A DNA stretch of 64,000 nucleotides, taken from contig NC_037310.1 of NCBI RefSeq assembly GCF_000143535.2, forward strand, positions 1,922,001-1,986,000, in the 5' to 3' direction. A program made the translations under genes and the position numbers. The notes beneath the pieces were generated by a model. The model did no database searches and had not been told where the DNA came from. It worked only from the letters and a program-made list of their open reading frames with translations. The first letter of the stretch is position 1. The number at the start of each line of letters is the position of its first letter. Shown piece by piece: positions 1 to 64,000 of this stretch. This DNA is from Botrytis cinerea B05.10 (Eukaryota > Ascomycota > Leotiomycetes > Helotiales > Sclerotiniaceae).

Positions 1-123
1 CTTTTTTTTGATAAGCTATGATGCGCAGCATGACTTCGCTTCCCATTCGCGACAACAAATCACGACCACGTCAAAATCTCACGCGTCCCCCTTTCTTTTT
101 CAATCGATTTATATCGATTAAAA

Positions 124-2568
124 ATGTCTTTAAACGGGGATACGAATAGTCTTGCTGGATTTGATGGAACAGAGCATCAGGTAAGTTGCGTTTCAAACTC
201 TACTCTATATCGAACTAAATCTCAATAGGCGGCCTATGTATTTACTCCTGCCTCTGTACCTTCTGAAGACCTACTCCAGCGACCTAAGAAGCGTAGGAAG
301 GTAGGAAAAGCGGCAACAAAAGCCCCTGAGATCAACGACGATGCAGAGCCTTTCAAACTTGCACCGTTATTTAATGAGAAGGAGTCTGAAGAACTTTCAA
401 ATCTACGTTTAAATTTGTTTCATAAGTATTGGCCGGAAACAGAAACAAAAATTCAGGTGTGTATTCTAAGCTACAGGATCTTAACGTTACAGCTGGCTAA
501 TACCATGATAGTCGATCCTGAATGAAGCAAATGAGGGCACTTTGTTAGAGGTCACATCCTTTGTAGAGAATGAAAGGTATGCATGATTCTGGACAATCAG
601 TTAAATGGAGTCTGATAGACATTCAAAGGAGCATAGGCAAAGTCCCAGCAGGGTTTATTGTAACTGGGCCAAATATCGCATCTCAAGGCTTGCTATTTGA
701 ACAACTTTCAACAAGACTTTCCAACGAGTTTAATGGTCCTGTTGTCACCCTTAGATCCGGAGAATCGTCAAATTTGAAAGCACTACTTAAAAAGCTTATT
801 AGAGATGTTACTCATCAAAAGTCAAATGGCGAAGACGAGAATGACAATTTCCTTGAGCAAGATGTAAGCCAAATCTTTCCAAATCTCCATCTGATCTATT
901 CTTGCTAACCCTCCAGGGCCGTAAACTTCTGAACTACGATTTGGAGACCGTTTATGGTTATGTTAAAGCCCATGGGTGCGATAAAGTGATCGTATCGTTT
1001 CAGGATAGTGAAGCATTTGACTCTGGTTTGCTTGGAGACACAATATCCTTGTTTAGGTAAGTTAATGTATGTGGTCCTTCTTTTGTCTACTTTTTAACCC
1101 TTAGGCCCTCAGCTCCTGGCTAGATCGTATCCCCTTCCTTCTGTTGTTTGGAATTGCCACATCCGTCGAGTTATTTCAAGAACGGCTTTCTCGTGTCGCT
1201 GCTCGATCTTTGCATGGAGCACAATTTGATGTAGAGCAAACAAGCTCCATCCTTGAAAATATATTCTTAAAAGTCATCGCTGGGTCGGATGCTCCAATAA
1301 GACTGGGACCAGGCATTCTATCGAGTCTTATGGAACGTCAAAATGACCATGTGCAGAGTGTGCAAGCTTTTGTTGGGGCTTTAAAGGTAACTCTTCTCTT
1401 GAATTTGTAGACAGATTTTCACTAACATTGCTAGTATGCATACATGTGCCATTTCTATGCCAACCCTTTAAGTATATTCCTTGGCCTCACAGATGAGCTT
1501 GAATTGGGCCCCCTTTTGCAAACAGAGCATTTTGAAGCTATTAGAATGCTCCCATCATTCCAAAAACATACTGAACGTCTTGTAGATCAAGGCGAATTAG
1601 AGCATGCCATGGGGCTACTTAACGATGACGGGCTCCTTCTGCAAGAGGTAAAAACTTCAATCCAAGGCAAAGATCATGCTGTGCAGAGAATTCTCCGAAC
1701 CATGCATGTTCTAGTCACCTTGGCAGTTGAAACACCGGAGAAAATCGACCTCTATATCAAAGCATCGACTGGTTCACTCAGAAACTCTGACATTGTACGT
1801 TCTATTGTGGATTCAGTCAAACGCGCCAGTCTCGATGATTTCCTAGAGATTGTAACCTCACTCAAAGAGGGCACAGAGAATGGAAGCACTGAGCTGGATC
1901 TTGAACCATGGTCGGATATGGAATCAGAATTTTATTCAGAAATTACGAGTATCAGGGAATCTGCTTCATCACTCGCAGGCTCGGGTACAGGAAAGTCTAT
2001 CCGCAGCAGTTATAACAAAGCACTTCGCACTACAGTTATTTCTCAGAAGGTCCAAATTAGCCAGGATAGATCAATGCTTACCAAGCAAGACAAAGAATTC
2101 ACAGCGCTTGTTGACCACCTAATTCAAGCCATACAGAATTTCGTGGATGTGGAAAAATTACAAGATCAATTCGTTTCCGAAATCTGGCTCTACGATCTCA
2201 GATTGCCCTATCTAGATGCCTTTACACCCAAACCCCGGTTTACAATCGAACGAGCCCTCTCCTCACCGCACGACTATCTTTCTTGTGCATGTTGCGACCC
2301 TACGAAAGAGGGCGCACTAATGTCCCATCCACCTACTGCAATCTTATACAAACTGTTCTTGGAAGCAGGAAACTTGATTAATACCTTCGATCTCTGGACT
2401 GCTTTTATTGCTAATTTGGGACCGGAATATGACGAGGGTGACGATAGCGAAAGACAAGCTTTGATGTTATTTTATAGAGGACTTGCCGATTTGAAATTGT
2501 TGGGTATGATCAAGCAGAGCAGAAAAAAGACAGATCACTTGACGAAATTAGCATGGAAGGGATTGTAA
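124..2568 (+). CDS. ORC3: Origin recognition complex subunit 3
   Basis: Orc3 is a subunit of the six-protein complex that binds replication origins and loads the MCM helicase in the nucleus. I read seven exons: 124-180, 229-456, 512-576, about 629-863, 917-1056, 1113-1386 and 1435-2568. They give about 710 residues, normal for fungal Orc3. Recognisable Orc3 blocks are ILNEANEGTL, VPAGFIVTGPNIASQ followed by LLFEQLS, LRSGESSNLKALLKKL, then SSWLDRIPFLLLFGIATS and the C-terminal winged-helix part ending at TKLAWKGL. All joins keep frame except that intron 3 has no usable CAG or TAG acceptor, so an AAAG (628) or GGAG (631) acceptor must be used. The ATG at 124 is the first in frame and lies just before a GTAAGT intron. 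Identification is from family recognition. Confidence 0.9.
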
Positions 2569-2700
2569 ACTCGGGGTCATCAGATGGCAGCGCATGAGAA
2601 ATGATAAAGAATGCAGTGAAAATATAATTATATTAATCTTCGAATGCAAAGTCTCAACGCATCAAATAAAACGTATCTCGTCGTCTAGTAGCACCCAAAC

Positions 2701-3111
2701 CTAGTACCACTGATTCTTATTCCTGAACATTTCTTCTTCCGCCCTTCTAACCCTCTCCTGTCTGACTCTCCTCTCAATATCCTCGACACTCTCAACCGGA
2801 GTATCGCACCCTCTCAATCCAATAAATCGTCCCAGTCTCCTCCTCTTCACCTCCAAATCCGCATCGACGTCCCAATACACCGGACACGGATAATGCATCG
2901 TCCACTGACACGGAGTGCGCTGATGATAAAAGTGCGCGAGCTCGTCTAGTTCCGCGGACGTGAGAAGCCAGAAATTCAGAAGTTTCTTGGGAAACGAGGG
3001 ATGGATTTGTCCTGTGGTGAGACGAACGAGTGGGGCAAGGGGAAGAGCCATTTGTGATATTTTGGCGGCGAGCGCAGGGTTTGTTTTGCTGAGACGCGTC
3101 ATGGTTGACAT
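2701..3111 (-). CDS. Conserved small fungal protein, function unknown
   Basis: Single-exon ORF of 136 residues. It has no signal peptide or membrane segment. It resembles a small family found across filamentous ascomycetes, with an N-terminal SKTNPALAAKI stretch, a central HPSFPKKLLNFWLL and LDELAHFYHQRTP segment, a WTMHYPCPVYW aromatic block and a charged C-terminal helix rich in Arg and Glu. Some database entries of this family carry misleading enzyme names. I see no catalytic signature and assign no activity. It ends 132 bp beyond the ORC3 stop on the opposite strand, so the two genes converge. Confidence 0.7.
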   Translation of the reverse strand: MSTMTRLSKTNPALAAKISQMALPLAPLVRLTTGQIHPSFPKKLLNFWLLTSAELDELAHFYHQRTPCQWTMHYPCPVYWDVDADLEVKRRRLGRFIGLRGCDTPVESVEDIERRVRQERVRRAEEEMFRNKNQWY

Positions 3112-4083
3112 GGTTGAGTTGTGGTATGTGTTGTATGGGGTTTGAGGTTTGAGGTTTGTGAAGTGAGGTGATGAGATGAGATGAGATGAGTTGGTATGGT
3201 TTAATATGTTTTGGCTTCAGTACCGCGCAGTGTTGGTTCGGACTGATTTGAGTGATAGTTCTGGTAGTGGTAGTGGTAAGTGGGATGAAGTTCTGAATGT
3301 ATATAAAGATGTTTCCGCAATGAATCAGGCGAGGGAAGAAAATATAATTCTACGATGATTGTATTCGCAAAGGGGTGAAAAAGATTATTCGCAAAGCTGC
3401 CAGCAGCGTAAAGATACAAGTCTAGGATGAAAGTCAAGGTATAGAAAAAAACGAAAAATAAGAAATAGTGCGGATGCCAGATACCGATGGAGATGAATAG
3501 CAAGATAGGGGAATGGAAGGTTCTTGTAGTTTTTTCTTATTATGAGACTTCATTGTGTTGAAGAGTTTCTTTGTATTTGAGATCAGCTTGGGCTTTGTTG
3601 GGGGATCATGTCTTTGAAGTTGTTGTACTCTGAGATCTATTTTTGAGACTTGAGTGAAAGGACTCTTGAGACAGCCTTTGTGAAAGGTTCTAACAAGGCG
3701 TTTATGAGGAACAGTCTCAAAGAATCTCTCACCGTGAAAGTCTAGAATAGCATAATTAGAAAGACGCCTAGGTCCAAGCACGAATATGTCCACTGAGAAT
3801 GCTCAAATGTTGTGGTGAGAACCACTTCATATAATCATGTGATACGAAGAAAATGATGATGCTTGGAAGCAAATGGTACAAAAATCAAAAGGCCCGCTGG
3901 TCCTCTGGGAGCTAAATTTTATATCTAGCCAGTGAGTTGGACTGGTTACTACAAATCTTGATACACCCCTCATAACCTATGCATGCAATATCTTACAGCC
4001 GCAAAAACGCCAGACACCAAAAACGCCTCATGTGGGCAAGATTCATGCCATTGTACAGTGCCCAGCAGCTAATAAAACACGCT
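3112..4083. other. Intergenic stretch with a GATGA microsatellite
   Basis: No supportable gene. A short ATGAG pentamer repeat lies at about 3168-3190, just upstream of the small convergent gene. Two minus-strand ORFs (3201-3503 and 3434-3793) overlap each other, have low-complexity Phe/Tyr- or Lys-rich translations and look like chance. Confidence 0.6.
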
Positions 4084-4947
4084 TTATTTCTTTCCCTTCT
4101 TCTTCCTGCTGGGGCTTCCTTGTTCGCTAGCTGCTGGCCCGCCTCCTTGAACTAGAATGGCATCCTCGTCGCTCATGACACTCTGGGCCTTGGTTGGCGA
4201 GGTAAACTTGGATGCCTTGGCTTCTGCTTCTTGGTCTAATTCTTTCATAAATTCTGACTGGATTGAGGCTCGACGTTTCTCCCACCACTCCTTCTCAGAT
4301 TGGGTTCTGGCTTGAATGTCATCGAGGTTCTTTCTGAACTGAGTATTCGTGTAGATTTCGTTGGCGGATTGGAAGATTGTCTGACCCCAATTTGGTGCCA
4401 ATCCATTTGCCTATTCATGGTTAACTATATTCAACTTCACCAAGCTACTAGTGAGAGAAAGCTCGGCTTACCTCCATAACCACATCCCTAAGCTCCTCTT
4501 CCATTTCTTTCTCTGCTCTCAAGAATCTTTGCCATAAATCATCGCCGACACTCCCCCTCTGTAGTAAGGTACTGCATGCTTGCTTTGCTGTTCTAATGTG
4601 AATAATTCGGTAGATATCTTCGACAGCCCTTCTTAACAAAGCCGCTCGAATAAGTTCAGCTGGTACTTTTGGCGTTTTCTCGTCCCCCTCTTCTGGCTCA
4701 AGATGAGCTAGAGAGAAGTAAATGTTCCTTTGCAGATGTGGTGGAAACCAGGGCGCAAGAGTCGCAGATTTGACTACGAGTACCTATTAGCTTTGCGCGT
4801 GATTTAAAAGCCAGATTTTAACTAACCTGCTATGCGCTTTCTGTATAATGAAGAAAATGTTACTAGAGATCCGACGAGGACCACGACATATGCGAAAGGA
4901 AGTATTAGACCACGGAGAGTGGTTGCGTAATCGAAATCTTTGAACAT
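4084..4947 (-). CDS. SEC66: ER translocation complex subunit Sec66/Sec71
   Basis: Sec66 (Sec71) belongs to the Sec62/63 part of the post-translational protein translocon in the ER membrane. Exons on the minus strand are 4947-4827, 4773-4472 and 4410-4084, giving 249 residues in frame. The start MFKDFDYATTLRGL leads straight into one membrane segment (LILPFAYVVVLVGSLVTF) followed by SSLYRKR, which is the family's N-terminus. The cytosolic part contains KSATLAPWFPPHLQ, RRAVEDIYRI, an LRAEKEMEEEL helix and WGQTIFQSANEI. The tail ends in a Lys-rich stretch (SRKKKGKK). A longer in-frame ATG at 5076 exists, but its extra 43 residues do not look like the family. The intron 1 acceptor was chosen at CGTAG (4774) because the earlier AATAG breaks the frame. 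Confidence 0.9.
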
Positions 4948-5805
4948 GGCTGCTTCTGTCGCGATGTCGAACACAAAACAACACTCTTTGAGCTTTCCCA
5001 GAAATTTGGGATGATATGTCGAATTGAAAAAGGGCCAATGTCTAGGAAGGGTAGATAGTTGGAGTTTCTCTACCAAGACGACGAGAATGTTGGAGGTATC
5101 AGAAAGTAGATATCCTCTTATGTGTTGTGTGTCCTTTATTAATCTTTATTCTATCGCATTCTGCCACTTCAGGACAAATAACCTTCAAGTCACTTTTTTT
5201 GACTAAGAATACAAGCTCTTCGCTAACAGACGAACGGCCAATGAAATCAATTTAACCCGATCCAGCCAATTTGGAGAATCTCTTGAATTCCAGCCCTGCA
5301 ATTCTTATATAATCCTTGTAAACTTGTAGCACTCCCACCAAATTCTTATAATTTCCGTAATTCTCGTAATTCTTGTAATTCTTGCCATCGTTATAATTCG
5401 TATTAGGTAACAAAGGCGGTGAAAGTACCTACCTAGGCAAGTGGCATGGCAGTTCTTGATGGTTCCTAGCCAAATGGATTTCGTAGGCTACCGGATTCTG
5501 ACGTACAGTCAACTCCGTCAATCATTATTAGTCTTCTTATTAGCCTTGATAGTGGGATCAGTATTATTTACTTGGAGCTTACAGAGCGAGTAGAGCTTCA
5601 CTTCAAACAATTCACAATTCACAATTCACACTCCAAACAACCCAACTTCTCAAGAACTAAGAAGAACCTCAAAGATTTGGTCTCTGAATACTTATTAACC
5701 GTTTCTTTTCTGCTTTGTTTTTTGTTCTTTAATACAACAGTTCCTCCTTGAATATATTTCATCTATTTGAATAAACGGAAGAAACACACTTGATACGAGG
5801 TCAAG
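4948..5805. other. Divergent promoter region of SEC66 and NPL4 with an AT-rich repeat
   Basis: 858 bp between two divergent genes. An imperfect repeat of GTAATTCTT-like units lies at about 5336-5400. CAATTCACAATTCACA direct repeats lie near 5605-5630, probably in the NPL4 promoter or leader. The ORF at 5024-5206 is not credible. No other elements were recognised. Confidence 0.6.
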
Positions 5806-7898
5806 ATGCTTCTAAGATTTCGTGGCCCTGATGGAACAGTCCGTATCACCGTTGAAGCAAATGAAACTTTTGGTCAACTCGGTGACAAGGTTAGTCTAAG
5901 GTCCCTTACATGCATACGAATGCAATCATGCTGATATGATGTAGCTTGTAAAACTCCTACCGGAGAACATCGACCCGAAGACGTTAACTCTTTCGAATGC
6001 GCCGAGTGGTGGCGAGGTCAAGTCTCTGGTAGAAATTGCAAAAGCCAAAGTCTCGCAGATTGGTCTCAAGTAAGTCAGGAAGATGTATAAAGCCTCTAGG
6101 ATGTTGTATTGACCAACTGAAGGAATGGTGATATGGTATTTATAAATTATAAGCTCTTGGATAGTCTTTCAAATGGCAATGCTGCCCCTTCCACCTCGAC
6201 TGGTCCTCCATCTCAACTCGCCTCCTCAACAAATCGTTTGAATGGAAACATTGTTCTACCAGAGTCAATACCTATCGATGTTCCAGCTCAAGAAGTGACT
6301 TCGCCATCGGAGAAGATCAAGAACCCGTGGGAATTAGTTAAACAATCCGATCTCGATAATAGGCTAGACAAGAAAGATGGAAAGATCCCCCGAAAGAAGG
6401 ATCAAAAGATGTGTCGACATGGTGAAAAGGGAATGTGCGACTACTGTATGCCGTTAGAACCATTCAATGCGGAATACCTGGCCGAGAAAAAGATCAAGAA
6501 CCTCTCGTTTCACTCATATCTGCGAAAGATCAACTCAGCGACCAACAAACCAGAGCTAGGAAGCTCTTTTATGCCACCATTGACGGAGCCGTATTACCGT
6601 GTGAAGAAGAACTGCCCATCAGGACATCCTCAGTGGCCTGAGGGTATTTGCACAAAGTGCCAACCGAGCGCAATAACTTTACAGCCGCAAGCATTCCGTA
6701 TGGTAGATCATGTTGAATTCGCTCAAGCAAGCCTCATCGAAAACCTGCTCCAGTTTTGGAGGGCAACAGGTGCACAGCGTTTTGGATATTTATATGGTCG
6801 CTACGAGGAGTATACAGAGGTACCATTGGGAGTTAAGGCTGTTGTAGAAGCTATTTACGAGCCACCACAAGTCGACGAACTCGATGGCGTCACGTTGAAC
6901 GAATGGGAATCCGAAAAGGATATCGACGAGATTGCGAGATTGTGCGGCATGGAGAGAGTTGGTGTCATTTGGACTGATCTCATTGACTCGGGCGTAGGAG
7001 ATGGCACCGTCCTATGCAAGAGACATATTGATTCATACTATTTATCATCGCTGGAAATCGCATTTGCAGCACGTTTACAAGCAAAGCACCCAAAGCCAAC
7101 AAAATGGAGTGATACGGGCAAATTTGGGTCGAATTTTGTTACATGTGTAGTGACAGCCGATGAGAATGGAGGAATCGCCATATCTGCATATCAAGTCTCC
7201 AACTCGGCCGTGGAAATGGTTCGAGCAGATATTGTCGAACCATCCGCTGATCCTGCTGTAATGATCGTTCGCAGTGAAGGAGATGATGATTCTGATACGA
7301 GTTCACGATACATCCCCGAGGTCTTCTTCCGAAAGATTAACGAATATGGTAGAAGTGTTCAAGAGAATGCTAAGCCATCTTTCCCTGTAGAATATTTACT
7401 CGTCACATTGACTCACGGCTTTCCTAGCGATCCTAAGCCAGCATTCATGGCCAAGAGTTCTTTCACTATTGAGAATCGTTTGGTCATTGGCCAGGAACAA
7501 GATCTCAAGGATGTTGGAAAGCAATTAGGACTTGACAAGAGCGGACAACTCACTCAATCTCCCGATGGCGTCCTTGCGGTGTCTGATTTCCATCTCCTTT
7601 CCTTTATCTATAGTATGGGTATTTTAAGCAAAGTTCGTACCGACTTTTTCTTTTTCTACTCTCATAAGCATGATACTAACATAATCATTCGTAGGAAGAG
7701 ATGGCACTTCTTTGCCGTGTGGCAACTCAACACGATTTATCAGACGGATATCAATTGATAGCAACCCCTGGCTGGGCAAATTTCCTTGCAATTTTACAAT
7801 CGACTGGTGAGCGACCCCCAAAACGTCAGTCGCCGTCCGATGACGATGGTCCTGCGGAGCGTCTTGCTAAAAGGGTTGGCGGAGTTAGGCTAGATTGA
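5806..7898 (+). CDS. NPL4: Nuclear protein localization protein 4 (Cdc48-Ufd1 cofactor)
   Basis: Npl4 pairs with Ufd1 and recruits ubiquitinated substrates to the Cdc48/p97 ATPase for ER-associated and chromatin-associated degradation. Exons are 5806-5889, 5945-6069, 6123-7632 and 7695-7898, giving 640 residues in frame. Exons 1-2 encode the N-terminal ubiquitin-like domain ([14 protein letters not shown]). The Npl4 zinc-finger segment shows [12 protein letters not shown] and a [16 protein letters not shown] pattern (roughly residues 155-245). The MPN-like domain follows ([22 protein letters not shown]). The last exon ends in a basic stretch, RVGGVRLD. The ATG at 5806 starts the ubiquitin-like fold and is the natural start. 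The intron 3 donor is GTTCGT, slightly weak, but the frame requires it. Confidence 0.93.
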
Positions 7899-9480
7899 AT
7901 AAAAAGTCCATCCCTGGACTATTTTGTTCTTTTGAAGCTTATACTCTGGTCGTGATAATAGGTTTCTAATCGCTAATGCGTCTCGATGGTCACTGTTTAA
8001 GTCTATATGGCAGAGGGGGAAGGGGTTTGATGAGGTGGTTTCCAGCATGAATTATTGGCGTGTACGAAGGAGGGCCAAATTAAACAAAACGACAGGGCAA
8101 TGAGGAACTTTAGGTACTTGGTGGATAGAGCGGTGACTCTGGTGTTAACGAAGGCATGCATACATGGCGCAGGATATTCTGGGTAGGGAGAGGGAGAAGC
8201 AAAACATCAGACAGATATATTCTCGTTGGGATATATGGCATTTTATAAATCAAGTCAATTATTCCAAGCACATCTTCTATCGATGAGAATATCATGAACA
8301 GCTTAATTCACATTTCTACCTTTTCATGCTGGCTGTCGCCCGTAACAACTTCGATCGTGTAGTATTTAAGATTGGATCAGATTTAACTCGCGTAATTCGT
8401 AATTCACAAGCCAGAAAAACTACCTTTCTGATAGAAACGTGTCTATGTTTAATACACACATAGCCTTTTGGATACCAAGATGATTATATCATATGCAAAT
8501 CCTCTACATTGTTGCAAATACTTAAGATTGTTTACTTAGAAACTACTCAATGGACAGACAGCTTCGCATGAATTGAAATTCAAAATTCAAAATTCAAATT
8601 CAAATTCAAATACAAGTTCAAGTTCAAGTTCAAACCGACTATCTAATACTGTATATAATTCTCTAACAAATATTCTCCAAAGTACCTAAGAGCTATGCTA
8701 TCCTATGAACATGTATGGATATGGATATGTATTTTCGGTTGGGTTGTATAGCTCTGCTTGAATACTCGTGGAGGAAGAAGTGCTCTTTTGATCGATAGGG
8801 TTGGAATTGGAATTGAGGGAGGAGGCTAGTAGTTATTTTATAGTCGTTTATATGTATATGTGTATGGTGTGGAGTTTTGCTTATTGGGTGATAGTGAAGG
8901 AAGGTACGTTGCGTGCAACAATAGGTAGGATCTTTGTCAAGATGTGAATTCGGGTCGTTATAAGTGTGAGTTGGCAATGTTACTTTGAATTGATTTCTAT
9001 AGAAGGAAGCAGAACTCGATACTGGTGCAGCTGTTGAGGTAAGTATTGTTTAATGCAGTGGTGAATTAGATGGATGTTGGACTCTTCTCGATTTTCAAGA
9101 CAGTCGGAATACCTACGGTAGTGAGTTTGTGTTGTGGAAGGAGCGGTTTGAGTTTTAAATACTTGTGGATAGATTTGAGCAGAGGGTAAGGATGATGGAT
9201 CTACTGATGGAAAGAACAGTAGATGAATGTTGGAGAACGTCCTGATCACATCGAGAAAGGAGATCTCGTCCTGTTCTTGTTTAAACACATTATTGGAATC
9301 ACCATCGTCATTATTTTGGCAGCCACTCGTTTTGTCACTCATTTGAGAGTATTCTTAATCTTAAAGCATCTCGACGAAATACCAACTTCCTTTCTGTCGA
9401 AACAGCTTCATGACAACACTCCCACTCCAACTCTATCCAGTTAGTAACTCACTCATTCTACGAGAAGGACTTTAGGCTTG
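7899..9480. other. Intergenic region with a hexanucleotide tract
   Basis: About 1.6 kb without a supportable gene. A tract of TTCAAA/TTCAAG hexamers lies at 8577-8634. The plus ORF at 9223-9444 ends just before the next gene and carries a hydrophobic patch, but I cannot support it as a gene; it may be leader sequence. Confidence 0.55.
8577..8634. repeat. Tandem (TTCAAA/TTCAAG)n tract
   Basis: About ten near-perfect hexamers, first TTCAAA-type and then TTCAAG-type, in intergenic DNA between NPL4 and the downstream hypothetical gene. Confidence 0.85.
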
Positions 9481-10939
9481 ATGCGTAGCCTTGAAACAAG
9501 TCAATCAAGCGGATCGGAAAGTCCGCGTATATCTCTTGGAACTCCTCCTCGTAGTTCTAGTCCTGAAAGTGATACATTGAGTCCTCCACTCTCATTTGGC
9601 TCTTTGAAGCGATCACTTCAAAATCGAATTGTACCACCGAATTTAGTTGGGATTTCAGAGGAGGTAGCAATGCAGAAGTTTGTTAAGATGTCCCCAACTA
9701 TGAAGGTTTTGGGCAAAGGCAAAGGCAAGGGCCTGGAACTTACTACTTTTACTCAATATGAAGCTGTTCCTCAGTTGGTCGATACTTCTATTCCGTTGAA
9801 AGAATTTGAAATTGGTAATTGTTGATCTCAACTGAGTTCTCTCGCTCGAACTAATTTGTCAATTTTTAGATACTACCGAAACGAATGAACAACCTATAAT
9901 CATGGTAAAGCGTTCCACCAGTGTGGGATCACAATCTACTCCCGGTAAGAGACCAAAAGTCAAGACATACAAGCCCTCTAAATCTTCAGAGAACAAAGAG
10001 GGGCGCAAGTTCAAGCAGATTGAGAACGAAAATGACGACATTTTTGACGACGCATTTGTTGAATCACAAACCTATGCAGATACCTACTCTAATTTCAACA
10101 CTGCGCCGTCAACACCAACAAAGCGTTTATCAGCGGCTGAGAAGTTTGATATGGATGGTTCGCACGACACTAAGCCCGAATTTCCCACTGGTACAACTAT
10201 TCACGACTTTGGTGCGTTGCCCGATCATCTTCGAGGCCCTTGCCTTGAAGTTAGTCCTAGAACCAGCGTTTTGGATGGCCCATCTGCTGTTCCGAACATA
10301 GATAAACTTTTGTCTATGAATAAGCGTGATAGCTCCTTGGAAGCATCACTCATGAGACCTCTCGAAGCGGTGCCTGAAGGATCGATAGCAAAATCGCCAT
10401 TGTCAGAGGTGCCAACAGAAGTTGCGGAAGATATCATCGGACAATCAGACGGTCCCGCTCAAGTTCCATGTGTTGCAGCTATTGAACCAAATGTTGGTGG
10501 CGATTCTCCAATTCCAGAGTTACCCGTCGACCCAACTGCAAAAGATAAAAAGGATAAAAAGCGTACACATAAAGTCATTAATAAGTTTCGATCGGAAGTA
10601 CGGAAGGGTAGATGTCGTTTCCTAAGAACACCTGTCCTGGTGGTAGTGCTAGGAAAAGAGCTTTCGAAACCAACCAAAGTAGCTATACAAAATATCGCAA
10701 ACGGATTGCCTTCAGGAATTGGTGATGTAAATCTCCTTCCCGCGTGACAACGAGGGGTGTCTTTTAATTGGAGAACTGAGGTTAATGAAAACCCTAAGAT
10801 GCAACCAACACTAGAGCCATCGGCCTCGCTTCTTACACTTGAACAACTTTCGCCTACTCCAGTAGCAGAGGACCGCTGCTGCCCTGAGAGTCCTACTTCT
10901 TCGTCAAGTAGCTATTGCTGTAGCGAGTATTGGAACTGA
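9481..10939 (+). CDS. Unrecognised Ser/Pro-rich, probably disordered protein
   Basis: Function not recognised. I join 9481-9814, 9870-10726 and 10781-10939 for about 449 residues. The first intron (GTAATT to TTTTAG) is well supported because it joins two coding-looking frames in phase. The N-terminus is Ser/Pro-rich (SPRISLGTPPRSSSPESD). The middle has basic, nuclear-signal-like patches (KRPKVKTYKPSK, KDKKDKKRTHK), and a short hydrophobic segment (RTPVLVVVLGKEL) is the only ordered-looking part. The second intron (10727-10780, GTAAAT to CTGAG) is uncertain; without it the protein stops at 10747. If spliced, the tail is Cys/Ser-rich (CCPESPTSSSSSYCC). No known domain is visible. It could be a lineage-restricted nuclear protein. 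Confidence 0.6.
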
Positions 10940-11498
10940 TAGTTTGATAATGGCTGGGAAGATAGAATGGCGTGTTGAAATGGATATTGTCATACACCCT
11001 AATACGAGGGACCTTTGAACCTGTTCAATGATCTCCAATGATGAATCGTGAGACGTCCTAGATGAGATTTTTACCTCAAATAACCTATACGCTTCGGCAT
11101 ATCGTACAACTAAAGACTAGCCAGTGACAACGATATGTAAGGTTTGTAGACAAACTCTTAGAACTATCGCCGAAGTATTGAGGGTGACTTTGTCGATTCT
11201 GTCATAAGTTAATATTGTATGTTGCATATTGTAACGAGTTGAATACTGTTTCTACGCTCCGACACATATGATAGATTTCCACTGAACTGATCAATACCAC
11301 TGCCATCCCGATTCACAAGTTCCACATACCAAACCCAGCCCAGCCCAGCCCAGCCCAGCGCAACCCACCCCACTCTTTCCCCCTCCTCCCAACCAATCCA
11401 TGCTCCTTGCCCACTCGACCCCACCCAACCCCTGCAAAAAACTCACCGCGCTCTAATATATATTTAAAAACGCCGGCTTCGTCAAACAAACATGCCAA
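10940..11498. other. Intergenic region upstream of the tRNA gene
   Basis: No gene is supportable. The minus ORFs at 11209-11424 and 11313-11498 are low-complexity translations of the CCCAG repeat. A TATA-like AT-rich stretch sits at about 11453-11470, roughly 30-45 bp ahead of the tRNA 5' end. Confidence 0.55.
11334..11360. repeat. CCCAG pentamer repeat
   Basis: About five head-to-tail CCCAG/CCAGC units, followed by a C-rich, G-poor stretch to about 11425. It lies about 140 bp upstream of the tRNA gene. Confidence 0.8.
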
Positions 11499-11511
11499 AC
11501 TCCAGTGACGC

Positions 11512-11572
11512 GTAAGTTACTGCCTCCATTCCAAAAATGAAGGTACATCATGGCTAATACAGAACATTACAG
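11512..11572 (+). other. GT-AG, spliceosomal-type intron inside the tRNA D-arm
   Basis: A 61-nt insertion between tRNA positions 13 and 14. It begins GTAAGT, has a CTAAT branch-site match with its A at 11557, and ends ACAG at 11572, about 15 nt after the branch A. Size and signals match the mRNA introns in this window. It divides the internal Pol III A box. It contains no TTTT run that would stop Pol III. That the spliceosome removes it is inference. Confidence 0.7.
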
Positions 11573-11596
11573 AGTGGTTAGCGTGTCGTTCTTATA

Positions 11597-11625
11597 TTCT
11601 TCCCCTTGTGGATTAATATGAAGTT
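11597..11625 (+). other. Conventional tRNA anticodon-loop intron
   Basis: 29 nt directly 3' of position 37, the position cut by the tRNA splicing endonuclease. tRNA-Ile(UAU) commonly has such an intron in fungi and animals. The exact 3' edge is set by keeping A38 and the TGCGA strand of the anticodon stem. Confidence 0.75.
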
Positions 11626-11692
11626 ATGCGAAAGTCGTGGGTTCGACACCCACCTGGAGTATCAATCTCTGGTAGACACCAAAACAACAATC

Positions 11693-11704
11693 TTTTTTTT
11701 TTTT
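11693..11704 (+). terminator. Pol III-type T-run terminator
   Basis: Run of 12 T residues starting 32 nt after the tRNA 3' end, the first T4+ run after the gene. It is consistent with Pol III termination on the plus strand. Confidence 0.7.
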
Positions 11705-12560
11705 GCTTTGGGGGGGAGGGCGAGAGAGGGGTAGGGAGTTTCTTATTTTTATTTTTTTTAGTTTTTTTTTGATTAAATTTTGTGGTAGATTGGGGATTTG
11801 GAGGTCGCTTGGTTGGTTGGTTGGTGGGTGGGTGGGTTAGTTGGGTTTTGACATGCTGATTTTTTTGATTGATTGATGGAGATGAGATGAGATGAGATCA
11901 TTCTCTGTCTGTCGTTTTGGGTGAGAGGGAGGGATTTTGTGGTGTAAGCGATAGGTTCCCTCATTTTGGTTATTGAGAGATTGTGACAACGGTCTTTTTA
12001 TCAAAGTACGTTTACGAGCACTTTGGAGAACATGTGAATCTACAATTCAGGATATACATTTTCGGAGAATAGTCTCGTGCTCTCTGAGAGAGCTTTGTGC
12101 TTGGTGGTTAGCTATCAAAAATACAAGCTTGCGGGACTTGCTTCTCTTTATTTTTGTAGGGCGACAAATTGTAAATGGTTATAGTCGCATACAAATCATA
12201 TCTGCACTGCCCTCAGTTCCAGTTGGTCAAGTAACTCGAATAGAAGATTTGAGCAACATTATATTGCTAATATAGATTGAAACATGTAAAGCATAACACG
12301 ACCCCGTCTATGTATATATGAACGGCTCCACGCAAACTTAATAAGCCCATGTGTAGCCGCTTGAGATCATAGATTGAAAAAGTCTGGGTATCTGGCATTC
12401 TCAGTCTCAAACAAATCTTGCTTGACTCCCCACGATCCATCTCTTCGACCTGCTGTTCTTCTTCCTTTCACCAACAAGACGCGCTCCCTGTCTCTATCCC
12501 ATACTATAACCCGTCTTCCTCCCAAGCGCTCATTCCCTTAAAACTCCATAATTCAATCTC
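11705..12560. other. Intergenic, low-complexity T/G-rich sequence
   Basis: T- and G-rich stretches with GGTT and GGTG repeats near 11810-11840 and a GATGA repeat near 11878-11898. The ORFs at 11773-11964 (minus) and 11973-12275 (plus) have no recognisable features. The end close to 12560 is probably the 3' UTR of the copper transporter. Confidence 0.55.
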
Positions 12561-13280
12561 TCAATGACATGCCGTCTCCTTCGCAGCCGAAGTGTCTTTT
12601 CCAAATATCAAGAAACCCACAAACGCACCAACTCCTACTGCAATCATAACCCATCCGTTATATGTCATGAAAAGTAACCTACAACTTCATTAGTCTCCCT
12701 CCTCACATCGGAAAGAGTAACTACTTACATCAACATGAATGCATAAAAATACTGAAAAGCATATAGCGCAGCTTTGATAACATGCGCTCTCTGGCCTACT
12801 TCTTCTTGGTTGCGTCCTGCCCAGAGAAAAGGCGTATTTTCAGTAACATCATCCACTTAATTCACACACACAGTCTCAGCTCTTCATTCCACTGTTCAGG
12901 TATGAAAGTCGAGGGAGGAAAAGCGCGCACGCATGGAGGACAGTAGAAGAGGAAGACCACTTACGGGTTATGGAACCTTGCTGTCTGTCGACCCAGGATT
13001 CATAGCGGCGGGTGAGGGCGCGAATGCCTTCGTATCCGGCGGTGATGGCGATGACGCCAAGGAGGGAAAGGAGGAGCGAGAAGGTGGAGCGGATGTGCCA
13101 CCAGCGGAAGATTATACAGAGGTTGGTTGTGTCCCAGGTGAAGAGCATCTACAATCGAGGTTAGAGAGTCAGAAGTCGAGAGGGTTGAGGAGGGTGAAAA
13201 CGGACGTTCATGTTACATCTATCTCCTCCCATGTCCATTCCCATATCGTGCATGCTGTGATCCATGTGCGAATGATCCAT
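12561..13280 (-). CDS. Ctr-family copper transporter
   Basis: Ctr proteins form trimeric channels that import Cu(I) across the plasma membrane or export it from the vacuole. Exons are 13280-13206, 13148-12965, 12816-12729 and 12678-12561, giving 154 residues in frame. The N-terminus is a Met/His copper-binding string (MDHSHMDHSMHDMGMDMGG) ending in CNMN, followed by MLFTWDTTNLC and three membrane segments. The second contains the essential MxxxM motif (MLLFM, after YAFML) and the third a GxxxG motif (GAFVG). The C-terminus is short with one Cys (ETACH). The first intron has a weak GTCCGT donor, but it gives the expected N-M-N-M-L-F-T-W junction. Whether it is plasma-membrane or vacuolar (Ctr2-like) cannot be decided; the short length leans to the small type. 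Confidence 0.9.
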
Positions 13281-14087
13281 TGTGAATTTGGATATAATGC
13301 AGTGCGATTGTGGGTTATAGAATTGGTCGGTGTCGATGCAGTAGATGGGAATTCGAGCTTGCGCCGATCCGTAAGGTTTCAATGGAAGAGGAAGATTGAT
13401 GATTTAGAAATGGATAGCAAAACGATTATATATATATATCGCCATGTACGAGAGCACACTGCAGTTGGAAGACTGGCGCAACGACCTAGGGAACAATTGC
13501 ACCAATCACAGAGGGGTATGAATCGATGGTGCGATGGTGCGATGGTCCCCTAATTTACCTTCTCAAATGCGCTCAAACCAAGCTAATCAAACGCCAACAG
13601 CTCTGTCTGACAAGCTCCATGTGAATCACAAAAAGCGGTAGGTACACTGAATCACGCACAGAATCATGCATGCCTTGAAAACACTTACATTTCAGATCTC
13701 ACCACGATATCGATTGCTATAGAGACTGGAGCGACACGATGCTGATATTGAACTTGGAGCTTCCAGATGTAGTCATCTCTCCTTTTTTAATTCGCAATAA
13801 TGATTATCTGATTTAACATTGGATATTGCAAAGAGTGTACGAGTACTCCGCACATTCTTAGACAAGCTCGAGACAAGCTGCTGCTGCCCAGTTCTTTATC
13901 AGATAATGCACGGACATCGGTGTTACAGAAGATAAGCTATTTTATACTGCCGCAACCGGTTTCATCGGATATGTGCGTGTGAGGGGCAAGACTCATTCAT
14001 TCCATCGATTGTGAATTTCCATCTCAACTGAGCTTGGCAATACTCTATTTCGATTTGACATATACAATCGTTACACGTTCGTCAACG
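13281..14087. other. Divergent promoter region, copper transporter and dioxygenase genes
   Basis: 807 bp between divergent genes. The plus ORF at 12933-13553 that enters this region is antisense to the transporter exons and not credible. An AT repeat (TATATATATATC) lies near 13429-13440. No further elements were recognised. Confidence 0.55.
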
Positions 14088-14733
14088 ATGCTCACAAGTC
14101 CTTTAAATCTGCCCAAGTGGTAAGCTACTTTCAAGATCAAGGAAGGATTCTGGGTTAACAGTTATTCGATAGGCTCGAAGAGAACTCTCATCTCTTGAAG
14201 CCTCCCATTAACAATTACTGCGTCTACAACAAAGATGTGACTGTCATGGTACGATCATCACCACCCATCACTGTCTCAGACATTGCTAAGCTCCGCAGAT
14301 CGTAGGAGGCCCCAATGCACGAACCGACTATCACATAAACGAGACCGCAGAGTGGTTCTACCAATACAAGGGAGCTATGATGTTGAAAGTCGTAGATGAA
14401 GGCGAGTTTAAGGATATCATTATTGGAGAAGGAGAAATGTTTCTCTTGCCACCAAATACGCCGCATAATCCTGTTCGATTCGCAAACACAGTGGGCATTG
14501 TACTAGAGCAACCAAGACCAGAGGGTTCGTTAGATAGGCTGAGGTGGTATTGTACAAACTGCCGCGAGGTGGTGGAGGAAGCTGCCTTCCATTGTACAGA
14601 CTTGGGCACGCAAATCAAGGAAGCTGTGAATAGCTTCAAGGATAGTGAGGATAGGAGGAAATGCAAGAAATGCGGGACAGTTGCGGAATCAGCGCCTCCG
14701 GTAGGATCTATCAAGGACCCAAATATCGCTTGA
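14088..14733 (+). CDS. BNA1: 3-hydroxyanthranilate 3,4-dioxygenase
   Basis: This cytosolic non-haem iron enzyme opens 3-hydroxyanthranilate in the kynurenine route from tryptophan to NAD. Exons are 14088-14119, 14173-14248 and 14299-14733, giving 180 residues, the usual size. The cupin shows GGPNARTDYHIN with the metal-binding His, ETAEWFYQYKG with the metal Glu, and LLPPNTPHNPVRF with the second His. The C-terminus has a rubredoxin-like Cys pair set (YCTNCREVV and CKKCGT), seen in the fungal and bacterial enzymes. The start MLTSPLNLPKWLEEN fits the family. The gene ends about 100 bp from the convergent hydrolase gene. Confidence 0.95.
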
Positions 14734-14835
14734 TTGATGAGAAAAGGAATAATGAAATAGTGAAGTTTTTCGCATGAAGTCTGGACTCTTATATATACTG
14801 TCGGGTATCTAGTGTAAACGACGTACGTAATTTGC

Positions 14836-15727
14836 TCAAGTCTCCTTGAATTCGTATGTACTCGTCGACTCCTCAACTGCAACTTCAATCTTTCCTTCCT
14901 CCAACTCCTTACCCCCAACACTAATGCCGACCCGCATGACATCTCCAGGCTTCACAGATCCAACTCCCTTTGGTGTACCAGTCAAGACAACATCTCCCTT
15001 CTCCAGAGTCATCACCTTTGAGATATCGCTCAAGATTCTAGGAATTCGGAACAACATCAATTCTGTAGAGTCCTTTTGTCTGTGTTCATTGTTGACTGTA
15101 AGCCACACGGTAGCATTATGAGGATCCGGAATTTGTGATTTGGAAATGATGTTGCTCATTGGGAGGAAGGTGTCGAATCCCTTGGCGATATCCCATGGGA
15201 GACCCTTCTTCTTTGCTTCGTTTTGGGCGTTGCGAGCGGTCATATCAATGCTCATTGCGTAGCCTGTGTGATTCAATGGTTAGAAATCAAATTGAGTCAC
15301 ACATCCGAGAATACGCACTCTCGATAGAATCATAAGCTTCCTTCTCATTCTCCGCCTCGAGATTCTTGACCTGCTTTCCCATGATCAAAGCCAATTCCAC
15401 TTCATAATGCAAATCTACGCCCTTTGGTCGAATGACAGCCCCGCCATTTGGAGGGAGGATTGAGGAAGGCGGCTTGAGGAAGAAAAATGGCTGCTTGGGC
15501 TTGGCGTTGTTCAATTCCGTGACGTGATCTCTGTTTTTTGAATCAGTCCAGCCATTCTATGCATACTTTGAAGATCCTCAATCGCAGAATCCCCAAGAGC
15601 AATTCGTGGTCGAGGAGGAAGAGGAGTGGGGGTCAACATACGCGTAGTTTCTCCCGATACACACAACTTTTGAAGCGCTCTTGAAAGGAGACGCAGTGGC
15701 AAGGCCACGGCGGAAGATTATAGACAT
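14836..15727 (-). CDS. Fumarylacetoacetate hydrolase-family protein (FAHD1-like)
   Basis: FAHD1-type enzymes are mitochondrial acylpyruvate hydrolases/oxaloacetate decarboxylases. Exons are 15727-15642, 15530-15319 and 15263-14836, giving 241 residues. The first exon reads MSIIFRRGLATASPFKSAS, a plausible mitochondrial leader, then KVVCIGRNYA, the family's opening strand. After the intron comes DHVTELNNAKPKQPFFFLKP, then LHYEVELALIMGK with the metal-binding Glu pair, DMTARNAQ, KGFDTFLPMS, and TGTPKGVGSVKPGD near the end. The first intron is long here (111 nt) and contains an alternative CATAG acceptor that would break frame. The exact substrate cannot be told from sequence. Confidence 0.9.
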
Positions 15728-16083
15728 ATCGGCTGAAGTATACAAAAATGCAAAGATCCAAACGTTCTATGTACAATCAAAAGGTGTGGTTACTCGAAGC
15801 TCAAATAATAAGTGAGCAATTCATGTGGAGATCTGATTGTGACCTCCAGTGGAGACCCCGCTCGGCCACTGACGGGACAAGCTTCCGGAAGCTCTGATCG
15901 GTTCCGAGAATTATGAAGACTTGCATTTTGGTAGGTGGTATTGCAGATATACATGATGATGAGATGGGTTCCTGGATATTTAAATGGAACTTGGACAATA
16001 CTTGAATACCAAATTCTTCAAACTCCCAAGAACTTCAAAGAGAATATTGATTTCAATTATGTTTGAGCGTCTAAACTCTTGTA

Positions 16084-16522
16084 TTAAAAATAACTATTCG
16101 CATCTGGTACTCCAAGCGTTCCAAGAGAACCTCGTTTCCTCACCTGGTGTCTCTTTTCCGCCTGTTCATTCAACGCTTTGTTTACCCTTTCCTGTGACAT
16201 TTTCATTCCCCTTTGACCCTTTTCTTGTAGCTTGTGTCGATGGTTATAATATGCTAGTAGTGTCTTCGCCCGCATGAATTCTTCATCCCTCTGCGACACA
16301 ATATGTTAGCTATCGTTCCAATGGGACAGGGTAGCATCTATAACATACGGCGCTACTTCTCCTTCTTTCAAGACGTCGTTCTCGAGTCTCTCGGATGGAT
16401 TCTTCGGTTTCTGGGAGATCAATTGAATCCATAGACGAGTGTTTCCTGAGTGGAGGAGACGGCAACTGAACAACAGAAGGAGGCGTGGGTATACGACGAC
16501 CGAGGCTATCGAATTTCGGCAT
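16084..16522 (-). CDS. Small basic protein of unknown function
   Basis: Two exons, 16522-16349 and 16290-16084, joined by a 58-nt intron (GTATGT to CGCAG) give 126 residues. The chosen start reads MPKFDSLGRRIPTPPSVV. An in-frame ATG at 16789 would add 89 residues that look like a Ser-rich leader, so the longer form (to 16789) is possible and might be mitochondrially targeted. The body is Arg/Glu/Lys-rich and probably helical (RETRERRLERRRSS, then RDEEFMRAKTLLAYYNHRHK). No domain was recognised. Confidence 0.55.
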
Positions 16523-16789
16523 TGGCTGTGAATGGATTGACGTTTTTCTATCGTCTACAGTGGCCGATACGGCGGAGAGGCTGCGTAGAAAGGAGAGGGT
16601 AGCTCTGGGGGGCTGCGCATAAGACTGGTTAGCACGTATACTCAGAGAAACATCGATGTTGTATGTGGGGATGCGCGTGGAGATGTGGGGAGCAACAGAA
16701 TATAATGCAAGACTGTGGCATGCGGGCTGCGATGGGTTAATGGTGTTGACGAACTGCTTGCTTGAGGATATTAAGATCAGCGAGAACAT

Positions 16790-18645
16790 GTGCGATCTGT
16801 AGCTTTGGCGGTGATGGGATCGATGAGGGATCCATTTTGAAGAGACTGTGAATTCGATACTGCGGATAGAACAGATCGTTTGTTATTATGATTAATGATT
16901 AATATGTAAGGTTAACGAGCGCGAGGAGATTTTTGCAGAAAGGGTGCAAACATGTAAGTTTAGCTTATGGGGTACCTTATCGTTTATCTCGGTCACTACC
17001 GCACATGTGCCGACAGTAGATTTAGAGCGCACTAGTCGATGAGCAGCGAGCATTAACATCACACCTTCACACCTTCATTCTACTCAACCGAACCACCTCT
17101 AGAATAAAGCTGATTTTCTCATATTGAAAAGGCGGGACTCTACTCATTGAGAGACTATAAAGCTGTTTATCAATTTGCCGGCTGGTTTTCTACATTTTCT
17201 GCATGATCGCAAGAGGAAGAGTTTTGTTGCATTCGGGCCTGGAAAACCATCTTCAACTTCCATTGCTGTCGCAGAAATGAGATGAGATTCAAAAGTTGTA
17301 TGACGTTAGTCATTTTCGCCAATGAGCGTATATGTCGGCTGATATACCAAAGATGGGTTGTGCTAACCGATCAAGTGCCCTCTGATGGTATGTACGTTGC
17401 AACACAAAGTTGATAAGGATAAGATGAAAGACATCCCTCAATCGTCTCTTCTTAACGGATCGGTAACTTGGAGTATCACTGGAACCATTTTATCTAAATG
17501 TTATGAGAGAACCAATCATGTGAGAGTCTTCTGCAAGAGTTAATGTTGTAACAGACTCCCCTTTCGAAGGTATTAAGTAAGCGAAACTCAGCCGATGACT
17601 AGTGGCTTCCTCAGATCAACAAGGGTAGCATTCGATATTTGCATTTCCCGAAATGGTTGCGAGATTATAGCTAATGGGGAAGAAGTGTGTGATGGCCATA
17701 GAAGATCCATGTGTCAAAATATTCACATAGACCCCACGTCTTCCTGCCACGCACATACGAATGATGCACGAAGAAGAAAAGAATTTTATCATCCGCCGGC
17801 ATCGCTCTGATGATGCTGTGATGATATGAACCCCTCGTTCAAGCCCCTCGCTCACCACCCTCGCACCCTCGTTCAAACATGTGGTAGAGGCATTTAGCAG
17901 GCTGCCTGACTAGCAAATCGCCCGGGTTGGTGAATTAGATGAATTAGATGAGCTAGATGAATTAGATGAATAAGAGGAAACCGCTCCCTCCCGTCCCCCA
18001 ACGCAACCGGCACTGGGTTTCTTCTGGCATATCATGACGCCAGAGAACCAATTGGTAAATGTCAATATTAATCGAGTGACGGGCAGATGTTGATTGGCTC
18101 AATTCCAATCTTCTTCACCCCCAATCTGGAATAAACCCAAGATATCCTTTGTTGGTTGGTTGGGATTGTCCATGCAGATCAAAAAGCGGGGCCACGAAAA
18201 TTTTGGTTCCAACCATTCGGTCACACAGCTAAAAAGACTCAGACTCACATCAGAGTCACATATAAGAATAAAATCTTCAGCCAGAAACCAGCAAAACCCT
18301 CATTGACACAAAACATCTCCAAATTTGCAAAATTCCACGATTCCATTTTGATTTCCCCAACTTAATCGACAATGCTTAGAGACTTCGAACCTTCCAAACT
18401 CCAGGAATAACTTCAATCTGCTACAACAGAGGGGTTCACTATTCCTTTATTTACAAACCGACTTCCAAACCTTATCAGAAAGCTACCCTAGGTAGAATAG
18501 CAACCAAAAACATCCATTGTCCAAAACTCACATTCTTTTCCCGCAGAAAGCCAAATCACCCTTGATTCAATTGGCAGGGTAAAGTGAAAACGGACCAGGT
18601 GGAAAAATTACTTAAAAAGTTCAATTGAAACCTCAATTCGATATC
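16790..18645. other. Intergenic region and probable CPA2 leader
   Basis: 1.86 kb without a supportable protein gene. It holds a GATGAATTA repeat at about 17932-17971 and, nearer CPA2, a 12-codon open frame at 18372-18410. The ORFs at 17595-17876 lie on both strands over the same bases and have no recognisable features. Confidence 0.5.
17932..17971. repeat. TGAATTAGA nonamer repeat
   Basis: Four to five imperfect copies of a GAATTAGAT/GAGCTAGAT nonamer in the region upstream of CPA2. Confidence 0.8.
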
Positions 18646-21600
18646 ATGGCGCTCGCAAACCGCTTCGCATATCGATCTTCATCGCTCCTTCGTCAATGCA
18701 AAGCTCCAGCTTTGCCTGCGAGAGCATTCACTACTAGAGCTTCCATTAGCGGTCTTGTGCACCGTCAACCGGCTCAAGTCTGGAAGAACAGCAAATGTGC
18801 TCGACTTTTCTCCAGTTCGACTCTCCTTAGGGATCAGTCACAAACCGCGCCCAGTGCTGAGGCATACTTGGCCAGTGGGGTTGTTAAAGGAGCTGCCAAC
18901 CCAGTGAACGTGAAGAAAGTTCTGGTCATTGGAAGTGGTGGCTTGAGTATTGGCCAAGCAGGAGAATTCGATTACTCAGGTTGGTTCCCCAGATTTTAAC
19001 CTTTGGCAGAATGAGTCATTTTTGGGCGTAGAAGTCCTCTCCGTGCCAAGTTACATGCAGGTCTTGTTTTATATCATGCTGACATTTTATTCAATCCAGG
19101 TTCTCAAGCATTGAAGGCCTTAAAAGAAGCTGGTGTAGCTTCTGTGCTCATCAACCCCAATATTGCAACGATCCAAACCGCACACGTTCTTACCGACGAA
19201 GTTTATTATCTTCCCGTCACACCTGAATATGTCACATATGTTATCGAGCGTGAGAGACCAGATGGTATCTTCCTCACTTTCGGTGGTCAAACAGCTCTCA
19301 ATCTCGGTGTACAAATGGAACGCATGGGTATCTTTGAGAGATACGGTGTAAAGGTTTTGGGTACCAGTATCAAGACTCTCGAGACCAGTGAGGACAGAGA
19401 TCTCTTCGCCAAGGCTCTTGGTGAGATCAACATCCCAATTGCTCAATCTGTCGCCGTTTCAACTGTGGATGAAGCTTTGGAGGCTGCAAAGGGTATTGGT
19501 TATCCAATCATTGTCCGTGCTGCCTATGCTCTCGGTGGTCTTGGTTCTGGATTCGCAAACAACGAGGAAGAACTTCGCAACATGGCTTCTAGATCTTTGA
19601 CTCTTTCCCCTCAAATTTTGGTTGAGAAATCATTGAAGGGATGGAAAGAAGTTGAATATGAGGTTGTCAGAGATGCCAGTAACAACTGCATCACTGTCTG
19701 CAACATGGAGAACTTCGACCCTCTCGGTATCCACACTGGTGATTCTATCGTCGTCGCCCCTAGTCAGACTTTGAGTGATGAAGAATACCACATGCTTCGT
19801 TCAGCTGCCATTAAAATTGTTCGTCACTTGGGTGTTGTTGGAGAATGTAACGTTCAATACGCTTTGCAACCAGATGGATTAGACTACAGAGTTATTGAAG
19901 TTAACGCTCGTCTCTCCCGATCATCTGCTCTTGCCTCGAAAGCTACCGGTTACCCTCTTGCATATACTGCTGCTAAGATTGGACTTGGTCACACTCTTCC
20001 CGAGTTACCAAACGCTGTTACCAAGACTACAACTGCCAACTTCGAGCCTTCCCTCGATTACATCGTCTCGAAGATTCCTAGATGGGATTTGTCAAAGTTC
20101 CAACACGTCAAGCGCGATATCGGCAGTGCTATGAAGTCCGTTGGTGAAGTCATGGCTATTGGTAGAACATTCGAAGAATCCATCCAAAAGGCTATTCGTC
20201 AAGTTGATCCACGATTCGTTGGTTTCCAAGGAGACAAATTTGATGACCTTGACTACGAACTTCAGAACCCCACCGATCGTCGTTGGTTAGCTGTTGGACA
20301 AGCCATGCTCCACGAGAACTACTCTGTTGATCGTGTACATGACCTTACCAAGATTGATAAATGGTTCTTGTACAAGCTCCAGAACATTGTTGATTGCACC
20401 CGCGAACTTGAGGATATTGGAAGCCTTGATGGATTGAAGAAGGAAATTGTCCAAAAAGCAAAGAAATTGGGTTTCTCTGACAAACAAATTGCCAACGCCG
20501 TCAAGTCCACCGAAGATGAAGTTCGAGCCGTCAGAAAGAGCTTTGGTATCACTCCTTTTGTTAAGAGAATTGATACTCTGGCTGCTGAGTTCCCCGCAAA
20601 CACTAACTACCTCTACACGACATACAATGCAACAACTCATGATGTCACATTTGATGACAAGGGAACTATCATCTTGGGAAGTGGTGTCTACAGAATTGGT
20701 AGCTCCGTTGAATTTGATTGGTGTGCCGTTAGCGCAACTCTCGCTTTGAGAGAAATGGGCAAGAAGACCGTCATGATCAACTGTAAGTTTTCTCAACTCT
20801 ACCTCTATGAATCATTGCTAACTTTTTACAAGACAACCCTGAGACTTACAGTACTGATTTCGATACTGCCGACAAACTCTACTTCGAAGAATTGAGTTAC
20901 GAACGTGTAATGGACATCTACGAACTTGAATCTGCTTCCGGAGTTGTTGTTTCTGTAGGCGGTCAACTCCCACAAAACATTGCTCTCCGTTTGCAAGAGA
21001 CAGGTGGAGCCAAGATCTTAGGAACAGATCCTAAGGATATTGACAAGGCAGAAGACAGACAAAAGTTCTCTGCAATCTTGGACAGCATTGGAGTTGATCA
21101 ACCAGCATGGAAGGAACTCACCTCGGTTGCCGACGCAGAGGCTTTTGCCGAGGAAGTCAGTTACCCAGTCCTCGTCCGCCCTTCATATGTATTGTCAGGT
21201 GCTGCCATGACTGTTATTAGAAGCAAGGATGAGCTCAAGGAGAAGCTCGAAGCTGCTAGCAACGTTTCCCCTGATCACCCAGTTGTCATCACCAAGTTCA
21301 TTGAAGGTGCCGAGGAGATTGATGTGGATGGTGTTGGATCTAACGGCCAACTTATTCTCCACGCTGTCAGTGAGCACGTTGAGCAAGCTGGTGTTCATTC
21401 TGGTGACGCTACTCTTGTTTTGCCTCCTGCTTCCCTTGATCAAACCACCATGGATCGTGTCAAGGAGATTGCCGAGAAGGTTGCCAAGGCCTGGAGCATT
21501 ACCGGTCCTTTCAATATGCAAATCATCAAGGCTGAAGATCCTGAAGGTGGTCTTCCACAATTGAAGGTTATTGAATGTAACTTGCGTGCATCCCGTTCCT

Positions 21601-22368
21601 TCCCATTCGTCAGCAAGGTTCTTGGTGTCAACTTTATTGATGTCGCTACCAAGGCTCTTGTGGGCCAAAATGTCCCTGAGCCTACCGATCTTATGGCCAT
21701 CAAGCGTGATTACCTCGCTACTAAGGTCCCTCAATTCTCGTGGACTCGTCTTGCTGGTGCTGATCCATTCTTGGGCGTCGAAATGTCCAGTACTGGTGAG
21801 ATTGCTTGCTTCGGTAAGGATCTCGTTGAGGCTTACTGGGCTTCTCTCCAATCAACCATGAACTTCCGTATGCCAGAACCAGGAGAGGGTCTTCTTTTCG
21901 GCGGTGATGTCACTAAAACTTCCCTCACTAAGATTGTCGACTACTTATCTCCATTGGGCTACAAGCTCTATGCTGCCGAACCTGAAGTCAAGAAGTTCTT
22001 GGAATCGACTGCCAAGGGCAATGTCAGTGTTGAGGTCATTGAGTTCCCCAAGGAGGACAAGAGAGCTTTGAGAGAGGTTTTCAAGAAGTACGACATTCGT
22101 GGTGTTTTCAACCTTGCACTTGCTAGAGGCAAGACTGTTCAGGACACCGACTACGTTATGCGCAGAAACGCTGTCGACTTTGGCGTTCCTCTCTTCATGG
22201 AACCAAAGGTAAGATGAAATAAATTCATTCCTCGTACATCACTTACTAATCATTCTTTAGACTGCTGAACTCTTTGCTCAATGCATGAACGAGAAACTTC
22301 CTCGCAAGGAAGGTATTCCAGGCGAAGTTCGCAGATGGTCAGATTTCATTGGTGGCAAGCCATTGTAA
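18646..22368 (+). CDS. CPA2: Carbamoyl-phosphate synthase, arginine-specific large chain, mitochondrial
   Basis: The large chain makes carbamoyl phosphate from ammonia (delivered from glutamine by the small chain), bicarbonate and two ATP, for arginine synthesis. Exons are 18646-18979, 19100-20782, 20833-22208 and 22261-22368, giving 1166 residues, the expected size. The N-terminus is Arg/Ser/Ala-rich ([17 protein letters not shown]) and fits a mitochondrial leader. The two ATP-grasp halves are clear: the first opens [21 protein letters not shown], and the second has [37 protein letters not shown] and [18 protein letters not shown] mark the ends of the ATP-grasp domains. The C-terminal MGS-like domain ends in the short last exon ([12 protein letters not shown]). 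It is not fused to ATCase, so it is the arginine enzyme and not the pyrimidine CAD-type. Confidence 0.96.
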
Positions 22369-24636
22369 ATTGCTTATTCAACGAATCAACAAAACAAATG
22401 GTCTCAAATTTGTCTGTATATCTAGCATGTAGAAAGAAATCAATAGTAATCATGATTTAAACTCAAGTTTATAGTCTGGAAACGCCAGAGATGATGTCTC
22501 AATATCCGAATTTTAGTGAAACCATGAATTCCAGGCGTTCAGTCAATTTACAGGACAGGATACTCGGACTGGAAAGTTAATCTAGCATATCTATCTGTTA
22601 ACGAACAATAACGCCATTGCATAGTTCTAATAGCTATATTTCTAGATCGATATACTACCTTCCACTTGTGCTCTACTTGTTAATTTTCCTATGCCCTGTC
22701 CCCCTGATATCCCGTAGAGCTAGCTACTCTTGGGAATATCTCTCGGGACTTACCCTTCTTGTTCCCAAAAACCGAAACAGACTTTTGCCAACCAGAAAGA
22801 GTCAAGATATGTTTTGTTGCATGTCTGATGGAGAGGAACAATACGTCTCGAAATCACTCTTCTGGAAAACACATGAAAACACATGAAAATAGCCTAGTTA
22901 AGTTCTTGGGTAGACACGAAGGCGCACTGGTGTTTTGGGGGTTGGCTGTGGTGTTTATGTATATGTGTATGGTGAATTTTGGTGTGTTGAACTGCTTTTG
23001 GATAGTGACAGTTTCTAATAATATCGGGCATGGGCACCCGTACCCTACCTGGGGTATTTGACCTCTGCGGTCGGTTATCCTAACTTATAGAGGCTCTGCG
23101 GGGTGATTGCCCATGGGTGGGAATCATGCGATCGTCTTGTTTTGATATTTATCACAAGGCGAACGTTGGTTGATAGGTCAAAGGGATAACTTTTACGCGA
23201 GGAACTCTAACAAATGTTTCGACAAAATATGCGGTGTTTCGTTGCAGCTATCAACGTTTTTGAGATTCCCTATCTTAACTTTACTGAGAAGATAGAAGGT
23301 TGGAAGAAAAAGAGGAGAGTATAGTGTATGTGCCGCTGCTATGTAAGCTTCTACTACAAATGGTCCGACTATTCTGATCGCAGGACGTTCATGTATTTAT
23401 GTTTGATTAAGAACGAAGTTGAGTTTAAGACAAGATACTAAGGATGCTTAGTTAGAAAGGTATCACAGTGAGGAAGAATTTTTGTTGAGCGAGTATAGTT
23501 TGAAAATACTCTAGGGGAGTATCATGATGTAGAAATGTGAGTGTGTGCATATAATAGACGGGAATGAAAGTGGGCAAGCATTTATTAAGAGACATGGTAC
23601 TCGTAGAAGATATTCAGATAGAGGAAAGGTTAACATGTCTCTTGAGATTCCATTGGAACGTTGATTAACCTAGTCTGCTGCGACAGTTCTGGACCCTGAG
23701 CAGAACCCTTCCAGACCAGCAGAAATACCTGTGAGCATCCACTCCGCTAATTCAAGATAGGACAATTCCACACGCGTGTTCTTGCGCCTCAAAATCTACT
23801 ATGAATTTCATCTTCTGAATCTGTATAGAATAGGCGTATAAAGACGGAGCTTCTCGAGGCCTTGCGAGGAGGGAGGTAGAATGGCAGGCTCAAGCATCAT
23901 CTCCGAAATTGACAATCTCGAATACTTGTCTACTATGTAAAGAATACCTCAAGACATACAACGTGAACACTTAAAACGGCCATGGAGGTGGCTACCAGAG
24001 GACTTGATATTGCAAGACTATGCAATGGCAAAGAACAAGCGCCTGGACGGTCTAAACTGTTCGCAATTGTGTACCAAAGACATGGTGAGGACACTTCCCC
24101 TCCTACATTCGATTGCTCTGGTTTCGTCCCAGTCCTACTGAAAACTCCTTTATCTCCTGCCAAGAACTATAGAAATTTCCGGAGCTACTTAGGCACCTTC
24201 CGGCTCTATATGAAATAGAGCATGACTGGATGTGTATGAGAAGAGTAGAAATTATGAAAAGATTCTGCGATCCCGTCTGTCTCAAGCTTTTCATTGTTTG
24301 ACCTAGGGAATACTCTCCTTTCACAGCGACTATGGCATGCATCTGAAATGCAAAGACGATCATACAACACTAATCAGCATTGTGGAGAAAACCGATCAAA
24401 TAGTTTCCATTTATTTCACTTCGCTCTGCAGGACATTTCGACATTTGCATCGAGTCATTTGGCGCACTGAATGCTTACATAAGCGAGTCATGCTGTGTGA
24501 CGATATGCGGTAGAACGCGCTTTATTTGCTAGGGTATTTTATTATCTTGCGAGCTCAATTCTCGACTCCAATCACCTTGTATAATACACCCAACCGCTTC
24601 TTATCCTAATATCAATAGTCTCTAACAGCCGTCGCC
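22369..24636. other. Long intergenic region with no supportable gene
   Basis: 2.27 kb. ORFs at 22617-23061 and 23933-24363 are short, overlap on both strands and show no family features or convincing splice structure. The left end is probably the CPA2 3' UTR. Confidence 0.5.
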
Positions 24637-26417
24637 ATGACTTCCGTCGATGCGAAGCTGCTGAAGTCGACCAAGTTTCCATCCGAATTCAATCAGAAAG
24701 TCGACTTTCAGAAGGTTAATTTGGAGGTAATGAAAAAGTACGTTCAAACAGGCTTGGAGATACCAGACCAAGGGAAGGGCAAGCTGACTTTGTTGTGCAA
24801 CGTAGATGGATCGCAGGAAAGATATCAGATATATTGGGAGCTGAAGACGATGTTGTGATTGAACTATGTTTTAATCTCATTGAGGGCTCACGATATGTAG
24901 GTGTCACCTGAATGATTCAACACACACCAATCTAATGTTTGCCGCAGCCGGATATCAAAAAGTTACAAATATCACTCACCGGTTTTCTCGACAAAGATAC
25001 GCCAGGGTTTTGCAAGGAGTTATGGAAACTATGTCTCAGTGCGCAGGCCAGTCCTCAAGGTGTTCCCAAAGAACTTCTTGAGGCGAAAAAGTTGGAACTT
25101 ATACAGGAAAAGGTTCAAATTCTTGAAGAATTCTGGGGATTACTGACTAACCTTTGGTCAGATACAAGCCGAACAGGCTGCAGATGATGCACGTCGGCGT
25201 CGCGAGGACGGTGAACGGAGAGACCGCGAAATGCACGCAATAAGAGATCGCGAACGAGGTGATCGCGGCGGACGTGGGCGAGGAGGAGGAGATAGCTGGC
25301 GCGGTGGTCGCGGAGATCGGGATTTCGATCGAAGTGGTGGCAGAGGGTTCGATCGAAGAGGTCCAAGATATTCGAGGTCGCCACGCGGAGCGCGAGACAA
25401 CAGAGTCTATGTCCTACCACCTCGAAGTGATACCTACGTTCCCGCAACTCGTGATAGACGAGACGAAAGGCGAAGACCATCTTTATCACGCTCTAGGTCG
25501 CCTACAAGATCAAAGTCCCCATCGCGATCTCCATCAAGACGACGCAGTCGGTCAGCTTCGGAATCTAGGTCACCATCACCCCGTAGGCGCAGGTCCAGAT
25601 CACCAGAGAGGCGCAATCGCGGGAGGGGTGGTAGGGGACGCGCCAGAAGCCCAGAGAGAAGGCCACGCCGTAGATCCCCTTCGACTTCAAAATCCCGCTC
25701 TCCACCTCGAAAGCGAAGAAGAGCTTCAACAGAATCTTTGAGTCGTTCTCCACCTCCAAAGTCTCGCAGATACCGTCGTCGTAACACGAGTTCTAGATCT
25801 AGATCTCGCTCTTCATCTCCCTCATTAAGTCGAAGCCCAACCCCCCGGAAGAGAAGTGCCTCACCCTCAAGTCCTGGTAGAAAAGATAGACGAGGCAGTC
25901 GCGATGTGAGGCGACTATCGCGAAGCATTAGCCGGAGCGCTTCTCCTCCTGTCAGACGTCGTAGGGATTCTTCAAAGGATGAAGTCCGTAATGGAAGGAA
26001 TGATAATGGGAAGAGACAACGTTCCCTGCAAAGATATGAGCCCACAAGCCGAAGAAGAAGGAATAGTTCTTCAGATGTAGATGATGGAAGAAACAAGAGG
26101 GCTGATACTGAAGAAAAAAGTGATAGGGGATCACCAATTCGAGACGTCGAAGCCAACAAAACAGCTGGATCTGCCGAACCTGCACAGGTAGGTAGTGATT
26201 CATAAGGCAAGGGGAGAATCTCATATGTATCGAAAGAAAGTCCGACTAAGTTCACATTCGTTATCTCGCTGACCCGTCTTTTTGGCATCAGAATTTGAGA
26301 AAAGATCCGCAGAAGTTATCCACCGAATTGCGAGAAAAATTGTTAAGGGAAAAGATTAAGAAGATGAGAACTTCGAGTTCCACCGAACATTCAATAACTA
26401 ATGCTAACGCTCATTGA
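24637..26417 (+). CDS. PWI-domain SR-rich splicing coactivator (SRRM1/SRm160-like)
   Basis: Proteins with a PWI domain and an Arg/Ser tail act in pre-mRNA splicing and exon-junction complexes in the nucleus. Exons are 24637-24737, 24806-24896, 24948-25112, 25162-26187 and 26292-26417, giving 502 residues in frame. The PWI domain spans roughly residues 25-125: KFPSEFNQKVDFQKVN, then MKKWIAGKISDILG, DDVVIELCFNLIEG and LQISLTGFLDKDT. An RGG-type stretch follows (DRGGRGRGGGDSWRGGRG), then about 250 residues of RS, SP and RSRS repeats. The last exon was found by splicing out 26188-26291; it encodes NLRKDPQKLSTELREKLLREKIKKMR, resembling the short conserved end of such proteins. If that intron is kept, the frame stops at 26205. 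Confidence 0.85.
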
Positions 26418-26952
26418 GGAACAAATCAATCGATTCAGGCATACAAGGGCCATGGCAATAGGGAGATACTGGCACATAAAAGAAAATATATTTACAACAT
26501 TAGTTCTACCTGCACAACGTGATACTGCAACCACTTTCAGCCTCCAAGAATTGACCTGTCCCATACTTTTTTTTGATCCTTCAGATAATTGCTGTTCGGT
26601 AACGACAGGGAGGTTGATAGCTCACACTGCAGCTAGACAATCAAGTACAATTCAACTCGATTCAATGTGTGTATTTGACAGACCTCTATGAGAGGCTAGC
26701 CCCAGGAAACTTGATGAAAATTAAACGCGGAGCTCCAGACATTGCATTGTTTATTCCTGGTTCGACTTCAGCCCTATCTGGTGAACCTAACCCGCAGCTT
26801 CGATAAGCGGATAAGCCCAAAAAAGCTCGCATTCTGTCCGTGCGTCATTTTCCATTCTGTATCCCTTGACCAAGCTTCCTGCTCCTTTTTCGGGGCGCCG
26901 AACCATATATGTCACATCTCAGCGACCTCGCCCAACTCATCAATCAACCAGT
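26418..26952. other. Intergenic region upstream of EAF6
   Basis: 535 bp between two genes on the same strand. ORFs here are short and unremarkable. The EAF6 leader probably lies just before 26953 and is C-rich. Confidence 0.5.
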
Positions 26953-27718
26953 ATGGACTCGAACAAACCCTCTACAGCTCTTGGCACCGCCTCGAAGGAA
27001 AATCGCTCGGCGGACCCGACGGCAGGCCTTCCTTACTACGACGAAACGCGACGAAAGCTCAAACAATTATTGGAGCAAAAGAAGAATCTCGAGCGCGTTT
27101 TGGCGCTCAGTGAGGAAGCCATTTATAGAAAGGAAACGGAATATTTGGATGAGACGCCACAGGGAAATATCATAACTGGATTTGATGGGTATGCGAAAGG
27201 TGCGAGTGTGGGAGGAGTGGGAAGGGGTGCTGGAACGGGGAGAAAGAGCACGGCTGTGGGAGGAACGGATAGACCGTTTAGTGGGAGTTCGCATAGCTGG
27301 AAGGTTAATGTTGTGAGTTGAGCTGCTTTATTCAAGTAATTATTTGTTGTGATAGCAAGGCTGCAGAGACAATGGGTGGTACATGAATTTGAACAAATGC
27401 GCATGCTGTGCATAAAGTCCGGAAATTGGAGAAATTTGCAGGCAATTGGATAGGAGACTAATAGGAATCCCGAAATAGGATTCCCCTTTACCTTCAGGAG
27501 CTTCAACGCCAGTCGCAGCTATGGCACCGACGCCCTTGTCAATGAGCTTTCCAAAGAATGGCGACGGCGCATCGAATCATGCAACGCCCACATCTGCTTC
27601 TTCGGGGAAAGGGAAAAAGAATAAGAAGATGGCGGGAGGCGACGACAGTGAAACAGATACAAGGGAAAATACGGGGAATAAGAAGGCGAGGACTAATTTC
27701 GGAGCTGCGAGGAAATAG
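26953..27718 (+). CDS. EAF6: Histone acetyltransferase complex subunit Eaf6
   Basis: Eaf6 is a small subunit shared by NuA4/NuA3-type histone acetyltransferase complexes. Two exons, 26953-27312 and 27479-27718, give 199 residues. The conserved core is YYDETRRKLKQLLEQKKNLE, then ALSEEAIYRKETEYL and NIITGFDGYAKG, a coiled-coil helix pair. The second exon reads DSPLPSGASTPVAAM and ends in the Lys-rich, acidic tail SGKGKKNKKMAGGDDSETDT with KKARTNFGAARK, typical of fungal Eaf6. The acceptor at 27478 (AATAG) was preferred to CTTCAG at 27497 because only the first keeps frame with the GTGAGT donor at 27313. The intron is 166 nt. Confidence 0.9.
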
Positions 27719-28124
27719 GAGATGATGGCTTAAATGGAAATGCCGTGCTGTGATTGTTACATTTTTGGAATTGGGATTGGGAAGGTGAAATTGACAATGT
27801 AGGAATTGGGAGTTTAAATCGGATTCTCGGAATGAGAATATTGGGATCTGGAGTATGGCAGGCGTTCTGGGGGATTTGAAAAGAGAAATTAGCTGGTATA
27901 TGTTAAGATACCTATGGAGTCTCGAAGGAATCCGCAGCTACATGGGAAGTAATCAATTCCAGAAGTGGGGAGTGTTGGTTTACATATGAATATTCAAGAG
28001 CTGGATACACTAGATTTCAGGGTTCTATCAAGGAGGGAAGACGTTAGCGAATTTTACACTCTTCATAATTGCCTACATTCCTGTATTCAAGATAGAGTTG
28101 AATCAGCTTAGCAAATTACCGAAT
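27719..28124. other. Convergent 3' region between EAF6 and the JmjC gene
   Basis: 406 bp, G/A-rich, containing repeated GGGATTTGGGAATTGGGA-like sequence. No gene seen. Confidence 0.5.
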
Positions 28125-30217
28125 TCAAGGCACCTCCTCATCACTGTCCCCACCGAATCCAAAACTAAATCCCGCAGCCTCCCCATCCCCGTTCTCAGTC
28201 GCAACAGCCTCGTCCCATTTCCTTTTCCTTCCTTCCGCTCTCCTCTCCAGCTCCCCCATAGCCTCGTCCAACAGCTCGGGGTACTCCCTCTTCATGCCCT
28301 CCACAAACATCGTGTACGGATCCGTCACTTCTTTCTTAAACCCCGAAACCTGATCCGCTTTGTCCTTCAAAAAGGCTAACACGCCCACCAAATGCGCGCG
28401 CGGCACAAAATTCTGAGTTATTGCTATACTTGCATCCAGATTCACTACCAGATGCCACCATCCACTAGGGACATGCAGGACTTCCCCAGCAGCACACACG
28501 CCTTCTATACATCCGGGGGTGCGACGCGCCTCGGAGTGGAAGCCTAAGAGCCATTCGGCGATGGAAAGGGGGGAAGTGACTTCGGACTGATCGGAGCTGA
28601 CGTATACGCCTGGTGGAGGAGGCGAGGAGGAGGTGGAGGGAAACATGATCCAGTATTTAGAGCCGCGGAGAACGGCATTCCAGGCGGAGGTAGCGTTGGG
28701 ATCTTTGTGGTAGGTTGACCCTGAGCGGGCGGGGCCGACGATGAGCCACTTGTCGTCGGGACGGTTGGGGCCGAGGACCTGGAAGAGATCTTCGCCGAAG
28801 CAGGAGGGGATTTGGTAGGGCGGGTTTGAGCTGGCGTTGGGGGTGGAGAGGTTCATTTTGGAGCGGAAGTCGCGGTCGAAGAGGTAGAGGGGAGATTCGT
28901 CGGCGCTGTGGTTCATGTATTGGATGTAGGTTTTAAGAGACCAGTCGACGGCTTCGGCGCGGAATTTGACATCGCTGTATTGGCGGAGGAGAGCTTCGGT
29001 GTCCCAGGAATGATAGGCAGGCCATTCTCTCACTGGGGCAGTGAGGATGAAGGGTTTATCGCTCCAGGTCGAGGTGAATTCTTCTGGAGTGAGGTTTTCG
29101 AGGCGGGGAATTTGGTTCTTGAGAGGGATGTTGGTTGTGTAGGGGGTTAGGGGGGTGTGGGTGCAGAGGAATGGTCGGTATAAGACGTCGGAGAAGACAT
29201 TGTTACATTGGATTTTCGAGAGTTGACTTTCTTCTATGTTGAGGAATGTTGCACGCCATGAACCTCGCCATTCAAAGGTACCTGCTTTGGATATTGGGGA
29301 CCTACGTTTTGGTTAGCAGTCAGATCAGGGGAGAATTGGTGGCATGTAGGTGCAGATAATTGTGGTTAAAAAGTGACATGTATATTTTAGTTGCTCTATA
29401 TGGTTTCTCCCTCCAGCTCAAGGGCTGGGGATTTTTGTAAAATGTCACTCGATGTATTGTAATCTCCCTGGCTGTAGAAAGAATATTCGAATCTTCAGAA
29501 ATATCACTTGATTTATTGGAGCCTTCGATGGCTACGTAACTTCTATGGACTTGAAATATCCCACCTACATGAATTGGTGGGAAATCCCCACTATTGTTTC
29601 AACAGAAAATACAAATGATCCTTTCTCGTTTACCAAACTAGCCAATGACCAAGGAGTTCATGAAAATCCTCCCTAAAAACTATTTCCCCTGCTCGAAATA
29701 TGACAAAGAGTCATCTTTTTGAGTGTCTAAACGCTGGTAGTTTCAAAGGAATGACTCCTATTGTAATGACTCCTATTGTCTCTCTCCACCATGGCTCCAA
29801 CATCACAAAAGAGAAACAGCATCTCATTTAATACAGCTCAATAAAACAAGAGAGAAAGAGAAAAAAGAGAAGTAAAATTACTCACTCAATAAATAACGGT
29901 TTCCAAAGTTCCTCGGACCGAGTGAATGCATATAAGAATTTGCAAGTTGAGCCCAACAAGGCTAACAATTCCGGATCCAAAGATTCTAGTAATATGGCCA
30001 CCACTTCATCCGGCAAGATCTGAAAAGATCCAATCGCGTAACGAGCATTGCTGGTGGCTGTATATTGGTTTCCTGAAGGCTTTACACCTAGAGGATGGGG
30101 TGGGATGGAAACGGATGACTCTTCGATCTCTGCTGACTCGAATACTGGTACAGTAGTGATACTGTTGCCACTCGGCTGTATGGGAGTGGAAGAATCTATG
30201 TTTGATGCGGATTTCAT
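28125..30217 (-). CDS. F-box and JmjC-domain protein (JMJD6-like)
   Basis: Likely an Fe(II)/2-oxoglutarate oxygenase with an F-box. Exon 1 (30217-29886) encodes a Ser/Thr-rich start and the F-box (FQILPDEVVAILLESLDPE, LLALLGSTCKFLYAF, ELWKPLF). Exon 2 (29301-28125) encodes GTFEWRGSWRATFL and the JmjC/cupin. It contains the metal set HKD followed by TSAWNAVLRGSKYW, and WWHLVVNLDASIAITQNFV with the distal His, as in the JMJD6 group. The total is 502 residues in frame. The tail is acidic and Gly-rich (GFSFGFGGDSDEEVP). The intron is unusually long here (584 nt) but both ends are consensus. The first ATG in frame is 30217. The target (lysine hydroxylation, demethylation or other) cannot be told. 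Confidence 0.85.
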
Positions 30218-31336
30218 GGTTGGTGTCAACGTTTGGAAGTGGAAGTGGAAGTGAAAGTGGAAGTGGGAATGGAAGTAGATGGCAGGAGGGGAAGAATAAA
30301 AGAGACCAGTCCAAAATTCCAGTTGAGATGCTCAGTAACAATGTGTACCAGATATGTGTGTATATGTATGGGTATGAAGTAGGTGAGGAGGAGGAAGAGG
30401 AGAAGGAGAAAGGGCGAATTAATGATATTGAGTCTCTTTTAGAAATTTTAGAAACAAATGTATATAATATATTTTTTTTCTCTTCACTATGCTGTGAGTG
30501 GTCCGTGGAGCAAAAAAGATGGAGGGGAAGGATCGCCACTTTAACAGTTGGAAGTGGCTGATGAAGTGGCACTGCACGGTACTGTCTGAGACAGCTGTAT
30601 TAACTGTCTGGTGCTGCAGCTGGAGCGGTAGCTTTTTGCAATATTCTATGGCAACGGTGAATAATGCCCGGTTCTCTGTGAGTCACTGTTTGGATTCACT
30701 CACGGATCTATTCCTCTGTTCACAGATAGTCAAGAGCATCTCATTCAGATGTAAAAAAAAACCCAAACAGGCCACAAGTCGACGTCTCGCTCAGAGAATC
30801 CGAGACAAATGTATGTGCAGAATGTGGATTGGTTCCTGTGACTGTACGCACCTAACTAGCAAGCACTTCCTCATCCAGCCCGACTCCACGCGTGTTTGCT
30901 TTTTTATTCTCATCCCTATTCTCTACCGTATTGCCTCCTTTGGTACGAGTACATGCACCCATCTACTTCACTACTGGCAACTGACTGGCTCGAGACTAAC
31001 AGTAGCGGGAACAAAAAAAATAAGCGAGACTTTCCCCAAAAAACTTTTTAGAATATCAAAGCCCTCCTTTCTCTTTTTCCCCTTCCTTTTTTCTCTACAA
31101 ACCACAACTTTTACAAACACAATCGAACAATCAATACCACTAGATATACATTAAACTCTCGTTCTCGGGAGTTGTTATCTAGTTTTCCCACCCAAATAAT
31201 CAAGACCTTCACGTCGCAGTCTCTTCAAGAGTACCTTGCGCATTTTTTCACCCCACCTCCACCTACCAACCTTATCGTTTTCTGGATTTCAAGCAAGAGC
31301 TTGTAATCTAGATTTTACTTCAAACAACCCGCAAAT
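30218..31336. other. Divergent promoter region of the JmjC gene and eIF4A
   Basis: 1.12 kb. It contains a GGAAGT-type purine repeat at about 30234-30278, purine-rich GAGGAGGAAGAGG near 30385-30410, and pyrimidine-rich runs before 31100 typical of strongly expressed fungal genes such as eIF4A. ORFs here (for example 30498-31154) are low-complexity and not supported. Confidence 0.5.
30234..30278. repeat. GGAAGT hexamer repeat
   Basis: About seven imperfect GGAAGT/GAAAGT units close to the 5' end of the F-box/JmjC gene. Confidence 0.8.
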
Positions 31337-32831
31337 ATGGCTTCCGCTGATAAGGGTCTCGAGGAGATCCAAGAGGGTGAGTTTACACCGATATTCTGAA
31401 GACGTTCCGAAGATGGATCCTACAAGATCGCATTGTGGGAAAGGTGGAAAAATCATCAATAGAAATAAGAAGACTGACCACTCTTGTTTCTTGCAGGACA
31501 AATCGAGTCCAACTATGACGAGACCGTCGACTCTTTCGATACCATGAACTTGAAGCCAGAGCTTCTCCGAGGTACGACTCAATAAAAACCCAAGAACAAA
31601 CATATATGGAGGGGCACATTTAACATGGAATCATAGGTGTCTACGCTTACGGTTTCGAGCGTCCATCTGCTATCCAACAACGTGCTATTATGCCAGTCAT
31701 CAAGGGTGAGTTCATCGAATATGCGACATTTATTTTCAGCACATCTAACACACTGTAAAAGGCCATGACGTTATTGCCCAGGCTCAATCTGGTACCGGAA
31801 AGACCGCCACTTTCTCCATCTCCGTCCTCCAAAAGCTTGACCCCAACGTTAAGCAATGCCAGGCTTTGATCCTTGCACCAACCCGTGAGTTGGCTCAACA
31901 AATCCAAAAGGTCGTTGTCGCCATCGGTGACTTCATGAACGTTGAGTGCCACGCATGCATTGGTGGTACCAGTGTCCGTGATGACATGAAGGCCCTCCAA
32001 GACGGTCCTCAAGTCGTTGTTGGTACCCCAGGTCGTGTCCACGACATGATCCAAAGACGTTTCTTGAAGACCGACTCCATGAAGATGTTCGTTCTTGATG
32101 AGGCCGATGAGATGCTTTCCGTAAGTCTAAAATCATTCAGTTCTACTTGATATTCATTTCACTAACAATCCTTCAAGCGTGGTTTCACCGAGCAAATCTA
32201 CGACATCTTCCAACTCCTTCCTCAATCCACCCAAGTTGTCCTCCTCTCCGCCACCATGCCACAAGACGTTCTTGAGGTCACCACCAAGTTCATGCGTGAC
32301 CCCGTCCGTATCTTGGTTAAGAAGGCCGAACTTACCCTCGAAGGTATTAAGCAATTCTACATCGCTGTTGAGAAGGAAGACTGGAAGTTGGACACCCTTT
32401 CCGATTTGTACGAGACCGTCACCATCACACAAGCAGTCATCTTCTGCAACACCAGAAGAAAGGTCGACTGGTTGACCGACAAACTCACTGCCCGTGATTT
32501 CACCGTCTCCGCCATGCACGGTGACATGGACCAAGGTCAACGTGACTTGATTATGAAGGAGTTCCGTTCCGGTTCATCCCGTGTCTTGATCGCCACTGAT
32601 CTTTTGGCCCGTGGTATCGATGTCCAACAAGTTTCCTTGGTCATCAACTACGATCTCCCAGCAAACCGTGAGAACTACATCCATCGTATCGGTCGTGGAG
32701 GACGTTTCGGACGTAAGGGTGTTGCCATCAACTTCGTTACCGCTGATGATGTCCGCATGATGAGAGAAATCGAGCAGTTCTACAGCACTCAAATCGAGGA
32801 GATGCCAATGAACGTTGCTGACCTCATCTAA
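31337..32831 (+). CDS. TIF1: Translation initiation factor eIF4A (DEAD-box RNA helicase)
   Basis: eIF4A unwinds mRNA leaders within eIF4F during cap-dependent initiation. Exons are 31337-31376, 31497-31571, 31637-31705, 31762-32120 and 32178-32831, giving 398 residues, the standard eIF4A length. All DEAD-box motifs are present in order: the Q motif with [11 protein letters not shown], motif I AQSGTGKT, Ia PTRELAQQ, Ib [39 protein letters not shown] and [13 protein letters not shown]. The end MPMNVADLI is diagnostic of eIF4A rather than Fal1/eIF4AIII. Codon use is rich in C-ending codons compared with neighbours, as expected for a highly expressed gene. Confidence 0.97.
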
Positions 32832-33553
32832 GCTTAATTTTCTTTTAATACACAATTTGGTAAATCACGAGTTCTCGGGCGTGAATGTCTATAAAAGGAC
32901 CACAGCATCAGAACCCCCTTTGTAAGGGCAGTGATAGTGAGCGTAGCTGGTTCGCCCGGCGCGTGAGGATTTGGTCAATGGGTAGCATAAAAGTTGCTGC
33001 ATTGGTTCGTGCAGCTGGATTATTTCTTGCGTATTTTATGGCATTAGAGGTTTGGGGGGTTCTTCTTTGCTTTTTAGTCTCTGTATTTAGGGATTCCTCA
33101 TCGGCTGTTTTACGACCTCTATGTCTACTCAGATCTACTTATAGTTGGCTCAAAACTGGTCCATTCAATGTAGTACGACTGATGATAGATGCTGAGATCA
33201 TTTTCCATAGATCCCGGCAAAAATAAAAATAAAAATAAAATAAAAATAGTCAAATGTTTTAGTGACGCCATCTCCATCATATGCTTTGAAAGCCATACAT
33301 CACCCATCATATCACTCTTTCCCCCCATGTTCGTTGTGTCACAAGCGCAGGCGGCGAGCTCGCTAACCTGAGTAGGAACGTGGAGGAGACTCAAGTCGAA
33401 CTTTCACTTCTCAGACACGCCATCATCAATTTTCCTACCGTATAATCCTCATGGTTTTTATGTGGTACTGAGCGTACTAGGTTTGTTGTTATCACATCAT
33501 GTATTAACAGGCGTCTCATCATTCTTTAAATAAGTTATTCTTGTGTCTTTACC
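32832..33553. other. Intergenic region with an AAAAAT repeat
   Basis: 722 bp; the first part is the eIF4A 3' UTR. An AAAAAT tandem tract lies at about 33219-33248. The ORFs here lack features. Confidence 0.5.
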
Positions 33554-34812
33554 ATGGCAGCGGTATCCGCGAAGGCACCTCTCGGATGTGTTGGTTTGAG
33601 CGAAGGAGGTCTAAATGGCGTTAAAAGAGTAGTCAATCTCCAATTCCGGGATGGACATCGTGCTCTCTTGACTCTCGTGGAGGGTTTGAGTAGTAAGTTA
33701 GATAAGATATCTGCGGATGCAGAACGACGATTCGAGGAGTCTCAAAATCAATCGAAGGTTACTGAAAATCGACTGGAGAAGTTGGAAAATGCAATGAGAG
33801 AAATGATTCAGAGAAATAGAGAGAGCGAGAGTGAAGTGAAGAGTTTGAAGGAGGGGATGGAGAGGTTCAGTCGGTTGATGGGTGGGTTTGTGCTGGTGAT
33901 GGGGCTGCGATTGTGAGAATAGAACTGATCATAACAGGTTTACAAGCTACATCTGCAGAGCCGATTCTTGCTCGCGGTGGTAATACAGATTTACAACAGA
34001 ATCGGGGGTCAGCTGAAACTGCTTCGTCTGGTCATGGTCTGAATATCGCGGATCTGCAGAATTTGGAAATGCCATCTGCCATCACCTTTCCTCGGGGAAA
34101 TGCTAATTCGCTTGAGCAACGTATGTCTGCATCCACTGCAGAGCAGCTCCAACCAGTTTCACAATCCGTTTCGGTCTTGTCCCCAGAAACCAATACATCA
34201 CTTCATGATCGCCACCCTCGTACGCCGAACAGACGCCGGTCGAGTCAAGCAATATCACCACTCGCACAAGATGGTCCCACGAGCCCACCTCCTCGACTAC
34301 CACTCGCAACTACTACACCGACAAAGAAGAAGATTCAACCATTGCCAAGCAAGTCATTACCAAATACGACATCCCGCAAACCCGCCCATCCCCCCTGCTG
34401 GATCAACATCTCGCAAACCCCAAATCAAACCATCGAGGCCTATCTAGCCCACGCGGCAAAATACAACAAGGCAATTAAATCTCGCAAGTCTCGATTCGAG
34501 TTTATTGCAAGATTTATCCGTGGATTGCTGAGCGAGAAGGATCGCGATGTCTTGCTTAAGCAGTTGCAAAAGAAATTCCAATCCCGAACTACGAAAGATG
34601 GATTCGTGGAGGTTATGTGTGGTTTTTCTGACGTGGGAGAGGGATTGCTGGCTGCGGGGTTGATTGTTGGAGGTGGAGGTGGAGGTGGAGGTGTGAGTGG
34701 AAAGAGAGGTGGTGGTCATGATGCTGCCATGGATCATGGCGAGATGGATACACTACATCAGAAGAGAAGAAAGACGTTTGAATCTCAGTTGTCGAATGAT
34801 GATGAGTTGTAA
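33554..34812 (+). CDS. Coiled-coil protein of unknown function
   Basis: Two exons, 33554-33881 and 33938-34812, joined by a 56-nt intron (GTGGGT to ATAACAG with a CTGAT branch-like site), give 400 residues. Residues about 45-110 form a heptad-rich coiled coil (LSSKLDKISADAERRFEE, ENRLEKLENAMREMIQ). The middle is Ser/Pro/Gln-rich and probably disordered. Residues about 285-350 are an ordered, helical block (NQTIEAYLAHAAKYNKAIK, FEFIARFIRGLLSEKDRD, LLKQLQKKFQ), likely the functional part. Then come a Gly-run (eight Gly) and a basic KRRKTFESQL end. I do not recognise a family. Confidence 0.65.
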
Positions 34813-35514
34813 GATGTCTGTCTGCTTGCTTAGCTTTTTTTTCCCCCAAAGAGAATGCTAGCTTGAAATGGTAATATCTATTTGTGGATGTGGAAATATA
34901 ATAGCAGTCAGTCACCGTCAACGTTGCATGCTCGGATATTATGCAGAGAAAATAATGGGTTTACATTGAAAAAGTAGCTAATACGTAGAACTGGAGCTTG
35001 CGGTGCTCGAATATAATAGCATAGATGCCTTCCCGCGCTAAGAATATCATACAGCTATGAATTAATATTTGCTTGCACGTAACATCTTGTTTCTCACTCA
35101 AAAAAATATGTCCAAAATCCGCATTCCTCTGATTAAGTGAGGTGATAATATCTAGACTCAAAATAGAATCTAGCCCAGGTTCGGGCGAAATGTTTCTACC
35201 ATTTTTGATCATATTGCCAGGATAAACTCAATGTGGTAACTGTAGACATTGTAGATCACAGAAACACACATCTATTGCATTACGCGACTTGACTTTTAGG
35301 GTTGTGAGTTGAAATCATCCCCAACTCTTCATTATTCATCGTTTTGGGAAGCACTGCTTTCCCCCGCCCCTTTATAACGCCTCGTTTAATCCTCGTCCTC
35401 AGTCATTTCCTTCCCAAAGAGATCGTTCAGAGGCGAATTGAACCAAACCATGTCCCATCCCGTCCCGTCCTATCATATCCTATATCCTTTTGGCCCAATC
35501 TATCCCATTCATAA
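34813..35514. other. Convergent intergenic region
   Basis: 702 bp between convergent genes, AT-rich, with no supportable gene. Confidence 0.5.
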
Positions 35515-36806
35515 TCATGAAGGGCCATCCTCGGGCAACTCCTCGATTACCCCCCGTACAATCTCCATCAGTTCATCCACATCTGGTCTCTCACTCGGTT
35601 CTACCTTCAAACATTTTCGCACCACCTCCCGTATACTTTCGCTAATACCACTGTCTTCACTTTGTCCCGTCTGGTTCGTAGTCTTCTTCTTTCCACCGGC
35701 TCCCTCGTCGGGAAATCGCCAATCGCCACCTAATACGCAAATACTTAGACTTCCTCCCGTCTCGTCGCTGCGCATTTCGAAAGGCGATTTTCCAACAAGA
35801 CATGCGTATAATGTGCAGCCCAGTGACCAGATGTCGACTTTGGTGTCGATGGTACTGCCGGTTTTTACGTCGAAGAGTTCGGGGGCGCGGTAAGGCATGG
35901 TGGAGTGCTCGGCTGCTTGGTCTTGTACTGCTAGGGCGAGTGATCGCGATGTTATGGGTGTGGGTGAGGGAGCTAGAGATCCGAGATCCATTAAAATGGG
36001 TTGGACCCCGTCGTCGTCAATCATGATGTTTCCTATTCTGGCGTTAGATAGATTCACGCATTGGATTCTCCATGTAACATACCTGGTTTAATATCTCTAT
36101 GCGCATATGCCCTAGCTCCTCCTGGCGCAATGCCTTCTTGACTCATGGTAACTTCCCCATCCATGAGCGGTTCCTGTTGCTCACTGTCGTCATCGGTTTC
36201 TCTCCCTCTCTGTCTTCCCCTCCTCGATTCTACTTCCTCTTCAGCTTCCTGATCTGCCCGCGCCGCATCCGCCCTTACTTTCTTCGCCTTATTCACACTA
36301 TTCGCACCACCTGGTCCTCCTCGAACTTTATATTGATGCATCGCCTTCAGTGCATTCAAAACCCCCAAAAACAAAACCATCAGTCTCTTCTCTGGAAACT
36401 TCGTATGGTTCACCAGATTCGCATTGATTATATCTTGCAAATTTCCGCGTCGATAATATGGTAGCAGGATATACACCGTCTTCGCTCCGGGGTCTGATCG
36501 ATCCGCAGAGACACAGTAATCCACGCTGTGTATTATATTTGGATGCGGCGAGAAGAGCGCATAGGCTTCTACTTCTTTCATGGCGAGCGCCACGGATTCT
36601 TGGCCGAAGGGACATCGGATTTTCTTGACCGCGTAGGTATTGTCACTGCTGGTATCTTGCACGAGATAGACGTAGGAAAACCCGCCCTCGCCCAGTAATC
36701 GCAGTATCTTGAAACTGCGATTGTTTATTTTGAGCTGCGGAGAGCCCGGAAAACAACTCATGCAGTTTGTGAGGGTGTATAATAAATCGAGAAAGTATTG
36801 AGCCAT
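35515..36806 (-). CDS. NAK-family Ser/Thr kinase (STK16/Env7-like)
   Basis: Exons 36806-36083 and 36032-35515 give 413 residues. The start MAQYFLDLLYTLTNCMSCF carries Cys residues suited to palmitoylation, as in yeast Env7, a vacuole-membrane kinase. Kinase motifs are ILRLLGEGGFSYVYLV (glycine loop), YAVKKIRCP (Lys), HRDIKPGNIMI (catalytic loop, split by the intron), LMDLGS (DLG in place of DFG, normal for this family), MPYRAPELF (APE) and DIWSLGCTLYA. A charged, low-complexity insert of about 70 residues (KKVRADAARADQEAEEEVE and following) sits just before the HRD loop. An in-frame ATG at 36977 would add 57 residues before the Cys motif; I prefer 36806. Confidence 0.88.
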
Positions 36807-38281
36807 CTTGAATCGAGGGATTGGAAGACCTGAGTGAGTTGTGAATATTTGGCTCTGAGGATTGCGAGGGTTCGAGCTAGGATAGCTCTTGGGCGCAAAG
36901 TGGTATGTTGCGTATCTTTGTGCAGGTATTGGTGGGAACGTTGCGCATGCGGCAATTATGACGCTGGAACTTTGCACTGCGGGTTCTTAGATTGTTTATG
37001 AGGAATATGATAGTGGGGATTGAATTGTGCTGCTATTGAGAGGTGTCTTTACCTCCTCCATGCGGTTTATTGTTAACAAGGGACGGCTGAGTAAGCCGCG
37101 GTATTAGCCACAATGTATATTTCTATTTCAACTCTCATCAATGAAGAACATCTTGAAAAATATCGTTCTTGGAACTATCATCTGGGTTTTGCTCACATTC
37201 AAACTATTGCTTAGCTGAAGGCATGTCTTGTTTCAGTCTCAGTATATCTCGTTTTTACATATGTCGATTGAAGATGGTTCATGCGGTGTTACTCAATAGT
37301 GCTCCAGTGAGCAGCAAGGCTTTCAATCAGAGACATACTCAGCGTTTGGCTGAGGAACTTGAGAAGATACATCGACTTGTATAATATGTCATCACAACTG
37401 TCTCATAGTCACGAAGTTTAGGGTTAATATACACTTTCAATGAGGTCCTAAAAGAACTCATTGGTCGTTCAAGGTTCCCTTCAGAGATTCATCATCAACC
37501 TATCACTCAACCTATCATTTTGAAGGCCCGCATATCGCTCCCCATCGATCTCGCAGGGCTCGTTCTTGTTGTCTAATTAGAAGGGTTGGCCAGCGCTCAA
37601 TTGCTTTCGACGATGAGATACCATTCAGTGTAATCGAATGAGAGCTTTCCCAAGAGGGCAACTGGGGTATATAGGACAGCTCTACTATTGCTATCTGTGG
37701 TAATTGTGACGTAAGAGTGGTGATCGCGGTGGCTCCTATAATGGCCATGAGTATGGTGAAAGAAATCGGATTCTGTCATGGTTTCAAGATTCTGCCTCCA
37801 TTCACTATCTATGTACATTGAAATCGATAACGTGGAGCTAGTTTCGACTTGTATATTCCAGCGTTAGCCCCGAACTGCCACAAAAGCTGATACGCATATA
37901 TCTATCTGAGGCTTAGTTACCGATTCGGAGGTGGTGTCGAGTTTCTTTTTGGCCTGTGAAATTGATTACATGTATAGACCCGTTGGAATAGGGCGCAGGA
38001 AGCCTCTGAAACACAAGCCAGCAAACCAAGTCCACAGAAATGAACAGAAGCTCGCAAAAGCCTATCGCTGCTCACACATTGGAGGGTTTTATTGCACCTT
38101 TTCAAGGCAGAGAGCGGCACAGTAGAAAGTGATTGGTCCTGCATGCGGGGTCGCAGGCGGCTAATTCCCAGGTACATAATCACTTTCAAAGTACAACTTC
38201 AATTCTTTTCAAGAAAGAAAAGCTGAAACGAGATTATAAGTTGACATGAAGTGAAGGCCTCTCGAGCTTCCCAATAAAAAT
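36807..38281. other. Intergenic region
   Basis: 1.47 kb without a supportable gene. The last 180 bp form the first copy of the flanking repeat of the tandem pair. ORFs at 37169-38189 are short and lie on both strands. Confidence 0.5.
38101..38180 (+). repeat. Upstream copy of the tandem-duplication flank
   Basis: Matches 39241-39320 with about 1.14 kb offset. It includes a 24-nt block identical in both (38142-38165 and 39283-39306) with the core TGCGGGGTCGCAGGCGGC. It lies about 115 bp before the first paralogue's ATG. Confidence 0.85.
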
Positions 38282-39114
38282 ATGCCCCCCATCTCTACCC
38301 CAAGCACTTCTAGTGACGATGACAATCGCTCAATCCCAGCAGTTCGAACCCATTCCTCGAACACTTTCAACAGAAGGCGCATTGCGCAAAGGACAGGAGG
38401 TATTAAGGAATATATCACAGTCGGCAATGTTCTTGCCGTACTCCTAATCATTCCTCTAACTTTTACTTACATTAAAGTTATGATTACTGGACCAGCTCCC
38501 TCTCCCGGCTCTAATATCCATACCATCTACTCACCCGTCACAATCACTTCTACCATTTACACACCTAGTTCTACTGCGATCTCTAACCGACACTCTCATG
38601 GAAATTCTCATGACCCAAGCGCAAATCCGTGGCCAAACTTTACCTACGAAATTCTCGCGTCCTCGTCTAGAAAATCCCTAGCTTTAAACTCGGGTCGTGT
38701 CACTTTAGCTGGCCCACGCTCTGGAAAGAATCCCGGCGTCCGCGTAAGTACACATCTCCCCAGTCCTCGTTTTCACCATCTTTACGCCGAACTAATTCTC
38801 CCTGATAGTGGAAATGCGTCGAAATTAAAGGATGGCTTCATTTTCAAAACGCCGCTTCCGGTTGTTTTCTTGGGCACAATTTCTGGGGTGACATAGTTTG
38901 TACTGCAACGGCGCCCGATGGATGGGAGAGATTTACTACAAGACCTATACCAGAAGGAGGACATTATTTACTAATGATACATTGGGAGAGGCTGTGGAAA
39001 GTGGGGATCAAAGGGGGAGTTCTGGCAAAAATTGGAGAAGGGGAGACTGGAGGCTTTGCGTACAGTGGAGAAGGAGAAGGAGAAGTAATTGCTTGGGAGT
39101 TTTTTAGGGTTTAG
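38282..39114 (+). CDS. Tandem paralogue 1: membrane-anchored protein of unknown function
   Basis: Exons 38282-38743 and 38809-39114 (intron GTAAGT, CTAAT branch, GATAG) give 255 residues. The N-terminal 45 residues are hydrophilic and Ser-rich, then one membrane segment (VLAVLLIIPLTFTYIKVMI), so it is probably a type II or anchored protein. The outer part is Ser/Thr-rich and then has a compact domain: FTYEILASSSRKSLALNSGR, then after the intron WKCVEIKGWLHFQNAASGCF, LGHNFWGDIVC, GWERFTTRP, GGHYLLMIHWERLWKVGIK and AWEFFRV. The repeated aromatic/Gly turns resemble a beta-trefoil-like module found in small fungal proteins, but this is a guess. The unspliced frame stops at 38896. Confidence 0.75.
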
Positions 39115-39240
39115 ACACGGTTCGCCATGCTATTCGGTGCAGTTGGTGCCTCCAAGGATGTCCTCACAGCCTGTGAGGGCTGACAACAGTTGTTACAATA
39201 ATATCTGAAGAATGACACATCTAGTTAGCAGTAAACACAC

Positions 39241-39320
39241 ATCAAGGCAGTGAGCGGCGCAGCAAAAAAGTGATTGGCCCTACATGCGGGGTCGCAGGCG
39301 GCTAATCCTGCATGATTAAG
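39241..39320 (+). repeat. Middle copy of the tandem-duplication flank
   Basis: Second copy of the sequence at 38101-38180, upstream of paralogue 2. A weaker third copy starts near 40390, after paralogue 2, which marks the right edge of the duplicated unit. Confidence 0.85.
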
Positions 39321-39608
39321 TACATAATTAGCTTCAACGTATAACTTACCACATGCTTGCATTTGCAAAAAGCAAATCTTGAACTTGAACTGGTAGTCGA
39401 CACGAGAATTAAGCTTTTTGATAGCCACAATACAAACAAGTCATTCGTCTATATATCAAGCACACCCTGCTACGAGAACAATCGTTTGGTTTCAGTAGCT
39501 TAATTTCATTAATCAAATACGTTCAATCCAGCTTCCAAGAAGAAATATCAAAAGTCAGGCAACTTCGCTTTAGTCCTGGCCATTCTCTTTGGCCTTTTTT
39601 CATCATAT

Positions 39609-40318
39609 ATGGCTATCAACAAAGACGACCGCGAATCAGTCGCTGAATCTGATTCCAATGCCCCTACCATCCACACACCCCCTTCCACAATTCGCACACC
39701 TCCTTCTACAATTAGCACACCTCCTCCTACAATTCGCACACCCCCTTCTACCATAATCGAGGCAAATAACCGCGAGCACCAGGTCGATCAATGCCCTCAT
39801 CACTCAAGCTCAGTCCCACGGCCTAATTCCACCTACCTGATTCGCGCCTCCTCATCTGGGAGACTCTTGACTTTAGAATCTGGGCGCGTTATCTTAGCCA
39901 AACCAGGCGATAATCGCGGCTCTAGCATCCACGTGAGTATACAATCCCTCGACAATAAGCCCTCTCGGGCTGAATCTTCACTCGGGTTATACTGAAACTT
40001 TCCGCTCAATAGTGGAAATGCATTGAGGTCGGCGGATGGCTCCGCTTTCAGAATGCCGCTTCCGGTTGCTTTCTCGGCCATAATTTCTGGGGCAGTATAC
40101 TTTGCAATGTAACATGGGCCAGTGGATGGGAGAGATTCAGTGTGGGGCCTGCACCAAACGGTGGATATTATTTGATGACGACACATTGGTCAAGGCTATG
40201 GAAAATTGGGATGAAGGGGGAATACCTGGCAAAGATCAGGGAGGGGGAATATGGAGAGCCTATGAATACTGGGGAGGGGGAGGGACAGGTGATTATTTGG
40301 GAATTTGTTAAGATTTAA
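39609..40318 (+). CDS. Tandem paralogue 2, probably lacking its N-terminal start
   Basis: Exons 39609-39932 and 40013-40318 give 209 residues. The second exon is exactly the same length as in paralogue 1 (306 nt) and is clearly homologous: WKCIEVGGWLRFQNAASGCF, LGHNFWGSILC, GWERFSVGP, WSRLWKIGMKG, IWEFVKI. Residues about 20-50 are a Thr/Pro repeat (TPPSTIRTPPSTISTPP). The open frame continues upstream of the ATG and encodes a membrane-like stretch (NFALVLAILFGLFSSYM) matching the position of the membrane segment in paralogue 1, but no ATG occurs before a stop near 39510. Either an upstream exon exists or the copy has lost its start and anchor. Confidence 0.65.
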
Positions 40319-40389
40319 GAACGGTGTACTGTAAGGGTTGGCAACTGCTGTTACGCACTCTCTAAAGAATGATATGTCCATTTAGCTGT

Positions 40390-40425
40390 AAACTCGCATC
40401 GAAGTAGCGAAAAGCACAGAGTGGT
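40390..40425 (+). repeat. Partial third copy of the duplication flank
   Basis: Similar to the stretch 39230-39265 (AGC-GTAAAC-C-CATC-AAG-AG pattern, then AGCACAG). It is diverged, and begins about 1.15 kb after the middle copy. Confidence 0.55.
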
Positions 40426-40756
40426 AGATGGAGACTTTACAAACATTTGTGTATATAGATATATCCAGACCCAGGTTTGACTTTTCCCCAAAACAACAAA
40501 CAGACAAAAAAGCAAGGGGGGGATTAGATACACCCAGAAGCCAACTCTGGGCAATGATCTATATGAATAACTAATTACAAAAAGTTTTCAAACAAACTTT
40601 TAGATACAATGCGGGAAACACGCTTCTGAGTATCTCTAAACTCGGGAGTAAGAACCTCCCCCAAAACTTTATGGTCGCTGAAATTCCCAACATGCCAAGA
40701 ACGCCTTCGCTATGCAATCAATTACCATCCATACATATATACCATCCAAATCGACA

Positions 40757-41776
40757 TCAGTGTCTAATATTTCCGTCGAGCTCAGCGAAAGTCGACCCGT
40801 TCATTTCGTGTATCTGCGTATTACCAACCTCGTGCGCCTCATGTCCATATCCATTGCCAATCTCATGCGGAACGTTAGATCCAGGCGAAGATGGAAGTGA
40901 AGCGACTTGGTTCATTTTTATCATGGAATCCACATAAGGACTATCCTGCTGCGGTGCTGTATCGTATTTCCTCCGCCTCTTCATAAAAAATAAAGTTCCA
41001 ATAAGAGCCGCAATGGCAACTACACCAACGGCGATGCCGACCGCAATACCGATCTTTGCTCCAGTCCCAAGTCCTGAACTACTACTACTGCTACTAGCTG
41101 AGGGTGAAGATATGGATGTGGCTGCAGCTCCAGACGAGATGGGAGTAGAACCAGAAGCTGCCGTTCCGGATTTGGAGACCGATCCAGACGTCGAACTCGA
41201 ACTCGCACTCGAACTGAAAGCCGTCACTGTGGGAACTGCAGAATTGCCATCGAAATTATATCCATTGATCTGCACAGCCTGAACCGCATGGTCGCTATCC
41301 AACACGGTAGTGATTGTTGTATATCCATCTGCGGCAGGTGTCCAACTACTAACATATGTAATCGTGGCTCCGGAAGTAATGGTCGATGTGCATTCGCCGG
41401 GGTAAGGTTGGGACGATAAAAACCAAAGGGCATAGCCGCTGGGACAGCATCCACTCAGTGTAGAACCCGAGTTCACAACGGTGGTAACAACTACGGTGTA
41501 GGCTTCCGGACATAGAAATGGTCCCAGTGAGGTGACCGCTGCGGCCGAGGTGTCTTGATTCCACCATGATCTTGCTTCGGAAGGCCAGCACTTCGTCGCG
41601 AAGGTAAGGGCATTCTGATTAGGGTCGTAGGCGTAGATTTGTGTGAGATTGTTGGGAGAATACAATTCGGTTTTGCAGCTAGGTACGATAGGATAAACAG
41701 TAGTTAGAGGCAACCAAGTAGTCACCACACCGGCTGTTCCCTCAGCAGCTGGGTAACGCGAAGTTGGCGTTGACAT
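40757..41776 (-). CDS. Cys-containing, Ser-rich single-pass membrane protein
   Basis: Single exon, 339 residues, function unknown. The N-terminal half (residues 1-175) holds about eight Cys (CKTEL, KCWPSEA, FLCPEAY, GCCPSGYALW, GECTSTI), suggesting a disulphide-bonded outer domain, with TTITTVLDSD-type repeats. Residues about 185-235 are a Ser/Ala linker likely to be O-glycosylated. A membrane segment follows (GAKIGIAVGIAVGVVAIAALIGTLFF cut short here by its basic stop MKRRRK), then a cytosolic tail of about 75 residues rich in His, Glu and Asn. This layout matches fungal wall-sensor-like or LPXTG-like proteins. No N-terminal signal peptide is visible, so an upstream exon may be missing or the membrane segment acts as the signal. 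Confidence 0.75.
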   Translation of the reverse strand: MSTPTSRYPAAEGTAGVVTTWLPLTTVYPIVPSCKTELYSPNNLTQIYAYDPNQNALTFATKCWPSEARSWWNQDTSAAAVTSLGPFLCPEAYTVVVTTVVNSGSTLSGCCPSGYALWFLSSQPYPGECTSTITSGATITYVSSWTPAADGYTTITTVLDSDHAVQAVQINGYNFDGNSAVPTVTAFSSSASSSSTSGSVSKSGTAASGSTPISSGAAATSISSPSASSSSSSSGLGTGAKIGIAVGIAVGVVAIAALIGTLFFMKRRRKYDTAPQQDSPYVDSMIKMNQVASLPSSPGSNVPHEIGNGYGHEAHEVGNTQIHEMNGSTFAELDGNIRH

Positions 41777-44303
41777 TGATCACTACCTTCACCAGTTATT
41801 ACACAAAGAAAAGTAAAAAGCGGTCGCAAGAAATCTAGCAAACGCAAGTCGCTGGAAATCTGATGCATTTACGAAATAGAGTGCGCTACTGGCCTCCACC
41901 CATCCTCGAAACACCACCCCCAAAGCACCACTCTCCTCGAGCCCCTGCATCCACATGGGGGATATTGAGTCTCCATAGCCAATTCATGATACGCTATAGT
42001 TAGATAGCGCGACCGGTTGAAGAACCTGTTGAATTCCTTGCGCCAATTATACACGCCTGAGTGGAAGGATTGTTATCTCGTGGGGCCCTGCTCCTAAGTA
42101 AGCTCACATACCCAGAGGCCGTTTTGGGTATTGCCCTTGGTTGACAAGGCTGGCACTGACAATATTTAGTAAAGCAGCATTGATAATAAAATTTGAGCCA
42201 TCGCTTGCCAACTGTACTCCGTATTTCATTGGCTGTTTCGTCTGAAAGAGACTAAAGGATTGATTACAGGGTGGCAGGGCTGAAGAAGACTGCAAACATG
42301 ATAATGCGTCAAAGTTCAGCCGGGATTCACCCCCTTTCATGTCAGCAAACCTCTATAATAGATGTGGCTGTGAAGAAAACATGAGAGACAGACAAAAATA
42401 CGTTTTTCCTGATCTAATAGAGATCCTGTAGCATTTACCTTAACCACATGGATGGTAAACCCGTAGATCCGTATAAGGAGCACTAGTTTGAACCGCTGTC
42501 CCACTATGGACCTGTGCACGGGTTGGCATCTACTTAGTCTGTCCCAAATACCAACAAGTGGCCCTTTCACTGTGAGCTTGATAGCCATGTCAAAACCCCA
42601 GCTGGGGAGTATTTCTAGCCTAATAACGAGAGACGTGTAGGCATGTAGGGCGGAAATTGGTTGCTGGGTTCTTGAAATTTACCTTACGGGTTAAAAAAAA
42701 AACAGAATAACAGCTCATTGTGGACTACACATGCATAGCCATTCGCCTGTCTGGATACTGTCTCCAAGGTTCAAAATACCAGAGCATAGAGCTATCTTGA
42801 TTCTCCAGAAAACATCTGTTTACAGCCTGTCCAATATGAAGATGGGCCACTACGAAATTGACTTCGAGACCCTGTCCAATAGACCCCAGATACATGTGGT
42901 GATCCCCGCCCGTTGCAATGATTTTAAATTATCGGGCTTCTTCAAAAACTCTTGGCCCGAGTTGGATTCACGACTGAAAAATGGAAACCGAATCGAATAA
43001 CATTGCTTGTGAAATCTATTAAAGTCAGAGTTAATTTTCGTTAAAAAAAGTCTTTATATTATTCTCTTCGATCTCTCTCATCAAGTCATGACCTTCCTGC
43101 AAGACCTGGATACGTTCACGAGTTCTCTGAGCACAATCCTTACCAAGAGGCCCCCCGATGTAATTACTCTTGCTGACGCCTAGTCCGATTCAGTAGCAAC
43201 CTCAGATAAAGCTTGAATGTTTCCAGGGAGCCCGACGAATGCTGCAACGACAGTGTAACTATAAAAATGACAGAAACCTTTGGATTGGTTGGCCTGCGTC
43301 CATCCTGTTGGTCTTGGGCGCGGGTGTTGGGAAATCAACACGCAGATCCTAAACGAAGCTACTTCATCCGCCAGCCCTTCAGATATTCCTGGATATCATG
43401 CCAGACAAGGTGGTAGATACTTGACTAAGGAGGTACATGACCCTTCCAGGGACCGCTCAGAAGCCCCTTCTTATGCATGGAAAACAGCTTTGATGATCCC
43501 CTGGAAGAACCACAAAAGGTGATCACCATTACAGACTGAGCTCCTTTGTGACAACATAATGATCAGTGTACTAAGTGGTTCAAAACGTTAGATTATAGTC
43601 ATCCTCATACTTTCTATCATACCTATAATTCTAATCGCCACACAGTTGGCTAGATTGTTGGCCTTAGGTAGGTTATGCAAACCACTTCAACAGATTTGCT
43701 AAATTGGTATCAAAAATTCACCATATAGCTCCAAGTTTCTAGGCTTCCTGGACAACTCCTGAATTATTGAATGGACTGCAAGATGTAGCAGCGACTTTGT
43801 GACCAGCCTTACGTGCTATCAAGCAGAATTGGAACCCAGAGTTTAGTGGGCACCCAGTGACAAGCCATACTCTGACGTTGGAATGGCCATCGCGGTGCTC
43901 CGAACATTGGAATCACTACCGTCTGCGATGAACTGCATTTGGGTTGTTCGCCTATTCAGACAGAAGAGTTGACCGGTGAAAATACGAGCAAGAAATTATG
44001 GAGCACGCCGACACTTGCAGCAGATGGGGAGGGAATCTGGAGGCCATGTAATTCAATCAAACGCCTGAGTGAAAAATCAAGAAAATATCAACAATCGAAT
44101 GCAACATATAGCGTGGGTATGGATGATATAACATGGAGACAACCGCCTGGTTCATAGGAGATTTTTATGCTGTTCTTCTTTCTGCTTTTCGGAATTTAGA
44201 TGTAGATATTTACCTAGAATATCATACATCCTCTATAATACAAAGTTTCGACATTCGCACCTCCATTTTAGTCGTTTATTCGTGGCATGATCATAACGGG
44301 CCT
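41777..44303. other. Gene-poor region with ORF fragments, possible decayed genes
   Basis: 2.5 kb with no gene I can support. Short ORFs on both strands (42104-42588 minus, 42731-43000 plus, 43213-43522 plus, 43939-44157 plus) have protein-like composition. On the plus strand, 43090-43520 and about 43840-43990 read as coding-like pieces interrupted by several stops and frame changes (for example MTFLQDLDTFTSSLSTIL, then WLACVHPVGLG, then SDVGMAIAVLRTLESLPSAM). This may be a pseudogene, but I do not recognise the parent. Confidence 0.4.
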
Positions 44304-45230
44304 CTATGCGCCAAACTTTGACTCCTTGTATGGGTATCTAACTTCGTCATCCTTCCTCATCCATAATTGCTTCTTCTTCTTGGTTACGACATGTTCACCC
44401 CAAACTTGCTTCGCATGTTGCTTCATAAACTTCCTGATAAATCTAGGATCCCAAAGCTCACTGGCCACGCCGAGATCCTTGCAGCAGCGCATCAAGGCGT
44501 TCGATTTGCATCCTTCGGTGGCGGTTGGAATACCTTCGGGTGAGAAATAGTCTTGTTCACCACGAGCCACGGATACTAATCTGCAAACGGGAAACATTAG
44601 CTGTGCTCTTTCAAATGATAATGAACCCCCCCCCCCCCCCCGAAAGACTTACCGGCCATGAGCAACAAGAGCATATTCTCTTGTAATACTCTTCTCCGTG
44701 ACAATTGTTTCCCCTCTTGGTGCCAAACCCCATCCACCAGGTCCAAACGCCCTGTTTAATATTCTTCGATATTTGATTTCTGGCAAGTATATAATACCAT
44801 CTGGCTTGACCTCCACATCGTCGGCAGGGATCGGTGCAAGTAGAATATCTGCAGCTTCTTTGGAAAATGGCTGCGACGACAATCCGTGGAATGATCTCGC
44901 CCAGTCGACTTGTCTAGCTCCCTCATCCAAAATCAGTGGTTGATCTGCAAGTCCCTCAGTCATATCTTTGATGGGCGATTGAGAATCTATCGCATTTTCT
45001 GGTCCTTTGGGGTTGGTTGCAGGGGCAGCATAGCTTGTGGGAGACTTCGTTGCGGTCGACGGTCTTGGTGTATAGCTCGAACCTGGAACCGCCGCATTTC
45101 GAACGTTTTGGGAGAAGTGTCTCGATTGACAAGTCAGACTTGTAATTTTCGATACTGCTGAGAATCTTGATACCGATGCCGCTGCATCAGTAGCTAATGA
45201 GCGTGAAGCTCTAGGTATAAAGGCTGCCAT
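44304..45230 (-). CDS. MGM101: Mitochondrial genome maintenance protein Mgm101
   Basis: Mgm101 is a Rad52-like single-strand annealing protein of mitochondrial nucleoids, needed for mtDNA repair and inheritance. Exons 45230-44653 and 44580-44304 give 284 residues. The start [20 protein letters not shown] is a good mitochondrial leader; an in-frame ATG at 45326 would add 32 residues before it. The N-terminal 100 residues are low-complexity. The core follows: [62 protein letters not shown]. After the intron come [25 protein letters not shown] and WDPRFIRKF. The 72-nt intron contains a run of 16 G (on its own strand) close to the donor. Confidence 0.94.
44626..44641. repeat. Homopolymer C16 (G16 on the MGM101 strand)
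   Basis: Sixteen C in a row on the plus strand, inside the MGM101 intron, beginning 11 nt from the 5' splice site. Confidence 0.9.
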
Positions 45231-45552
45231 GTCGATGTGTGAAGAAAATGCGTTTGTTCTTGACAGACGCGATTTCCTTACGTTCACGAGAATGTGGCGC
45301 GCTTCAAACGACCAATTTTTCTTCAATGATTGATTTTAAGCCGCCTTCGACGACAATAGAGTAAATTCAATTATAAAACCATTTGAGATAATTTTCTGCT
45401 ATTATCTCTCATGAAGTGGATTTTGTTGTCTATAATAATGTACACCTGGCTCTCACGAACCATACTCATCAAATTCATACAATTATTCTGCCCCTCATGT
45501 CCTGGATGGTCTTTCCAGTCAATCCTCCCACCCATGCAATATCTACGCCATA

Positions 45553-46014
45553 TCAAGCATCCTTCGTTGATGTCCTCTGATCATTCTGATGCTTCTTCCA
45601 GCATTTTTTGAAAGTATCAAGCTACACATTCATGAGAAGTCAGCCAGTCATGCTATCGCCGCCTCCGCCTCCGCCTCTATTATTGAGTTCCCACGTGATT
45701 TAACGCTAAGAGGAGCTTTCTCATACCTCTGCTTTGCACAGTCTCCAATCCTTCTTCTCAAAGTAGCAATCGGTCATTTTCGAGTTCTCTTCTGCGGGTG
45801 ATTCAGCATTCGCCTCTCCTTTCTCTATTGTTGATTGATTGAGAAATCTTGACTTACCCGCACATCCAGTGCTAAAGATTCGTTTGTCCCTGCCAAGTTG
45901 AGTCAGTGATCAGACCCGAGTTGTTGAGGTCAACAGATTTTACCATTCGTCGGGCTCATCGTCATCCTGTACAACCGTCGCAACTGGGGGGTTGTTTTCT
46001 GGCTGATTCGACAT
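45553..46014 (-). CDS. COA4: Cytochrome c oxidase assembly factor Coa4/Cmc3 (twin CX9C)
   Basis: Coa4 is a small twin-CX9C protein of the mitochondrial intermembrane space needed for cytochrome oxidase assembly. No exon is long enough to stand out alone. I join 46014-45944, 45889-45858, 45791-45727 and 45621-45553, giving 78 residues in frame. The sequence has an acidic N-terminus (QDDDEPDEWDKRIFSTG), then C-x9-C (CAEENSKMTDC), YFEKKDWRL, a second C-x9-C (CKAELDTFKKC), and WKKHQNDQRTSTKDA. The DEWDKRI and DWR-C signatures are those of the Coa4/Cmc3 branch. All three introns have GT-AG ends. The third contains a CCGCCT repeat (about 45659-45677). The gene lies 138 bp from the divergent biotin ligase start. 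Confidence 0.85.
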
Positions 46015-46152
46015 ATTTGGGGTACCGTGTGTCCTTCTCGGTGAGACTTGGAGAATTACAATAGCTCTTGAAGAACGTCGAACGGGAGTTTTTGCTGTTG
46101 GTAGAGCCTCGGTTGTGACCCAGTGACTAAAAGCTTATAAAGTCGTGAAAAA
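46015..46152. promoter_or_regulatory. Short shared promoter between COA4 and BPL1
   Basis: Only 138 bp separate the two divergent start codons, so the genes must share control sequence or overlap transcripts. No specific factor site was identified. Confidence 0.5.
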
Positions 46153-48385
46153 ATGGTCGCAAGAAAGATGGACGTCCTGGTCTACTCAGGTATACTGAAT
46201 CAACAGTTTTTGGAGACTCGTTCTAAGTTTTTTGATAGGCAATGGAAGTACAATTGAGTCTGTCCGCCACTGTCTTTATACGTTACGGCGGTTGCTATCG
46301 CCAATTTACGCAGTGATTCCTGTTAGCGATGCTGTCATTCTCAAAGAGCCTTGGACCGCTTCTTGTGCTCTTCTTGTATTTCCAGGGGGTGCAGACCAAG
46401 GATACTGCCGTTCCCTCAATGGAGAAGGCAATAGACGTATCTCACAGTATGTGCGTAGAGGCGGTGCTTATCTTGGATTTTGTGCCGGAGGCTACTATGG
46501 TACCTCAAGATGTGAGTTCGAAGTCGGCAATAAACAGCTAGAGGTCGTTGCGTCACGTGAATTACAATTCTACCCAGGTACCTGTAGAGGATGTGCTTAC
46601 AAAGGGTTTGTGTACCACAGTGAAGCGGGTGCAAAGGCTGCAGAGGTCAAGATTGAGGGCTCGCTTCAAAGTGGAAATGCCCCTCAAAGTTTCAAATCAT
46701 ATTACAATGGCGGGGGTGTTTTCGTCGATGCAGGGAAGTTTAAAGACCAGGGGGTAGAAATACTTGCTACTTATGTGCATCCTGTTGATGTTGATGGCGG
46801 CGAAGATCCTGCAGCGGTCGTCTATTGCAAAGTCGGTGAAGGCGGGGCAATATTGACTGGGCCGCATCCAGAGTAAGCATGGTTTTCTTGATGTTTGAAT
46901 ATAGACTTACAGTTTTTCAGATTTGCTGCCGTGAATCTGGACCCCACGATAAAGATACCTGGATACTCGGACCTTGTGAAAGATTTGGCCGCAGATGACG
47001 ACTCGCGAACAAAGTTCTTGAAAGGATGTCTATCGAAATTGGGGTTGACTGTGAGCGAAGAAGCTTCCGCAGCGCCGTCTCTATCTCGCATTCACCTTTC
47101 ATCTGTTCATCCACCTTTTGTTCCAGAGTTACTAGCTTCATTAGAAGAAATCATCGAAAAGGAGAATGGTGAAGAGATTATCAAGGGCGAAAACGACACC
47201 CTTCATCTTGAGAGATCGGAGAGTAGCTGGTCGGTTCAATCTTTAGTCAAGTCGCTTTCTGATGCAGTCGTCTCTACGGCAGAAGAAAAGCACACAATTG
47301 AGTCAGCTAAAGCAGATGATGGAATTATTGATTACAATGCTATTCCCAAACGAGTCATTTTTCATGAGACGGATTGGCCGAGCACTAAGGAAACGCCATA
47401 TTTTAACCACCATGCATTCTACTCCAATTTGCGACTCTATCAGCAAGAAAAATTGAGCGAGGCCGAAGAATTTGGAAATACTCTTTTATATGGAGAGGTG
47501 GTTACTAGTACAAATACGATGTTGGAAAAGTGAGGCCCCTATTCCTCATTTGAACTGAACCTTTCCTAATGTACTCTAGGAACCCGAAGCTTCTTTCTAG
47601 GCTTCCTATGGGCTTCACTTTCACAGCTACAACACAGATTGCCGGACGTGGCCGTGGTTCCAATGTTTGGGTTTCTCCTCTGGGGTGCTTGATCTGGTCT
47701 GTTTGCATGAAACATCCCATGGAACTTGGAAATAAAGCACCAGTTGTCTTCATACAGTATTTAGCAGCAATTGCTATTGTTGAAGCTATTCATTCATATG
47801 ATAAAGGCTATGATACAGTGCCAATTAAACTCAAGTGGCCCAACGATATTTGTACGTTCGTTTCCTGGTTCTTTAAAGCTCGTTCTAACAATAATAGATG
47901 TCCAAGATCCATCTAAACCCGGAAAAAGAGAATATGTCAAAGTTGGGGGTATTCTCGTTAATTCCTCGTATTCATCTGGAAATTATGATTTGGTCGTAGG
48001 TATAGGTCTTAATATCAAAAACGCAGCGCCAACAACATCACTCAACACTCTCCTGCCACCACATCTCGCACCAATCACTCTTGAAAAATTTCTTGCTCGC
48101 TTCCTCACGAAATTCGAAACAATCTATAAAACTTTCTGTAGAAACGGCTTTGACAGAAAATTGGAGGAAGTGTATTATAAACACTGGTTGCATACGGATC
48201 AAATAGTTACCTTGGAGACAGAAGGTGGTGCAAGAGCTATCATTAGGGGTATCACTACGGATTGGGGATTGCTACGTGCGGAAGAATTAGGCTGGGAGGA
48301 TAGACCTACAGGAAAGGTTTGGGAGTTGCAAAGTGATAGCAATAGCTTTGATTTCTTGAAAGGATTGCTGAAACGAAAGGTTTAG
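46153..48385 (+). CDS. BPL1: Biotin--protein ligase
   Basis: Attaches biotin to acetyl-CoA carboxylase and pyruvate carboxylase in the cytosol. Exons are 46153-46189, 46239-46872, 46921-47529, 47580-47851 and 47898-48385, giving 679 residues, near yeast Bpl1. The N-terminal class-I amidotransferase-like domain (MDVLVYSGNGSTIES, VFPGGADQGY, GGAYLGFCAGGYYG) is typical of eukaryotic ligases. The catalytic domain is on the last two exons: TTQIAGRGRGSNVWVSP carries the GRGRG biotinyl-AMP loop, then KLKWPND with the biotin-binding Lys, GGILVNSSY and VGIGLN. An alternative start is the Met at 46168, closer to the yeast N-terminus. Confidence 0.95.
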
Positions 48386-49510
48386 TCAAAACCGTGCGGA
48401 GACACAATATGTTCCTTTCTTTTAACAGTACTTGTACGTCAGATGAAAATAGACGAAAAGCTACTAAACAAAGTAAGCTCTTCTAATTCCTCATGCTTGA
48501 GTACATACCTACCTCTCTATTGCACTCCGCAAAGACCCCCTAGCCCACCAGTCTTTAAAAAGATCGCAGCTATCCAACACCACCTATCTCAACCCTGTCC
48601 CTAAAACCACATAGCCATTTTCCACTTTTCATCCATACTCACTCACTCCAATCTCCCAAATATCACCAATAAATATATTCTAAACTCCACCACGATTTCC
48701 ACCAAACAAGACAGATACACGAATCTCTGAAGCTCTCCCTTGGTTATGTTAGCCTTCTTTCGCTCGCGCACTCGACCTCCAAATTCTAAATTGGTGCAGA
48801 GTATCTTGAAGTTCTTACACTGGACATTCTTCTGTAAAGTCAGATAAATTGCTTGATTGATTGGTTGGGTGGGTGTTTGGTATGAGTTATCTATCAATCT
48901 ATCTCTTTTGTCGTTCTTTCTTCTTTTACAGTAAGTATTACGAGGGGGAAACTGTGGGGGTGATTGGTCGAGTAGAGAAGGGTTTGTGAGATAGATGTTT
49001 GTATAATTACTGTCCTTTCTACAATTCCCGAGGTGTTGCTCAGTTCTTGTTGTCTAATAAGCATGTTGAGTCGAAGTTTGGAGCAGAGAATATGAACTTG
49101 CGGTATTTGTTGGAAGGGTTTATGAGATCAGACATGTATGCAAGAGTTCGGGATTATTGTATTTTGTAGTTTGATTCTTGGGGTGGGTAGATAGTATATA
49201 TGTATATATGCAAATGCAAAAGAATTAAAAAGCTTGCCCTCTTTCAAGAGAAAAAAAACAAGTCAAGGGATTTGGAAAAGTTCATCTAAATCCTCTTATT
49301 GAATTAAAAAGTTAACAAAAAAAAAGCACATTCAGCTGATGAACTAAAAGCTAAATGTAGAAAATGGCATGGCTTGATAGCTCATAACCAAAAAAGGAGC
49401 TAGATTGCTAGCTTGCCTAGAATTGAATGCCCAAAGAAGAGAAATTCTTCTGTAACCCATCCCGTGTAAACTCCGAAACCGAATCCCGTATCAAAATTTC
49501 AACTAGTTGA
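48386..49510. other. Convergent intergenic region
   Basis: 1.12 kb between convergent genes, with Pro-like C/A-rich and A-rich stretches. The minus ORF at 48643-48897 is unremarkable. No gene supported. Confidence 0.5.
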
Positions 49511-51607
49511 TTAGATGGGAGGACCAGCGACCTTGAATGGATGAGCTTCGGTGTTGAAAACCCATTGGTTGACACCGCCGCTTCCGACTTGGTATTCTTC
49601 GTCCTGTTTGATGGGTGTGAGTACGTCTGAACATTTGAATTGGGTGACAGATAGATGGGATAGAAAGGAGGTTACAGGGGAGAAAGGAGGAAGAGAAGCT
49701 TACATCTCCGTGGATCATATATGCATATTTCAAAACCTCCGCAAACAAGAAACTATCCTGGAAATCATTGAAACCACCTCCATTCGCCGCATTGACATTT
49801 TGGAGTTCGGCGAATCCACTACCGGTTCTGTAATTGCAAAGTCAGTTGCCAAAATTCCCCAAAAGTGATAGGGTTAGATGAAGTCATACCTCGCCGTTGC
49901 GTTAATAGCAACAAATCCATTCCAACTCCACTCACGATACTTCTCATCTCCAGTTACACGATAAGCGTAGTAAAAAGATTCAAGGACTTCGGGTCTCAGA
50001 ATATAATCTGAATTGGTGATATAGAAACCGGCCTTCTCATAGAAGGCGAGTTGATCGGCAGGTGGAGGAGGATTGTGGGTATCGTTGGCAGAAGTGTTGC
50101 TCTCTACCCATTGGAAAACTTCGGGTCCGATACCGGTGAGTGTGCTGGCGTATGTGTCTTCACAGCCGTTGACCAACTCGAGTCCGAAATCAATGTACTT
50201 TTGCTCCTTGAGCACGAGACCTGCAAGGAGGAAATTGCCTCCGTCAAAACAAGCGACTGTGTCTTATGTCAGTATTGTGACTCGAATGACTTAAAATCCG
50301 TTGGTGAGGAGAGTGCACTTACGATGCTCGGAAACAAAAATACGTGTTTTGTTTTGGTAAGCGGCCATAAAGGTTAAATCTGGACGAGTTGAGGGGTGAC
50401 TAGCCAGATGCTTTATGGATGAATCTGCAGCGGCGATCCATCTTTCTTTGTACTTGCCGAATCTAGTTGAGTCATACACGTACATCTTGATGAGATACTC
50501 GTAAAAACTGTCATCGCCACCATTCCAACCTCCGCTTGCATCTTGGAAAAGTCCTGTGTTGATATCTACATTTGTACCAAGCAAACCTATAGGATTACTA
50601 GTCAGCTACCGCTTTCAAGATGAGAGATGTAGGTGGAAACTGGCAAGTCATGGTTATATTGGAGGCCATGAGAAGAACAAATAAATAATATTAAACAAGA
50701 TATGAAGTCGGAGTGATTTCAGATGGAGTGAGATAATAAAAGACTAAGCTAATACATACCAGGCCATGGCGAATTATACTCGGGCTTTGGGTCCAAAAGA
50801 TACGATTCTCCCTTTTGTGAGAGTTTAGCATAAGTGTCGTTACCGGTCAAATCAGACAAATGGGTCCACTCAAGAACTAGTGAGCCAATTGTTGCAATTC
50901 CGTTTGTGGTAGAACCATCAGTTCCTCGAGGATTGAAAATAAGATTATTAGCTGGTACCCCCGAAGGTGTATCAAATGCAAATGCCATATTGTCAGCTAA
51001 ACGTGCTGCTTGAGCAAGAACCTCGTCGACGGCCGCGTCATTAGTATTGAGGTTTGAAAAAGGACCCTTGAGGAGATCGTAACCTAAAATGTGTAAGACA
51101 AATGGGGTTTCTGAATAGACAGGGGAGAACTTTACCAGCAAGTAGTCCACCAACATATCTGATAGTAGTCTCAAACAGTGAAACTTGGGAATCAGTTTCG
51201 TCAAAATCGATGGTTGGGACCCAATTTAAAATCACGTCTACAATTTCCGGAATCTCCATGATAATTGCCGTGCTGAAGGCATCGACAGCAGAGGCTCCCC
51301 ATCCATTTCTTTTTGCAAGTTAGCTCAGGTATCGTGGTGTATAGTTTTGATTGGTATACCTGGAATCCGAGAAACTATTGGCAATTGGATGAAGCTCGTC
51401 ATGAGGGAAGGCGTGTTGGTAATATCCGTTCCACGCAAACGAGAATGCCTCTTTGACAGCAGCTTGTCGATCTGCAGCAGAAACTGCGGCAGAATTTGCT
51501 GAGAGGCTAGAGGTTTGTCTTTTTTCAGGCTGAGGACCATGGGGTGCAGCCAACGTAGTTAGGCATAGAGATGCTAACGCAGGCGCGGTTGTAGAAATGA
51601 AACGCAT
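49511..51607 (-). CDS. Secreted GH47 class I alpha-1,2-mannosidase
   Basis: Trims alpha-1,2-linked mannose from N-glycans. I see seven exons on the minus strand (introns near 51360-51311, 51139-51088, 50757-50590, 50327-50257, 49890-49829 and 49703-49607). The N-terminus is a signal peptide ([21 protein letters not shown]) followed by a Lys-Arg site, so it is secreted or vacuolar, like the Aspergillus enzyme, and not membrane-anchored like ER Mns1. Family motifs include [101 protein letters not shown] and the C-terminal VFNTEAHPF holding the calcium-binding Thr. Several N-x-S/T sites are present. Confidence 0.94.
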
Positions 51608-53239
51608 TGTAATATTAAACCCAAGAACTATCTATGGGGAGTCACGAACCTATTTGAGATCAGCATTCCCTGGTGTTATTTGCTTTTGACTGCTTAACTT
51701 ACGTTGCAATATTTGCAGAGATTATGAGGCAAACGAACGAATTGCTTGTCTTTATAGTAGTTCTGGAGTTGATATTCGAGTTCGGCAGAAAGACAGAGCG
51801 GGAGGAGGCTGTGTGGAACGAAGGTTCAAATGGATCAAAATGAAATTACCTGCAACACTAGTCTTCAAGGGAATTGGTGAATCACTACGAAATTCCAATG
51901 CTGATGACAGAGAGGGGTAACTGAATAGTGAATCCAGCGAGCTACTACTCGGGTGCCTCGAGGAGATCTGAGTCTAGGAAGGAAGACTAGAAGAATCTAG
52001 ATAGAAAAGAAAGTGTGAACTTGAGGGATTTCATCGTTTTCTTAAATATGGGCAGATCACACAACGTAGGAGTACAGAACTTGTAGCCCCGTGAACCTAA
52101 TGGTTCACATGAGGATAAATCTGCAAGGAACACTGGGATTGAACACCAAAAAGCTTAACCCCCGGAGATCCTGTCACCGGCCAGAAAAATGCTGAGGATG
52201 TATTGAATATGTGCATTGATTGCTTCCCCTACCGAATTGTTTTTGGTGTGTTCTGCGTGATAGTAGACGCACATGCACCAACGTTAAGTCATGTCGAAAG
52301 CCTCCATTGGCATTTGACTCTCGGATAAGCGCATTTTATGCGGGGAATTTGATAGTATAATGATAGTTTTTCTAGAGCAATGTTGATCATATGCGCCGGC
52401 TATATGAGCTTCCCTATACGTGCTAGGCCAGATATGCAAACCTAGCATACATGTAGCTGCATGTTTCTCAAGTGTCATTATTGAGTAGCGGATAAAGTAA
52501 CGTTGTAGATATTGGTGATAGGAGCTACCAGTTCGATGAGCAAGCATGTTGATTCAAACAATGAGGGGAAGCCGACGTACAACAAGGTACAAGAATGCAC
52601 CAAAACGAACAAGTGCATTCATTTTACTCTCACGACGTATTTTTAAAGTGTTCGTGAAAGCGTCTGAGCGAACGGAGATTTCTTATGAAGATGCACGAAA
52701 TGCTGGTGGAGAAGGTCACGGACCATAATTAGACAAATCAGACAAATTAGACACCACGAGTCAGATCTACGACCCAGTAAGAAGTACCAAGGTAGTATCT
52801 TCAGCAAGCCCCAGACAAAACTGTTTGGCTCAAACCCCTGGTACTAAAAATAAGAGAAATGCCGAACAAGATCAACCAAGATTCGATACCTACGAAGGAC
52901 GTGTTGCCAGGTAATTAGCACTCATCACATCTAAAATCACGTGTAGATCCAATCCATATCGGATGAGTCCGAGCGAGCAATCTTATTACTCGGGATCCTA
53001 TTCCATCGATCTGTTTTGAAGATCTTCGGCGGTCAGCAAACAAATGCTTCACGAACAGGTAATCTGTTCGTTGTTATCTTGCAGAAAGAGAAGAGATATT
53101 ACATTGCAGAGGATAATCTTATCCCGCGTGAGTCTGCACGTTGACTCTTCTGGGGTATCAACAACTAAGGTCTAGGTCTAGGATACCACAATCCGCATTT
53201 TCCGGATCTCTTCCCCAAACATGTTGTGATCATCTTTCC
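51608..53239. other. Intergenic region upstream of the mannosidase
   Basis: 1.63 kb with no supportable gene. Nothing in the ORFs at 52284-52547 (minus) or 52546-52728 (plus) is recognisable. Confidence 0.5.
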
Positions 53240-54976
53240 TCAGTCCAATGGCTCCATCTCTATCTGCATCTCGCAGCCAGTTCCAAGGATCAGGGGAAAT
53301 AGGGTATCATTGCATGTTGTGCGTGATGCCTTCACATCTGCACGAATCCACCTCTGCCGGCGTATCTTGGTCCGCTCCATCATTGTCTGCGCGGATAAAA
53401 CGCCTAACTGTTTGCTGATAATATCCAATCGACCGAGAACCCAGTTGTACAAATGCTGCGGTACACCAGTCCCTCCACCAGCGATGAATAAAGGCCAAAT
53501 CATCAAAAATACTGGTATACCGCTCATTTGAGGTAACAATGTTGGACGTTCCACTAGTGTGGTGTGGCCAAAATAACTAGAGATGCTAGTGCAAATATCT
53601 GTCGCCATCCTGTTGATAATTTTTCGTGCTTTCATCTTTTGAACTAAATGCTCAGACGTAAGGTGTGTTATCCTATTCAAGTGCTCGAGGAAAAGTTCAT
53701 TCAATAATATTCGCATCCATCGATAGTGATTAAACATTCGCGAAATCCAGACATCATAATATTCGTGACATTTTCCATCGAAAGAACTCCCATCTGAAAA
53801 GTCTCTGCTCTGTACGGTAAAATTCCAGTGAATAGGGAGATTTGCTTCCCATCGCTCCAATTCGCCATCCAGCAAAGCTACTGCCGAAACAATTTTAACT
53901 GGATCTGTGAACGCTTTCGCCCTGATGGATGCATGGAGATTGATGAATCGAACAACAATTTCAACTACCGCAGAAGCAGTCGCATCTTCCGTACGCTTGT
54001 TCTTTAGAATAAGCTCAGAAAACTCGATTAATTGCGTCGAAGGGGAGTTGTCCATCTCAAAGTATTTGATATGTGCAGCGAAAAAGAATTGCAATTGGAG
54101 TTTTGTGGTCGGTTTGTTTTTCTCGTAATTTCTCAAAGCTAGTGCTTTCAATAAACTCAAAGCACCGTTGGCATGCACAGAAAGTGAATGTGATCCTCTA
54201 GGTGCAGTGTTCATCAACTAACTTGTCAGAGTTGTTTCGTGGTTCATGACTGGCGACACTTACCTCAAAGATGACCAACATCACAACTTTCTTCAAAATC
54301 CCCTCAATATTTGCATTCGAAATATCTCCAAGTTCCCGAATGACGGAATTTATAGTATCAAAATGCTTTTTTCTTGCAATCGCCATCAAATTGGGATTCC
54401 TAGTGGCATTTGATAGTCCAGCCAGTCCCACTGAAGAAACTGCTTCTAGCATTCTGCTTTGCACGAACAATTCAGCAGACATGGTTGGCATTAGATCGAC
54501 CCAGTTATGTGAGCGTTCTAACGGAACCGTCATATAATATGTAAGAAAAAAAGCTATTCCCTTATCAACCAAAGGACACAAGTTTTTGGTTATGGGCAAG
54601 TTCGATCTGGCAAGATTTCCAAATTCAAATTCTGTTATAGAGCCCGAGGCCTTGGTTGGTATTCGTGTAACAGGAGATGGAACCCTGGCTTTTCCATCTT
54701 GAAGAGACCTTTTGGCTCTCACGATAGATGGAATGTTCATGAAATTGGCTTTCCGCAAGGTCCTCTCATTCTCATCTCGGAAGCAAAGTTCTAGCTGATC
54801 TCGATACCCTGGGCAAATCTTGTCCACTCGCACACATTGTGTACAAGCTGGCAGCTTCTGATCACACTAGGAGAATTTTAGTACTATGGGCATTGATTGA
54901 GGTGGATTGATCGAACTTTTATTCTTCTCTTTCGGCAGCATAAACATGCCTTGCTTGGCTTTCCACAAAAAACCAT
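53240..54976 (-). CDS. Zn2Cys6 fungal transcription factor
   Basis: Three exons, 54976-54917, 54866-54264 and 54217-53240, give 546 residues. The binuclear zinc cluster is complete once the short first exon is added: CLCCRKRRIK at the end of exon 1, then CDQKLPACTQCVRVDKICPGY, giving the C-x2-C-x6-C-x6-C-x2-C-x6-C pattern. The intron splits the cluster exactly before the third Cys. The rest is the regulatory fungal_trans_2-like region (FLTYYMTVPLERS, SVGLAGLSNATRNP, RGSHSLSVHANGALSLLKAL). The intron 2 acceptor at GTTAG (54218) keeps the frame with ELMNTAPRGSHS. The target genes are unknown; the RTA1-like gene about 0.7 kb upstream on the same strand is only a neighbour. Confidence 0.88.
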
Positions 54977-55643
54977 GGTGATGATTTATACAATCAAAGA
55001 AATCAAAGCCAGTCCCGAAATGGTTTACAAATCGTGTTCGTCACGAGAAAGCAGCAGCTCATATTCGGTAGTGAGTGTACGAAATCTGCAAGTAGGCGGG
55101 CTTGGCGAAAATATATGTCGCGCGAATACCTCCTCGCATGCTATTTGACTGTTGAAAAATGCAGATTCTTGGTTAAATTATAAATCTATTGAAACATTCT
55201 GTCGATAGTATCTTGTAAATTCCAAAGACCTGACCGCGATTAAGAGTGTATGATAGTATTTACGTACATAAGCACCATTCCGAAAAGGGTAACCAATTCG
55301 CCATGTCGGTTGCGACATGGAGTGAGCATGAAGACCGGCTCCGTCCTCTGATCAATGCGCCGGCTACAGTTCTATAAGTGGTGTTTTTCTGTATTGGTAA
55401 ATTAAGAGGTACTCGATAATGACGACTAGAGATAAGGGTAAATGCTATTAAATCACACAGCTAAGTATACTCGCAACTATCTTAGCAAATCGTATTAAAC
55501 AAACCCGAGAGATGAAAAGATCTCACACGGCTAATACGCAGTTGTCTTCACCATCTAAATCCTCCTACGAACCAAAATCGAATACTCTTCCAACGACTTC
55601 GTCAATTATTGCCTTCTAATCGCGGCTTCGAGTTTGCATTGAT
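54977..55643. other. Intergenic region
   Basis: 667 bp holding the promoter of the Zn2Cys6 gene and the 3' end of the RTA1-like gene. No gene seen. Confidence 0.5.
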
Positions 55644-56844
55644 TCATCTGGGATGCTTTGGCAATCCCCATTGCAGATATGGGAGGTATTTTGCTGGGTG
55701 CCAATAATTGAAGAGTGCCACACAAGGAAAGATAGGCAACGCATCGAAAACATATAGACTATTTTCTCATCTGTCAGCCAATCTTTACTTCCTTTACTCG
55801 CTATCTTCCAGATACAGATTTAAAAAATAGACACTCACCACCACTCATGTTCTTCAGTGTACCCCGTCCTTCCCAGAGCAAAATCTACCATGCGAAAAAC
55901 ACTCCTAATCAGAATCAACATGCAAGTAATATTGACCACATGTAATAGCGCCTGCCAATTTGGCTTGAGCTTCTTCTCTGCTCCGTCTATTATCACATAT
56001 TCCTCATTCTTGCTCTTGCTATCATTTGGAAGAGTAACGCGTTGTTGAAAATCCGATGTGAAGCGTCGAGACGTAAAATTGAACCGAATAGCGATGATGG
56101 AAAAAAGCCCAAAACATGCCATCTGAATTGCAACTCCAACCAGAGCAATGTTTTCCCCTTGAGTTAGCTTGGATTGCGCGTCGACAGAGGTAATATCGAT
56201 GGATGTGATGCGCACGACACCAATTAGTTGAAGGAGAAGCGCAACTTAAGGGGTACTTGTTAGTGATTGATACATAAAGCTTGGGGCTTAAACTATGAGG
56301 AACTTACGGATGTCGCAGACTACGAAAATAGGGGTAATGAACCGAGGGGGAATCCAGAGGAGCTTGGTGGTTCGTGCTTCCTTTGGGACGATGTGATAAA
56401 TGATTCTCCCCTGATTTTCATAACGTTAGCGACATTACCATAATTACAAGACAGCTCGGCTTGGAAAGAGCTTGGACTCACAAAAATGATATAGCAAGCA
56501 GCGGCCATGAGCACAGGTGATAGCACAATAAGTGCAGTTTGCGCCACATATATTGATTTCTCAGTAACGTGTTTCGTGGAGAGTGCTCTGATAATATAGC
56601 CGGCTCCTTCCACTACAGAGTTATCCTTAGTGCAAACTCAGAGATACAGAGTTAACCAAGAAGAGAAGTACTCACTGGCAGCAGCAACAACCATGATGGC
56701 CCATACCCCGGCATTGTATCTAAGCCATTGGAAGAAGGTAACGAAAAATGCCAAGGAATAGAGTACGCCGACTGCGATGGCGGCTTCGAACGATGGGTCG
56801 TAGTTGTAGTGAGATAGTGTTCCGGGTTCTGGTGTAAAAACCAT
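55644..56844 (-). CDS. RTA1-like seven-transmembrane protein
   Basis: RTA1/Rsb1-type proteins are plasma-membrane proteins linked to lipid export or resistance to toxic compounds. The gene has five exons with four short introns (near 56672-56612, 56479-56414, 56306-56246 and 55841-55788). The N-terminus is MVFTPEPGTLSHYNYDPS, then membrane segments around AAIAVGVLYSLAFFVTF, WAIMVVAA, IYVAQTALIVLSPVLMAA and FITPIFVVCDI. The family block EGAGYIIRALST is present, then GENIALVGVAIQMACFGLF, the late loop ALLHVVNITCMLILIRSVF with RMVDFALGRTGY, and the last exon FDALPIFPCVALFNYWHP. These are the usual RTA1 landmarks. The exact last donor (two overlapping GT choices) is uncertain. Confidence 0.85.
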
Positions 56845-57693
56845 TGTTAGCGAGGGAGTTTCTTCTGTGATTTGAATGGTTGCGGATTATTGAGTGAGAG
56901 AGGATGCAGCTTAAGATGATTGTAGTAAGTGAAATGAAGTTAGAGGTTTCTGAAGATTTCTGAATATTCTTTTTCGAGAGAAGAGAAACGAGAGAAGGCG
57001 AGATACAAGTCATGTACTTATATGTTAGCTATTGATCATGTTGTATTTATTTCGACTTGTCTCTGACCATACTCATATTCATTTGACGAATTGGTTCCCT
57101 ATTCTAGCAACCTGTTGTTGGTGCTCAGCCCCGGACAAAAGCATTGCATTGGGTAGACCCCAAGTAAAATATTTGGCTCAATGATGTAAAGATAACAAAA
57201 CCCCAAACAGTTGCATGATTCGGAAAAGGGTAAGCAGATCGGCTCTCGTCATTTAGTCATCAAACAATCACATGAACTTGTACCAATACCCCTCGAGCTT
57301 ACAGACTGTTACGAATATGATGTAAAGATTCATTATGTATTAAGAAGATCTAAAATGCTATATCATGCTAACATGCCCATTTATTTCTCTGTATGATCTC
57401 TTTGCCTCTGCCTATTAACTGAGAATTCCGCCTGTATAGACAATTAAAATAGATATATAAACATAATTCTATCAAATGAATGTGAGAGATCGATACAAGA
57501 GAAGAAATATACCCAGAAGAAACCCGATGTACTGTGAATTGTGAACCTGAATGACCCGAGAAACTTTTAATCACAATTTGTGTGAAAATGCAATGTGTGG
57601 TATATGAAGAAAAAACCGTATTTTGGAGAAAGAAAGAAAAAGAACCATGTATGATATGATGTACAAGAAAACTGGTGACAGAAAAAAAGAAAA
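56845..57693. other. Intergenic region
   Basis: 849 bp between the RTA1-like gene (its promoter side) and the 3' end of the glycosyltransferase gene. No gene seen. Confidence 0.5.
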
Positions 57694-60600
57694 TTACACG
57701 CGTCCAAGAGCGGTGTCCAGATCACGAAGGAATGAATCCTCTCCAGGTAATCGTTTAGAGGGTACGATTAATGAGGAACTCTCAGATCTAGTATCGTAAC
57801 TAGTGCTGCCTCTAGAGAGCATCGTAAGACGTGTAGATGCCCCTTTCCTCATCGGTGACTGGCTTCTAACAGAATTACCACCGGGCGTGTGGATACCAGG
57901 AGGCGTGAGGAATTGGAGATCGGGAGTAGAGGCGTTACTATCGCCAGGTCGGTAGCCGGCGAAGTAATCGTTGATATTTTGATAACCCTTGACACCACTG
58001 CCGTAACCCATGATGGAAGTAGGTCTTTCGAGAGTGGGGGATGGAACAACGGTTGAAGCTGCTTGCATGGATCGTGCCATTATGCTAGGACTGGATCCCC
58101 GGAAGATGGATGGTCGCATAGGTCGAGTCTGGATAGCAGAGGGTATAGATGCTTGTCCCCACATGTTACTTGCTACTGCGAGTGATGGTAGTGCAGGTCT
58201 TAATGTGGGTCTTGGTTGTTTTGAAGGGAATTTTATGTCGTAGCGAGACTTTCCAATCCAGAGCATCTGCTCATGCTCTCTGAGATACCTGTTGCCTCCG
58301 AAAGATTTTTGAACAATTTCTCGACTTCGCATTCCAAGGGCTCGAAGTTCGCCTTTCTTCTCATACATTCTCTTGGTAATAATCGCAACTTCTTCTGCAG
58401 AAGGCTTATCGATGATAGAAGGAGGCTTGTAACCTTGAGGGTCATTCGCATAAGGAGCCCATTCGTCCAAAAGACCAAGCATATTGATCTGCGCTCTTGC
58501 AAGACTTTGTGCATCATTGGGGGCAACCACAGCACTGAAGCAGTCGCCGGTGTTGAAATCTGTAAGAACCCGAAGGGAAGCCCCAACATCTGTACATACA
58601 ACAGGCGCGCCAGTCAAAGCTGCTTCGCCCAATGCTAAGGGAAGCCCCTCGGAGATAGAAGAATTAAGGAAGACCCAAGTTTTCTTGAGCACATCAGTTG
58701 GGCTTGCAGTTCCGCACAAGTTGACATAGCCTGGTAAGGATTTGGAGGCTAATATTTCGAAACAGTCTGTTGAGTATTGTGGTGCTTTGTCAATTGCACC
58801 GTAGATATCGAGGCGATAGTCTTTAAATCCCCATACATTTACAATGATATCAGCAGCTAAAATGGCAGTCTTGATATCCTTCGCATACCAAACATGAGAA
58901 AGCATGGTGACTGTTGGCAAAGGTGAAGTTGTCTCCTTGATTGGACTGAATTTAGAGATATCTGCAGGTGGGATACCATTAACGACAGGATCAATCTTGC
59001 GCTTGAAAATGTTTCGGTGCTCGAGTTTGCCTTGGTGTGATCCAATTTCGATTTCCCATCCAGGATTGAAGAAGTCGGCGCAAGGTAGAATGATATCGGC
59101 GTGGTGAAGTGTCAGTTGACTGGTGAGCTTCATGAGACCAAGTAACGAGTTTCTGACAAATGGTGGTAGAGAGCAAAGATCTGAAGACAGGTAGAGATTT
59201 GTTTCGCGCCAACTAATAGCGTGATCCCAGATTTGCAATGTGCTGCCCCTAGTAATCTTGCACACAATTCCATACGAAGCACTGACGGAATGATGTGACG
59301 CTTGGAAAATCGCCGGAATCCTCTCAGGCATGGGAAGAGAGAATATAAACAAGTAGCGAAACCAGAGATCGAGTGCGGCGTCGAGTTGAGCTATTGTAGG
59401 TATCTCAGTCTGAAACCAACCCTCTGAGGGAGTTGGGCTCACAAGGTCTTGTGAGATCCATAGGTTCCGCCAGGCATTCTTAACGATTCTACTGTTCCAG
59501 ACACCCGTCCAATGTTTTCCTTGGGAGAAATACGCGTTTAGGTTGACCAAAGCTCGGGTTGATTGGAGAATGTCACTGTTCGAATATTGACTCGTTCTAG
59601 CCCCTTTCACCAGAGCTTTGAGAATTGGAACAAAATTCTTCTGAATGTCTAATTTTGTCGCATCTCTGACAGCATGAATGACCTCTGAATCTAATCGATC
59701 TCTGAAAATTCCATGGGTCGGTGTCATGAAATCGAGTCCCCAAATTGGAATGACTTTCAGTGTTTGGACGTTCTCTTGTGTTTGATGTTTAGGCACTCCA
59801 AAGTCATTCGCTGATTCTGAAATCATGTACCATTTCGCTGCCTTAAGATTGTTTACCATGTCTCTTCGACATGCAGACACCCCACCTCCTTCATTGGGCC
59901 AAGTTCCGGAGTCTGTGGCAAGAACATGAAGCTCGTCGCTTTTGAAATCTGGGGCAGACCTCGTGCGAGCATTGGCAGAACCCCCCTGTCCAAATGCGTA
60001 CAAATCTGCAATCTGAAATGCGAGTGGTGCCCATCCCGAAATTGATTTATCAAGATCGATAACGGCCATAATTGCGTCTGCATTCTCATGCAAATATTCT
60101 TCAGCCAGCCTGAGGTTGCCGTGATCACGTCTTCGATAATATGGGCGCAACATTGGTTCCCGTCGAAGAAGTCTTTCGTCAAGCCATCTCATGATTACAC
60201 CATCATACGCCGAATTGTTTTTCCATGCTTGCCATAGCCTCGACCTAGCTTTCGAAGTGGAGACTGGATTTTGATGGGTATTCATGCCTAGCCATCTGGG
60301 CAAAGCATGTGAGCGTAATGATTTAAAGCCAATCATGTGATCATCATGGCGAAATGCAAAGTTGGTGGGCTTTTTGAGGACTCCGAGATGATCCCATTCT
60401 ATCAGCGCAGGTGTGTCGACAGGCTCGCCATTCAATGTTGTGTATATGGTTGGATGATATTTATGATCATATGACCACTGTGACTCATATACATCGGGGC
60501 CGATGACAAAGGTGGCCTCGATAACTTGTGAATGGGGTATCCATGTGTCCAGCTTGTCTTGACGTTTAGCAGGAGGAGCGGCCCATGAAACCATGCAAAA

Positions 60601-63600
60601 CATATGCGGCAATACAAACTCTGCTCTCAACAACTCATCTTCAAAATTGCTGTTTTGTCTATAATGGCAATTGAAGCGCACGAGATTTCCATCGAGAATG
60701 TAGGACCCACTTTGAACAAGACCTTGTTTATTGAACAACACTTGTTCAAATTGGTTACTCCCTTCCACACATCGTCGCGAAATCGGATAGCGCCGACGTG
60801 TTGTCATGACATTCTGTTTTGAAATCTTTTCCAAGTCGTATTCATATTCATAAACGTTTGCTTTCACGCCTTTGACATAGTCTTCTCTGCGTAAAAGAAG
60901 AAGATCCTTGCTGTAAATGCTAATGCGCTCAAGCTTGGCTGAATCGGCTGGCTCTTGCTTGAGGACACCACCATATTGTCGGAGCTCGCAGATGCCATTG
61001 CTGAGTAACGACTCTTGTATGGCTTCAGCACCTTCCCTACCATTGTTAATGATATGGCTACCAGTAATGCTGGCTGTATCCGGGACTCGAACAAATGCTG
61101 TCGAAGACCCTCCAGTGCTGTCTATCATTATCCTTTGACGCTTTAATGACACTGTCGTACCACGTATTTGTTTCCAGAGAGTTTCTACATTCTTTCTACC
61201 ATGGAGCAAGAAAATGGGCATCAAAATACCCTGCAAAAAATTCGCGTATGACCATATTCCAGTTATCAAGAACATGACAATCGATCGCATGTACTTTGGA
61301 GTTGACTTCATGGTATAATTGAGCTCTCTTTGCAACTCTGGCTCTGCCACAAATGCTATCGCGAATAACTTCAGGCAATGCCCAATCGTATGATAAACCT
61401 TACTGAATGGCCATTTCAGCTGTTTTGTGATTAAATCTGCTGTCAATCTCCGTGTTTGTGTCTTTCCAAATAAGTTCATTATGTTAGACTTTTCATGCTT
61501 ATCGGAACTCTCTACCGGAGCAGTCTTCGCAAATTCCAATGTGTACCGTTTCTTTTCAGTGGCAACGAAGGCACCAAAATTGCGGCGAGCTAAGAAAGTG
61601 GCGATGGGTAGGCCTTTGAGCTTGTTCGCTCGTACCCAACTATGCTGGTCAGTTGTCAATGCATCAACTTGTCCCGTGCATCTGTCGAGAATGAGCTCTC
61701 GAATCTCTGTAGGAAGTCCTTCCCAATCAATGTTTGGGTTGCATCCGATAGCTGTATGTCTAAGGATTTCGTCATCAAAACAGGTCGCAACATTTTCTGC
61801 ATCGGCTTTTGAGGGGTTTGAGAAATTCAAGAAGTTTCGTAGTCCCTGAGGTACAAGGGTTTGCTCCAATAGGCCTGACGGTGAAACGGAAGAGAGCAAT
61901 GATTCCAGGAGTATAGCGTCTTCGTGCGAAACACCCTGAAAAGTTTCGGCTGCAATGTGAAGCAGTATTTCGGCAGTCCTGTAGCAGGTTAGCACTAAAA
62001 ATGGTCGGGCTATAGAATGACTCCAGTAAGGAATCTGACACTGGTGGCGGCAATAGGAGAAATGTCACTTACGCCTGGCAGAAAAGACTGATGCTTGAAT
62101 TCTGGTCCATCGCATCCATTGTTTCGCAACCAATGATGATCCTCATTAGATTACTGGAATCGCAGCCAATTGCTTTTAGGTCCTTGAATTCATCAGAGAA
62201 CATAGACATAGCGACGCATTCGACCACAATCTTTCCACTTTCAAAAGCTGTGATGGTCTCATCCAATAATGCCTTTACTTCCGGAAATGCACTCAGAGCA
62301 AAATTTGGGATTGAATCAACCGAGCTGCCTTTGATCTCTTCAAATATTCCAACAGCATGATGTAGAATCGACTTAATTTCCAAACCGGGATGTGTCATAG
62401 GATCGACTTCATATTTTTCGTCATCGTTAAGGGCATCCAGATTCTCGAAAGTCATGCGGAGCTCGTCTTGAGATAGTAATAACTCACGACCCGGACTTGT
62501 GAATTCGTGGAATGATCTATCTTGTGATATCTTATTCCAAATGCGACCTTCGGAGTCCATCGTATCAACTGGTTTTGCTCTAATGCCCGCGTAATATAGA
62601 GAGAGGAATGCTGCAGTCCATGTTGCTGCCGCAAGCGCTACCACATCACAGTACTCGAATTGAGGAAGAAAATGTCTAAGTATTTGTCCAGAGGGAAGGC
62701 CAACGCAAGTGGCTATGAGAAGAGGCTTGAGACTTCGAGGGCCCGCGAAAATTTTTGTGTACTAGATGAGAGTTTAGCTGATGTAGATTTAAAAATTTTT
62801 GTCAAGGTTCTTGACAAGGAAATGTACCTGATAGAATAGTAAACCTGTGGATACTTATTAACAAACGTTTCAAATCATGGAAATGGTGCTTACCTGTATA
62901 GGCTCCAACATAAGCAATAAAAAGAAGGGTTGAAGCCTCTGTGCTGTCAAATACCCAGAGAAGACTAGAGGCTACAGCTAAACTCCAAACATGAAATAAT
63001 GAGTACCGTCCCAGCATACTCCAATAAAGGTGTCTCCGTGCCTTGACACCTGCGTCGACTGCGTCTGGAATTGAAGAGACGTCGCCAATCAGCATATTCT
63101 GACTTTCAGCTGTCATGGTATGAAGCTTTGCGGCATTGAGATCTAGAAGAACTGCACCAATTAGGTAATAAGCCAAAGCAAAGCCAACAGGCATCCGGTA
63201 TCTTGTATTCTGCGCCGATAGCCCGAGGAGACGTCCACCGGCAAGAAGTGAGTTCCATTTGTCGAGAAGTGCTACGATAAAGTAGAGAAGACTACAACCA
63301 ACCTGCCTTATTTTAGTATTTCATTTCGCAATTTAATAATTATATGGTGAAAGAAAATTACTCACCTCATCACCAGCCTGACGCCAATGGATAAAAGCAT
63401 TGTGCAACCTAAGACCTGTTTGCATTTGCTTGAGAGTATCCAGAGCAACCTTAATTTGCATGTTCCAAGTTGATGAATATGGCATTGGTAGTGGCGTTCC
63501 CGAGTAGCCCGAGTACCATTTCAATAGAAATATTGTTGCGTCATAGCTGTCCACCAACGATTTGACAGTTGGATCCTGACAGTTATGTCGAAAGCCACTT

Positions 63601-64000
63601 CGTACTTTTCTTATTTCTTCAATCATTGCAGTTCTTGAAATTTTCAAGGCTGCCGGATCGGTCATTCCATCGAATGCACGGTCATCGCCGTCCTTGTGAG
63701 TCTTAATATACCATTCTTTCAATTCCTTGTCACTAATCTTTTCAATATTTTGATGCCATGTAGTCCATTTAGATGCTGTGTGTCGAGTTCCCAAAGCGAG
63801 AAGAAATATAAAGACATACAAGACACTCAAATAGATATAGATATCATAACCAGGAACAAAAATTGTTGTGATTGGTGAAACAAATAAGACAGGTAAAATC
63901 ATGAGGATAACTGGACGTCCAGATTGGAAAGTGGTACCTGGATAAGAAAAATTGGCCAGAGTTGCAAGCAGTATCAAATAGGTGCTTAGTGCAAACAAGT
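57694..64000 (-). CDS. Very large membrane protein with GT4-type glycosyltransferase domain (5' end outside window)
   Basis: Minus-strand exons: beyond 64000 to 63366, 63302-62894, 62844-62828 (a 17-nt microexon), 62761-62073 and 61978-57694. Together they encode more than 2,000 residues, still without the N-terminus. The upstream exons and the start of the last are membrane segments (MFALSTYLILLATLANFSY, ILPVLFVSPITTIFV) and helical linker. The last exon (1428 codons) starts with helical sequence, has two more membrane segments (IVMFLITGIWSYANFLQGIL) and ends with a GT4 fold: LSHVWYAKDIKTAILAADI, NVWGFKDYRLDIYG, SISEGLPLALGEAALTGAPV, VVCTDVGA, the SEG-P-E donor-site pattern, then a Ser-rich cytosolic tail. 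The role is likely polysaccharide or glycolipid synthesis in the wall. Substrate is unknown. Confidence 0.8.
62828..62844 (-). other. 17-nt microexon of the glycosyltransferase gene
   Basis: Between a 49-nt intron (62893-62845) and a 66-nt intron (62827-62762), each with GT-AG ends. It encodes part of one codon plus five codons (LLFYQ) and keeps the reading frame from GAYTG to YTKIFAGPR. Confidence 0.65.

Follow-up and report, generated by a model that had tools for sequence, protein, structure and literature searches.

In the red alga Cyanidioschyzon merolae, tRNA-Ile(UAU) carries introns at 12/13, 37/38 and 53/54, of which those in the D-arm and T-arm are presumed to be excised ahead of the anticodon intron (PMC9602550). 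Such introns are attributed to bulge-helix-bulge (BHB) motifs and the splicing endonuclease (PMC3978253, PMC4090602). Outside tRNA, the U6 snRNA of fission yeast, a product of RNA polymerase III (Pol III), carries an mRNA-type intron (PMC10484740, PMC10581693) that is thought to stem from reverse splicing near catalytic nucleotides and that shows an intron of this type to be possible in a Pol III product (PMC10484740). We found no report of a spliceosomal intron in a tRNA gene among the matches listed from the open-licence PubMed Central literature, as represented by titles and the starts of abstracts, and wordings such as "spliceosomal introns in tRNA" did not occur, as exact phrases, in the open-licence PubMed Central papers searched. 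Here, we describe a locus of the fungus Botrytis cinerea B05.10, lying in a stretch of 64,000 nucleotides that we refer to as the window, whose sequence supports its reading as a nuclear gene for tRNA-Ile(UAU) that contains introns of two kinds.

This gene (copy 1; 11499-11661, plus strand) reads from the sequence as 13 + 61 + 24 + 29 + 35 nt followed by A73 (Table 1). An initial annotation had held that removal of 11512-11572 leaves a perfect 73-nt tRNA in which the 11 acceptor and D-stem pairs are all Watson-Crick. Rechecking the sequence gave the same 11 pairs, 7 in the acceptor stem and 4 in the D-stem, the two stems being separated by T8 and G9, and ARAGORN calls tRNA-Ile(tat), of 73 bases with a 29-nt intron at 37-38, once the insert is taken out and only then. 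"Perfect" is nevertheless too strong for the whole molecule, as the ARAGORN fold has a U31/U39 mismatch and a U30.G40 wobble in the anticodon stem. The expectation that ordinary scanners may miss such a gene was borne out by both programs used: with the insert left in, ARAGORN called no tRNA in the DNA of copy 1, and the Rfam tRNA model gave the unspliced copy 15.9 bits against a cut-off of 29, in the wrong register. Scans of the raw window with ARAGORN (no-intron, bacterial setting) and with Rfam (gathering cut-offs) returned nothing.

Table 1. Coordinates within the window of the features assigned to copy 1 of the tRNA-Ile(UAU) gene and its surroundings.
Feature	Position	Strand	Basis
TATA-like element of the tRNA leader, TATATATTTAAAA	11457..11469	+	Aligns with a similar TAAATATTTAAA in copy 2
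CAA-type start motif TCAAACA, possible Pol III start	11482..11488	+	YCAA leader motif
tRNA-Ile(UAU) exon 1, positions 1-13 (acceptor 5' strand, T8, G9, D-stem 5' strand)	11499..11511	+	11/11 pairs with 3' parts; ARAGORN after insert removal
Putative D-arm intron of spliceosomal type, at 13/14, 61 nt	11512..11572	+	GTAAGT start, GCTAAT with CTAAT branch-like site, ACAG end; 63-nt counterpart at the same position in copy 2
5' splice site GTAAGT	11512..11517	+	Sequence; same in copy 2 and in 1/4 mRNA introns placed in the window
Branch-site-like CTAAT	11554..11558	+	15 nt from branch A to intron end; copy 2, CTGAC, 13 nt
3' splice site CAG	11570..11572	+	Sequence
tRNA exon 2, positions 14-37 (D-loop, D-stem 3' strand, anticodon stem 5' strand, UAU anticodon, A37)	11573..11596	+	22/24 identical in copy 2
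Canonical tRNA intron after position 37, 29 nt	11597..11625	+	ARAGORN, insertion position 37-38
tRNA exon 3, positions 38-73 (anticodon stem 3' strand, variable loop, T-arm, acceptor 3' strand)	11626..11661	+	Positions 38-72, 11626-11660; A73, 11661
B box GGTTCGACACC	11640..11650	+	Sequence; also recovered by T-arm pattern
T12 run, probable Pol III terminator	11693..11704	+	Position downstream of the tRNA

A genome search with 11490-11680 returned two places, copy 1 itself and a 70% identical copy 2 on the minus strand of contig 3 (G000:C3:73438-73610). Read on its own strand, copy 2 has ACCCCGGTGACGC and then 63 nt running GTAAGT..CTAG, in which CTGAC lies close to the 3' end; positions 14-37 follow, including the UAU anticodon, and are separated from positions 38-73 by an intron of 28 nt at 37-38. 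ARAGORN calls it tRNA-Ile(tat) once the 63 nt are removed and does not recognize it otherwise. With the D-arm insert spliced out, both copies fold in ARAGORN into a cloverleaf with a UAU anticodon, A73 and one mismatched stem pair each (in copy 2, C3 against A70), and the 29- and 28-nt introns at 37-38 belong to the canonical nuclear class. The D-arm junction falls at the identical tRNA position in both, with no one-base slide possible in either, and at these fold-fixed ends both inserts show the U2-type pattern of GT..AG with a 5' splice site consensus. A CTRAY lies within the approximate range of 10 to 20 nt before the AG (15 and 13 nt), and the lengths, 61 and 63 nt, are similar to those of local mRNA introns.

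The two copies agree in 60/72 exon columns and in 51/99 intron columns with gaps counted (Fisher p = 1.9e-5) or 51/82 with gap columns excluded (p = 0.004). Two stem pairs have changed on both sides, namely, 6-67 (A-U in copy 1, G-C in copy 2) and 30-40 (U-G in copy 1, A-U in copy 2). From this level of divergence, the duplication was not recent, and the putative D-arm introns of both copies have retained their splice signals while their bodies drifted. Copy 2 had been missed by the initial annotation, which had named a search for other tRNA-Ile(UAU) genes as a check; its core reading, a spliceosomal-type D-arm intron together with an ordinary 37/38 intron, now has the support of the sequence itself and of a second, diverged copy built in the same way. 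The original observation is confirmed and stronger than first reported.

The ends of the predicted excision are dictated by the tRNA fold, not by splice sites, yet they land exactly on GTAAGT and on CAG (copy 1) or TAG (copy 2). For exon 1, we held the 3' piece fixed and sought the 5' piece in the 500 nt upstream, wobble allowed, in 4,000 dinucleotide shuffles. Eleven pairs with T8, R9 and a following GT occurred in 0/4,000 shuffles and 10 pairs in 6/4,000; when the other conditions were dropped, 11 pairs arose by pairing alone in 42/4,000. Among 254 real 500-nt pieces of the window, a single one, which must be the piece holding the locus, had the 11 pairs with T8, R9 and GT. None of 400,000 random 61-mers began with GTAAGT, held CTRAY near the end and ended in YAG, and 136 had merely GT..CTRAY..AG. 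With free spacing, the strict signature occurs 2 times on the plus and 3 times on the minus strand of the window versus 0.6 in shuffles, and the loose one 8 and 11 times versus 11.0. Loose signals, occurring at chance level, prove nothing alone, so the weight rests on their fit to ends that the tRNA fold has set.

The insert, with GTAAGT, CTAAT and ACAG, had been likened to mRNA introns of the window, and lengths and branch distances bear out the likeness. For comparison, four such introns were placed by eye through protein continuity, with a branch pattern looser than CTRAY. They measure 55, 50, 53 and 120 nt, start with GTGCGT, GTACGA, GTAAGT and GTTGGT, and have their branch A at 16, 9, 10 and 17 nt from the end; the branch site is CTRAY in two of the four and CTAAG and TTGAC in the others. 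We take the genes that hold them to encode an FAH-type hydrolase, 3-hydroxyanthranilate dioxygenase, Npl4 and carbamoyl-phosphate synthase. The D-arm inserts, at 61 and 63 nt with branch-to-end distances of 15 and 13 nt, resemble these four. Copy 1 has an extra AG 10 nt before the intron end and 5 nt after the branch A. The spliceosome is known as the machine that reads GTAAGT..CTRAY..YAG.

Set beside the described systems, the locus combines features of several. The initial annotation had rightly named archaea and some red algae as having D-arm introns, and the parallel in C. merolae concerns the same tRNA (PMC9602550), with a second intron likewise at 37/38 and a D-arm intron one position apart (12/13 there, 13/14 here). 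That the same tRNA is affected in a red alga and in a fungus is striking. Unlike the alga, the fungus has GTAAGT..CTRAY..YAG in two diverged copies, has no conserved BHB and lacks the T-arm intron; the algal intron was compared by its description, and the parts of PMC9602550, PMC3978253 and PMC4090602 consulted mention no mRNA-type signals in it. As in fission-yeast U6, an mRNA-type intron lies within a small non-coding RNA that here, too, would be made by Pol III. In contrast to U6, which sits in the spliceosome, a tRNA does not occupy a place of that sort, and in this one an endonuclease-type intron has to be taken out as well. The 29- and 28-nt introns of the two copies are like canonical nuclear 37/38 introns as described in PMC4090602 and PMC4033280, from which the D-arm inserts differ in lying elsewhere in the tRNA, in being longer and in having splice-site sequences.

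We searched the genome (42,630,066 bases in 18 contigs) for an intact or another split tRNA gene of this kind. Pattern and BLAST searches, which cover the 42.6 Mb in part, found no contiguous tRNA-Ile(UAU) gene. The pattern GTGG..TTATA..GGTTCRANNC matched once in the genome, at copy 1. The wider pattern of TTATA, 14 to 74 nt and GGTTCRANNC had 111 matches, versus 291 for a reversed-pattern control; stretches for 95 of these places were scored by script, the remaining 16 being without a reading in context. Among the best 22 of 96 scored rows, just the two copies were tRNA-Ile(UAU)-like, and the other real tRNAs were, by eye, Val, Leu and Arg genes. When C32 was required as well (CTTATA), there were 24 matches, all of them listed, and none qualified but the two copies. 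The spliced 73-nt tRNA, used as a BLAST query at E up to 10, returned copy 1's own two pieces and nothing else; as copy 2 lies below the reach of this search, an equally diverged copy would be missed.

We also surveyed tRNA genes by their T-arms, a survey that covers only T-stems of CGGGTTCRANNCCCG or DGGGTTCRANNCCCH. The pattern CGGGTTCRANNCCCG gave 18 matches (control, 0), of which 17 were contiguous tRNA genes and the other was an orphan T-arm in AT-rich sequence. The pattern DGGGTTCRANNCCCH gave 61 (control, 9), comprising 53 contiguous tRNA genes (35 of 41 fetched matches plus 18 already known), 6 places without a tRNA and the 2 split copies. Thus, leaving the orphan aside, 2 of the 72 tRNA genes with surveyed T-arms (17 + 53 + 2) are split in the D-arm, and these are both tRNA-Ile(UAU) copies. 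A genome search with RF00005, in which 63 of 2,056 candidates were scored, is not a full inventory. Genes split at the same site were sought with TGGCNN|GTRAGT..AGARNGG, which had 4 matches (control, 3), none tRNA-like by eye, and the split D-arm pattern had 0 matches in bacterial and archaeal genome contigs and viral contigs. A whole-locus search at E up to 1, which weak or common repeats could escape, found just the two tRNA copies and so gave no sign of a mobile introner-like element. Taken at this coverage, the two split copies appear to be the sole suppliers of tRNA-Ile(UAU). The AUA codon is in use (8/44 Ile codons in two ORF stretches of the window), and the single tI(UAU) gene of fission yeast is called essential (PMC11912914).

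Both copies have a B box, a probable terminator and upstream TATA-like and CAA motifs like those of other tRNA genes of the genome. Among 49 genes (47 ordinary tRNA genes and both copies), a TATA-like word, loosely defined as any of six 5-mers, occurs at -80..-31 in 40, versus 47/120 background stretches, and YCAA occurs at -35..-1 in 40, versus 40/120; the two copies are positive for each. The first T4 begins about 32 nt beyond the tRNA of copy 1 and 6 nt beyond that of copy 2, compared with 0 to 65 nt in 30 ordinary genes. The A box is another matter, since the D-arm insert splits it between positions 13 and 14. On a matrix trained on nine distinct real boxes from 30 genes, the best contiguous A box scores 2.56 bits in copy 1 and 0.45 bits in copy 2, versus 11.4 to 16.0 for the same nine boxes; the spliced form scores 9.8 and 10.2, under all nine, and the best of random pieces has a median of 4.3 and a 95% point of 10.4. 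An A box hidden in the intron (TGGCTAA) was rejected, as it reaches 2.3 bits in copy 1 and nothing corresponds to it among the five best candidates of copy 2. With no good A box, either contiguous or spliced, expression of either copy is not assured. TATA- and CAA-assisted transcription of tRNA genes, sometimes independent of TFIIIC, is reviewed in PMC3978253.

The broken A box bears on whether both copies might be dead relics in which an intron-like segment has inserted, with the working gene unassembled or unmatched or with tRNA-Ile(IAU) reading AUA. The one mismatched stem pair in each copy, by which either could be decaying, points the same way, as do the 16 of 111 TTATA/T-arm places that have no reading in context. 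Against this, exons are better conserved than introns between two diverged copies, stems show two-sided changes next to a tRNA-type leader, splice signals were kept in both while the remaining intron drifted, and no other tRNA-Ile(UAU) gene was found by pattern, BLAST or T-arm searches. We regard this explanation as improbable, if the least improbable of the alternatives.

Removal of the D-arm insert by the tRNA splicing endonuclease through a BHB, with the GT..AG ends being incidental, would follow the route of the non-canonical archaeal introns and, as inferred in the literature, of those of C. merolae, whose tRNA-Ile(UAU) has an intron at 12/13 (PMC9602550), and copy 1 can form a 4-bp helix, GTAA/TTAC, adjoining the junctions (4/4 pairs). 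The best helix of copy 2, however, has 3/4 pairs, so that the BHB structure is not conserved, whereas GTAAGT, the CTRAY branch-like site and YAG are conserved in both copies. In PMC3978253, the endonuclease with its accessory subunits is thought unlikely to act on precursors split outside 37/38, the reason given being that yeast Sen54 probably contacts the D-arm and the acceptor stem. We give this route very little credence.

A transcript made by RNA polymerase II, longer than the gene and spliced like mRNA before the tRNA is cut out of it, would account for the absence of an A box as well as for the spliceosomal signals. It seems just as improbable as removal by the endonuclease, given that the TATA-like and CAA leader motifs match those of ordinary tRNA genes, that the B box is intact with T-runs about 32 and 6 nt past the tRNA, and that U6 provides an mRNA-type intron in a Pol III product (PMC10484740). 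A group I or group II intron was rejected because of the length, 61 to 63 nt.

The best explanation, and in our judgment a highly probable one, is that the D-arm intron is removed by the U2-type spliceosome from a transcript made by Pol III. Because the A box is split, Pol III would rely for guidance on the B box and on the TATA-like element further upstream, and would start near TCAAACA. The precursor would fold poorly while the 61-nt D-arm intron is present; the ordinary (U2-type) spliceosome would take this intron out in the nucleus, and the D-arm would be rebuilt. Only then would the tRNA splicing endonuclease cut out the 29-nt 37/38 intron, and tRNA ligase would join the halves. The Sen54 subunit of the yeast endonuclease is reported to contact the D-arm (PMC4090602, PMC3978253), from which we infer that the D-arm intron should leave before the 37/38 intron. 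The product would presumably be charged and used in translation, and copy 2 on contig 3 would be an old copy of the same design. We consider it likely, with somewhat less confidence than for spliceosomal removal itself, that the sole UAU-anticodon reader of AUA is the product of Pol III genes whose A box is split and requires the spliceosome followed by the tRNA endonuclease and ligase, and that the D-arm introns constitute a third class of nuclear tRNA intron, kept through duplication and divergence.

If this is true, a living fungus holds an exception to the rule on nuclear tRNA introns, and making this tRNA may need two unrelated splicing machines. As the tRNA that reads AUA would need the spliceosome, mRNA splicing would be a condition for decoding one codon and hence for much of the proteome. 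The locus would then offer a test bed for the action of the spliceosome on a very short, probably uncapped Pol III RNA, for transcription of a tRNA gene with a split A box, for the ordering of two splicing machines on one 160-nt precursor and for the entry of introns into RNAs outside mRNA. It may also mark a blind spot of annotation: the search of tRNAscan-SE 2.0 for non-canonical introns is described for its archaeal mode in the part of PMC8450103 consulted, so that fungal genes of this kind may be recorded as missing tRNAs.

The surveys yielded several further observations. A UCA-anticodon "tRNA-SeC" (tca) at L020:302-400 is probably a mis-model by ARAGORN and by eye is a tRNA-Leu(CAG) with an intron. 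The orphan T-arm with its acceptor 3' strand (G000:C7:683328; L079:165-255) lies in very AT-rich DNA, has no 5' half nearby that would match it and is likely a relic. The tRNA genes of this genome often have an intron in the anticodon region: ARAGORN, some of whose anticodons and intron limits are wrong, places one in 17/17 contiguous genes of the first T-arm survey and in 35/35 of those fetched from the second, but in 4/30 of another set of target genes. Copy 2 is situated some 73 kb from the end of a contig of 3.2 Mb. Lastly, a AAAAATGAAG block (11533-11542 in the window) is common to both D-arm introns despite divergence over most of their remaining length, and may reflect shared ancestry or an element.
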